The notes under the pieces were generated by a model. The model did not search any database. It was not told where the DNA came from and saw only the letters and a list, made by a program, of their open reading frames with translations. Shown here one piece after another: positions 1 through 35,769 of a DNA stretch of 35,769 nucleotides. Position 1 is the stretch's first letter. Every line of letters begins with the position of its first letter. This DNA is from a virus. The DNA lies in the IMG/VR virus record IMGVR_UViG_3300008113_000615, positions 1 through 35,769 of that record, one strand, 5' to 3'. A program made the translations under genes and the position numbers.

Positions 1-306
1 TTGCCCGGGGTCGAGGTTGGCAGTGCCCTCGAGCCAATAGAAACCGTCTCCATTGGGTTGGATGACCAACATGTCCCACTCGCCCGATTTGGTTACGAGG
101 CGTGTGTCAGAGCGAGGAGCGTATAAATCGAATTCACCTTGGATTTGATTAACCCATTGAACGCTTAGATTGAGAAGCAAAACTTCGCGCCTTTTTGACC
201 ACACTTGAGCGACGATGGTGTAGCCGGTGGCGTTGAAAGGCAGCTTGAACCGCTCTCGGAAAGTGGCCCGCTGATGAATCGTGATGTCGTAGCGAGCTGG
301 CTTCAT
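1..306 (-). CDS. Partial virion protein, BppU-N-like beta-sandwich
   Basis: The frame is open from an ATG at 306 to the window edge (102 codons) and continues outside, so the C-terminus is missing. The protein begins MKPARYDITIHQ and has the pattern of a phage beta-sandwich: an N-terminal 'DITIHQRATF' strand, 'ATGYTIVAQVW', a 'GEFDLYAP' strand, and 'WLEGTANLDPG' near the visible end. This strand order resembles the N-terminal domain of BppU-type upper baseplate or receptor-binding proteins, which occur as short virion proteins near phage fibre genes. No good Shine-Dalgarno lies before the ATG. It is the last gene seen in the leftward block. The domain call is by pattern only; another small tail accessory protein is possible. 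Confidence 0.6.
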   Translation of the reverse strand, partial: MKPARYDITIHQRATFRERFKLPFNATGYTIVAQVWSKRREVLLLNLSVQWVNQIQGEFDLYAPRSDTRLVTKSGEWDMLVIQPNGDGFYWLEGTANLDPGQ

Positions 307-346
307 CGCAGGCAGCGGGGCCTGGGGCTAGGTTAGCGCTGCTGTT

Positions 347-679
347 TCACTTCACATTGCGCAAGGCGGCTTTGATCGGCGAGTAGAGGGAAACGACTTG
401 CTCGATTTGGCGTGCGGTGGCCGGATTACCTGTCACTTGTGCGATGGAAGCGGCGATCTCGGCGGTCATTACTTCGGGGTCGGCTGTGCGGAGCAGCGTC
501 GGCATTTCGTCGTCTAAGCGCTGATACACGTACGGCAGCGCGCGGCGCAAGGGACGGTCGACTGCGGCTTTGGCGAGGGGCTTGATCACGACCTCGGTTA
601 GGCCCATCGCCAGGAACGCGATCAACCCGTCGAGCAGTGTGCGCAGAGACACGAGATCAGGTGGTAGGTGAAGTGCCAT
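347..679 (-). CDS. Small membrane protein, holin-like candidate
   Basis: This 110-aa protein starts MALHLPPDL. A longer frame reaches 838, but the ATG at 679 has a GAGG about 8 bases upstream, and the extra N-terminal residues (Pro/Arg/Ser-rich) do not look like a folded protein and lie over the neighbouring gene. Residues about 14-32 form one hydrophobic segment ('LLDGLIAFLAMGLTEVVI'), followed by a helical, charged C-terminal domain of about 75 residues. One N-terminal membrane helix plus a soluble helical domain resembles the LLH-type holin group, but no diagnostic motif is visible. It overlaps the next gene upstream by 23 bases and belongs to a run of three small membrane-type genes, which fits a lysis cassette. 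The holin function is inferred. Confidence 0.6.
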   Translation of the reverse strand: MALHLPPDLVSLRTLLDGLIAFLAMGLTEVVIKPLAKAAVDRPLRRALPYVYQRLDDEMPTLLRTADPEVMTAEIAASIAQVTGNPATARQIEQVVSLYSPIKAALRNVK

Positions 680-920
680 TGCGCCGTCCTCGGGATGCGG
701 TGGAGTTGCTTGCGCTTTGGGAGGGCGAGTCCGTGATGAACGCCCACATGGTGGAGGCTGCTCCCCCGGCGACCGTGAATGCTTGGGTCCACTGGTTGCC
801 ACATTGGCCGGGGCGTCGCCATTCGCAGCTGGCGACATTGGCGCTAGCCATGATCAGCATGTAGCCGTAACACCCGACAAGAAGTCGGAGCACAAGGGCG
901 ACAATACTGGGGTGGTTCAC
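657..920 (-). CDS. Small membrane or lipoprotein candidate
   Basis: This 87-aa protein starts with GTG at 920 within a GTGA overlap with the stop of the previous gene, and has a GAGG 7 bases upstream. Such coupling argues that it is expressed. The first 30 residues are hydrophobic ('IVALVLRLLVGCYGYMLIM'). They contain an LVGC tetrad at residues 14-17 and a VASC at 29-32, both of which fit the lipobox pattern [LVI][ASTVI][GAS]C. The rest is Ser/Thr/Gly-rich and ends in a basic tail. No basic residue precedes the hydrophobic stretch, which weakens the signal-peptide reading. Paired with the upstream membrane/coiled-coil gene, it could be an outer spanin, but this is inference and it could be an unrelated small membrane protein. 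Confidence 0.5.
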   Translation of the reverse strand: MNHPSIVALVLRLLVGCYGYMLIMASANVASCEWRRPGQCGNQWTQAFTVAGGAASTMWAFITDSPSQSASNSTASRGRRNGTSPTT

Positions 921-1159
921 TGGGAGGCCTCTAGTTTGGTAACGCGAACTTCCAGGGAGCTCATGCGTTGCCAGGCTTCTTTACGATCCGCTTTGATATC
1001 GACGTGAATTTCGTCTAACCGTGAGGCTACATTTTCAACGGCAGTTGTGAGGCGTATGACGGCCTCGCGCCCTTCTGCGGCGCGGCGACTAGCGGATCCA
1101 AAACCCATGGCGCCTACCGTGATTGCGGCACCGGCAATGGCGGCTGCGACTTCAATCAC
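917..1159 (-). CDS. N-terminal membrane anchor plus coiled coil
   Basis: The 80-aa product starts with GTG at 1159. Residues 2-22 are small and hydrophobic ('IEVAAAIAGAAITVGAMGFG'), followed by a basic patch (SRRAAEGR). Residues about 33-78 show a heptad-like pattern with many Glu, Arg and Val ('AVENVASRLDEIHVDIKADR' and on). One membrane helix plus a short periplasmic-type coiled coil is the layout of inner-membrane spanins and of XhlA-like lysis accessories. Its stop overlaps the start of the following gene (GTGA). No Shine-Dalgarno is near the GTG; a GGAG lies inside a hairpin further upstream (1177-1194). The family is not recognised; the lysis role is inferred from topology and place. 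Confidence 0.65.
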   Translation of the reverse strand: MIEVAAAIAGAAITVGAMGFGSASRRAAEGREAVIRLTTAVENVASRLDEIHVDIKADRKEAWQRMSSLEVRVTKLEASQ

Positions 1160-1176
1160 GGTCGAGCGGAAGCAGG

Positions 1177-1194
1177 GGCTACTCCAGAGTAGCC
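1177..1194 (-). promoter_or_regulatory. Hairpin before the membrane/coiled-coil gene
   Basis: On the minus strand GGCTACT-CTGG-AGTAGCC forms a perfect 7-bp stem with a 4-base loop. It sits between the stop of the 44-aa gene and the GTG start at 1159. No T-run follows, so it is not an ordinary terminator. It contains the only GGAG near the next start and could mask ribosome access or stabilise the RNA end. Confidence 0.4.
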
Positions 1195-1210
1195 ACAGCA
1201 GAAGTAGCGG

Positions 1211-1345
1211 TTAGCCCTGGCCACGATTCTTCTTTTTGCCCTTACGTTCGGGACGTGAGTGTTGTCCTTGACCTTGCGCGGTTGTCTTAGGGCGTCCGGG
1301 GCGATGCTCAATGTGGTGAGCGCCAGTTTTTGACTTTACGGCCAT
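1211..1345 (-). CDS. Small basic conserved phage protein
   Basis: This 44-aa, strongly basic protein runs from an ATG at 1345. An in-frame extension to 1399 would cross the terminator and is rejected. The sequence has 'KTGAHHIEHRPGRPKTTAQG' in the first half and ends 'KGKKKNRGQG'. This resembles short cyanophage proteins that I recall carrying a K-T-[RA]-Q-G core and a terminal RGQG; the likeness is from memory. The charge suggests nucleic acid binding, perhaps in the virion, but nothing shows a specific role. Only about 22 bases separate its start from the terminator, so it needs read-through or a promoter that I could not find. No Shine-Dalgarno is visible. Confidence 0.6.
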   Translation of the reverse strand: MAVKSKTGAHHIEHRPGRPKTTAQGQGQHSRPERKGKKKNRGQG

Positions 1346-1367
1346 GGTGCTGGGAAGTTGGCGTAAT

Positions 1368-1390
1368 AAAAAACCCCGCCGAAGCGGGGC
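1368..1390 (-). terminator. Rho-independent terminator with UUCG tetraloop
   Basis: On the minus strand CCCCGC-TTCG-GCGGGG is followed directly by TTTTTT. The 6-bp GC stem closed by a C(UUCG)G tetraloop and the six-T run make a textbook intrinsic terminator. It lies 6 bases after the stop of the gene at 1396-1716 and ends the main structural transcript. Confidence 0.9.
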
Positions 1391-1395
1391 TGGGG

Positions 1396-1716
1396 TCACT
1401 CGGTGGGCTCTTCGTCGTCGGCGTCCTCGGGAGGCGCGTCGGCTTCGGCCTCGGAGGGTTTCTCAGCTGGGAAGTTGGCTTCGATGTCGAGTGCGAGTGC
1501 GGCCACAAGGGTGGCTTCGCTGGTGTCATCTAGGTCAGTGAGGACACGACCAAAGCGCACGTCGGGGCGCTGCGGAAGGGTGCATTCCACCGTGATGCTG
1601 CCTGTGTCCTCATTGGTAAAGGTATGGAGGACAGAGATTGTAGAAGTGAAGATGTCGCAACCTTCTACGTCAGTTGCAACATAGACTTCATTAGACAGAG
1701 GAACGGTAAGAGTCAT
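1396..1716 (-). CDS. Hypothetical protein with acidic C-terminus
   Basis: This 106-aa protein starts with ATG at 1716, with GAGGTG 5-6 bases upstream, and overlaps the stop of the previous gene as ATGA. Residues 1-75 look like alternating beta strands ('MTLTVPLSNEVYVATDVEG', 'GSITVECTLPQRPDV'). The last 25 residues are almost all Glu, Asp, Ala and Pro. The family is not recognised. It is the last gene before the terminator and follows the fibre genes, so a small virion or fibre-assembly role is possible. No catalytic motif is visible. Confidence 0.7.
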   Translation of the reverse strand: MTLTVPLSNEVYVATDVEGCDIFTSTISVLHTFTNEDTGSITVECTLPQRPDVRFGRVLTDLDDTSEATLVAALALDIEANFPAEKPSEAEADAPPEDADDEEPTE

Positions 1717-1913
1717 CGAACACCTCGGGGGTAGAGTTGACCGGTTTGGGGTCGGCCTGCAGTGGTGGTGGTACTGCCCCCACTCCCTTGAGGAGCGAGG
1801 TAGGCAGTGGCGATAAGATTGCTAAGGTTGGCGGTTGTGACCCCTCCAAGGAAGGCGCCTTTTAGGGCTAGTGCAGGTAATGCGGACGTAGTCTGGCCGG
1901 TATAGTCAGCCAT
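1713..1913 (-). CDS. Small Gly/Thr-rich protein downstream of fibre genes
   Basis: The product is 66 aa and begins MADYTGQTTSALPALALKG. The ATG at 1913 has GAGAGG about 7 bases upstream, and the stop overlaps the next start (ATGA). The middle has 'GGVTTANLSNLIATAYLA', followed by a Ser/Thr/Gly-rich stretch and a basic end. Composition resembles short phage tail accessory proteins, but no family is recognised. Tight coupling to both neighbours supports it as a real gene. Confidence 0.65.
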   Translation of the reverse strand: MADYTGQTTSALPALALKGAFLGGVTTANLSNLIATAYLAPQGSGGSTTTTAGRPQTGQLYPRGVR

Positions 1914-1915
1914 AC

Positions 1916-2740
1916 TTATACCTCTCTCACGTAGAGACCTTGGGCTAGGTGCCTATATTCTTCCGAGCCTGCTGTAACAAGAATCCTGTCAAATATAAGG
2001 AGGTTTGAAGAACCTAAAGCGAGGTTTGAGTTTGATCCCCAAGGCCATCCGTTAGAGATCAGAGGTAAGTTGGGCACCACAGGGTAAGTGCCATCGCCAG
2101 TAGCAGAATTAAGGCCACAGATAGTAGGAAGGCCCAGTGTTACAGAGCTCGCTGTGCTATTTGTGGTCGGCCCAAAAGCGGCGGGGTTAGCTGGGTACAC
2201 ATAACCTAGAACTGGCGTAGCGCTGGGCGAAGCAATTACATTTGCCCAGCCGGTGGCGACGTACATCATCTGCTGGTTCGCAGCTGTCTTTGTCGTGCTC
2301 GTGGCTTGTACGAATAGCAAGCAACCTGCATAGGTTGTGCCATTCATGAAAATGGCTCCCCGAACAGTGTTGTCGGTTGTTGCGATTGTTCTCTGCGTAG
2401 TCGGTAGTAATGAAGGGTAAGATGCTGGTTGGTTGGTGTTAGGGAACAAAAATTGAGTGGTGCCAGCACCTGACAGGGTTCCATTGGTTTGGTTGGTACC
2501 TACCGTTACAGCTATGCCGGTGGTGGCGCCACCAAAGTTAGTTCCATACTGCGGACTAAAACGTACGTAAATATCGGCATATGTACCCGTTCCTACAGTG
2601 ATTTTGTAGATTACAGTTCCAGAAGAATCGTAGACAATAGAACTATTGGGTACAGCAATTGCTGTCATCAAAGCTTTGATACCACTGGTATCAAAAGTAG
2701 CAGAATTGAACGCTGTTGATGCTCCGAGTGTTGCAGGCAT
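1916..2740 (-). CDS. Putative fibre or receptor-facing virion protein
   Basis: This 274-aa protein starts with ATG at 2740, with GGAGG about 10 bases upstream that overlaps the stop of the large fibre gene. It is rich in Thr, Ser, Asn and Gly with short hydrophobic strands and very few charged residues, as in beta-structured surface proteins. No collagen-like repeat or enzyme motif is seen. It follows the beta-helix fibre gene immediately, so a second fibre or adhesin subunit is the natural reading. Its base composition is more AT-rich than the fibre gene before it, consistent with exchange of receptor-binding genes. Family not recognised. Confidence 0.7.
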   Translation of the reverse strand: MPATLGASTAFNSATFDTSGIKALMTAIAVPNSSIVYDSSGTVIYKITVGTGTYADIYVRFSPQYGTNFGGATTGIAVTVGTNQTNGTLSGAGTTQFLFPNTNQPASYPSLLPTTQRTIATTDNTVRGAIFMNGTTYAGCLLFVQATSTTKTAANQQMMYVATGWANVIASPSATPVLGYVYPANPAAFGPTTNSTASSVTLGLPTICGLNSATGDGTYPVVPNLPLISNGWPWGSNSNLALGSSNLLIFDRILVTAGSEEYRHLAQGLYVREV

Positions 2741-2745
2741 GGTGA

Positions 2746-5277
2746 TTAGGCCTCCAGGACGAGGTAGTTGAGGGTGATCGCGGCGGAACCAGCGGTACCG
2801 TCGTTCTTGAACCGATAGCTGTAGACATCCGTGACCGGTGATTCCAAATTAGAAATCATCGGAGCTGGAGACAGCCTAATCGTATCTGTCCCGGTCGCTA
2901 TAGTTTCGACCAGAACACCCGAGCCCGGTGCTGGGTCTTCAGTACGGACTCGGGTGGCATCAGCCGTAGAGGCTGCCGCTCTGTTGTAGAGGCGAAACCA
3001 ACCGGCTTTTGTACTCTGCACAGAGAGCAACATGCCCGAGCGCGGTAGGTTTACCGTGCCCACGGTGTCGCCCTCGTTGGCAATGTTGATAGTGCCTCCC
3101 ATGGAAGGGTGGAATTCACATTGGTAATAGAGAGTGTCAGGTGCGCTCTGTGGCACAACAAACGTAATGGTGCCAACGTCTGTACCGTTATTAGTGACAC
3201 CAGTGGTGTACATATCGCCCTGCCCCGTTGAGCGCGTCGTTTTGATGCGGAACGGGTGGCCAAGGGCGTTGACATTCAGTGTGTAGGTCCGGCCTCGGAA
3301 CAGTGTCAGCGTTGGGTTTGTGTCACCACCAATCAGGTAGGACGACGTGCTGTTGTGGGTTACCGCCATCGTGGCTGGCGAGCCGTCGCTGGTGCTAAAT
3401 GTGACGGTGGAGCGGAAGATGGCGGAACCGCCTCCTCCACCTCCACCGGCGATCACCATGTCACCGCTGCCGATCAACGTTTGACCGTTGATCGTCTTGA
3501 AGTTGACGCTTCCGGAGCCCAGGACGTTTGCCTGACCGGTGCCACTCACCAGCGTTTTGATGTTTTCGCCGTTGATCAGCGCCGTCTGGAACTTGTTGTC
3601 GACGTATGTCTTGACAGCGTTCTGCGTGGGAACCGTGTTGCCATCGGCCGTGCCGCTGAAGCCGGAGAGCAGCGTGGTGTTGTTACTGACTTCTTGGAGC
3701 TGCTCTCCATAGAAGATGCCGTTCCGCTTGAACGGGCCAATGGCGTTGAGACCAGCGAGGTTGAACTGGCCTGTTGTGATTGTGACGTCGCCTGAGGCAC
3801 CATCTACGTCGAAGCCTTTGCCCACCCGCAGATTGCCAAGGTGGTCGAAGCTGATGAAGAAGACTCGTCCTCGGTTGGTTTCGACAATCTCGTTAGCCGG
3901 GATTGGGATACCGCCGTTCTCGGGGAGCGCCGAGTAGTTGGTACCGGCGCCCACGTACTCCATGTTGTGGCCGCCGGTCGAGATTTGCGAGCGGCGTACA
4001 AACTCGACCGTTGTGCCGTTGGGAACGGCGCCGGTCAAGGATGGATAGAAGTTGACGCGGTATCCGCTGTTGCCATCGGTCAGCGCCACGGAGCCCGTGA
4101 CGGTGTAGAAGCTGGTACCGATGCGTAGGAGTAGACCCGGCAATGGACGGGCCGTCGAGCCAATGCGAGGTGCGCTTAGGTTGACAACGTTGATGAAGCT
4201 AGTGGTCGCACCCTGTACTGTGCCGGTAAAGATTGGCGACGGGCTGAAGCCATCGGCCACCAGCGAGTACGTGCCAAAGTTGGAGGTCGAGGATGAGATC
4301 GACGCTTGGCCACCGGTTTCGCACTTGACGTGGTACTCGCAGAAGGTTGAGAAGAACGAAACCAACTGGGCGAAGCCATCGTTCTTGATGAGGCAGCCGG
4401 GACCCCCCAGGTTGATCTGGGTGAAGGAGTCCACCACCATCGAGCGCAGTGGTGAGTTGCCTGCGCAGGCGCTGCCGTCGATCAGCAAGCCACCGCCAGT
4501 GACGCCGGTGGAAGTCGAGCCACCTTGGCCATCGTTTTGGCGAGCGGTCAGGCTCGTGCAGTTTTGGATGTACGGCGAACGAGTGATGTAAGCGCCAAGG
4601 GCGTTGGCTCCAATGGGGACATTGTTAGCGGCAGTATTAAAGCGAACCACCCAGGATGTCTTATAGACCCCGTTGTGCGTGCCTTGCTGATGGCCGGTGA
4701 ATGTGCAGCCGTAGCAGTAGAAGCCGGAATCGACCTCGAAGATGCCGTCGTACTTGGTGGCTTCCGTTGGGCGGATCGTGACTTGACGAAGGGCGTCACC
4801 GAAGATGCCGACATTACGGCGCACCTGCATCGGGCAGGTCTCGGTGTACTCGCCCGCGCCCAGCATGATTGCGGTGCCCGGCTGCGCTAGCTCAATTGCT
4901 TTGCGGAGCGTTAGCAGAGGTTCGGCAGGGCTCGAGCCATTGTTGGTGTCGGAGCCGTCTTTATCGACGTAAAGGCGCTTCGCGTAGCGGAGAGCGTCCT
5001 TAAAGGCTTCGTGCTTGTCGTTGACTTCCTTCAGCGCTTTTGCTGTGGGTGCAACGAGCTCGCTGGTTGAATCCAGCGCGTTGGTGAGCTGTACGGCGCC
5101 TGCCGCGCTAGTGGACGCTTTCCCGCCCACACGCCTGATGGCGCCAGCGGAGTCTTTGAGGTAAAGAGCCGGGTCACCGGCGTTGTAGTTGACGGCGAGC
5201 TCTTGGAGCTCGAGATCTGTGGGCAGAGGCGCATTACCTAGGACGCCACTCCCCTTATGGATGATTTCTGCTGACAT
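2746..5277 (-). CDS. Tail fibre: beta-helix plus cupredoxin-like domain
   Basis: This 843-aa protein is counted from the ATG at 5277. A TTG at 5316 would add 13 basic residues and is rejected. Residues 1-100 hold a fibre attachment region ('LQELAVNYNAGDPALYLKD'). Residues about 103-370 start with 'LYVDKDGSDTNNGSS' and 'PLLTLRKAIELAQPGTAI', the opening of pectin-lyase-like beta helices, and continue with stretches I know from cyanophage fibres. A linker with 'TINGQTLIGSGDMVIA' and eight glycines follows. Residues about 620-735 look like a cupredoxin fold: 'GHPFRIKT' with His674, and 'YYQCEFHPSM' with Cys720, His723 and Met726. The C-terminal 110 residues form another beta domain. It should act at the tail tip in host attachment. 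No Shine-Dalgarno is evident before 5277. Confidence 0.88.
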   Translation of the reverse strand: MSAEIIHKGSGVLGNAPLPTDLELQELAVNYNAGDPALYLKDSAGAIRRVGGKASTSAAGAVQLTNALDSTSELVAPTAKALKEVNDKHEAFKDALRYAKRLYVDKDGSDTNNGSSPAEPLLTLRKAIELAQPGTAIMLGAGEYTETCPMQVRRNVGIFGDALRQVTIRPTEATKYDGIFEVDSGFYCYGCTFTGHQQGTHNGVYKTSWVVRFNTAANNVPIGANALGAYITRSPYIQNCTSLTARQNDGQGGSTSTGVTGGGLLIDGSACAGNSPLRSMVVDSFTQINLGGPGCLIKNDGFAQLVSFFSTFCEYHVKCETGGQASISSSTSNFGTYSLVADGFSPSPIFTGTVQGATTSFINVVNLSAPRIGSTARPLPGLLLRIGTSFYTVTGSVALTDGNSGYRVNFYPSLTGAVPNGTTVEFVRRSQISTGGHNMEYVGAGTNYSALPENGGIPIPANEIVETNRGRVFFISFDHLGNLRVGKGFDVDGASGDVTITTGQFNLAGLNAIGPFKRNGIFYGEQLQEVSNNTTLLSGFSGTADGNTVPTQNAVKTYVDNKFQTALINGENIKTLVSGTGQANVLGSGSVNFKTINGQTLIGSGDMVIAGGGGGGGSAIFRSTVTFSTSDGSPATMAVTHNSTSSYLIGGDTNPTLTLFRGRTYTLNVNALGHPFRIKTTRSTGQGDMYTTGVTNNGTDVGTITFVVPQSAPDTLYYQCEFHPSMGGTINIANEGDTVGTVNLPRSGMLLSVQSTKAGWFRLYNRAAASTADATRVRTEDPAPGSGVLVETIATGTDTIRLSPAPMISNLESPVTDVYSYRFKNDGTAGSAAITLNYLVLEA

Positions 5278-5346
5278 AAGGCGCCGCTTGCGAACGCGCC
5301 CTCTCGGGCTGTGCAAAGCGTAGCGCCTGAGTGATGTTGAGGAATG

Positions 5347-6048
5347 TCAGATTTGCCGGACTTGGGGTGGATTACTGCAGGCAAAATCGAGGGTTCCATC
5401 TACATGTGGCATGTCACGGTAATTGAGTACATAAGCAAGAGGATTTACGGTCAAGCAATAAGCAAGCTTGTGAATAGAGTCAAGAGACACTTCTAATGTT
5501 GCTGCTAATTGCTGTCTCGTATCAAGCATGTTGTAAAGCAGGGCAACGTCACGCGCGAACGCCCTCGGGTTAGTTGCTTCGTATCGGAAGCTCATCTCAC
5601 CGCCGCAGGCGCAGAGGCTGAGGGCACCGGAGCCCAGTTGACGTTCGAGTAACGCTTCGTTCAGATAGATCGAGTCGGTATGCAAAGTCCAGTCACCGAG
5701 CTCGGTCGTGATGTCGTAGTCGCCATCGATGGGACGAAGGTGCAGAGGAAAGCAGCCAATCTCAGGGATCGGCATGCGGGAGTTGCGTTCGCCGGCGTAC
5801 GCCTCGTGTTTCGTTGTGTAAAGGCTGAGGCGTTTGAGACGGTCCACATGGACGAAGCAAGTCTCGTAGTAGGGAGATAGAGGTGCTTCACCGTCTCCAC
5901 AGAGTTCGACAAAGTCTCCTGTCCACAGCCTGTGTTCAGAGGGGTGCAGCGTGTCGGATGACTCACGACGTTCTCCAGCAGTGAGCAGCAGAGCTTCTCT
6001 GGCTGGACGGGCGAAAACGAGCTTGCCCCCGTGGCCGAGAAGGGACAT
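5347..6048 (-). CDS. Conserved-looking tail-region protein, function unknown
   Basis: This 233-aa protein starts with ATG at 6048, overlapping the previous stop by one base (TGATG). The N-terminal third has 'LLGHGGKLVFARPAREALLL' and 'SSDTLHPSEHRLWTGDFVEL', which reads like a beta-rich virion domain. The C-terminal half has two close cysteines ('LCACGG') and a helical stretch ('DTRQQLAATLEVSLDSIHKL') that could hold a small helix-turn-helix-like fold. It lies between the small tail-tube-like protein and the beta-helix fibre, so a fibre-joining or distal-tail role is likely. No family is recognised. Confidence 0.75.
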   Translation of the reverse strand: MSLLGHGGKLVFARPAREALLLTAGERRESSDTLHPSEHRLWTGDFVELCGDGEAPLSPYYETCFVHVDRLKRLSLYTTKHEAYAGERNSRMPIPEIGCFPLHLRPIDGDYDITTELGDWTLHTDSIYLNEALLERQLGSGALSLCACGGEMSFRYEATNPRAFARDVALLYNMLDTRQQLAATLEVSLDSIHKLAYCLTVNPLAYVLNYRDMPHVDGTLDFACSNPPQVRQI

Positions 6049-6449
6049 CAGAAGCCGCCGGTGGGTAATGGCCCCGTGACTTGGAACTCGACCTCGGCGG
6101 TAACAAGGTCACCGGAGGACGCAGTCATCCCCACGCTCGTGATAAGCACGGGGAGGATAAATCGGGCTCCGTCGGCTGCGAAGTTGAACGTAAGAGAACC
6201 GTCCTCGGTGGTGCTTGCGTTTCCTGTGATGCGGTTGAGAAGTGAAGCAACAAGGGTGTCGGTGTCGTCAAAGAGAAGGCTGCAGGTACCGGTAGCACCA
6301 CGAAGACCGCCGACATAGGTACGGTCGCGGTTAGCCAGAGTTGTGGTCTCTAAAGCATCCTTACTGATGCTCAAGCTGATGTCTCGTGCAAGACCGAGGA
6401 CAGTGCCGTTCCACTTAATCTCGGCTTGGTTGGCGATGGCGAAGGTCAT
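6048..6449 (-). CDS. Tail-tube-fold-like protein
   Basis: This 133-aa protein starts MTFAIANQAEIKWNGTVLG. The pattern 'KWNGTVLGLARDISLSISKD', followed by an 'LETTTLANRDRTYVGGLRG' loop and 'ATGTCSLLFDD', matches the compact beta-sandwich of phage tail-tube proteins. The end 'DLVTAEVEFQVTGPLP' is a typical last strand. It is unrelated at a glance to the two tube paralogues at 17955-19968 and lies in the distal tail block, so it may be a hub or tail-tip ring with the same fold rather than the main tube. It overlaps the next start by one base and follows the previous gene closely. Confidence 0.75.
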   Translation of the reverse strand: MTFAIANQAEIKWNGTVLGLARDISLSISKDALETTTLANRDRTYVGGLRGATGTCSLLFDDTDTLVASLLNRITGNASTTEDGSLTFNFAADGARFILPVLITSVGMTASSGDLVTAEVEFQVTGPLPTGGF

Positions 6450-6452
6450 GGG

Positions 6453-6854
6453 TCAGGGGTAGTCGAGGGTTGCGATTAGTTCAAGACTGACAGTGGACAG
6501 GCCAGGCAGAATGCTGTCAACTTTTGGGGGAGAGTTATCAGCAAAGTGCCATCTAAGTGCAACATTTGGTTGCTTCAAGTAGTTGGTTAGCAAAATATCC
6601 GCTCCTGCAAAGACTTCTATAGGTAAAATCAACTCGATGTGACTGCCTTTTGCTTCTACATAGCAATTGCATATAGATAAGGCGTCAGTATCTCGGACAT
6701 TGTTAAATGTTAGGTTTAGGCGCGCATCACTAGGGACATTCGCCCATATTCTGCGTGTAGTAATGCCGTTCTGACTGCGTGTGGATGTAAGAGGGTAAGT
6801 AGGTGCTACAAAGCTCCTAGATGTAGGCGTTAGTGAAGGGAACAGGATAGCCAT
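6453..6854 (-). CDS. Distal tail-region protein
   Basis: This 133-aa protein is counted from ATG 6854, two bases after the stop of the gpJ-like gene; a start at 6875 would lie inside that gene. It begins MAILFPSLTPTSRSFVAPTY and includes 'RIWANVPSDARLNLTFNNVR' and 'GSHIELILPIEVF'. I recall short proteins with this opening next to large tail-tip genes in cyanophages. The product is probably a small beta-rich tail-tip component. No enzyme motif is present. The stretch is AT-richer than the head genes. Confidence 0.75.
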   Translation of the reverse strand: MAILFPSLTPTSRSFVAPTYPLTSTRSQNGITTRRIWANVPSDARLNLTFNNVRDTDALSICNCYVEAKGSHIELILPIEVFAGADILLTNYLKQPNVALRWHFADNSPPKVDSILPGLSTVSLELIATLDYP

Positions 6855-6856
6855 CG

Positions 6857-9800
6857 TCAGCCCTCGATCACCCAAGCGGTGGCGCTGTTCCAGTTTGCCA
6901 CTAATTCATCCGTAGGCATGTGGACTGCCTCAATAGAGAAAGTGCCATCATCGTTGGGTGTGATACGTTCTATTTGATATGTGCGTACCTGTGTTGTGGG
7001 TGTACTGATAGTGAATACAATACCTGAAGGAGAAGCGATAGTGCCCTCACTGGAAACAGTTAGTGTGGTGTTGTAAGGGACGGTTTCGCTTTTGCCATTC
7101 CATGCGATCACCGTGTAACTACCATTGTTCAATGGCTTTGTGCTTATGAGATTTCCTTCTTCTGTGACGATACCGTTGTTAAATTGATCATATTCAGTCG
7201 TGTCCATGGCTACACGTATGTAGTCACTTGGCGCAAGTCTTGCTAGTACACCCTCATGCGTAGTGCTAAACCGTACCGTATGAGTAGGGAGTCTGCGCAT
7301 GCGGATGATAAATTTAGCGGCATCTATAGCGTGATTTCTGTTTGTGCAGTAATCACTCAAATCGATAGATTCGACAGGGTCATCTTCTGTGCCGATTGCC
7401 TCATGAATTAGTATTTCACGAACCGTAGGGAAGATCCCGGGGTTTGCTTGGTCTGTAGATGCTCTTTCTTCTCGGTACCGTACAGATACCTGAATAGGTT
7501 CACGTTCTTCTGGATCAAAGTACTGAAGCTGGAAAGAGCCCTCTGCGATATTTCCTGCAGTAAAAAGACCTTTGATCTGAGGGGGAGTAAATGGCACTGC
7601 AGGTCTGAGGAAGAACTTTCCATCACTTTCGCCGAACACCAGCAAGTGCGAGGCTGCGACATCAGCTGCCCACTGTCGCAAGTTGATACGTTCTACAAGG
7701 ACGCCATCGAAAAAGTACTGCCTATCTTGACACCATTGAGCCGCGGAGGTGAATGAATCCATGTCGATCATCTGATCGGTGATCAGATCACCAGCCCCGT
7801 ACGATTTGTTGGTAAGAATATCTAAAAGGATGTCAGGAAATAAGTGGGTAGGCCCCTGAGCGAGACCACTTAGAAGTTTGCGACATATCTTGCCTCCGGT
7901 GACATAACACGAAAATTGATTGAATTGCTGCCATTCCACCGAGGACATAATGTTGACCCCGAGCAAGGCCAGGTTGTCGTAGAGAGGTGCAGTGGTATTT
8001 GGGACGATCTCGTTGATGTAGACGATCTCGTGCTCGGGGCCGGTGGCGGCTGAGGACTGGATCTCTTCGTAGACAAAGGCTTCGGCGAGCTTCCCCCAGG
8101 TATCGATGTAGGAGAAATCGCCGTTGGGGAAGTCTGCGTAGTCCGTTCTCGGGTAGCCCAGCGCTCCTTTGGCCGATCTGCGGCGGCCGACGGCGATGCC
8201 GAAGGTGTCAGGTGAGTGCGCTACGAAGGTTCCGTTGAACGTGACTAAGACGCCACCGGCTTCGGAGATGGTCTGACGGGAGGATAAGCTCGCTTCGAGG
8301 ACGTACAGATTGCCGACACCACCGTTGCGGACTTCCCAGCCGGAATAGGGCTCTATTTGGACTTCCCACTGTTTGACAGCGGGCATACTTAGCTGAATGT
8401 AATTGAATTGGTTCTGCTGGGTGGCTCCACGCACTCCGTACGCATTGTTGAGTTTGGTGAAACCGGTTGTTGCGCCGGCTTCGCGGTAGTAGATGGCAAA
8501 GAAGCTGTAGCGCTCGACCGGTGCGCTAAGTGTGTTGGATTGGTGTATGTCCGTTTGGAGTGTGCTGCCCTGCTCGACAATGTCATCCTTGTAGTCGAGG
8601 CAAGCGCGGTTATCGCACTCGTCAAAGCTGATTGTTTCGCGGAAGTTGGTCAGTCCGTTGATACGGATGCCAAGGCGAGAGCGGATGCCGAGCTCGATGG
8701 CTTGACAGGGGCGCGTGGTGGAAATGCTGGCGATGGCGCAGCGCAGGACGTGGCCATCGGTGGTGGCAACGTTGCGCCATGGCTTCGAGGAGGCATCTTC
8801 GTCCAGCCAGGTGAGACCGCTTTTTTCAATCAGGGCTGAGGAGTGTGTAGTTACGGCACCGGGGCGTACCGTCGTAAAGTTTGCGGTGACTGAGGTGCCG
8901 CCCCCGTTGCTGATATCGGACTCGGATACGAAGGCCGCATCGGTACGCGAGGTGCAAATGGCAAGGCCAGAACCAATCTTGTAGAGCTCACCGACGATCA
9001 GTGAGTCATCCCAAGACTTCTGGCGACCGGCGACGGTGGAGGCTACGTCTTCACACTTTTCGATGTACGCCTTTTTGGCGTTGAACTTGAGAGCAACGTT
9101 GATCGAAATAGTTGATGCGCTGTCCTCGCTAACAGCACTCGCACCGGAGCCCCGTATCTTAAAAAGAGGCTTGTAGCGGGTGTTTATGGTTGATAGCGGT
9201 GTGATTGAACCACCGCCGCCGTAGATGGATACATCTGTGACAACGCCATCTCCATTTCTAGAGACACCAAGAGTAGGCTGGCTGACCGTGCCTCCGTCAG
9301 ATTTAAAAACTTGCTTAGACCTAGTCTTAACCAGTACTTTTAGGGTGTACTTAACAACGACGTCATCTCCGGGATCGTCCTCGGTTAAGGGGTTGCGCCA
9401 TTTAAGTCTAAAACGGGCTGATTTCAGCACTTCCAGTAGTTCGTTGACATCGTCAGTAGAGTCGTTGTCTTCGTGTAGCCCTGTAATGTTAAACGAGATT
9501 GTTGCATTAAGGACTCCCCTGCCTTTTGAGTCCACTGTGATACTGGTCACTGTGGTGGAGATCTTGTTCTCCAGTGTTGTTATGTAGCCGGATTGATCTT
9601 GTGTATTGTCGTAGATATTGTTCCAAGCTTTATTGCTCGGCTTAGTATAAACTCCGGCGCCGTCGCTAATGATGGTGGTTACGGTTCGCTGCCATTCACT
9701 CGGGGTGATCAGGCTCTTTATGTCACGGCTGAACGCAGTTTCCGCGTCGCTGCTGGAGAACAGCGTGTATGTGGTGGTGCCCCCCACGGAGCCGAGGCCG

Positions 9801-10783
9801 CTCGAGGTAATACCACTGCGGGAGCCGAAGAAGGCGCGGGCCTTGCGGCGCTGTGCCCAGGCCACGTCATCAATGGTGCATTTCACCTTGGCGTCACCGT
9901 CGTCGCCCTCGGGGATGAGTTGGGCTTGGACCTGCGGTTTGAACACCGGGTTAATCCGCATGCCAAAGTCGTTTCCGCAGAGGGCGTAGACGCCGAAGGT
10001 GGTTTGGTTGCTAGGGCGGTTGGCGGAGCAGAAGTCGGCAGTCCATGCGTTGCCGCGACGCACCATGAAGACGTCGCTACCGCCAGCGTTTTGTGCGTTG
10101 CCGGCGTCGGTGCCTGCAGAGCGACCGTAGATCTGGTTCCCTGAGTTGATGCGCGTGGTTAGACCGCTGGCGTAGCGGCCGTACACAGTCATACGAGATC
10201 CAACCTGATTCGCTGTGGGATTGCCGAAGTCGTAACTGGATAGAGTATTACCACCAGAAGCAAAGTTCTGTACGTTTATTGATGCTAGAGGACCTTCGCT
10301 TACCAGGAAAATACCTCTCAGCAGTTGCGACCCTCCCAAGCTGTAAAGTTGAGACCAAAGCAATGCAGTATTTACGCGAACTCCTCCGTATGTATTCCCT
10401 CCTACAGTCTCTCGTAGAGCGTATACAATAGGAATCACAGCTCCTAGCGCTGTGATGTCTTGAGATGAGTCAAAGCCGTAGCGAGGAACAAAGCGTTCGT
10501 TCTCTGTACGGGCGTTGCCTCCCCGGGTACGGCTTTTTAGTTGTGGAGGGTCCGACTGTTTAGGCTTAAAGAACGATGCGGCGATAGTTAGGCCAACTGA
10601 GATAACAGTGAGGACCAATGAAATAATCGCAAGAGTCTCAACCCCTGCCACTACCGATGGCTGAGGAGCTTCGGAAGCTTTTCTACGTACTTCAGCCTTG
10701 AACCAAGCGTATTCGTCATCGCTAATACCAAGCAGGGATGCTAGGTAACGATCGGAAGGTAGAAGTTGCGGGTCGTAGTCCAT
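6857..10783 (-). CDS. Large gpJ-like tail tip / central fibre protein
   Basis: This 1308-aa protein starts with ATG 10783, sharing its first base with the previous stop. Residues about 48-71 form a hydrophobic segment ('ETLAIISLVLTVISVGLTIA'), as in tail-tip proteins of the lambda gpJ type. Residues about 110-125 have 'LGAVIPIVYALRE', the gpJ family's 'PIVYG' motif. The C-terminal third has hub-like features: 'LLDILTNKSYGAGDLI', 'DGKFFLRPAVPF', 'IQVSVRYREER' and a run of beta repeats. The middle carries domains not recognised. It would form the tail tip that contacts the host and passes DNA. Composition is uneven: about 6900-7900, 9180-9700 and 10200-10780 are AT-rich and the rest is GC-rich, which suggests mosaic exchange within the gene. 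Confidence 0.85.
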   Translation of the reverse strand: MDYDPQLLPSDRYLASLLGISDDEYAWFKAEVRRKASEAPQPSVVAGVETLAIISLVLTVISVGLTIAASFFKPKQSDPPQLKSRTRGGNARTENERFVPRYGFDSSQDITALGAVIPIVYALRETVGGNTYGGVRVNTALLWSQLYSLGGSQLLRGIFLVSEGPLASINVQNFASGGNTLSSYDFGNPTANQVGSRMTVYGRYASGLTTRINSGNQIYGRSAGTDAGNAQNAGGSDVFMVRRGNAWTADFCSANRPSNQTTFGVYALCGNDFGMRINPVFKPQVQAQLIPEGDDGDAKVKCTIDDVAWAQRRKARAFFGSRSGITSSGLGSVGGTTTYTLFSSSDAETAFSRDIKSLITPSEWQRTVTTIISDGAGVYTKPSNKAWNNIYDNTQDQSGYITTLENKISTTVTSITVDSKGRGVLNATISFNITGLHEDNDSTDDVNELLEVLKSARFRLKWRNPLTEDDPGDDVVVKYTLKVLVKTRSKQVFKSDGGTVSQPTLGVSRNGDGVVTDVSIYGGGGSITPLSTINTRYKPLFKIRGSGASAVSEDSASTISINVALKFNAKKAYIEKCEDVASTVAGRQKSWDDSLIVGELYKIGSGLAICTSRTDAAFVSESDISNGGGTSVTANFTTVRPGAVTTHSSALIEKSGLTWLDEDASSKPWRNVATTDGHVLRCAIASISTTRPCQAIELGIRSRLGIRINGLTNFRETISFDECDNRACLDYKDDIVEQGSTLQTDIHQSNTLSAPVERYSFFAIYYREAGATTGFTKLNNAYGVRGATQQNQFNYIQLSMPAVKQWEVQIEPYSGWEVRNGGVGNLYVLEASLSSRQTISEAGGVLVTFNGTFVAHSPDTFGIAVGRRRSAKGALGYPRTDYADFPNGDFSYIDTWGKLAEAFVYEEIQSSAATGPEHEIVYINEIVPNTTAPLYDNLALLGVNIMSSVEWQQFNQFSCYVTGGKICRKLLSGLAQGPTHLFPDILLDILTNKSYGAGDLITDQMIDMDSFTSAAQWCQDRQYFFDGVLVERINLRQWAADVAASHLLVFGESDGKFFLRPAVPFTPPQIKGLFTAGNIAEGSFQLQYFDPEEREPIQVSVRYREERASTDQANPGIFPTVREILIHEAIGTEDDPVESIDLSDYCTNRNHAIDAAKFIIRMRRLPTHTVRFSTTHEGVLARLAPSDYIRVAMDTTEYDQFNNGIVTEEGNLISTKPLNNGSYTVIAWNGKSETVPYNTTLTVSSEGTIASPSGIVFTISTPTTQVRTYQIERITPNDDGTFSIEAVHMPTDELVANWNSATAWVIEG

Positions 10784-11160
10784 TAGGCGAATTCGTAGTA
10801 AGAGAGGTTCTGTAGCAAGTCAGTCGGCAACCAACACACACCGCGCCTGTGGTGAATCATGAGCACTCCACCATCGACAACAACGCCTACCCCGAGGCCT
10901 GCTTGACCGTTTTTGAAGAGTGTGAGCGCGTATGGACACGGAGCTTCTAGAAGGCGCATTGCTGCGTGCCATTTCTCTTCAAGAACTGACCAGTGCCCCG
11001 TCTTAGCCAGGTCAAGCCACTCCTGATCAAAATCAGGGTGCTGTACCCCTGATCTTTCAAGTACAGCCCACACCATCAATAAGCAGTCAGCTGCTTTACC
11101 GCTCTCGGGGTGGGCGCCGAATTCGTGGGGGAGCCCTATCCATCGCATCCAGTATTCCAT
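10783..11160 (-). CDS. NlpC/P60-like tail protein, His position degenerate
   Basis: This 125-aa protein has the layout of short phage tail NlpC/P60 hydrolases (lambda gpK-type). It has 'WIGLPHEFGAHPESGKAADC' with the candidate nucleophile Cys26 in A-D-C-L-L, then 'GLGVGVVVDGGVLMIHH' near residues 88-104. In active members the strand reads H-V-G-[IV]; here that position is Gly90, while His103/His104 lie where a non-catalytic His usually sits. It may be inactive or use a displaced His. It lies between the distal tail protein and the gpJ-like gene, the usual place for a peptidoglycan hydrolase or its inactive structural derivative. It overlaps both neighbours by one base. Confidence 0.7.
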   Translation of the reverse strand: MEYWMRWIGLPHEFGAHPESGKAADCLLMVWAVLERSGVQHPDFDQEWLDLAKTGHWSVLEEKWHAAMRLLEAPCPYALTLFKNGQAGLGVGVVVDGGVLMIHHRRGVCWLPTDLLQNLSYYEFA

Positions 11161-11639
11161 TAGCTGACAACCAATGTTGCTGATGTAGGTACAGCCCCTA
11201 CAAGTGAGGTGCTTAGGTAGCGTTTGGGAACTTGGTTCCTGGCAGCATCGAGCGGTGATGCGAGTTTAAGTAAGATCTTTTCGTTGTCCATTTCGTATCT
11301 AGAGATACGCCAAATCTCCGTGCGTATTAAGGTGTTATCAGCGAAAGTCAATGGGTCAAGCGCCACTGTCTTGATCTCAAGAAGCCACCTGCTAGATACG
11401 GCTTCTGCGAAAAGATTAACCGTTATGGCGTTAGTGCTAGTACCTAGAGTCGATTCTAGGCGGTCGCCGCCTTTGCTCCCGGCGCCTGAAGAGATCGCAA
11501 AGGGGGCAAAGGCGTAAGTGATTCCTGCATAGACCCTGTTTTGATTTACGCTGAAATTCTGATAAGCCTGTGCTGTTCCTGCAGCGGTCCCATCCCGTTG
11601 AAGAAAGCGTGCGTAGTTGACGAAAGCGAAGCTTGCCAT
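11160..11639 (-). CDS. Minor/distal tail protein
   Basis: This 159-aa protein begins MASFAFVNYARFLQRDG. It contains 'VYAGITYAFAPFAISSGAG', 'DRLESTLGTSTNAITVNLFA' and 'WLLEIKTVALDPLTF', ending with 'LLKLASPLDA' and a 'RYLSTSLVGAVP' tail. This pattern matches small minor tail proteins (gpL-like or DUF1833/DUF2163-like) that sit between the tape measure and the NlpC/P60 gene in siphoviruses. Its role would be in the distal tail ring. It abuts the tape-measure stop by one base. Family naming is from position and pattern; the exact family is uncertain. Confidence 0.75.
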   Translation of the reverse strand: MASFAFVNYARFLQRDGTAAGTAQAYQNFSVNQNRVYAGITYAFAPFAISSGAGSKGGDRLESTLGTSTNAITVNLFAEAVSSRWLLEIKTVALDPLTFADNTLIRTEIWRISRYEMDNEKILLKLASPLDAARNQVPKRYLSTSLVGAVPTSATLVVS

Positions 11640-14600
11640 CAGGCCATTCCGATACGACGACGATCTCTGACAGAATTCTGCAGACTCGAGAGCGCCAGTG
11701 CTCGACCGCGCTCCGCGGATTGGATCATCCCTTTCTGGAACTGGTCTGCGGTTACGTACTCGGTGTTGTTTATCACTTCACTTTGGTACGTAAAGTCGAA
11801 TCTGACCTTGGACGGGGCGGCTTGTTGGCGGGCTCCTGCGTTGTCGGCAAAGGTCTGAGATTTGCCCGCGAGGGCGGCGGCGCTCAGCAGCTTGCGAGAC
11901 TTGGCGTTGGAAACGATCTCGCCGTCGGAATTGGGGAGGAAGAGCTCAGGGCCGATCTCGCCCACGAGGTAGGGGCGGTTGGCTCGGACAGGACCACCGG
12001 AGGCGGCCGCTTTGGGCTTACCGGCGAAGATGCCGCCGGTGCCGAACATGCCGGTGATCGAACCGAGAGCGCCGAAGATGCCGGCGAGTCCCATGAGCGT
12101 GTTGTAGGTGCCCCCTTTGCCCATTTGCTGGGCGCCGCCGATGCCCATGGAGATTGCACCAAAGGCTTGGGTCGCACCGGAGAGGGCTTTCCCAAAATCG
12201 AATTGCTTGGCGGTGGTGGCTTCGCCTTGCTTGGACTCCTCGTTTTTGGTTGAGGTCGCCTTACCAAGGGCGTCGACGTATGCGCCTTCGGCCTCGGTGA
12301 CTTTGCTGCCTGAGGAGCCACTCGCAGCGAACGGGACGACTGGCAGCGAGATCACGCCACCGGGGGTGGCAGGTGTTGCCGGGTTTTGACCAGTAGCACT
12401 GCCTCCAATGGTCGTGTTGAGTGTGTCGACAGCCGTTGTAAGGGTCTTTAACGCCGCATTATTTTCTGCTTGTAACGCTACCTTGGGATCTTCTAGACCA
12501 AGGAATCTCTTGAGTTGCGCTTCGAGTTGTTGCTCCATGGGCTTGAAGGCGGCATCGAGGGCGAGATCAAGGAACTTACTAGACATACCTTCGAGCATTT
12601 GCTTGAGGCCCTCTTGGATGTCTCCACCGGTGAGGATCGTTTTGACGAAGCCCTTCATGCCATCGGTCATGGTTTTGCTGATATCACGGATTGTGGCCAT
12701 GGTTCCGTTGAATGCCAGGACCTGTTTGTCCATTTCGCCAAGGACTACAGCGGCGCCACGGGTTTTGGCTGCGAAATCAACGAGTTCAGTAGTGGCTCTG
12801 TTGCTTCCTTCACCAAATTCTTGTTCAAGTCGAATCTTTTCATCGAGGATCTGCTGCTCGGCTTGGATCTGCCGTTGTTTGACCGGATCGTCTCCCGCAT
12901 AGGCAGAAGCCATACTGCCCATGGCTTGGGCCTGGGCGCGACGAAGGTCGAAGGGTATTGATCGTGTCTTTTCACTTAGCTCGCGAACAGCTTGCTCTTC
13001 GCGTTGGATTTTTAATAGTTTCTCTCGTTCTTCACGCTCTTTCTTAAGATCTTGAAGGTATTTGTTCTTTCTGTCAGCGATGTCTTTTTCGAGTTTCTTC
13101 TGTTCTTCAGTGGTAACTTGGTTCTCTTTTCTTAACTCTTGGAGTTTGTTTTCGAGTTGTTTTATTTCTTTCGCGTTTATGGCGATTTTGGCTTGTTCAT
13201 CTGCAGCAATCTTCAGGAGTGTGGGGTCATACGCTTGGCCTGATACCTTGCGATAGGCGTCAAGAGAAGCTTGTGCTTCAATCATTTGATCGGTGTATTG
13301 CTCGACACTGACTGTGGGGAACGCGGCTTTAGCGACTGTTTCGAAGGCTGATTTTGTTTTGGCTTCGGTTAATGCTTGTTGAAGGGCACGCACCCTTTCC
13401 ATCGAGGCAGCCAGAGAGCGGACAGCCTCGGAGTATTTTTGAACAGCGGAGGTGCCAGCTGAATTGAAGTCGGGTGCTTGTGTTGACACGGGCGTTGGGG
13501 CGGCACCTCGACTGGCGACGGACTTTTCTTGGCCGTGCAAGAATTCGTTGCCGGTGTCCATTGACGTTGCAGTCCAGCCACCGCCTGAGGGGTCCCAATG
13601 CGGGGTGCCGGTTCGACGTGGTACGAGCGTGCCTGCAGGAACTGCGATATCAATCGCATTTCTGCTCGCTCCAATGCGACGCCCGCGCGTAATGTCATGA
13701 GCAATCTGTTCCTTTTTAAGGGCGCTATCAAGAGCTGCATCACTCTTCATATTCTTAACATCTATCTTTGCGTTGCTGAGCTGGATATATTCAATACCTT
13801 GTGATTGCCAGGACTTAATAATCTCCAGAGCTTCACGCCTCACTGAAGAAGCATCATTTCCTCGAATATCAAGGTGAGCTCCGGTTGATCTACCTGAACT
13901 GCCTACTCGGTACCCTTCGGCAACGCTTGCGCCATTGGCAGCAGCTGCTTTAGCACCATTTCGTTTGATTGTTTCGATATTCTTGGCAACTTCTTCTTCA
14001 TACTTAGCTGATTTCTTCTTGATCTCTGCGATTGTCTTAGCATTTTCGAGCTTATAGTTTTCAATCTCCTTCTCCATGTTAGCTACTTCAATAGCCAGAT
14101 TGCGTTTGTTGGCTTCGATATCAAGCTCGCCTTCTTCACGTACTTTCAGGTAATTAGTAAGAGCCTCAAGAGCGCTGCGGGATGCTCCTTCTTCGCCCTC
14201 GAGAAGCTTGGCGTTGGCCTCTTCCATCTGATAGATGCGCAACTGGCCAGCTAACCGAAATGCTTCTACTTCCTGACTGGCAATCTCTTGCCGTTTCTGG
14301 AATAGTTCGTTTTCTTGACGTAGGCGTATGTCATTGATTTCTTTTTCCAAGTTAATGCGATTTTCGGCTTCAATACGGATATTTTCTTCTGCTTGCTTCT
14401 TGTTTTGTTGGGCTTCGTATTTTCGTTGGTATTCCCGAAGCTTAAATTGCTCCCCTATCGTTTTGCTCGCATCTTTTTGATCAAGAGTGTTATATGGGTC
14501 TGCCTGAAAATTCGCTACTCTTCCAAGTATTCTCCATAGTTCTCCCCAGGTCTGTATGCCTGATTTAGCTTCGTATTCTAGGTCGTTTAGCTTCTTTTCT

Positions 14601-16762
14601 ATTTTCTCGAGTTCTTCGGTAGCCCTTCCATACTCGGCACTTGCTAACTGCTGGTCGAAGTCTCTAGCTGCTTTAGTAGCATAATCGGCATCGTCACCAA
14701 TGTTACGGTAAACTGTAGATAGTCGGTCTAAAGCTTGCTCTGCTCTACGAGTGCGGGTAGCTTCTTCATTTGCCTTTTGGAATTCACCAATAGCGTTTAC
14801 CACTGCTGTCAGCGCGAGCTGAATAAGGAGTGTCCATCCCAGCGACTTAAGGACATTCATTCCGGCGAGCTTGGCCGCATCGCCGAGATTCCTAAATCCG
14901 TTGGCCGTCCTTTCTAGTTTTCCTCCAGTCGATAAGGCTTCTCCTCCTGTCTTTTCTAGGTTCTGGGAGACCTCAAGAAATGCTTTCCCCACGGCGCCTG
15001 CCAACATGGGCAAGCCTGCGACGGCTGCCGCCAACCCACCCAACACCAGGGCAAGTTTGCCAGCAGCGATGGTTACAGCCGCAATACCAGTTATTAAGGC
15101 TGCAATGAATGACCCTAGTCCACCTATAGCTGGAATTACAGCTGTTACGATGGTTCGCCCTATGAAGAATAGATTTGTAGCAAAATCCATGCCTGCACGC
15201 TTAAGCAGATCATATGTTGCCGCAAGCTTGGAAAATTCTTGAATAAGTGGCAGATCTAGAAGCCTTGAATAAATGTTGAATAAAGTCGCAAATCCTTGTA
15301 TGAATGGTGACATAACTGAGATGACATTTGCAAGTGCTCGAGCTAGAGACTCGAATATATCTACTTTGATTTCAATAAAACTTTTGCCTAGGCGTATGAA
15401 GGCATCTGTAACCGTCGCTAGTGCGGGTTTTAGCGTTAGAATTATTTGACTCACTGCTCCAACGGATCTCTGTAACCCACCTTCTATTAAAACAATCAGA
15501 TCTTGAATCGCATCTTTTGTATTGTTAACTACGGGCCCTAGTGTGTCCGCACCTTTAATACCGATTTCTTCATTCGTTACTAGCTTGGACCGAGAACGTA
15601 CTGACTGACCGAGTGAGGCGAATCGTCCGACAAATTCGCCGGCCCCATCAGCGACTGAAAATATCTGTTCTCTTATCTTGAATAGTGTTTCAAATATGGC
15701 CGAGAGGCCATTTAGCATTGGATCTAGTAGTTTTGCTCCGAACCGTTGCCCAACTAGCTCACCCAGATCTCTAATGTTTGAGACCACACCGCTGAAACCT
15801 TGTGCAGCAATCTTCTGCCCGGCTACTGCCGCTGCTAGTCGGTCTTCGAGAAATTTGACAACACCACCGGCTTGTGATTTGGCTTTGGCTATATCTTCAT
15901 TGGTGATTCCTAAGGACTTTGCTAGTAGTGAATCCATGGTGATATCACCACGGAGAATAGAGCCAATCTCCTGACGCGCTTGATAGAGAGGTATTCCGAA
16001 TGTACCTAGAGCAGCCGAAAAGTTGATTGCTAGGTCTTCAGCTTCTTTTAAGCCACCACCAATCTGGCTGATTTGTGAAGCTACGATTCCAAATACTTCA
16101 ATAACATCGTTTGATGTAACACCAGCAAGTGCAATAGATCGTTCTCGGATGCTGTCTATGTTTTTACGAACTGCACCGGTTAGCCCTATGATCTTCTCAT
16201 AGGGGTCCGTAATCTCTTTACCGTTTTTGAATACCTTGGATGTAGAAGCTAGTGTTGTCTGTGTTTTTAGTATGGTTTCCCTAAGGCGGATTTCCCTACC
16301 GACTGTTTGGTCGAAAAAGCCTCCGAATGCTTGCTGAAGTACACCTACTATTTCTCTTATTCCAAATAAAGCAAACCCCAGTTTGGCTAATCGATTGATC
16401 AGGAACTCGATCTTTGAGCCTGCTACATCAAATGTGTTAGTAAGGATCTGCCCAGCCTTGATATTTTGTGAAGCTCCTACTGCGAGCTTCGCTGTTCCCT
16501 TTGCTGCGTTTTCATAGCGCTTAACCGTGTCTCCGATTCCTGGCAGATTTTTTGAGATCTTATAAAATGTTTGAATGTTATTGGCGGCATCTTTGATATT
16601 CTTCTCAATGCTATCGAATGACTTTGTTATGCTAGTAAGATTAGGTATGTCAAACCTTAATTTGCGTTCTTTCGCTGCTTCGTTTGCTTTCTTATCTAGC
16701 TGTTCTACATTCTTCTGCGCTTCTTGTGTTTCAGCGCTTACTTTTAACTTGAAATCGGCCAC
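11639..16762 (-). CDS. Tape measure protein with embedded M23-like domain
   Basis: The 1707-aa product is the longest in the window and sets tail length, about 250 nm at 0.15 nm per residue. It has hydrophobic blocks near residues 115-140 and 538-590 ('GLGSFIAALITGIAAVTIAA' and on). Long coiled coils occupy about 650-930 and 1120-1300, and the C-terminal motif 'RPYLVGEIGPELFLPNSDGE' near 1590 is typical of tape measures. Residues about 945-1085 break the coiled coil with 'RSTGAHLDIRG' (His963), 'NAIDIAVPAGTLV' (about 1035-1047) and 'FLHGQ' (His1076). This is an M23 peptidase-like insert of the kind found in other phage tape measures, but the first zinc His appears replaced by Arg. The first third of the gene (about 13700-16760) is AT-rich relative to the head genes. 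Confidence 0.93.
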   Translation of the reverse strand: MADFKLKVSAETQEAQKNVEQLDKKANEAAKERKLRFDIPNLTSITKSFDSIEKNIKDAANNIQTFYKISKNLPGIGDTVKRYENAAKGTAKLAVGASQNIKAGQILTNTFDVAGSKIEFLINRLAKLGFALFGIREIVGVLQQAFGGFFDQTVGREIRLRETILKTQTTLASTSKVFKNGKEITDPYEKIIGLTGAVRKNIDSIRERSIALAGVTSNDVIEVFGIVASQISQIGGGLKEAEDLAINFSAALGTFGIPLYQARQEIGSILRGDITMDSLLAKSLGITNEDIAKAKSQAGGVVKFLEDRLAAAVAGQKIAAQGFSGVVSNIRDLGELVGQRFGAKLLDPMLNGLSAIFETLFKIREQIFSVADGAGEFVGRFASLGQSVRSRSKLVTNEEIGIKGADTLGPVVNNTKDAIQDLIVLIEGGLQRSVGAVSQIILTLKPALATVTDAFIRLGKSFIEIKVDIFESLARALANVISVMSPFIQGFATLFNIYSRLLDLPLIQEFSKLAATYDLLKRAGMDFATNLFFIGRTIVTAVIPAIGGLGSFIAALITGIAAVTIAAGKLALVLGGLAAAVAGLPMLAGAVGKAFLEVSQNLEKTGGEALSTGGKLERTANGFRNLGDAAKLAGMNVLKSLGWTLLIQLALTAVVNAIGEFQKANEEATRTRRAEQALDRLSTVYRNIGDDADYATKAARDFDQQLASAEYGRATEELEKIEKKLNDLEYEAKSGIQTWGELWRILGRVANFQADPYNTLDQKDASKTIGEQFKLREYQRKYEAQQNKKQAEENIRIEAENRINLEKEINDIRLRQENELFQKRQEIASQEVEAFRLAGQLRIYQMEEANAKLLEGEEGASRSALEALTNYLKVREEGELDIEANKRNLAIEVANMEKEIENYKLENAKTIAEIKKKSAKYEEEVAKNIETIKRNGAKAAAANGASVAEGYRVGSSGRSTGAHLDIRGNDASSVRREALEIIKSWQSQGIEYIQLSNAKIDVKNMKSDAALDSALKKEQIAHDITRGRRIGASRNAIDIAVPAGTLVPRRTGTPHWDPSGGGWTATSMDTGNEFLHGQEKSVASRGAAPTPVSTQAPDFNSAGTSAVQKYSEAVRSLAASMERVRALQQALTEAKTKSAFETVAKAAFPTVSVEQYTDQMIEAQASLDAYRKVSGQAYDPTLLKIAADEQAKIAINAKEIKQLENKLQELRKENQVTTEEQKKLEKDIADRKNKYLQDLKKEREEREKLLKIQREEQAVRELSEKTRSIPFDLRRAQAQAMGSMASAYAGDDPVKQRQIQAEQQILDEKIRLEQEFGEGSNRATTELVDFAAKTRGAAVVLGEMDKQVLAFNGTMATIRDISKTMTDGMKGFVKTILTGGDIQEGLKQMLEGMSSKFLDLALDAAFKPMEQQLEAQLKRFLGLEDPKVALQAENNAALKTLTTAVDTLNTTIGGSATGQNPATPATPGGVISLPVVPFAASGSSGSKVTEAEGAYVDALGKATSTKNEESKQGEATTAKQFDFGKALSGATQAFGAISMGIGGAQQMGKGGTYNTLMGLAGIFGALGSITGMFGTGGIFAGKPKAAASGGPVRANRPYLVGEIGPELFLPNSDGEIVSNAKSRKLLSAAALAGKSQTFADNAGARQQAAPSKVRFDFTYQSEVINNTEYVTADQFQKGMIQSAERGRALALSSLQNSVRDRRRIGMA

Positions 16763-16795
16763 AACCGTCTGTCCGCTAGTAGGTCTATGTTACGG

Positions 16796-17260
16796 CTACT
16801 CCGGTGGCGGTGTTACCAGGCCTGTGAATATGTGCATAGGAATCTGACGCTTTTTCAGTAGTGCTATCAAGACTTGTTTTGTCTCGCTATCTACTTCCGT
16901 TTTCGCTTTTGATTCGGGCATCCAATCTGGAAAGGGTAGGAAATCACTTATGTTTGTTTTGGGCATCTTCTTTTTAGAGCCTGAGAAGCCGTGTGCTACT
17001 CGTAGAACTACGTCGATTAGTCTTGCATTTGTAACTGAGCTTATGTTGGCCTGAGCTTGCTCACTGTTATCGATTTCTTTGAGCACCTTTTCGATCAGGT
17101 GAATCGGAGTTCTTAGAAACGACTCACGTGAAAAGTCAGCACCGAGTGCAGACATCCGCACTCGGAGATACACGGAGTCCCAATCGCTCTCGGGGCTACG
17201 AAGGTGCGCCTCGCATTGCGCAAGGACTTCCTCAGGAGTTAGCTCTCCTGAGCCTCCTCG
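16796..17260 (-). CDS. Tail assembly chaperone, -1 frame extension (GT-like)
   Basis: This frame has no good start of its own; a GTG at 17173 opens only the last 125 residues. It stays open upstream through the end of the first chaperone gene. A -1 slip at 17266-17260 would join residue 168 of that protein to 154 residues read here, giving a 322-aa fusion like lambda gpGT. The joined part begins R-G-G-S-G-E-L-T-P-E-E-V and contains a helical core ('FLRTPIHLIEKVLKEIDN'). In siphoviruses the long form recruits the tape measure and tube protein during tail assembly. It lies just upstream of the tape measure, as expected. Confidence 0.9.
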   Translation of the reverse strand, partial: RGGSGELTPEEVLAQCEAHLRSPESDWDSVYLRVRMSALGADFSRESFLRTPIHLIEKVLKEIDNSEQAQANISSVTNARLIDVVLRVAHGFSGSKKKMPKTNISDFLPFPDWMPESKAKTEVDSETKQVLIALLKKRQIPMHIFTGLVTPPPE

Positions 17261-17266
17261 TTTCCC
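17231..17266 (-). promoter_or_regulatory. Programmed -1 frameshift site: GGGAAAC plus stem-loop
   Basis: On the minus strand the zero-frame codons GAG GGA AAC contain the heptamer G GGA AAC at 17266-17260, a canonical X XXY YYZ slip site one base different from the lambda G/GT site GGGAAAG. A 7-base spacer (17259-17253) is followed by a perfect 8-bp stem CTCAGGAG/CTCCTGAG with a 6-base loop (17252-17231). The zero-frame stop TAA lies in the loop and the first downstream stem bases. Heptamer, phase, spacing and stem all fit a -1 signal, and the -1 frame is open to 16796. Confidence 0.93.
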
Positions 17267-17763
17267 TCAACAGGACCATCCTGAGGCCAACCGTCACGTT
17301 CCCAGGTAATGAGCTTGAATACCTCCTCCATAACTTTAGTAGGCATCTTCTCGGTATCTTCAGTAGTCCAGTCTTCCGTCCGCTGCCATTCGCGCGATCT
17401 CGGGAGCTTAACCTCAGCTCGGTACTGCATGAATAGCGTCACAAATGCCACCTGCTGCTCGACTGCTCCGATTGTCTTGGACTGCAGCTCTTCGAGTTCG
17501 TCTACATAATCGTATAGAAGTTCTTGATTGTCTTCGGATGCACTGCTCAGTAGCTCCACGGCTTCCTTCGTGGAAATATCCTTATCTTTAGCAATTCGTT
17601 GAGCTAGTTTGATCGAGCTGAAGGTCGACTTTGATTGCGCTCTTGTAATCTTTTCAATCCCCTTTGATTCACCAGGAACTAGGTCTTCGTACACAGGGAA
17701 GCGAAATGGACCAATCTCGTAGTACTTTGAAGGGCCGAAGAGTAGTGATGCGTACTTACTCAT
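17239..17763 (-). CDS. Tail assembly chaperone (G-like)
   Basis: This 174-aa protein starts MSKYASLLFGPSKYYEIGPF. It is mostly helical and charged ('KSTFSSIKLAQRIAKDKDI', 'SSASEDNQELLYDYVDELEE') with an acidic end. Position between the tube genes and the tape measure, size, and the frameshift signal at its 3' end identify it as the short tail assembly chaperone. The short form would be made in excess and the frameshifted form at low level. No Shine-Dalgarno precedes the ATG; the start is coupled to a tiny upstream ORF by an ATGA overlap. Confidence 0.88.
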   Translation of the reverse strand: MSKYASLLFGPSKYYEIGPFRFPVYEDLVPGESKGIEKITRAQSKSTFSSIKLAQRIAKDKDISTKEAVELLSSASEDNQELLYDYVDELEELQSKTIGAVEQQVAFVTLFMQYRAEVKLPRSREWQRTEDWTTEDTEKMPTKVMEEVFKLITWERDGWPQDGPVEGNEEAQES

Positions 17764-17864
17764 TGTGATGCTCGTTGGAGAGTGACGTTCCAGGCTCGGG
17801 TGGAGGTCGTCTGATGGACGAGCTCGACGGGAAGCTCTACCGACACACTAGCGTCGCTCGGCAT
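17760..17864 (-). CDS. Tiny ORF before chaperone (34 aa)
   Basis: The ORF starts with ATG at 17864 and reads MPSDASVSVELPVELVHQTT and 14 more residues, with a beta-strand-like pattern. Its stop overlaps the chaperone start as ATGA. It overlaps the 35-aa ORF upstream by 17 bases in another frame, and the two together fill the gap between the tube paralogue and the chaperone. It could be a separate small protein, a leader for translational coupling, or the second half of one protein of about 65 residues broken by a frameshift. Confidence 0.4.
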   Translation of the reverse strand: MPSDASVSVELPVELVHQTTSTRAWNVTLQRASQ

Positions 17865-17955
17865 ATAGGGCGCCTACGTGAATGTAGTCCCGCTCAACTG
17901 TGCAGTTAACTGCGTAGATTCTTTTGCTGGAATCGGTGAGTAAATCTATCTGCAT
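17848..17955 (-). CDS. Tiny ORF after tail-tube paralogue (35 aa)
   Basis: The ATG at 17955 shares a base with the stop of the tube paralogue (TAATG). It reads MQIDLLTDSSKRIYAVNCTV then E-R-D-Y-I-H-V-G-A-L-Y-A-E-R-R. The sequence looks protein-like (alternating strands) and continues in sense into the next tiny ORF if read in the +1 frame. No family is recognised. Tight coupling and lack of other use for the 190-base gap support translation. Confidence 0.45.
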   Translation of the reverse strand: MQIDLLTDSSKRIYAVNCTVERDYIHVGALYAERR

Positions 17956-19292
17956 TAAGGCAGGGCGTAGACGCTGCTAGCGCGAGGCTTCACATCAGCG
18001 TTGTTGTAGCTCAGTGTGCCATCTGCTTCCACAGGACCGATTACCGTCGCTGTGCCGCCGTTAATGAAGTAGTGCTCGACGGTTGTTGATCCTACGTTTA
18101 ACTTCATTACCGGGCCAAGCCGCACTCGGCCACCATCGACGTAGGTGTGAGCAATGGTGGAGGTTGCGACCGTGAATTTGATTGTGCTTGGAGTGACCTC
18201 CGTCACTAGGAACATTGAGTGCGAGGACTCTTGCGGAAACTCTTTTATCAGTGGCTGACCGCTGCTAGTGCAGCTAAAGCGCAGACCGCTCACACTCACC
18301 CAAGTGCCGAGCTCGATTGTGGCAGTGTTGCTAAGGGTCAGTGTCACTTCGCCAGTGGTGTGGACGTAAGTGGCATTTCTGACTTGGTACTCGCGCGTGT
18401 CACGGTCTTTAACTTCAAGGATCGTGAAATCTGTTGTTTCTCCAGGCTTCGGCAAGTAGCCACTGCTGTAATTACCAGCGCTGAAACGTCCGAAGGCCAG
18501 CCCATACAGACGGACTGTGCGTCCCTCTCCAAAATGACCGAGCCCGGACATCATCAACCAGATGTCGCCATTCGCGATGTTGTAGCGCGCGTTCTCCACA
18601 CCAGCGCTCGGTGAGGTGCTGGCGACAATTGCAGTGAACTGCGGCCCGAAACGACAGACTTCGGTTAATCCATCTGCATTTTCGTTTTCGGAGTAGTTGC
18701 TGATTACTGCTTCAAACCCAAGAAAGTCATAAATGATATTTCCTTTATCGCTACCATCGATTGATCCCATTTCCTTGAGGATTTCGATGTAGATGCGGTT
18801 ATTACGTATCTTGGGGTCGTTGGCGATACGGCCGATGTCTTTTTCGTAGCGCGACTTAGCGATTAAGCTGAAGCCTCGCTCCCATGCTCCACTTGTGCGA
18901 TCTGGGATGGTGCAGACGATCGCTCCGTTAGCGTACGCGGTCATCGTTGGTACAGCGGCACGCACGCCAGGAGCCCAGCCCTCTACGTACTCTAAATTCC
19001 GCATGAAGTAACTCGTTACTGATACGGTGATCGAGGACGAGATCACTACACCGTCGGTCCAGCCACTATCACCTAGAACGTTGATATCTTGATTATTATC
19101 ATTGACTGCTATCGACATTTGGGAAATACCCTGCATGTCGATGTAGTACTCACCTTCTCCAAGAGCGGGCGGGATGATGTACCCGTTCGGGGCGTAGGTG
19201 CTGATGAACCTCCTCGGGGAGGAGGGCTCCACGGCCCGGATGATCGTGCGGGATGCCTTGTGGAAGGCGGGGCCCCTTGCGAAGTTGGACAT
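17955..19292 (-). CDS. Second tail-tube paralogue with C-terminal extension
   Basis: This 445-aa protein starts with ATG 19292, with GGAGGAG about 9 bases upstream. Its first 230 residues are clearly paralogous to the next gene: shared 'FHKA-RT', 'DNNQ(E/D)', 'LGD-GW-D' and 'VT-YFM' blocks in the same order, and 'IYDF-GF-A' near the end of the domain. An insertion lies near residues 105-125. The last 210 residues are extra beta-rich sequence with no counterpart in the 205-aa paralogue. It may decorate the tube, as C-terminal Ig-like domains do on some tube proteins, or form a special ring. It sits directly downstream of the shorter copy, so tandem duplication followed by domain gain is likely. 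Confidence 0.82.
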   Translation of the reverse strand: MSNFARGPAFHKASRTIIRAVEPSSPRRFISTYAPNGYIIPPALGEGEYYIDMQGISQMSIAVNDNNQDINVLGDSGWTDGVVISSSITVSVTSYFMRNLEYVEGWAPGVRAAVPTMTAYANGAIVCTIPDRTSGAWERGFSLIAKSRYEKDIGRIANDPKIRNNRIYIEILKEMGSIDGSDKGNIIYDFLGFEAVISNYSENENADGLTEVCRFGPQFTAIVASTSPSAGVENARYNIANGDIWLMMSGLGHFGEGRTVRLYGLAFGRFSAGNYSSGYLPKPGETTDFTILEVKDRDTREYQVRNATYVHTTGEVTLTLSNTATIELGTWVSVSGLRFSCTSSGQPLIKEFPQESSHSMFLVTEVTPSTIKFTVATSTIAHTYVDGGRVRLGPVMKLNVGSTTVEHYFINGGTATVIGPVEADGTLSYNNADVKPRASSVYALP

Positions 19293-19327
19293 GGTGGAGA
19301 CTCCTCCCGTGGGGTGGGTATGGGGCT

Positions 19328-19345
19328 ACCGGTTCCTAAACCGGT
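19328..19345 (-). promoter_or_regulatory. Perfect hairpin between the two tail-tube genes
   Basis: ACCGGTT-TAGG-AACCGGT on the minus strand gives a 7-bp perfect stem with a 4-base loop, six bases after the stop of the 205-aa tube gene. There is no T-run, so it is not a standard terminator. It could protect the 3' end of the upstream message or act as a partial pause that favours the shorter tube gene over its longer paralogue. Confidence 0.5.
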
Positions 19346-19350
19346 GAAGA

Positions 19351-19968
19351 TCAGAACTCAGAGAACGGCAGCGGATTAGCACCTGCGTCGTACTTGCCGA
19401 ACACAGGGCGACCACGCGACATCAGATCGAAGCTGATTTCGGTGAGGCCCTCGGCGGATAGTTGCTCCTGGTAGTTCTGAATGCAGGCGTTGAAGCCAGC
19501 AAAGTCGTAGATCCAGTTGCCGGTGTCACCGTTGGCGCGGCCGAGCTCCTTCATAAACTCGAAGTAGACCTCGAAGTTCTTGTCGTAGCGGCAGCGCTGG
19601 ATCGAGTCGAAGCCCTCGTCGTAGTCGCCTTTGAAGATCGGGTTGACAGAACCAGAGGCGGGGGCGTCGATGTCTTTCATGAAGTAAGTGGTCACAGAAG
19701 CCTGCACCGAGGCGCCGGTGATCACGCTGTCACTCCAGCCGTCGTCGCCGAGAAGGCGAAACTCTTGGTTGTTGTCGTTGATCTGGAACGAGCATTGGCT
19801 CACACCGGAGATCACCTTGTAGGACTCACCCGTAGCGAGGGTGGGCAGAGTGATCACGCCGTTTGCGTTCCGCGAAGCGAAGTAGCGGTTCGGCGGGGTC
19901 AGTGGTGCCACACGCACCAGGGTGCGGTGGGCTTTGTGAAACGAAAGACCAATGGCGTAGTCGGCCAT
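19351..19968 (-). CDS. Major tail (tube) protein
   Basis: This 205-aa protein starts MADYAIGLSFHKAHRTLVRV. The ATG at 19968 has AAGGAG about 9 bases upstream, a strong site that fits high expression. It contains 'CSFQINDNNQEFRLLGDDGW', 'ASVTTYFMKDI', 'CRYDKNFEVYFEFMKELG' and 'NWIYDFAGFNACIQNYQEQL'. Size, place between the tail terminator and the chaperones, strong ribosome site, and a following hairpin all fit the major tube subunit. The paralogue downstream shares the whole fold. Exact family name is not assigned. Confidence 0.82.
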   Translation of the reverse strand: MADYAIGLSFHKAHRTLVRVAPLTPPNRYFASRNANGVITLPTLATGESYKVISGVSQCSFQINDNNQEFRLLGDDGWSDSVITGASVQASVTTYFMKDIDAPASGSVNPIFKGDYDEGFDSIQRCRYDKNFEVYFEFMKELGRANGDTGNWIYDFAGFNACIQNYQEQLSAEGLTEISFDLMSRGRPVFGKYDAGANPLPFSEF

Positions 19969-19980
19969 GATGCCTTCTCC

Positions 19981-20454
19981 TTAGGGAATGGGTGGGTTCT
20001 GAACAGCGCCGAGAATTCGGGCTGTAAGGGCCTCGAAGGTGGCCTCGGTGCGGGGCATGTACGTCGTCTGGTCGCGGGGAAACGCCCTCGCGAGACGGCG
20101 GCGGATGTCCAGCATGGAAACCGGCATCTTTGTGCCCGCCTTGGTCCCGTAGTTCGTGAAGCGGACAAGCCACCTCTCGAAGGAGATGACGCCATTCACT
20201 GACCCCGGTGACGTGATGTCTTCAGGTACGTCCTGGATTGTGCATTCAATCCCTGTGATCTTCCAGTTAGATGGCACCATCTGCGCACCTACCACGTACA
20301 CCGCTGGGCGGCGATTGTTGTTGGGAAGCGTGTAGTAGCCAGGCCACTGGGTGTAGGGCTTGAGCGTTCCAGCCGGCGTATAAAGATCGAGGATGTATTT
20401 CTCGATCGTGCTGCGTAGCAGTGTTACAGGCGGCCAGTTCGTACCGGTAGTCAT
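19981..20454 (-). CDS. Tail terminator / completion protein candidate
   Basis: This 157-aa protein begins MTTGTNWPPVTLLRSTIEKY and has 'WKITGIECTIQDVPEDI' followed by 'FERWLVRFTNYGT' and 'MLDIRRRLARAF'. An N-terminal helix followed by mixed strands is usual for tail terminators, and the gene lies between the gp10-like protein and the tube gene, the standard site. It overlaps the previous gene by four bases. No motif gives the family with certainty; it may also be a tail-completion protein. Confidence 0.65.
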   Translation of the reverse strand: MTTGTNWPPVTLLRSTIEKYILDLYTPAGTLKPYTQWPGYYTLPNNNRRPAVYVVGAQMVPSNWKITGIECTIQDVPEDITSPGSVNGVISFERWLVRFTNYGTKAGTKMPVSMLDIRRRLARAFPRDQTTYMPRTEATFEALTARILGAVQNPPIP

Positions 20455-20819
20455 CGTTGCTCCTCAATGGCGGCGTTGAGGAATTGGCCGAACTTGGTTG
20501 GAAGCTCCTCGAGAGGGGCTTTGGTCCAAGGACGACCGGGGAATCGCTGGCCGTTCAGGCCAACGCCGCCCTCGTGGACTTCTGTTGCGTATTCGAGTGG
20601 CCAGGTGAAGGTCACACTGCCGTCGGATTGCTGTTCGCGGGTCTGACTCGCGCGCAGCCGCCCGGTGTCCACGATGTCCCTCACCTGCGGTGGTGAGGGA
20701 AAATCCCATTTCACTGCTGAGATTTCCTCGGTGAAGCGGGCGTCCAGATACAGCGCGGTTTTCTTGAGAGCCTTGTTAACGGCCTCGTCGAAGTTGCGCT
20801 GAAGATCGAGACGTGCCAT
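20451..20819 (-). CDS. HK97 gp10-like neck / head-tail joining protein
   Basis: This 122-aa protein begins with a helix ('LQRNFDEAVNKALKKTALYL'), then has 'VRDIVDTGRLRAS', 'TFTWPLEYATEVHEGG' and 'FPGRPWTKAPLEEL'. The 'D-T-G-x-L-R' element, the 'Y-A-x-x-V-H-E-G' element and a late 'G-R-P-W' are the hallmark order of the HK97 gp10 family of head-tail joining proteins. It would act in the neck joining head and tail. Start ATG 20819 shares a base with the preceding stop. Confidence 0.8.
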   Translation of the reverse strand: MARLDLQRNFDEAVNKALKKTALYLDARFTEEISAVKWDFPSPPQVRDIVDTGRLRASQTREQQSDGSVTFTWPLEYATEVHEGGVGLNGQRFPGRPWTKAPLEELPTKFGQFLNAAIEEQR

Positions 20820-21214
20820 CAGGTGCCTCCATTCACACGGAATGTGCCTTGGAAGGCTTGCCGCAAGTCCCGACGGTGGAAGGAATCCATCGCGAGGTCG
20901 AATGTCAGCTCAAAGCGGCCCAGCACACCATTGACGGTGGCCTCCGCCTGAGAGCCATTCGTGATGCGGTTATCGAAGATCGTGGGCGTCAGAAGACGTC
21001 CTCGGCAGCTGTAGGTCGTGTTGTCGACGCCCGGTTGGGCCTGCCAGTTGGGAGCTTCGAGTGTGATAGCGGCCAGGTACTCCAAGACCTCGACGCCCTG
21101 GACCGGATTACCGGTCGTCGGGTCGTCGGTGATGGTGGAATTGCCAACCTCGAATGCCAGCTGGGCGTTACCCCAAGGGGCGTAGGTGGCAATGGTTTCG
21201 GAGGTGATGGCCAT
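20819..21214 (-). CDS. Head closure / connector protein candidate
   Basis: This 131-aa protein begins MAITSETIATYAPWGNAQLA. The middle holds 'VEVLEYLAAITLEAPNWQAQ' and later 'NGVLGRFELTFDLAMDSF', a beta-barrel-like pattern. It lies between the DUF4054-like adaptor and the gp10-like neck protein, where the head-closure (stopper) protein is usually encoded. No family signature is certain, so the role rests mainly on position. Confidence 0.65.
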   Translation of the reverse strand: MAITSETIATYAPWGNAQLAFEVGNSTITDDPTTGNPVQGVEVLEYLAAITLEAPNWQAQPGVDNTTYSCRGRLLTPTIFDNRITNGSQAEATVNGVLGRFELTFDLAMDSFHRRDLRQAFQGTFRVNGGT

Positions 21215-21216
21215 GG

Positions 21217-21525
21217 CTACACCGCGAATCCGGACAGAGGGAGCGTGGCGAGCAGGCGTTTGTACTCCTGGCCGTAGAGGGTGGAGTCGAGCCCCGTCCC
21301 AGTGGGGTTACCACTGGGTGAGCCGACTTGGAGGCCGATTTGCATCGTCCGTCCAGCCAGAAGATGAGCGGAGAGAAGGAACACGGCTTGCGCGTAACGC
21401 GCACCCCAGAGTGTTTCTGAGGTTGAATGAGACGCCTCCGTCACGGCTCGCTCGACAACGTCAACCAGGATTTCGTTGAATTCCGGGAAGCGTGCGAGGA
21501 AATCCGTGGTGGAAGGCGCCGCCAT
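21217..21525 (-). CDS. DUF4054-like head-tail adaptor
   Basis: This 102-aa protein starts MAAPSTTDFLARFPEFNEIL. The pattern 'F-L-x-R-F-P-E-F', a helix ('VDVVERAVTEAS'), 'W-G-x-R-Y-x-x-A-V-F-L-L-S-A-H-L' and a final 'YGQEYKRLLATLP' is that of DUF4054 proteins, the adaptor that binds the portal ring in DUF2184-capsid phages. Size is normal for the family. Its start shares a base with the stop of the preceding gene. Confidence 0.83.
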   Translation of the reverse strand: MAAPSTTDFLARFPEFNEILVDVVERAVTEASHSTSETLWGARYAQAVFLLSAHLLAGRTMQIGLQVGSPSGNPTGTGLDSTLYGQEYKRLLATLPLSGFAV

Positions 21526-21938
21526 CAGCCGTTACCTTCTGTAATCGCTTGGATCCGCTTTGCGATGGCATTACGGACCTTGATGCGCTGCTCTTTCGCA
21601 GACCACTTGTTGAGCTGCTCGGTATCGAAGGATGCTTCGACCAGCTCGAGCGCCTGAGTAATCGGCATGTCAGCGATGGTGTCGCTTTGTGCAGCAGGCG
21701 CGGCCTCGGTTGTTGTGGCCTCTTCAGCATCGATGCGTAGGGCACCGAGCTTCATCAGGTTCTTCACCACGTCGTAGCCCTTGATCTTCTCCCAGACGTC
21801 CTCGGGGAAATTCCGGGTGACGCCAGAGACGACTTGGATGTGTTCGGACAGGCCGCCACCTCCAACGAACGAGAAACCGATGGTGCACTCCTTGTCCATC
21901 GGCGGATTTTCAAGTTCGGGTCGGTAAACAAGGATCAT
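21525..21938 (-). CDS. Head-region protein of unknown role
   Basis: This 137-aa protein has an N-terminal beta part ('CTIGFSFVGGGGLSEHIQVV', 'FPEDVWEKIKGYD'), an Ala/Thr-rich linker near residues 73-85, and a C-terminal helical part ('FDTEQLNKWSAKEQRIKVRN'). It lies between the capsid gene and the DUF4054-like adaptor, where many phages of this type carry a small head or connector-associated protein. The two-domain layout with a charged helical end is all that can be seen. Family not recognised. Confidence 0.7.
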   Translation of the reverse strand: MILVYRPELENPPMDKECTIGFSFVGGGGLSEHIQVVSGVTRNFPEDVWEKIKGYDVVKNLMKLGALRIDAEEATTTEAAPAAQSDTIADMPITQALELVEASFDTEQLNKWSAKEQRIKVRNAIAKRIQAITEGNG

Positions 21939-21977
21939 GGTTAGGACGAGATGAAGGGATAACCGAATCTGAGTAGG

Positions 21978-22895
21978 TCAGGCTTTCTCAAGAACGAGGG
22001 CGCTCTTGGGGTAGTAGAGAGCCAATCCGCCGATGCGAGCGTGCGCTGCAACGGAGAACTCCAGTGCTTGACGCAGGGGAGGCAGGAATTCCAGAGGTTG
22101 GGGGATGTGCAGTTGCAGCTTGTCGGGGCTGCGGTCGTACACCAGGATCCGATCCTTGGAAAGAGTGCCATTCGACTTGCCGGCCTCGAGCTCGTTGATG
22201 GGCTCGATGGCTTGGATCATCGGGTTGGTGCGCAGGAAAAACTCCATCACCGTGGTGTCGGAGGTGCTGCTACGCGGGGTGGTGGAGATGATGCGGTACA
22301 CGTTGTAGGGCACCAGCATCGTGTTGGGCATCTCCTTCATGTTGCTGTTCTGCACGAGGCGGGTGGGTGCCTCGTTGAGCAGGGCCAGCATCTCGTCGGT
22401 GGTCACACCGGCGGTGTCGAACCACTTGTCGGGTACAAGCTTGTCGACTTGGTCATTGTTGAAGAAGCCCTTCATGCCAGAGGGGGAATCGCCGAAGTAG
22501 GCGATCTCCTGGACCTTCTCCTCGTAGGCGCGGCGCACGGCGTTCGCCCGGCGTTGCTCGAGGTTCATGCCGGGCACCATGGCGGCGGCACGGGTCTCTT
22601 GGATGGTGTAGGCGAAGGAGGCACCGAGGGAGCGAACCGGGTGGGTCACTTCCTTGCGGAGCACGTCAGCGCGGGGCAGATCCTGCGCTTTATCGCCGAT
22701 CACCTTCATCGAGCCTTGCTTGTCGAAGACGCGATAGGTGTAGGAATCAGAGCCGTTCCCGACCTCGGAGGAGATGGGAATCAGGGACGAGTATTTGATG
22801 TCGGCGTACTCGACCTCAAAGGTGCGAGCAAGGATTGTCTCTAGCTCGCGGGCGAGAAAGACGCCGACCTCGTCGTTACGGATTTCGGTGGTCAT
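21978..22895 (-). CDS. Major capsid protein (DUF2184-like)
   Basis: This 305-aa protein is counted from ATG 22895, which has GGAG about 9 bases upstream; a TTG at 22916 is rejected. It starts MTTEIRNDEVGVFLARELET. Recognisable blocks are 'SLIPISSEVGNGSDSYTYRV', 'GASFAYTIQETRAAAMVPGM', 'EQRRANAVRRAYEEKVQEIA' and 'AYFGDS--GMKGFFN', which together match DUF2184-type HK97-fold capsid proteins. The late part has 'LVPYNVYRIISTT' and 'PLEFLPPLRQALEF'. It forms the icosahedral shell. It follows the cement-protein gene and precedes the connector genes. Confidence 0.9.
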   Translation of the reverse strand: MTTEIRNDEVGVFLARELETILARTFEVEYADIKYSSLIPISSEVGNGSDSYTYRVFDKQGSMKVIGDKAQDLPRADVLRKEVTHPVRSLGASFAYTIQETRAAAMVPGMNLEQRRANAVRRAYEEKVQEIAYFGDSPSGMKGFFNNDQVDKLVPDKWFDTAGVTTDEMLALLNEAPTRLVQNSNMKEMPNTMLVPYNVYRIISTTPRSSTSDTTVMEFFLRTNPMIQAIEPINELEAGKSNGTLSKDRILVYDRSPDKLQLHIPQPLEFLPPLRQALEFSVAAHARIGGLALYYPKSALVLEKA

Positions 22896-22912
22896 GGGGA
22901 GAAGCTCCGTGA

Positions 22913-23527
22913 TCAAGTGTCGGCGGAGTAGGTCATGCTGGGGATGTCAATCTCCAGCAGAACCAAGCCAGCGGCCGAGGTTTCGGACAGCCAACGTGCG
23001 CCAGCCGTGATGGCGACGGTTTTGTTGGCGACGGCGGTCTTCGTGAAGCGGCCCAGTGCAGCACCGGAAACGGTGCCCGAGTGGTCAGCTTTGAAGAAGC
23101 GCACGGCATCGCCGAGGGCGACAGCAGCGGTCGAGTACACCCAAACAACGCCCTTGGAGACCACGTTGAGGGTCTCTTTGTCGGGGTAACCCACGCGGCC
23201 GTCGGCGTAGACGGGGGTGGGGTTGGGGGTATATGCGGAACCACCGCTCACGCCCTCGAGCACCATGGAGCTGATCGCCAGACCTTGAATGTTGGTCACG
23301 CCGGTGGCGATCTCAACAGCGAGGGCGTCGTTACTGGTGGGGGTGTTGTCAGTGGCAACCAGCACGCCGTAGGGGATGGCTGCGCCGGTTTGGTTGCGGA
23401 AGCTGCGGGACACGTATGCCTGCAGATCCGCGATCATGCCCTCATGACCCACGACTTGGGTCAGGGGGTAGCTGCCTTGAGCGCCGGCCGGATTGGCGAC
23501 GGTGGTAGCGGTAAAGATGACTGCCAT
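22913..23527 (-). CDS. Capsid cement / decoration protein
   Basis: This 204-aa protein starts MAVIFTATTVANPAGAQGSY, with AAGGAG about 8 bases upstream of the ATG, a strong site. It has a short N-terminal arm followed by a beta-barrel-like domain with 'IPYGVLVATDN', 'IQGLAISSMVLE' and 'GVVWVYSTAAVALGDAVRFF'. The features match structural cement proteins (Gp24-like group) that stabilise DUF2184-type capsids. It lies between the protease and the capsid gene, as usual. The high predicted translation fits a protein made in hundreds of copies. Confidence 0.8.
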   Translation of the reverse strand: MAVIFTATTVANPAGAQGSYPLTQVVGHEGMIADLQAYVSRSFRNQTGAAIPYGVLVATDNTPTSNDALAVEIATGVTNIQGLAISSMVLEGVSGGSAYTPNPTPVYADGRVGYPDKETLNVVSKGVVWVYSTAAVALGDAVRFFKADHSGTVSGAALGRFTKTAVANKTVAITAGARWLSETSAAGLVLLEIDIPSMTYSADT

Positions 23528-23539
23528 GGAAGGAACTCC

Positions 23540-24823
23540 TTACTTGGTGGCGGTGAGGGGACGCTTCCAGGCTTCCGCTTGCTTCGACCGGTAGGTGTCC
23601 ACCGGGGAAGCGTTGCCCCGGCCGGCACCTTTCAGTGCGTCGCGGAGGGAAGTGGTGCTGTCGGCGCGGTCCTCCTTGGTTTCGGGCTCATCGCCCTCGT
23701 CCTCGGAGTCGTCGTCTTCGTCCTCATCGTCGGCATCAGCGCGGGCGGCGAGAATGCCGTCAACGACGCCTTGGATGTAACCGGGCTCAGAGTCCTCGCG
23801 GGGGGCGGAGCCGGTGAGGTTCTCGAACGCCTGGGCGTAGAGGTCCTCGTTATCGATGCCGTCGAAGTGGAAGTCTTCGGCGAAGGCGGGGGCCAGCTTC
23901 TGAAGCGTGGCGAGGCGAGCAGTGACCAGTTGGTCGAGCTCGGCGGTGTCGATGCGTGAGGACGAGCCTTGCTCGAGCTCGGTGACGCGCTCCTCGAAGG
24001 CGTCAGCGCGGCCTTCGGCCGCTTCCTTTTCATAGGCGAGGGCGTCGATCTCCTCTTGCTGAGCGTCAAGCTTGGTGGCAAGCTCATCGCGCTCGGCAGT
24101 CACAGACTTGAGCTGGCGCTCCATGTCCCGTGCGAAGGACTGGACCGCGCTAGCTGCTTCTGCGGGCAGATCGATCTCCAGGCCGTCGAGTTTGACGGTA
24201 GCCATTGCGGGAGATGCAGTTGAACAGGGCTGGAGCGCCGATTCGCTGTCGCGAATCATGTCCGGATCGAAGGAAAAGGCATCGGCCGAGTCCATGCGAT
24301 CCATGAGAAGGCGAACCTCCGGGCCAGCCCGGCCTCGGGGGACGATCGCTATATGGTTCACCCGGATGTTGCGCTGAACGCCGTCGTAGGACTCGCCCTC
24401 GGGGGTGAGACCGGGTGTGGGGTCGAAATCGACCTTGTATCCGGCAGAGACTTCGGTGGCGTCTTTGCGTTTGATCTTGTCGATGGCGTCTTGGTCGGTG
24501 ACGACCAGGGCGACTTCAACGAAACCGTCGTTGTAACGAACTTGGCTACCGGAATAACCAACTTGGAACTTTTTGGTGTTCGCTGAATCGAGAAGAACCG
24601 GCGGGTGTCCCCAAGTTGCGGGTTTCATTCCGAACGTGGAGAGCGATTCCGGAGAGCCAACCTCTTCAGGAGGGCGGTACTCACGGACCTGGGAGCCATC
24701 CACGCGCTTATAGAGCTGAGTGCCCGTGCGCGCCGCACGACACCAGACGCGGAGATACCCCTCGTCGGTGGTTTCACACCCAGTAATGGGTGAGAAGTCG
24801 TAGCGAGAAACAGATGTTTCCAT
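23540..24823 (-). CDS. Prohead protease fused to scaffold (DUF2213-like)
   Basis: This 427-aa protein has two parts. Residues 1-175 carry the DUF2213 maturation-protease pattern: 'KPATWGHPPVLL', 'FVEVALVVTDQDA', 'DATEVSAGYKVDF' and 'NIRVNHIAIVPRGRAGPEVR', with the likely catalytic His and Ser in the N-H-I-A and E-V-S-A-G-Y blocks. Residues 205-427 form an acidic coiled-coil scaffold ('RQLKSVTAERDELATKLDAQ' and on) with a run of Asp/Glu. The boundary, residues 174-195, has 'DRMDSADAF' and 'IRDSESA', related to tags in other head proteins here. Met207 (24205) could be an internal scaffold start but has no clear ribosome site. No clear Shine-Dalgarno precedes 24823. Confidence 0.88.
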   Translation of the reverse strand: METSVSRYDFSPITGCETTDEGYLRVWCRAARTGTQLYKRVDGSQVREYRPPEEVGSPESLSTFGMKPATWGHPPVLLDSANTKKFQVGYSGSQVRYNDGFVEVALVVTDQDAIDKIKRKDATEVSAGYKVDFDPTPGLTPEGESYDGVQRNIRVNHIAIVPRGRAGPEVRLLMDRMDSADAFSFDPDMIRDSESALQPCSTASPAMATVKLDGLEIDLPAEAASAVQSFARDMERQLKSVTAERDELATKLDAQQEEIDALAYEKEAAEGRADAFEERVTELEQGSSSRIDTAELDQLVTARLATLQKLAPAFAEDFHFDGIDNEDLYAQAFENLTGSAPREDSEPGYIQGVVDGILAARADADDEDEDDDSEDEGDEPETKEDRADSTTSLRDALKGAGRGNASPVDTYRSKQAEAWKRPLTATK

Positions 24824-24884
24824 GGCGTCAGCTTAAGGCTTTCGCATGCAAGCGATAGCCTGATACGGAGAGCGAATTGCCGAT

Positions 24885-25100
24885 GTGGCGATCTATCGAC
24901 AGCTCGCATTATGCGGGCGAATTAGACACCTAAGGGAAAGGGCTGGCATGACGCAGTCGGGTGTAGCAGAACGACTTGCTATCAGTCAAGCAGCTTATTG
25001 TCGCTTGGAAAGAGGGGAGATTGAATTCGCAGTATCAAAGCTCTTTGACTTGGCAGATTTATATGGCGTTGCGGCTTCGGTGCTGATGGATGGTCTTTAA
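24885..25100 (+). CDS. XRE/Cro-like HTH regulator, antisense in head operon
   Basis: This 71-aa protein is a bare helix-turn-helix domain: 'GRIRHLRERAGMTQSGVAER' then 'LAISQAAYCRLERGEIEF', with the usual M-T-Q-x-x-V-A-x-x-L first helix, I-S-Q-x-x-Y-x-x-L-E-R-G recognition helix, and closing helices ('LFDLADLYGVAASVL'). It is on the plus strand within the minus-strand head operon. Its stop TAA and the stop of the opposing 54-aa gene share the palindrome TTAA (25097-25100). The start is a GTG at 24885 with GGAGAG about 12 bases upstream; an ATT upstream is less likely. It would bind operator DNA, perhaps in the 60-base region upstream shared with the protease start. No promoter could be assigned. 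Confidence 0.85.
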   Translation: MAIYRQLALCGRIRHLRERAGMTQSGVAERLAISQAAYCRLERGEIEFAVSKLFDLADLYGVAASVLMDGL

Positions 25101-25261
25101 GCGTTGTAAACCTCGGTGTGCCACACCACAGCGCCTTCGGCAATCAAGCGTTCTCGAATGAATTGCGCTTCGTGAACAGGGCACAGGAGCGTTTGAGCGC
25201 CTGCGTTGTTCCAAAACCAGAGCCGGGTGTATGCGTGCTCAGGTGGGTGAGCGGGCTTCAT
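25097..25261 (-). CDS. Small conserved-looking protein (54 aa)
   Basis: This gene runs from ATG 25261, overlapping the previous stop as ATGA, to TAA at 25097. The product starts MKPAHPPEHAYTRLWFWNNA and ends 'GAVVWHTEVYNA'. A Cys and His ('LLCPVHEAQF') and a helical 'IRERLIAEG' segment suggest a compact alpha/beta domain. The coupling, sensible composition and lack of any other use of the interval support it as real. It is convergent with the XRE gene and shares TTAA with it. Family not recognised. Confidence 0.65.
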   Translation of the reverse strand: MKPAHPPEHAYTRLWFWNNAGAQTLLCPVHEAQFIRERLIAEGAVVWHTEVYNA

Positions 25262-25554
25262 GCGAACGACGGGGCGAAGCCTTCGGCCCAGATCGAATCG
25301 CGCTTCAGGCGGGGTTGGTCACCGTGGCCGTTGCGGGCGCGATTGGTAGAAGGATCCTCGAGGACGGTTTTTCCGGCCTCGGTATGAGAGACGTCCGGGC
25401 CCCCTTTGCCAGCGATGCCACGCTTGCGTCGCTCGCGGTTCAGCTCAGCGCGGCGCTTGCGCTCCGAGGGGCGACGGTTGATCTCGGCCTGGGCGCGTTG
25501 GCGCTTGGCCCGGGCCTCGGGGTTGGAGCGGTAGAAGGCGGCGGTGGAGGTCAC
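25258..25554 (-). CDS. Basic helical protein with C-terminal RDSIWAEGF tag
   Basis: This 98-aa protein starts MTSTAAFYRSNPEARAKRQR and continues with 'RRPSERKRRAELNRERRKRG', a long basic helix likely to bind DNA or RNA. A glycine-rich loop and 'DVSHTEAGKTVLEDP' follow. I recall small cyanophage proteins with this 'YRSNPEARAK' opening. The end is K-R-D-S-I-W-A-E-G-F plus five residues, the same tag found at the ends of two other head-region proteins here. That shared tag, next to the protease gene, suggests it is packaged in the head. It overlaps neighbours on both sides by four bases. Confidence 0.75.
   Translation of the reverse strand: MTSTAAFYRSNPEARAKRQRAQAEINRRPSERKRRAELNRERRKRGIAGKGGPDVSHTEAGKTVLEDPSTNRARNGHGDQPRLKRDSIWAEGFAPSFA
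25276..25302 (-). repeat. R-D-S-I-W-A-E-G-F tag, copy 1
   Basis: This 27-base segment encodes the RDSIWAEGF peptide near the C-terminus of the 98-aa basic protein. Its core GCCTTCGGCCCAGATCGAAT differs from copy 2 at only a few bases. Confidence 0.8.
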
Positions 25555-26624
25555 GAGCGACGAGAGGTCTTACCAGAGCACTTCCACTTCGCTCTGGAGA
25601 GGCAAAGCGGCGTGTTGCGGTCGGGGCCGGAACAATCCTTGCCGTGAGACTTCATGTCACCGAAGCTCCGGGCGCAGTAGTTGTCGCCTTTGTCTGTGCC
25701 GGGGGCGATGGTGTAACCCTTAGCTCCGTAGCGGACCTTGTTCTTGCGACCGGTTTCGGGGTTGGTGACCACCTTGGTGTATTTCTTGCCGTCCTCGGTG
25801 TCAGCCTGCGCGCGCTTCTTGGTGGGAACGCAGTTGGGCACACGGCGCTTGCCCTTGCGCTTCATGCCCACTTGCTCGTAGCCCTCCCAGCAGGCGTCAC
25901 GGCGAGTGGGCGGTTGGAGTTGCGTAGGGGCGTAGTGCTGGATGTAGTTGTCGGTCCGGCCGAAGCCCTGAGCTCGACGACGGCGTGGTTGGCCGGTGCG
26001 GGGATCAAGGGGTATGGCTTCACGTGTTCTGGGCGCAGTGCTCTGAGGTAGTTGCGCTTGGACGCCCTCGGGAAGGCGCTTCTGGTCAGGCCGTCGGTAG
26101 CCGGGCTCGTACTTCCGGCGGGCAGCTTCGACGCGGAGGCGGAGGTTACGCGCGGTGAGCTTGGTGGCCATACCGGTGGCTTCACCAGCGGCGGCCATGG
26201 TGTTGCCGATTTGAGCGACGCGGCGGATCTCCTCACGGGCTGTTTGAGCGATACGACCCTCTGCGTTCTTCACCGCCGCAGCGGTGTTTTCACGCATGCG
26301 CTGGGTTTTGGACTTGCGCGCAGGTGCCGCAGCGAGAAGAGCGCGTGGTGTCAGGCCGGGAAGACGAGGTTGCGTGGGGGATGGGCCAGAGCCGGGTAGG
26401 CGTGGCAGGCCAGACGGAGTGGGGGCAGCCCCCGCGCTCGTGGAACCCCGGCGGGACATTGCGTAGGCCCCCGCACCGAGTGCGGCGACACCGAGACCTG
26501 CGGCGATGGCCTTGCGGGTGGGGAAGGAGCCTTTCTGCCGGCAGGTCTTATCAGCGGCAATGTGGCTCTGACCGCAGGGTCGGCCTTTGGCGTCAAGGCG
26601 GAGCGTGGCGGGGGTGATGGTCAT
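25551..26624 (-). CDS. Modular head-region protein with CGxxxI module and Cys-rich tail
   Basis: This 357-aa protein starts MTITPATLRLDAKGRPCG. The first 30 residues hold the module C-G-Q-S-H-I-A-A-D-K-T-C (exact C-x10-C), followed by a Gly/Ala-rich hydrophobic segment ('AAGLGVAALGAGAYAMS'). Residues about 60-235 are Arg/Pro-rich and disordered-looking with a helical stretch. The C-terminal 110 residues carry two Cys-rich blocks: 'CWEGYEQVGMKRKGKRRVPN' then Cys, and 'RYGAKGYTIAPGTDKGDNYC' with 'DRNTPLCLSRAKWKC'. I recall these end blocks from cyanophage and marine phage proteins. The N-terminal 'TPATLR-DA' is shared with the next gene. It is probably an internal or head-associated protein; no enzyme activity is evident. 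Confidence 0.8.
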   Translation of the reverse strand: MTITPATLRLDAKGRPCGQSHIAADKTCRQKGSFPTRKAIAAGLGVAALGAGAYAMSRRGSTSAGAAPTPSGLPRLPGSGPSPTQPRLPGLTPRALLAAAPARKSKTQRMRENTAAAVKNAEGRIAQTAREEIRRVAQIGNTMAAAGEATGMATKLTARNLRLRVEAARRKYEPGYRRPDQKRLPEGVQAQLPQSTAPRTREAIPLDPRTGQPRRRRAQGFGRTDNYIQHYAPTQLQPPTRRDACWEGYEQVGMKRKGKRRVPNCVPTKKRAQADTEDGKKYTKVVTNPETGRKNKVRYGAKGYTIAPGTDKGDNYCARSFGDMKSHGKDCSGPDRNTPLCLSRAKWKCSGKTSRRS

Positions 26625-27115
26625 ACGACAAAGCCCTCGGCCCAGATCGAGTCGCGTCGTTTCGCCGGTCGGTGATGCTGGGCTTTGAATGCGGCCTCGC
26701 GTCCTTTGTTGTACAGGTTCTTGATGTCCGAGGCGTAGCCCTTTCCAAGGGTGCTCAAATTGCGACCCATCCCTCGGCCTGTCGCCGCGACATTCGCGGC
26801 ATTCTTTGCGGCGCCTACCCAGTTACCTTGAGCTACGTTCCCAATGCCGAATCCGGTTTGAAGCGTCGGTTCGACGATTTCGCGCGCGGCTTTACGCATT
26901 TCCAACCTCGGGTGGAGGAAGGCTGTTCCGACAATCGCGGCGCCGGTTAGAGCGGCGGCTCCGGCGGCGAGTTTGACGGGCTTGTTCCATGAGGCGCGGC
27001 ACTTGTGATCCTTGGGAATACAAGCGTTTCCACATGCCTTGGAACTAGGGCCACAGTTGAGCTTCTTGTTGCCGATGAAGGCATCTGTGCGCAGCGTGGC
27101 AGGAGTTAGCGCCAT
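26621..27115 (-). CDS. Head-region protein with CGxxxI module and RDSIWAEGF end
   Basis: This 164-aa protein starts MALTPATLRTDAFIGNKKLN. A CGP-type cysteine is followed by the module C-G-N-A-C-I-P-K-D-H-K-C, then a hydrophobic segment ('LAAGAAALTGAAIVGTAFL', residues about 48-66). The rest is a helical, basic, Asn/Ala-rich domain ending R-R-D-S-I-W-A-E-G-F-V-V. It has the full set of head-block features: shared N-terminus with the previous entry, Cys module, membrane-type segment and C-terminal tag. A role as internal head or ejected protein is inferred. It overlaps the next gene by four bases. Confidence 0.8.
   Translation of the reverse strand: MALTPATLRTDAFIGNKKLNCGPSSKACGNACIPKDHKCRASWNKPVKLAAGAAALTGAAIVGTAFLHPRLEMRKAAREIVEPTLQTGFGIGNVAQGNWVGAAKNAANVAATGRGMGRNLSTLGKGYASDIKNLYNKGREAAFKAQHHRPAKRRDSIWAEGFVV
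26630..26656 (-). repeat. R-D-S-I-W-A-E-G-F tag, copy 2
   Basis: This segment encodes RDSIWAEGF two residues before the stop of the 164-aa protein. It includes one of the strand-biased GCCCTCGG octamers (26633-26640). Confidence 0.8.
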
Positions 27116-27118
27116 GGT

Positions 27119-28528
27119 TCAGATCGCGAGTTGATCGAGCTCGGGGGTAAAGCCTTCGGCGTAGACGGAGTCGCGACGACCAAGGAGAGGACGGTCGTAT
27201 GGACTGGAGGCCCAACCGGTTCCGCTGGGAGTTGAGCGCATCCCAGAAGTACGCATGCGCGTGGATTGATAGGCCCCACGAGCGCGGCGCTTCATGCCGG
27301 CAACACCACCGGTCCGACTAAATCCGGCGTAAGCACCGAGGGCGGCTTCTTGTCCAACCCCGACGGCAGCATTACGGGCAGCGCTCTTGAGGAATTCCTT
27401 AGAGAGCTCGGATTTACCCATGCGGCCCGCTTTGCTCGCATTAGCTACCTGAGTGGCAGCGGCACCGAGGGTCATGTTGCGGTAACCACGGCTCACTTCA
27501 CCGAGGTTGCCACGTGCAGCGCCTTCCATTGTCTGAAGTAGCCCAGCTCCAATAGCTGCGCCACCACCTAGGCGAGCAGCAAGTTCACCAGTTGCTTTTA
27601 TCTTATTACCGATACCTTTTGTAGAAGCTTTGGTTTTATTGAAACGGTGTGCGGCCATCGGGTCGTTCATAAGAGTCTTGAATTCTTTCTTAGCTGCAGC
27701 TTTCGGGTCGACCCTCTGCGCTGTTCCGACACGGCAGGTTTCGCCCTCAGAGATGGAGCCTTTGCCGCATTTGAGATCACCGCGCTCCTCCATCGGATCA
27801 AAACCATCAGCCCAGACTGAGTCGTAAAGGCCACGCTGTCTGCGCCGCGCGTTGTACGAGTGTTTCCGTACTGCATTAACGCCGCCACCAATGGCACCAC
27901 CGAGGACTGCCCCTGATGCAGCGTTCCCGAGACCGCCGAGCGCGGCTCCTTGCACAACTCCTTTTAGCCCTTGGCCACTCATGGAACCTAATGTGGCACC
28001 CATAGCAGCACCAGAAATACCGTTGATTAAGGCTCCATATTTGGCACCTGTAGCAATGCCTCGACGGACTGAAGGACGTTTAGAAGCACTTTGTGCTTTC
28101 TGCGCTGTTCCGACATGGCATTTTTCGCCCTCAGAAATGGAGCCTTTGCCACATTTGAGGTCGAGGCGCTCAGCGGCATCGAGCCGGGCTCGGATGTAGG
28201 AGCGGCTGCGGCCCTGAATGCCGAGCTCGCAAGCGACGAGGTACTCCTGAGGGGTCAGGGCGTCGTTGCGGTCCATCTTCTTGCCGCAGCTGCCGTCGCA
28301 CTTGGCTTTGCGCTTACCACAGTTGCAGCCTTCGCCGTCCATCGGCTTTTTGCCGTACATGCCTCCATCCATGGGGGCTTTGGTCTCCTTGGCCCCCTTC
28401 GCGGAGCGCTTGCGGCTGGTTTTGCCCTTGGCAAAAGGCATCTCCTTGTCGTCCTCGCCTTCGCGGATTTCGTCGGGGCCAGCCTCCATCTCCATCGGTG
28501 GGCGCTTTTTGGAGGAGGAGGCAGGCAT
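27119..28528 (-). CDS. Modular head-region protein with two CGxxxI modules
   Basis: This 469-aa protein begins with a charged Lys/Glu-rich region and a Cys cluster ('GCNCGKRKAKCDGSCGKK', residues about 67-84). 'ALTPQEYLVACELGIQGRSR' leads to R-L-D-A and the first module C-G-K-G-S-I-S-E-G-E-K-C, then a Gly/Ala-rich hydrophobic domain of about 70 residues with many small-residue (GxxxG) patterns. A Y-D-S-V-W-A-D-G-F tag closes this part. A second module C-G-K-G-S-I-S-E-G-E-T-C and a second Gly/Ala helical domain follow, ending with R-R-D-S-V-Y-A-E-G-F. The internal duplication is visible in the DNA (see repeats). It looks like two fused cargo or membrane-active head proteins. No Shine-Dalgarno is clear. 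Confidence 0.82.
   Translation of the reverse strand: MPASSSKKRPPMEMEAGPDEIREGEDDKEMPFAKGKTSRKRSAKGAKETKAPMDGGMYGKKPMDGEGCNCGKRKAKCDGSCGKKMDRNDALTPQEYLVACELGIQGRSRSYIRARLDAAERLDLKCGKGSISEGEKCHVGTAQKAQSASKRPSVRRGIATGAKYGALINGISGAAMGATLGSMSGQGLKGVVQGAALGGLGNAASGAVLGGAIGGGVNAVRKHSYNARRRQRGLYDSVWADGFDPMEERGDLKCGKGSISEGETCRVGTAQRVDPKAAAKKEFKTLMNDPMAAHRFNKTKASTKGIGNKIKATGELAARLGGGAAIGAGLLQTMEGAARGNLGEVSRGYRNMTLGAAATQVANASKAGRMGKSELSKEFLKSAARNAAVGVGQEAALGAYAGFSRTGGVAGMKRRARGAYQSTRMRTSGMRSTPSGTGWASSPYDRPLLGRRDSVYAEGFTPELDQLAI
27149..27175 (-). repeat. R-D-S-V-Y-A-E-G-F tag, copy 3
   Basis: This segment encodes the RDSVYAEGF peptide ten residues before the C-terminus of the 469-aa protein. Confidence 0.8.
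27715..27778 (-). repeat. Direct repeat of CGxxxI module, downstream copy
   Basis: This 64-base copy encodes the second C-G-K-G-S-I module of the 469-aa protein. It matches the copy at 28099-28162 at 58 of 64 positions by eye, 384 bases apart and in the same frame. Confidence 0.85.
27800..27826 (-). repeat. Y-D-S-V-W-A-D-G-F tag, copy 4 (internal)
   Basis: This internal version of the tag lies at the junction between the two halves of the 469-aa protein, where a separate protein of this set would end. Confidence 0.75.
28099..28162 (-). repeat. Direct repeat of CGxxxI module, upstream copy
   Basis: This copy encodes the first C-G-K-G-S-I module of the 469-aa protein. It differs from the copy at 27715-27778 at six positions, so the duplication is recent or under exchange. 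Confidence 0.85.
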
Positions 28529-28566
28529 GACTACAAGGCGAAGCGCCTACAAGCGATGCGCTCAGG

Positions 28567-29448
28567 TTATCGCTGTTGTGATACAGGAGTCGGGGCGAAT
28601 TGCTCAAAAACCGCTGCGCGATTAAGGGAAACGCCTTCGGTGCGAAGGCGCTTTACGGCTGTCTCGACTTCCCGTTGGTGGCGCTGGCGCGAAGCGGCGT
28701 AATCAGGATCCATGTTGGCAATTTCGGCATCCCATGGTGCTAGATAGCAGCGACATCTAGGGTGCAAAGGAACACGGATATCTTGTCTGCGATAGATGTT
28801 GCCCGCCCTCGGAGCGCAAATGGGGCACGAGCGGTCGTCTGCAGTGGCGTAGTACATCACGAGTTCGACGCCCTGAGCTGCGTAGTACGTATTAGAGGCG
28901 TCGTTGTAGGCACGAAGCGATTCGGTGCGGATAATCGCTTCAGCCCGGGACTTCACAACGCCTAGACGAGAACGCATGTCGCGGATCATGGCGTCAGTGG
29001 GGCGACCTTCGGCAATGCCCTGGGCGACGACCTCGGCTGAGGTGGTAGCGAAGCGCTCACCATGCTTGCGAAGGTAGCCCTTGGCTTGGGCGGCAGCAGC
29101 GACGGTCGCTTCGAGAGGAATCGACACGTCGACTCGAGGGCCGGGCTTCACCTGACCGGTCAGTTCGTCGGCGACGGATACGCCATAGCGAGACGACGTA
29201 CCGGCAAGATTGCGCAGGATGCGATCGTATGAGTCGACTCGATCCGGGTTGAAGACAGGGATGAGCTGCCGAAACTCTTGGAGTAGAGACAAGTTGCGCT
29301 GTGCGGGGTCAGCCTTCCCAAGGCGCATGTGAACACGGGCGCGCCGAATCAGACGATTGAAGCTGGCGTCTAGAACCCGATTCAGAAGACGAACAGTGTC
29401 GTCCTCGGTGGTGCGGAGTAGCAGGTTGTAGCGCTCAACTAGATCCAC
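28567..29448 (-). CDS. Head morphogenesis protein (Mu F / SPP1 gp7-like)
   Basis: This 293-aa protein starts with GTG 29448 and overlaps the end of the preceding gene by 14 bases. It has the family's C-terminal signature: 'RAEAIIRTESLRAYNDAS', then 'YYATADDRSCPICAPRAG' and 'PLHPRCRCYLAPW', with Cys and His placed as a metal-binding site. The N-terminal half is helical ('LLNRVLDASFNRLIRRARVH'). Proteins of this family are minor head components near the portal and are needed for DNA-containing head assembly. Its place just after the portal and the modular protein fits. Composition is ordinary for the head block. Confidence 0.9.
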   Translation of the reverse strand: MDLVERYNLLLRTTEDDTVRLLNRVLDASFNRLIRRARVHMRLGKADPAQRNLSLLQEFRQLIPVFNPDRVDSYDRILRNLAGTSSRYGVSVADELTGQVKPGPRVDVSIPLEATVAAAAQAKGYLRKHGERFATTSAEVVAQGIAEGRPTDAMIRDMRSRLGVVKSRAEAIIRTESLRAYNDASNTYYAAQGVELVMYYATADDRSCPICAPRAGNIYRRQDIRVPLHPRCRCYLAPWDAEIANMDPDYAASRQRHQREVETAVKRLRTEGVSLNRAAVFEQFAPTPVSQQR

Positions 29449-32400
29449 GGCTCATTTCGCTGAGAGATCTTTGAATGAGCAGATAGTCAGCTATCACTTG
29501 AGCTTTAAGGGCTGGGCCGTAGGGCTTGATGCGAGACCAAAGCTCATCGGGGCTGATCAGCCCGTTGGATTCACCGGTCGCGTCGAGACGGGAGTTCTGG
29601 AAATACTGGGCGTATTGCTTAGCGAGCTCCTTGCCCGCCGGAGAACTGAATTCACGTTGACCTTCGAGGAATGTGATGAACTCGCGGGCGGTGTAGTTGC
29701 GCCCTCGGGCTTTGCCTTGATAGATAGCTTCGCGAGCTTCACGGCGTTGTCCACGGGAAACACCCACGTCCACGACGACACGGGTAGCTCTACGAAAGCG
29801 CTGGAGTTGCTCAGACTCAGGAACCCCGTAGGCGATGCCATTGGCGAGGGCTTCGCAGTTGTCCTTGGTCAGGGAGAACTTGTAGTCAGTGTTGGCAATA
29901 CGGATAGCCCGGCGGACGACGTCTTCATTGGAGAATGAGCCACCGGACTGCTTGAACTTAGGGTCAGGTGCCTTGACTAGGGGAGTCATCAAAGCTTGGG
30001 AGGTTCTAATACCGGGTTTTGTAGCGCCGATCTCTGCAACATCAGTCCAGCTGAAGCGGGACTTGTTGGTATTGGCGATGACGGCACGCACAACGCCGTC
30101 TTTTCCCTCGCCAAGGTAGATTCCAAAGTGGGCTGCGGGATCTTTCTCATGGCGAAAGTAGACCACATCACCGGGTTTTAACCCGGATTTCTTGGTGTAG
30201 TAGTACCCCATAGCTTCACTAGTATTTTTAGTGCCGGCTTCTTGCTTCATAGCCTTGACAAGATCCTTGATATTTGGGCTCGGATCAAGTGGTGACTTGG
30301 TCGGATCGCGGAGTGTTTTGAGGTTGTAGGCAACGCTGCCGGCCGTACCGATAGCCAAAGCACCTCCAACAACGGCAGCAGCAAGGGCTGCCTTGCGTTT
30401 GATATCCGTGCTTGGGGAAGCCGTTGCAGCTGCTCCTTGTCCCTTGGTACAAGCGTGCTTTTTGGGGATGTGGGAGGCGCCACAAGGCTTACCTGCGGCG
30501 TCTACTCGGTCATTTCGGATGAGATCGGCTATTTGTTCTATATGAGAGTCCTGCATCCGGGTAAAACTACCCCCGCGCTTCATCGCGAATAGGCGCTCAT
30601 CAGACGACAATACCGAGCGGAATCCGTATTTTTCGTATATAGAGCGACGCTTTTTGCCTTTGTCATCATTAGAGTACGGAATAGCGTATATAATAGAGTT
30701 ATCGGGTAATTGGTCTATCTGTTCCTGGAACATTTTTTTAACAGTGGAAGCTACACCCCGTGCATTGCGGGATGCCGATGCCGACTTTGCATCAAATTCC
30801 CCGTCTACTCGGAACTGGGTTGAATACGTCCGTGCGCCGCCAATGCTCTGTTGTGGCTTTGTTGAATAGATCAGGAGGGTCTCACCTACGGAGCCTGTAC
30901 TGAGCAAAGTCCCATCTTTCATCTTCCAGTTTGTAAAGTTGTCTTTGGTGTTAACTGATACAACTTCACCTCCTTTTGACTTTAGAGCTATGTAGGCGGT
31001 ACTTTTCTTAGCGTCTCCTATTAGTCCACGCGCAGCTTGTTGGAACTGTTTAGGTAACCGGCTAAGGCCCGCATCCACTTCAGTACGCGATAGATTCTTG
31101 ATAACACGCTTGCTAATTTCTGGTACTACTGTCTCCCTATTTTTGTAAGCGAGTGCTCCTACTGCAGTTAATGCAGTACCTACACCGATGGCGGCCGCAA
31201 TGGCCATTCGATTGCGGATCTTCTTATCGCCCTCGGGGGGAGATGCCTTGGTCGGAGCGCCTTGGCCTTTCCGGCATTCATGCGCCTTCGGGATGTGCGA
31301 GGCGCCGCAGGGCTTTCCCAGGCGCTTGCCCTCCTGAAAGTCGGCGCGGGCAGCGAGGTAGGTGGCAGTGCGGACGAGCTCGGGGCGCGAGTCGCCTCGT
31401 TGCTCTATCTCACGCTTAGCGGCACGATAAGCAGCTTCCAGGCTCATGCCTTCGTTGCCTGCACGAGCTCGGATCTCACGAGCTAGCGAAGAGAGTGCGG
31501 CCTGACGTCGAAGGCCGCTGCGGGGCACACGCCCGGTTGAGGTCGAAGTAGGCACTCCTGCGGTTGAAGCTGTCCGAACCCGCGTGACACCTGAGAAGCC
31601 GTGCTCGCTTTGGAGAACTCGGAATGCTTCGGTGGGTTGAGTGATTGGACGCCCAGCGAGTTCCGAAGCCGCGTTCAGAGCCACACGATCTGTGATCGCG
31701 AAGGTAGGGCGTCTGTTTTTGTCGGAGCCGGCAAGAAGATTGGCGAAATAGGCAGAACGCACGAGTTCGGAATGTGCCTCCCCTGCGATCTGACTACGAG
31801 GGAGCCCCAGTCCTCTGGCCATTTCACCAACCCGCACTCGGTCGAGAGAGGCCAGCAGGGTCTGGGTGCCCTCCCGTAGGGAAGGGGCTATTTTGCGCTC
31901 GGTACTAAGAGAAGCGACTCCAGGTATGCTTGTAACTTTACTACCAACTTCATCGTATAGCTTACTAAAGCCATAAAGCGACTCCGTATATATCTCAGAG
32001 GCGCGTCCAGACAGTGACTTGCCACTCATTAAGTTAACGACATGACTATCAGCGCTATCCCTTAGGGTTTTGGAGACGGTACCTGATCCTGTAATACCTG
32101 CGTTGTTGTTGAGCTTCCCCAAGTATGTGTTGATGGCATCAGGGTGAATAACTTCTTCTTTGTTTACCTTCGCTGTCTTAAGTCCTAGCTGTTTCGCGTA
32201 AGCAACATGCATTTCGCGCTCTTCTATGAGTTTATTTGCAAGTGCATCTTTGATTGATGTCGCACTTGCGTTGCTGCCTCCCTTTTCAATTGGTAAATTG
32301 TAGTGCTTAATAAGAAAGTCTTCGGAAGCTGGGCGAGCAAACACACTGATTTCTGCTTTTGTCACTTTCCCACTTGTCAGTTTTGTGACATAAGAATCGA

Positions 32401-33244
32401 GATCGGGAGCACGTTTTTTGGCCGTCCAGAAGGCTTGTTGATGCTGCTCGTTCCATGCGTATACATTTGTTGAACCTGAAGCGCGAGCTGCTTTATTTAC
32501 AGCGTTTGTTGCGTGACTAAGATTGCTTTCGCCTGAGCGATCTGTATCGCTGACGCCTAAGTTTTGAAGATGACGCAGGGTCTCTGGCGAATTGCTATCA
32601 AGTCCTCCGATTAAACCGTCCGGTCCCGCCTGAGGCACACGGGCGGAACGAGTGACGGCCTCGGTGATCGAACTGAAGGCGCCTACGCGGGTACGAGCTC
32701 GTTGAGCTCCTAGCAGTGGAGTGGCATCAAGGACACGGCTGACACCAGTGTGTACAGACTCATTGATCTGTTTACCTAGTCCGTTTCGATAGCCGAATGT
32801 ATCTTTGTTCATCAGCAGGGCATGAATGCCCAGGCCACCGGTTATTACGGCAAGGCCCATGCCAATGGCTGCGGTGCGATTCTCGAGCTTCTTCTTCAGC
32901 TCTGCTTTTTGCTGAATGTTGCCCGGGGTGATTTTGACGGCACCACGAATGATCGCAGCCTTACCGCCTTCGACGTCGGAGAAGCTGCCTTTTACAATTC
33001 CTTTTCCGATACGGCCAAAGCCCCGTTGGATGTTGGCAAGACCACCTAGAGGGTCAGTTTTGACCGCTCTCAGGTGGGGATCAGTGCCTTGGCCTTTAAG
33101 ACGGCAATCCCAAGTCGGGGGTATGCAACGATTCCCACAACGAATGTTGGGAGGATTGCATTGGACATTACGGCTCGTCTTACGTACATCAAGACGCTCC
33201 CGAGCTGCTAGATAAGCCGCTGTCCGAATGGTGGTGTTATCCAT
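29435..33244 (-). CDS. 1269-aa modular head protein: three CGxxxI modules, GNAT-like and LRAT-like domains
   Basis: Start ATG 33244 overlaps the portal stop (TGATG); 33259 is rejected. Three units are visible. Unit 1: 'TTIRTAAYLAARERLD', module Cys36-Cys47, a hydrophobic helix near 135-155, and a helical domain to about 620. Unit 2: 'RTATYLAAR' again near 625, module Cys646-Cys657, hydrophobic helix near 680-700, and a domain with 'ARGVASTVKKMF' (Arg829) and 'RRSIYEKYGFR' (Tyr870), like GNAT motifs A and B. Unit 3: R-V-D-A near 915, module Cys921-Cys932, hydrophobic helix near 945-970, and an LRAT / permuted NlpC-P60-like domain: 'LKPGDVVYFRHEKD', 'HFGIYLGEG' (His1039) and 'DNCEALANGIAYGVPESEQ' (Cys1130). 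It is placed like an internal head or ejection protein. Confidence 0.83.
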   Translation of the reverse strand: MDNTTIRTAAYLAARERLDVRKTSRNVQCNPPNIRCGNRCIPPTWDCRLKGQGTDPHLRAVKTDPLGGLANIQRGFGRIGKGIVKGSFSDVEGGKAAIIRGAVKITPGNIQQKAELKKKLENRTAAIGMGLAVITGGLGIHALLMNKDTFGYRNGLGKQINESVHTGVSRVLDATPLLGAQRARTRVGAFSSITEAVTRSARVPQAGPDGLIGGLDSNSPETLRHLQNLGVSDTDRSGESNLSHATNAVNKAARASGSTNVYAWNEQHQQAFWTAKKRAPDLDSYVTKLTSGKVTKAEISVFARPASEDFLIKHYNLPIEKGGSNASATSIKDALANKLIEEREMHVAYAKQLGLKTAKVNKEEVIHPDAINTYLGKLNNNAGITGSGTVSKTLRDSADSHVVNLMSGKSLSGRASEIYTESLYGFSKLYDEVGSKVTSIPGVASLSTERKIAPSLREGTQTLLASLDRVRVGEMARGLGLPRSQIAGEAHSELVRSAYFANLLAGSDKNRRPTFAITDRVALNAASELAGRPITQPTEAFRVLQSEHGFSGVTRVRTASTAGVPTSTSTGRVPRSGLRRQAALSSLAREIRARAGNEGMSLEAAYRAAKREIEQRGDSRPELVRTATYLAARADFQEGKRLGKPCGASHIPKAHECRKGQGAPTKASPPEGDKKIRNRMAIAAAIGVGTALTAVGALAYKNRETVVPEISKRVIKNLSRTEVDAGLSRLPKQFQQAARGLIGDAKKSTAYIALKSKGGEVVSVNTKDNFTNWKMKDGTLLSTGSVGETLLIYSTKPQQSIGGARTYSTQFRVDGEFDAKSASASRNARGVASTVKKMFQEQIDQLPDNSIIYAIPYSNDDKGKKRRSIYEKYGFRSVLSSDERLFAMKRGGSFTRMQDSHIEQIADLIRNDRVDAAGKPCGASHIPKKHACTKGQGAAATASPSTDIKRKAALAAAVVGGALAIGTAGSVAYNLKTLRDPTKSPLDPSPNIKDLVKAMKQEAGTKNTSEAMGYYYTKKSGLKPGDVVYFRHEKDPAAHFGIYLGEGKDGVVRAVIANTNKSRFSWTDVAEIGATKPGIRTSQALMTPLVKAPDPKFKQSGGSFSNEDVVRRAIRIANTDYKFSLTKDNCEALANGIAYGVPESEQLQRFRRATRVVVDVGVSRGQRREAREAIYQGKARGRNYTAREFITFLEGQREFSSPAGKELAKQYAQYFQNSRLDATGESNGLISPDELWSRIKPYGPALKAQVIADYLLIQRSLSEMSRGSS

Positions 33245-35130
33245 CAGTACTGCTCCCAACCAGCGCGAAGGGCTTCAGCTTCGCCCTCGGATACAGGGGA
33301 CAGCCCAGCTACATTCTGCCGTGGGTAGAAAGCGCTGATCGCTCGTTTAGCGCTGTGCAGTGTGCGGAAGCCAATGGCATATGGCCCCTCGATCAGTTGG
33401 CCTTGGTGGTCGAACCGTGCTCGGTACAGCTTGCGTCCGTGAGCACGTTGTGGACCTACGACAAATAAAGCAGCGTTATCGGCTGCGTCAACGCGCTGGC
33501 CGTCAGGTGCTACTAAGTAGCCGATACTTACGCTGTCCTTACGATGCGTTTCTTTGATGTGATAACCGTGAGCGTGGATGATCTCTACAGAGTCTGTTTT
33601 CGCGGTCTTATCTGGTTGCGGTTCTTCAGTGCTCTCTTCTTCCTGCTCCTCTTCCTCTGGCTGCGCTCCCTCGGCCTCGGGCGGATTGGTCATCGCTTCG
33701 GCCTGGGCTTGGTATCCCATCATTTGGCTTTGGAACGAAGCGTCAGCTTGAGCAATGAGCTGCTCGGTGACGGCTCCGTTCAGAGTCGTTTCGATGCTGT
33801 ACTCGGTGCCGCCGAAGCGGGCTTCGCGCACCTCGAGAGCGTTCAGCACACCGAGGTTGAGGTACTGAGCGTCGACCTGCGCGATTTGGAGGCGTAAGGC
33901 CGCCTTTTCGCTGTCTGTCTCGGTGAAGATGCTCGGGAACTCAACGCTCCACTTCTGAGGGGGCCGCCCTCGGGTTGGTCCTTCGCGCGAGGCAAGGATG
34001 TAGGTGAAGACTTCGGTCACCGCCGTGCGGCAGTAGAGCTCTTGCCACTGCTCGACGAGGGTTGCCCAGACGCGCTCCTCGAAGCGCCCCTCTTTGCCCA
34101 GGCCACCGGGGGAGTCGCCCATCAGGATCGAGGCGGGCCAACCGGTGGCAGCCTGCAGATCCTTGATGAAGGGGTCGGTCGCTGAGGCGATGTTGCTGAG
34201 TGCGCGGTTGAGGAAGCTCAGTTCCTCTTCGGTGTCCACCACCATCCCGCCATAGACCGAGCGGCTGAGGTTGTTGGCCTCGAGGCGCTTGCGCAGATCG
34301 CTCTCGTTTCCGGAAGCAATGCGGTTGAAAAGACCGGGGATCTTGTGGACGAACAGGTCCGAGTCAGTCGTCATTGACTCGAGGCCCGACAGCGCGGTTT
34401 CGTAGCGCTTGTACGCCTCCCAGACGAGTTGGAGCACCGGCAGGCCCCACCCTGTGTTGCGCACTCGGACGTTCCAGGGCAGGTAAAGCCCGTCGAAGCG
34501 CGCTACGCGGGATGAGTGTATGCGCACATTGACATACTGCCCTTGCTGCTCGGGCGTGAGTCGCTGCGCGGTGGTGATCCGGTAGTGCGAGGGCTTGGTG
34601 TAGTCCGTGATCGAGAAGTCTTCCGGAATCAGCTCCCAGCGGGAGAGGGGGACATAGCCCCGGACAGCGCGTATCCGCGCAGGGTCGACAGGCTCCTCCG
34701 GAGGGAGGCCGTCATCGATCAGGAGCACCAGGCCAGCACCGCCGTAGAGGCGCTGAAGCTTGACGACCTCGGCAAAGGCGTGGTGGAACTGTGTGGCTTT
34801 GAGGTACTCCTCGAAGTCGGCGATCAGGTCGTTGGCGTTGCTCTGTTCGTCACCGCCAAGCTTGATCGTGGTTCGGTGGCGCAGGATCTCGTCAGAGATG
34901 GCATCGACGTAGCGCCTGGGGATGCCATGGGCGTAGAGGGCTTCGAGTTCGCCCTCGCTGAGGATTGCTTTAGCGCCTACAGAAGTAGCAACCGTTTTGT
35001 CCTTGGTTGTTAAACCCATGCCAGACAATACGTTTACTAACGCACCATCCTTCCGGAAATTATCAGCATTCGTGTCCACGGTCGCCGCAGGGCTGATTGA
35101 TATGCGAAGATTATCGCTGAACCTCGACAC
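33244..35130 (-). CDS. Portal protein (DUF1073-like) with C-terminal extension
   Basis: This 628-aa protein has the DUF1073 portal pattern: 'AKAILSEGELEALYAHGIPR', 'RYVDAISDEILRHRTTI', 'QRLYGGAGLVLLIDDG', 'YVPLSRWELIPEDFS', 'HSSRVARFDGLYLPW', and 'WPASILMGDSPGGLGKEGRF'. It forms the dodecameric gate for DNA. After residue 470 the chain becomes acidic, and then a 130-residue extension carries K-T-D-S (513), R-K-D-S (532) and R-V-D-A (548), similar to boundary peptides in the neighbouring modular proteins, plus a small beta domain ('KLYRARFDHQGQLIEGPYAI'). The start is GTG 35130; no Shine-Dalgarno is visible, so the exact start is uncertain. Confidence 0.9.
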   Translation of the reverse strand: MSRFSDNLRISISPAATVDTNADNFRKDGALVNVLSGMGLTTKDKTVATSVGAKAILSEGELEALYAHGIPRRYVDAISDEILRHRTTIKLGGDEQSNANDLIADFEEYLKATQFHHAFAEVVKLQRLYGGAGLVLLIDDGLPPEEPVDPARIRAVRGYVPLSRWELIPEDFSITDYTKPSHYRITTAQRLTPEQQGQYVNVRIHSSRVARFDGLYLPWNVRVRNTGWGLPVLQLVWEAYKRYETALSGLESMTTDSDLFVHKIPGLFNRIASGNESDLRKRLEANNLSRSVYGGMVVDTEEELSFLNRALSNIASATDPFIKDLQAATGWPASILMGDSPGGLGKEGRFEERVWATLVEQWQELYCRTAVTEVFTYILASREGPTRGRPPQKWSVEFPSIFTETDSEKAALRLQIAQVDAQYLNLGVLNALEVREARFGGTEYSIETTLNGAVTEQLIAQADASFQSQMMGYQAQAEAMTNPPEAEGAQPEEEEQEEESTEEPQPDKTAKTDSVEIIHAHGYHIKETHRKDSVSIGYLVAPDGQRVDAADNAALFVVGPQRAHGRKLYRARFDHQGQLIEGPYAIGFRTLHSAKRAISAFYPRQNVAGLSPVSEGEAEALRAGWEQY

Positions 35131-35246
35131 CGCGAGAGAAACTTGTTGATAGGCCTTTTTGCATAGACTAAAGTTATCGAAGCTAGTTAAATACGTAAGG
35201 TAAACTTTTCAATGCTTCGCTTGGCCGGCCTCGGTACTCTGAGGTA
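35131..35246 (-). promoter_or_regulatory. AT-rich leader of the structural operon, possible promoter
   Basis: This is the longest stretch without coding sequence, and 35150-35215 is much more AT-rich than the surroundings. On the minus strand TTGAAA (35212-35207) and TAACTA (35189-35184) are spaced by 17 bases, but the second element is a poor -10 match. The divergent HNH start lies at the other end. It is the likeliest place for the promoter of the leftward head operon, though the elements are weak. Confidence 0.3.
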
Positions 35247-35582
35247 GTGGCCGGACGGCGCATGTTGGACCATCACATCGATGGGTCCCTCCTCTGCTCG
35301 AAACGCTTTGCGAAGTTGCGATTCCGCCAGGGCATCTTGAGCTCGTGGGGTGGATGTTGTGCGTATTGCGGAGCTCCGGCCGGCACGTTGGATCATGTGC
35401 GTGCTCGTAGGCGGGGAGGTCCCACAGTGCAGCGCAACCTTGTTGCTGCCTGCGCGACGTGCAACCAAGCCAAGGGCTCCGAGGAGTGGCTCGTGTGGTT
35501 CCGGGCGCAGTGCTTCTGGGAAGCGCACCGGGAAGACGCGATCTACGAGTGGATGGGGGCTGCGAGGATCGAACTCGCCTGA
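35247..35582 (+). CDS. HNH endonuclease
   Basis: This 111-aa protein is on the plus strand, opposite the structural genes. It contains a zinc-supported HNH core: Cys38-x2-Cys41 ('CAYCGAPA'), the Asp49-His50 pair in 'LDHVRARRRGG', Asn64, then Cys69-x2-Cys72 with Asn73 and Lys76 ('CATCNQAKGS'). The N-terminal helix and C-terminal 'WLVWFRAQCFWEAHREDAIY' match free-standing HNH proteins common in cyanophages. The start is a GTG at 35247 or the in-frame ATG at 35262; a GAGG sits just before the GTG. The last codons overlap the tRNA on the other strand. It may be a homing or packaging-related nuclease; its place beside a tRNA and an AP2-domain ORF suggests mobility. Confidence 0.88.
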   Translation: MAGRRMLDHHIDGSLLCSKRFAKLRFRQGILSSWGGCCAYCGAPAGTLDHVRARRRGGPTVQRNLVAACATCNQAKGSEEWLVWFRAQCFWEAHREDAIYEWMGAARIELA

Positions 35583-35626
35583 GGCCGATTATGAGTCGGC
35601 TGCTCTCACCAGATAGCTAAGCCCCC
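35554..35626 (-). tRNA. tRNA with CAU anticodon (Met or Ile2)
   Basis: On the minus strand 73 bases fold into a complete cloverleaf: acceptor GGGGGCT/AGCCCCC with discriminator A, D arm closed by GCT/AGC with a GG in the loop, anticodon stem GCCGA/TCGGC around loop CTCATAA, five-base variable region, and T arm GCGAG-TTCGATC-CTCGC. No CCA is encoded. The anticodon is CAU. The G1-C72 pair argues against an initiator. The anticodon arm resembles both elongator Met and the Ile2 isoacceptor (lysidine-modified), which cannot be separated here. Confidence 0.95.
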
Positions 35627-35769
35627 GGGCTCGGGATGTCGTTGAGTACGGCGTAATCCCCCACGATGCGTAAGGCTGCTTCGTTGTAGGCACGAGCCGC
35701 TTCAATCTCGCATTTGTAGACGCCGATTTGGTAGCGAACTCCCATATGGGTGAGAGCAGCTCGATAGGG
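35617..35769 (-). CDS. Partial AP2-domain protein (C-terminus)
   Basis: The frame is open from the window edge for 50 codons and stops with TAG at 35617, inside the tRNA 5' end. The peptide includes 'GVRYQIGVYKCEIEAARAYN' and then E-A-A-L-R-I-V-G-D-Y-A-V-L-N. This is the end of an AP2/ERF DNA-binding domain: the G-x-Y-x-x-x-x-E-A-A-x-A-Y-[ND]-x-A-A helix, then a G-x-[FY]-A-x-L-N terminus. In phages such domains usually sit in HNH homing endonucleases. The N-terminal part lies outside the window, so fusion to a nuclease cannot be checked. The stop lies within the tRNA, so the two overlap by ten bases. Confidence 0.85.
   Translation of the reverse strand, partial: PYRAALTHMGVRYQIGVYKCEIEAARAYNEAALRIVGDYAVLNDIPSPGA

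Follow-up and report, generated by a model that had tools for sequence, protein, structure and literature searches.

Does a phage tail fibre carry a copper-protein fold together with a complete set of type-1 copper ligands, and if so, what would such a module do on a virion? The question is raised by a virus record of 35,769 bases (IMG/VR record IMGVR_UViG_3300008113_000615), the whole length of which is called the window here. Its tail-fibre gene encodes a histidine and, further along, the motif C-x2-H-x2-M, on which the original prediction of a cupredoxin-like domain with a full type-1 ligand set had been based. The predicted fold, profile matches, and ligand counts agree with this prediction as regards the domain and its ligands, and copper is the presumed occupant of the site.

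The tail-fibre gene and its parts

The automatic listing of open reading frames starts the fibre at a TTG at position 5316, 13 codons upstream of an ATG, which yields a product of 856 aa. Because a stop codon lies between the TTG-equivalent position and the ATG in an orthologous fibre (L243), the ATG at 5277 was taken as the start (Table 1). With numbering from this ATG, the residue numbers given in the original prediction are exact, as GHPF begins at residue 673 and YYQCEFHPSM at residue 717, placing the ligands at H674, C720, H723, and M726.

The naming of the product as a tail fibre was borne out by PHROG tail families matching at several places in residues 77-563, by phrog_677 matching residues 560-734, and by a Phage_fiber_2 repeat scoring above its cut-off. 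The fibre body is also matched in cyanophages, e.g., S-RIP2 and P-SSM2, and judged by eye it may form a pectate-lyase-like beta-helix. Among the named phages listed, the portal of the window's phage is nearest to that of Synechococcus phage S-CBS4 (39.6% over 70%), so that the host is likely a cyanobacterium.

Table 1. Features of the tail-fibre gene, with positions in the window and residues counted from the ATG.
Feature	Position	Strand	Evidence
Tail-fibre gene	2746..5277	-	ATG at 5277, 843 aa
Phage_fiber_2 repeat, residues 55-88	5014..5115	-	Pfam PF03406, E 7.6e-10, 38.7 bits vs cut-off 22
Fibre body, residues 97-510 (about 97-563)	3748..4989	-	PHROG tail families; phrog_29288 of unknown function, E 4.2e-62
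Eight consecutive glycines, residues 610-617, linking to the cupredoxin-like domain	3427..3450	-	Sequence
Cupredoxin-like domain, residues 618-736 (modelled as 618-738)	3070..3426	-	AF2 model, fold and profile matches
His674 codon, putative N-terminal type-1 Cu ligand	3256..3258	-	Sequence, conservation
Cys720 codon, putative thiolate ligand	3118..3120	-	Sequence, conservation
His723 codon, putative C-terminal His ligand	3109..3111	-	Sequence, conservation
Met726 codon, putative axial ligand	3100..3102	-	Sequence, conservation
C-terminal fibre domain, residues 739-842, following the cupredoxin-like domain	2752..3063	-	phrog_9627, E 1.1e-20; phrog_15343

Predicted fold

The domain was modelled with AlphaFold2 from alignment A3, comprising 24 of 26 displayed sequences from the window and related loci, all of them motif-bearing. 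The model of residues 618-738 (mean pLDDT 91.1, pTM 0.84) has nine strands and is predicted with high confidence to be a cupredoxin beta-sandwich of Greek-key topology; as the A3 rows were chosen for the ligand motif, it leans on ligand-bearing relatives. By DSSP strands and in model numbering, strand 98-103 closes with Cys103. The loop that follows, which leads into the last strand (110-116), carries His106 and Met109, and strand 59-62 begins two residues after His57. The ligands follow one another in the order His..Cys..His..Met, with the first histidine on an earlier strand and the other three ligands on the loop leading into the last strand, which is the arrangement of cupredoxins. Structure prediction had been proposed as a check on ligand geometry; it supported the fold and the expected order of the ligands on strands and loop.

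Foldseek against the PDB placed rusticyanin on top (E 1.2e-6, TM-score 0.61 by query length), followed by AcoP, nitrite reductase, and multicopper oxidases. In VIA, all 50 rows shown were copper proteins, nine of them rusticyanins with Z of 10.3-12.2, and rusticyanin 1rcy was aligned with Z 11.2 and rmsd 2.2 over 102 residues. Among predicted viral proteins, the best named matches of the model were cyanophage fibres, gp9, and some S8-peptidase proteins.

Rusticyanin of Acidithiobacillus ferrooxidans (1rcy and relatives) is the closest solved fold to the predicted domain and has the H..C..H..M order in common with it. Its G-H-S-F-D-I, the histidine of which we take to be a ligand, resembles G-H-P-F-R-I of the window's domain. 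The two differ in that identity is 24% and the loop of rusticyanin is longer, with C-x4-H-x4-M compared to C-x2-H-x2-M in the fibre; moreover, rusticyanin is a free electron carrier and not part of a virion. The VIA alignment with 1rcy ends at model residue 116 and 1rcy residue 155, and the difference in loop length would account for the four-residue offset back to the cysteine, as judged from aligned ranges and the ligand numbers of 1rcy rather than from residue pairs.

Profile matches to copper proteins

As a single sequence, the window's domain had no cupredoxin match in the PDB or Pfam, and no cupredoxin family of Pfam or NCBIfam accepts it. Profiles of its relatives matched mostly copper proteins. 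Alignment A1 holds 22 of 63 phmmer rows, hand-picked for the ligand motif with phage S-B43 left out, so that its invariant columns are partly a matter of choice and its profile, as that of A3, leans on ligand-bearing relatives. Against the PDB (E up to 10), 40 of the 51 matches of A1 are copper proteins by name, including all of the best 37, with copper nitrite reductase (E 3.8e-4), plastocyanin, amicyanin, rusticyanin, auracyanin, and pseudoazurin among them, and the remaining 11 are penicillin acylases and glycoside hydrolases. Copper proteins made up 30 of 35 matches of the A3 profile, the best 27 without exception, while the other five were different proteins. With A4, a subset of seven sequences, amicyanin was the best match (E 2e-5); 101 sequences reached E 1, and the 60 shown of these 101 were all copper proteins by name.

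The loop Y-x-C-x2-H-x2-M-x-G aligns column for column with that of amicyanin in the A1 and A4 profiles. By sequence aligners, the first histidine was set two positions before the ligand histidine in amicyanin 1sfd and plastocyanin 2plt, a misregister for which a Pro-Pro match is apparently responsible; with amicyanin 2gb2 and fern plastocyanin 1kdi, the first histidine falls in register. The statement that the His-Met spacing is shorter than that of plastocyanin proved right, and C-x2-H-x2-M equals the printed spacing of amicyanin (1aac, 1sfd). Amicyanin differs in family membership, as the window's domain is unmatched by the NCBIfam amicyanin model TIGR02657 and does not belong to it; this model matches 8 of the 22 A1 members, and one relative scores 22 bits, far below the cut-off of 110.2. 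Rusticyanin TIGR03095 had no matches in the window, and the domain does not belong to this family either.

PF00127 (Copper-bind) is matched by 5 of 22 relatives in A1 and 6 of 24 in A3. Three of ten A3 relatives scored singly match it and one of them, a bacterial protein, passes with 28.5 bits against a cut-off of 21.2, whereas the window's domain has no match at E up to 1 and is not a member. Plastocyanin, including cyanophage PetE (phrog_515), is alike in fold and ligand order, but phrog_515 comprises small stand-alone proteins, with a profile of 107 positions, while the sequence in the fibre is a domain of structural proteins. The phrog_515 family is weakly matched by 2 of 24 A3 members (best E 1.5e-4), and not by the window's domain.

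Membership was found in phrog_677, the baseplate wedge tail fibre connector (gp9 of cyanomyoviruses), the C-terminal domain of which is of the same family as that of the fibre (E 3.5e-25 over model residues 19-116) and which is matched by all 24 A3 members. The domain is terminal in gp9 of T4-like phages and internal in the window's fibre. A link to the plastocyanin-like domains of Knickkopf and Skeletor was presumed; the sole result bearing on it is that relatives match PF25489 (At5g54830), below the cut-off where scored, and literature searches in PMC on the Knickkopf link found nothing.

Conservation of the putative ligands

CxxHxxM occurs once in the fibre. When the residues of the fibre were shuffled, the motif appeared in 24 of 20,000 shuffles, and together with a histidine 20-70 residues upstream in 10 of 20,000. 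The His-Cys distance of 46 in the window's domain is also the commonest value, found in 85 of the 133 rows caught by the pattern.

A search of 178 loci with the A1 profile gave 212 rows, from which 46 duplicates were dropped, leaving 166 distinct rows. As A1 was too divergent for scans of the collections, a closer subset, A2, had been used there. The complete set H-C-H-M was present in 135 of the 166 rows: the window itself (1/1), 27 of 28 from INPHARED, 36 of 40 from GTDB, and, for IMG/VR, 67 of 72 in the set obtained with the A2 patterns and 4 of 25 in the other set. The A2 patterns of the GTDB and IMG/VR scans contained no Cys, second His, or Met and hence did not select for these three, one pattern containing the first His, and the A2 scan of IMG/VR took the best 80 of 454 loci, favouring close relatives. 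C-x2-H-x2-M served to select 136 rows, and of the 135 with a letter at the column of the first histidine, all have that histidine.

The 31 rows lacking the full set were classified by reading them by hand, and 21 of them belong to a ligandless family. Phage S-B43 (L059) has F-A-V-M, its His, Cys, and His being absent together, while in L103 and L105 the first His is kept and Ser, Thr, and Leu take the places of Cys, His, and Met; two further rows from these two loci are not the cupredoxin-like domain. Two rows of L074 are halves of a single domain and together hold all four ligands. The reading frame is interrupted inside the domain in L079 and L098, with Cys, His, and Met readable beyond the interruption, and in L104 the locus ends within the domain.

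The ligandless family is homologous to the domain by profile comparison (hhalign E 3.4e-24). The loop ligands are missing in all 21 distinct rows, and the column of the first histidine is occupied by Tyr (12), Phe (2), Asn (2), Lys (2), Ser (1), Val (1), and His (1). Its model is of low confidence (pLDDT 58.2); if the family keeps the fold, metal would be unnecessary for folding. The first His stands without its partners in L103, L105, and L014, the last being a row of the ligandless family; among copies that can be read to the end, none has the Cys or the second His unless the other three are present as well. Joint presence or absence is what a single site would lead one to expect, and it may be taken as the strongest indirect sign that the four residues work as a unit. 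Conservation of the four residues, proposed as a check with the original prediction, is supported, with most rows complete and the absences concerted.

Distribution and modularity

With tblastn (E up to 1e-3), the domain was found in 334 of 50,697 INPHARED records, many of which are near-identical isolates or duplicate entries. By name, 262 of them are Synechococcus, 46 Cyanophage, 19 Prochlorococcus, and 7 others, so that 327 are named as cyanophages. In 20 INPHARED stretches, hand-picked for diversity, the domain ends a gp9-type connector in eight. Other phage proteins carrying it are tail fibres, podovirus structural proteins, a "subtilisin-like" protein, and a fibre of Pelagibacter phage HTVC028P. 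At 37 GTDB loci, 25 of which are Bacteroidota by title, the motif row stands at the C-terminus of the reading frame in 29. The statement that the domain occurs in other cyanophage fibres was correct as far as it went; the domain is confined neither to fibres nor to phages, as gp9-like connectors, other virion proteins, and bacterial proteins carry it as well.

Of 64 portal relatives, the records behind 15, which are possibly fragments, were searched with the A3 profile, and the cupredoxin-like domain was found in none of these 15, the same profile finding the window's copy at 1.4e-49. The fibre was matched in three of them, beyond its first 61 residues only in G002, whose portal is 80% identical to that of the window. 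The orthologous fibre of G002 (L243, 765 aa) is 74% identical over residues 1-603 and 49% in the C-terminal domain; the Gly-rich linker and the C-terminal domain are present and the cupredoxin core is cleanly absent. Since this ortholog does without the domain so cleanly, the cupredoxin-like domain appears to be a removable module.

Function of the putative site and alternative readings

The reading cautiously favoured here is that of a cupredoxin module with a type-1 copper site, which would be loaded after lysis, lock the loop, and serve in adhesion or as a spacer. Residues 618-738 would form an inserted sandwich of cupredoxin fold, flanked by the fibre body and the C-terminal domain. In this sandwich, His674 at the start of a strand and Cys720, His723, and Met726 on the short loop before the last strand would make up the site, with amicyanin-like loop spacing. 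No signal sequence was seen by eye in the fibre, and because of this it would fold in the host cytosol, where free copper is presumably scarce. As folding would take place in a copper-poor compartment, the fibre would most likely leave the cell as an apo-protein and take up copper only after lysis. The ion could then pin the short loop to the sandwich and stiffen the domain, which would be exposed on the fibre and act there in adhesion or as a spacer. Electron transfer inside the fibre is less likely.

A cupredoxin fold whose site holds another metal, e.g., Zn, or stays empty is a less probable reading that deserves weight, the residues then owing their conservation to loop packing or to a role in the bacterial relatives. 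Folding in the cytosol would hamper copper loading, and P675, Y718, and G728 are conserved in 97-98.5% of motif-bearing rows, nearly as much as the ligands, so that a structural constraint on the loop exists. However, Cys and Met would be unusual residues to keep for packing alone, every copy that can be read to its end has both the Cys and the second His or neither, and type-1 copper sites have just this ligand set. S(Cys)-Cu charge-transfer bands lie near 450 or 600 nm, as given in PMC4059628.

It is rather improbable that the domain acts as a redox or copper-trafficking device, swapping electrons or copper with proteins of the host surface. The type-1 sites of known cupredoxins do so, many bacterial relatives have N-termini resembling those of surface lipoproteins by eye, and the weak matches of two A3 members to the cyanophage PetE family point the same way. 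Against this, the domain resides inside large structural proteins and is present as more than one profile row in 21 reading frames, the two genes scanned beside the fibre match no known family above cut-off in Pfam or PHROG, and a fibre would be a poor diffusible carrier.

An accidental resemblance, i.e., an Ig-like or carbohydrate-binding sandwich with ligand residues by chance, is already made unlikely, as the matches of some relatives to Ig-like, CBM, and other sandwich Pfam families, with printed scores all below cut-off, are set against the fold matches, three PDB profile searches, the ligand counts, the concerted absences, the one relative above the Copper-bind cut-off, and the rarity of the pattern in shuffles.

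A bolder extension of the favoured copper-site reading, and a long shot, is that the fibres and gp9 connectors of marine phages pick up copper once the cell has lysed and offer it at the cell surface, where the copper need of the host or a Cu-dependent contact would aid adsorption. In the literature searched, the idea closest to this one is the "Ferrojan/Trojan horse" idea on the HxH iron sites of T4 gp37, in which a tail-fibre metal site is proposed to matter for adsorption and iron is held by paired histidines (PMC11705849), whereas the fibre described here has a putative single-chain cupredoxin-like site. In the structure of P-SCSP1u, the distal fibre is reported as not resolved (PMC10575957). 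If the extension were true, it would be to copper what the "Ferrojan horse" is to iron, would concern hundreds of cyanophage genome records, and would make virions Cu ligands in sea water.

Implications for cyanophage virions

Cupredoxins are known as free electron carriers or as domains of enzymes. Here, the predicted fold and ligand set of a cupredoxin appear as a component from which virion fibres and baseplate connectors are built, across the INPHARED records counted above. A description of a cupredoxin domain in phage tails was not found in the PMC literature, searched mostly by titles and abstracts, and the statement is confined to that literature. The ligandless copies and the domain-free ortholog provide natural controls. 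Should the domain bind copper, the virions of cyanophages would carry copper-binding sites as particles and their adsorption might depend on metal, which is testable with cultured phages such as Syn19, S-ShM2, and P-SSM2.

Relatives of the cupredoxin-like domain

Among the related loci searched with the domain profile, two or three profile rows fell within a single reading frame at L113, L139, L142, L144, L148, and L152, with three rows in L148 and frame lengths of 1,503–1,957 codons. A homologous domain lacking the ligands of the putative copper loop (C-x2-H-x2-M) was found in a phage protein family (L008–L041), complete members of which are about 1,580 aa long. The C-terminal half of L015, the single member of this family tested, matched phrog_10938.

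Most bacterial relatives (L062–L098) carry the domain at the C-terminal end of their reading frame, and the start of many resembles that of a lipoprotein. Some of these frames, at ~145 aa, hold hardly more than an anchor and the domain. In L079 and L098, a stop codon or frame change breaks the frame within the domain while the loop motif stays legible past the break; these copies may be pseudogenes or assembly errors.

The fold of the AlphaFold2 model was matched at near full-length coverage by BFVD entries A0A481Z6J5, A0A481Z7Q7, and A0A481YVH3 (E 2.5e-8 to 2.6e-7). These entries are small proteins from Pithovirus and Marseillevirus records, named “beta-sandwich proteins”.

Cysteine motifs elsewhere in the window

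Short Cys motifs of one style recur in several adjacent ORFs, often followed by a Gly/Ala-rich hydrophobic stretch. They may form a module that is repeated among minor head or ejection proteins.

Coordinates of the domain lacking loop ligands and of the Cys-motif ORFs
Feature	Location	Strand	Motifs
Ligandless domain, L008–L041 proteins	residues ~155–255		
Cys-motif ORFs	window 25551–33259	minus	CGNRCIPPTWDC, CGASHIPKxHxC, CGKGSISEGEKC

Fibre ortholog without the domain

The fibre ortholog L243, carried by the related phage record G002 (portal identity 80%), lacks the cupredoxin-like domain and keeps the linker and C-terminal domain. It may represent either a natural deletion or the state that preceded insertion of the domain.

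Follow-up and report, generated by a model that had tools for sequence, protein, structure and literature searches.

The internal proteins of T4, together with Alt, carry N-terminal capsid-targeting propeptides, and the motif at which they are cleaved is L-x-E. In the MuF-linked effectors, enzymatic domains are thought to be delivered by portal-adjacent head proteins. Polyvalent proteins, known from phages and conjugative elements, are multi-domain chains of different effector enzymes; their genes sit among the late genes of portal-terminase phages, and packaging and injection of the chains have been suggested (Iyer et al., 2017; PMC5512222). In SPN3US, a short A-x-E motif recurs in the portal, the capsid, the protease tail and the ejected proteins, and it is cut by gp245, which prefers Ser at P1´, directly after the cut (PMC10052503). 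How the proteins that travel inside phage heads are chosen is understood in few models.

Here we describe a set of proteins that share a small Cys module and are encoded in a linear virus record of 35,769 bases (IMGVR_UViG_3300008113_000615), the whole of which is referred to as the window. As a kind, the set is close to the polyvalent proteins (PMC5512222) and to the internal proteins of T4 and SPN3US. The sequence itself shows how a unit is built, how widely such units occur, where their genes lie, that cargo is swapped at module boundaries and that an R-x-D-[AS] motif is concentrated at unit joints, in the protease/scaffold gene and in the portal gene. From these we infer that the module proteins are packaged, cleaved and delivered: they are rather likely to be packaged effector cassettes, in part produced as polyproteins, which would be trimmed by a protease in the prohead and ejected with the DNA.

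The head operon and its seven modules

The head operon lies on the minus strand, as do all the named genes and all the features given below. It encodes a portal protein (33244-35130; PF06381 match), a DUF2213 head maturation protease with a scaffold-like C-terminal half (23540-24823; PF09979, E = 3e-41; phrog_530), a cement protein (22913-23527) and a capsid protein (21978-22916), for which Synechococcus phage S-CBS4 is the nearest isolate with 55% identity. The phages carrying the module family are tailed phages, most likely of cyanobacteria, a host claim that is based on the relatives (Synechococcus, Aphanizomenon and Nostoc) and not on the window itself.

Four module-bearing genes are located between the portal and the protease, as originally predicted: P0005 (29435-33244; 1269 aa), P0003 (27119-28528; 469 aa), P0002 (26621-27115; 164 aa) and P0001 (25551-26624; 357 aa), the last of which has a C-terminal part that is common to T4-like cyanophages. 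P0002 and P0001 consist of one unit each, P0003 of two fused units and P0005 of three. The block also contains a module-less gene for a MuF-like minor head protein (28567-29448; PF04233, E = 1.1e-14), and a 98-aa protein (25258-25554; phrog_6437) likewise lacks the module.

A six-frame scan of the whole window revealed exactly seven copies of CGx3Ix5C, all within these four proteins in the predicted numbers of one (P0001), one (P0002), two (P0003) and three (P0005). When the four proteins were shuffled 2000 times, 1998 shuffles contained no copy and two contained one. The copies are CGQSHIAADKTC in P0001 (26541-26576); CGNACIPKDHKC in P0002 (26999-27034); CGKGSISEGEKC (module 1; 28118-28153) and CGKGSISEGETC (module 2; 27734-27769) in P0003; and CNPPNIRCGNRCIPPTWDC (module 1; 33104-33160, with the CGx3Ix5C part at 33104-33139), CGASHIPKAHEC (module 2; 31274-31309) and CGASHIPKKHAC (module 3; 30449-30484) in P0005. 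Two of the seven, in P0002 and in unit 1 of P0005, are four-Cys variants. The peptide RTA[AT]YLAAR, whose return before the second module had been taken as a sign of fusion in P0005, is indeed present twice (33206-33226 and 31352-31372), and the three units of this protein occur separately or recombined in relatives.

Spread of the family and plan of the unit

Relatives occur in about 55 viral contigs with about 200 distinct module copies, in the isolated Aphanizomenon phage vB_AphaS-CL131 (MG209611), which bears out the earlier mention of similar modules in cyanophage proteins, and in a Nostoc linckia contig. The scans of viral contigs yielded 15 relatives of P0005 and then, by the module alone, 43 and 10 loci with some repeats; the alignment of the 15 sequences was too divergent for the collection scan, and two narrower alignments worked. 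After removal of duplicates 256 units were obtained, of which the 247 with a cargo of at least 60 aa fall into some 40 single-linkage clusters, a number that is approximate, as single linkage joins some dissimilar units. In all 16 relatives that show both anchors, the module ORFs are placed between the portal and the protease. Exceptions in position are the CL131-type phages, where they lie between the capsid and tape-measure genes, and one contig (L066), where they precede a portal-like match. In CL131 the module occurs in gp044, in gp047 and five times in gp048. The Nostoc linckia contig encodes four modules in one protein, with the spacing of viral contig L063. In cellular genomes the two-Cys form gave no match, and the four-Cys form matched this contig and one MAG, in which no module was found. 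A tblastn search of annotated phages with P0003 and P0005 gave no match. No earlier record that combines the Cys module with the tag and the cutting motif was found in literature searches, Pfam or PHROGs.

The common unit begins with a short R-x-D leader, which is followed by the Cys module, a Gly/Ala-rich hydrophobic segment and the cargo, and it often ends with a C-terminal tag. The hydrophobic segments of P0005 are located at 32810-32866 (unit 1), 31151-31207 (unit 2) and 30329-30385 (unit 3), with Kyte-Doolittle values of 1.81, 1.94 and 1.80, respectively. Among 202 units, 69% have a hydrophobic 19-mer of at least 1.3 within 100 aa after the module, compared with 0% of 150 random 100-aa windows from the remaining cargo; at the 1.0 level the values are 87% and 1%. 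The predicted order of a module, a hydrophobic segment and then an unrelated cargo is supported by most units of the family.

The tag, [RK][RL]DS[IV][WY]A[ED]GF, is the second common element and is nearly always C-terminal or located just before an internal module. In the window it lies C-terminally in P0003 (RRDSVYAEGF; 27149-27172), P0002 (RRDSIWAEGF; 26630-26653) and the module-less 98-aa protein (25276-25299), and an internal copy in P0003 (DSVWADGF; 27800-27823) precedes module 2 by 10 aa. All 36 tag sites in the first set of loci are either 2–9 aa from the C-terminus or 10–16 aa before an internal module. An independent scan with the DNA pattern of the tag returned 34 non-redundant tags, mostly in stretches that carry modules; 29 are terminal or pre-module, and the five located elsewhere comprise three in module-bearing ORFs and two in module-less stretches. 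Neither the tag nor the R-x-D before each module figured in the original prediction.

Cargo domains and their exchange

The cargo, which had been proposed to consist of different effector domains, reads as enzymes. Unit 3 of P0005 contains an LRAT/NlpC-P60 papain-like domain (29822-30181; PF04970, E = 2.5e-7, 31.5 bits against a cut-off of 24.3), and its catalytic His (in AHFGIYLG) and Cys (in DNCE) are invariant in 12 aligned sequences. Unit 2 appears to have a GNAT-like fold (30500-31126): the C-terminal part of its AlphaFold2 model is confident, and the top Foldseek matches in the PDB are mostly GNAT acetyltransferases, with a best E-value of 2.8e-3 and low TM-scores against the full model. 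Unit 1 gave a helical model, for which the structural search found no match. The cargo of relatives includes Kdo/ABC1-type kinases, esterase/lipase-like domains, DnaJ and DUF5872, and several clusters contain no recognised domain. Weak matches below the cut-off to zincin families (M3 and ATLF) appear in a few relatives.

Units are exchanged, fused and split at the module boundaries, and the same cargo can stand alone or occupy differing slots of fused proteins. In four P0005-type proteins (L005, L006, L009 and L051) slot 2 holds an LRAT unit that is 83–89% identical to unit 3 of P0005, and in two others (L003 and L004) it holds a GNAT-like unit that is 80–81% identical to unit 2; P0005 of the window holds both. 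Compared with the 80–89% identity of the swapped units, unit 1 of these proteins shares only 33–43%. The second cargo of P0003 is a stand-alone protein in other phages.

The R-x-D motif and the head protease

In 194 of 206 cases an R-x-D precedes the module by no more than 30 aa, against a background of 10.6%, and the leaders follow the patterns M[TA]LTP[AST][TS][LIV]RxD and RTAxYLAxR..RxD. In P0005, R-G-D-S (31388-31399) between units 1 and 2 and R-V-D-A (30497-30508) between units 2 and 3 are candidate cleavage sites. Compared with shuffled sequences, R-x-D-[AS] is enriched 10.0-fold in the protease (109 vs 10.9), 4.0-fold in the module ORFs (254 vs 63.6) and 3.3-fold in the portal (43 vs 13.0), ratios that overstate the independent evidence because the shuffle tests ignore relatedness. 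No enrichment is seen in the cement protein (0.94-fold), in 279 unlabelled ORFs (0.96-fold) or in the tape measure (none observed). Within the module ORFs, the density per 1000 aa is 20 before the module, 10 over the final 25 aa, 0 inside the module and 1.4 in the remaining parts. In the protease gene the motif recurs at the junction of protease and scaffold and through the scaffold-like half to the C-terminus; the portal of the window has R/K-x-D-[SA] sites toward its C-terminus. S-CBS4, whose head region has no module, has R-x-D at the N-terminus of its capsid protein and R-x-D-[AS] in its protease.

Unit joints, the protease and the portal are enriched in R-x-D-[AS], and the tape measure, the cement protein and other ORFs are not; the motif is therefore probably the cutting site of the DUF2213 maturation protease. 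The proteins that bear it are also the kinds that the SPN3US prohead protease cuts, which argues for cleavage as R-x-D|[AS]. Together with the C-terminal tag, the motif suggests that the head protease may separate the units and trim them. Some sites depart from this pattern: one large module subtype has R-x-D-L, against the A/S rule; the R-x-D at the capsid-protein N-terminus is usually followed by E or N, and R-x-D-[AS] is not significantly enriched there (5 vs 2.6); and one R-K-D-A site falls within the folded part of the protease, where it is probably left uncut. A full-text literature search for the DUF2213 protease in a capsid context returned no paper from the library that was covered.

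The proteins could also be packaged effector cassettes in which R-x-D is part of the module fold or a docking motif, so that fused units stay fused. We consider this unlikely, yet it has a basis in the association of R-x-D with the module in those 194 of 206 cases, often at a constant distance of 5 or 8 residues from the first Cys, and in the residue after D, which before modules is often L or K. A docking or folding role does not agree with the enrichment of R-x-D-[AS] in the module-less protease/scaffold and portal genes and at the C-terminal tags, or with its lack of enrichment in the tape measure, cement and other ORFs.

Proposed packaging, trimming and ejection of the module proteins

If the module proteins are effector cassettes that are trimmed in the prohead, the leaders and tags would bring the precursors into the prohead, where the DUF2213 protease would cut R-x-D|[AS], separate the fused units and trim the tags. 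The freed proteins would remain with the DNA and be ejected into the host, which would be the target of the cargo enzymes. A role in packaging or membrane passage may fall to the Cys module and the hydrophobic segment. A more specific form of this scheme, which we propose tentatively, is standardised plug-in loading: a cargo placed between the module with its hydrophobic segment and the tag would enter the head, the DUF2213 protease would release it from a polyprotein by cutting R-x-D|[AS], ejection into the host would follow, and the cassettes would be exchanged between phages.

The hydrophobic segment that directly follows most modules could instead belong to an ejection conduit, in which the module and a Gly-rich hydrophobic helix form a channel through the host envelope, like the T7 core proteins, and the C-terminal domains are structural or open the wall. 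Cargo of the LRAT/NlpC-P60 and lipase-like kinds would be able to open envelopes; however, kinases, a GNAT-like fold and DnaJ are also found among the cargo, which differs between close relatives. The CGx3Ix5C module was not found in the head region of S-CBS4 despite the similar capsid protein, so the module is accessory and not a core conduit, and we regard a channel function as improbable.

Family-wide, the module consensus is RxD, a short linker and then K-x-CGxxxIPKxxxC. In the type of P0005 module 1, Cys29, Cys36, Cys40 and Cys47 are invariant in 29 aligned sequences, and the family as a whole has just two invariant Cys. Because there are no more than these two, the module probably forms a disulphide in the virion; the metal knuckle that the original prediction had offered beside a disulphide is disfavoured, since neither a His nor any further ligand is conserved. 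The module is poorly resolved in both AlphaFold2 models, and PDB sequence searches with it gave no match. A likeness of CIPPxWDC to the LDL-receptor class A repeat was dismissed, as it has no Pfam match and lacks the second half. Zinc- or nucleic-acid-binding knuckle proteins that organise the packaged DNA are very improbable: several proteins of the set look basic and modules 2 and 3 of P0005 contain C-x3-H-x4-H-x-C, but these His are not conserved beside the two invariant Cys, the CCHC zinc-knuckle spacing C-x2-C-x4-H-x4-C is absent from the module, and the hydrophobic segment would be left without explanation. The first interpretation is supported in part: the modular set, the fused units, the order of the unit and the enzyme-like cargo are borne out, and the metal knuckle is disfavoured.

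If the proteins are packaged effector cassettes, one short module and one tag would mark packaged proteins across many uncultured phages, so that sequence alone could identify packaged effectors. This would bring to light many host-acting enzymes that have not been studied, among them kinases, acyltransferase-like proteins and esterases. R-x-D-[AS] is further proposed as a motif whose cutting by DUF2213 head proteases can be tested.

Comparison with known systems

The isolate CL131 has the same CGx3Ix5C module, mostly in the four-Cys form, in gp044, gp047 and gp048, and the five modules of gp048 come with esterase/lipase-like cargo. Unlike in the window, its module genes are found between those for the capsid and the tape measure, with no annotation beyond hypothetical. 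Its published virion LC-MS/MS data were searched with fully tryptic peptides only (PMC6293099). In contrast to the MuF toxins, the MuF gene of the window stands alone with no effector fusion, and it is the Cys module that carries the cargo.

The module proteins resemble polyvalent proteins in having at least two different effector domains per chain, as the putative GNAT-like fold and the LRAT/NlpC-P60 domain of P0005, and in the location of their genes among virion genes, with portal, MuF, protease and capsid as neighbours. They differ in that a small Cys module and a hydrophobic segment head every unit, a C-terminal tag ends many, and most units are single-cargo and separable. Of the polyvalent LPD domains, LPD1 is matched below the cut-off by the L066 relative and none occurs in the window; the main text of PMC5512222 does not mention cysteine or cyanophages.

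As with the T4 internal proteins and Alt, a short N-terminal leader is common to unrelated head proteins and the head protease is phage-encoded; however, the leader motif is R-x-D and not L-x-E, and the C-terminal tag, the Cys module, the hydrophobic segment and the long fused chains set the window apart. The SPN3US/phiKZ ejection proteins offer a further parallel in one short motif that recurs across head-related proteins. Their motif is another one and the proteins are unrelated, and cleavage, which was measured in SPN3US, is proposed here from the placement of R-x-D-[AS].

Sequences associated with the module

The C-terminal third of P0001, the 357-aa one-unit module protein (25551–26624), carries a CWEGYEQVGMKxK..VPNCVP stretch, which is followed by a RYGAKGYTIAPGTDKGD..YCARSFGDM stretch. 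Both stretches match proteins of T4-like cyanophages (S-TIM5 and ACG-2014) and of one Roseobacter phage, all of which are without assigned function. In Aphanizomenon phage CL131 (L017, MG209611), the cargo of the module protein gp044 contains an HNHP..SPADV stretch that is reminiscent of JAMM-type peptidases; this cargo has no above-cut-off Pfam match.

Three loci (L067, L070 and L071) encode small proteins whose C-terminal part contains the stretch CCKxCxxGKACGDxCIxxxxxC...GCAC, which resembles the core of the module. The module query also gave a weak match in Gordonia phage UBSmoodge (L018; 5999–10044), in a protein that adjoins an annotated ADP-ribosyltransferase gene. This match is probably due to chance, because the CGx3Ix5C pattern itself is missing at the site.

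Antisense ORF beside the protease gene

Immediately upstream of the gene for the head protease, a 71-aa XRE-type helix-turn-helix ORF (24885–25100, plus strand) runs antisense to the operon; it possibly acts as a late-gene regulator. Its position and orientation are kept in many loci. The counterpart in CL131, gp037, occupies the same place in the same orientation, and Synechococcus phage S-CBS4 has an annotated repressor at the matching position.
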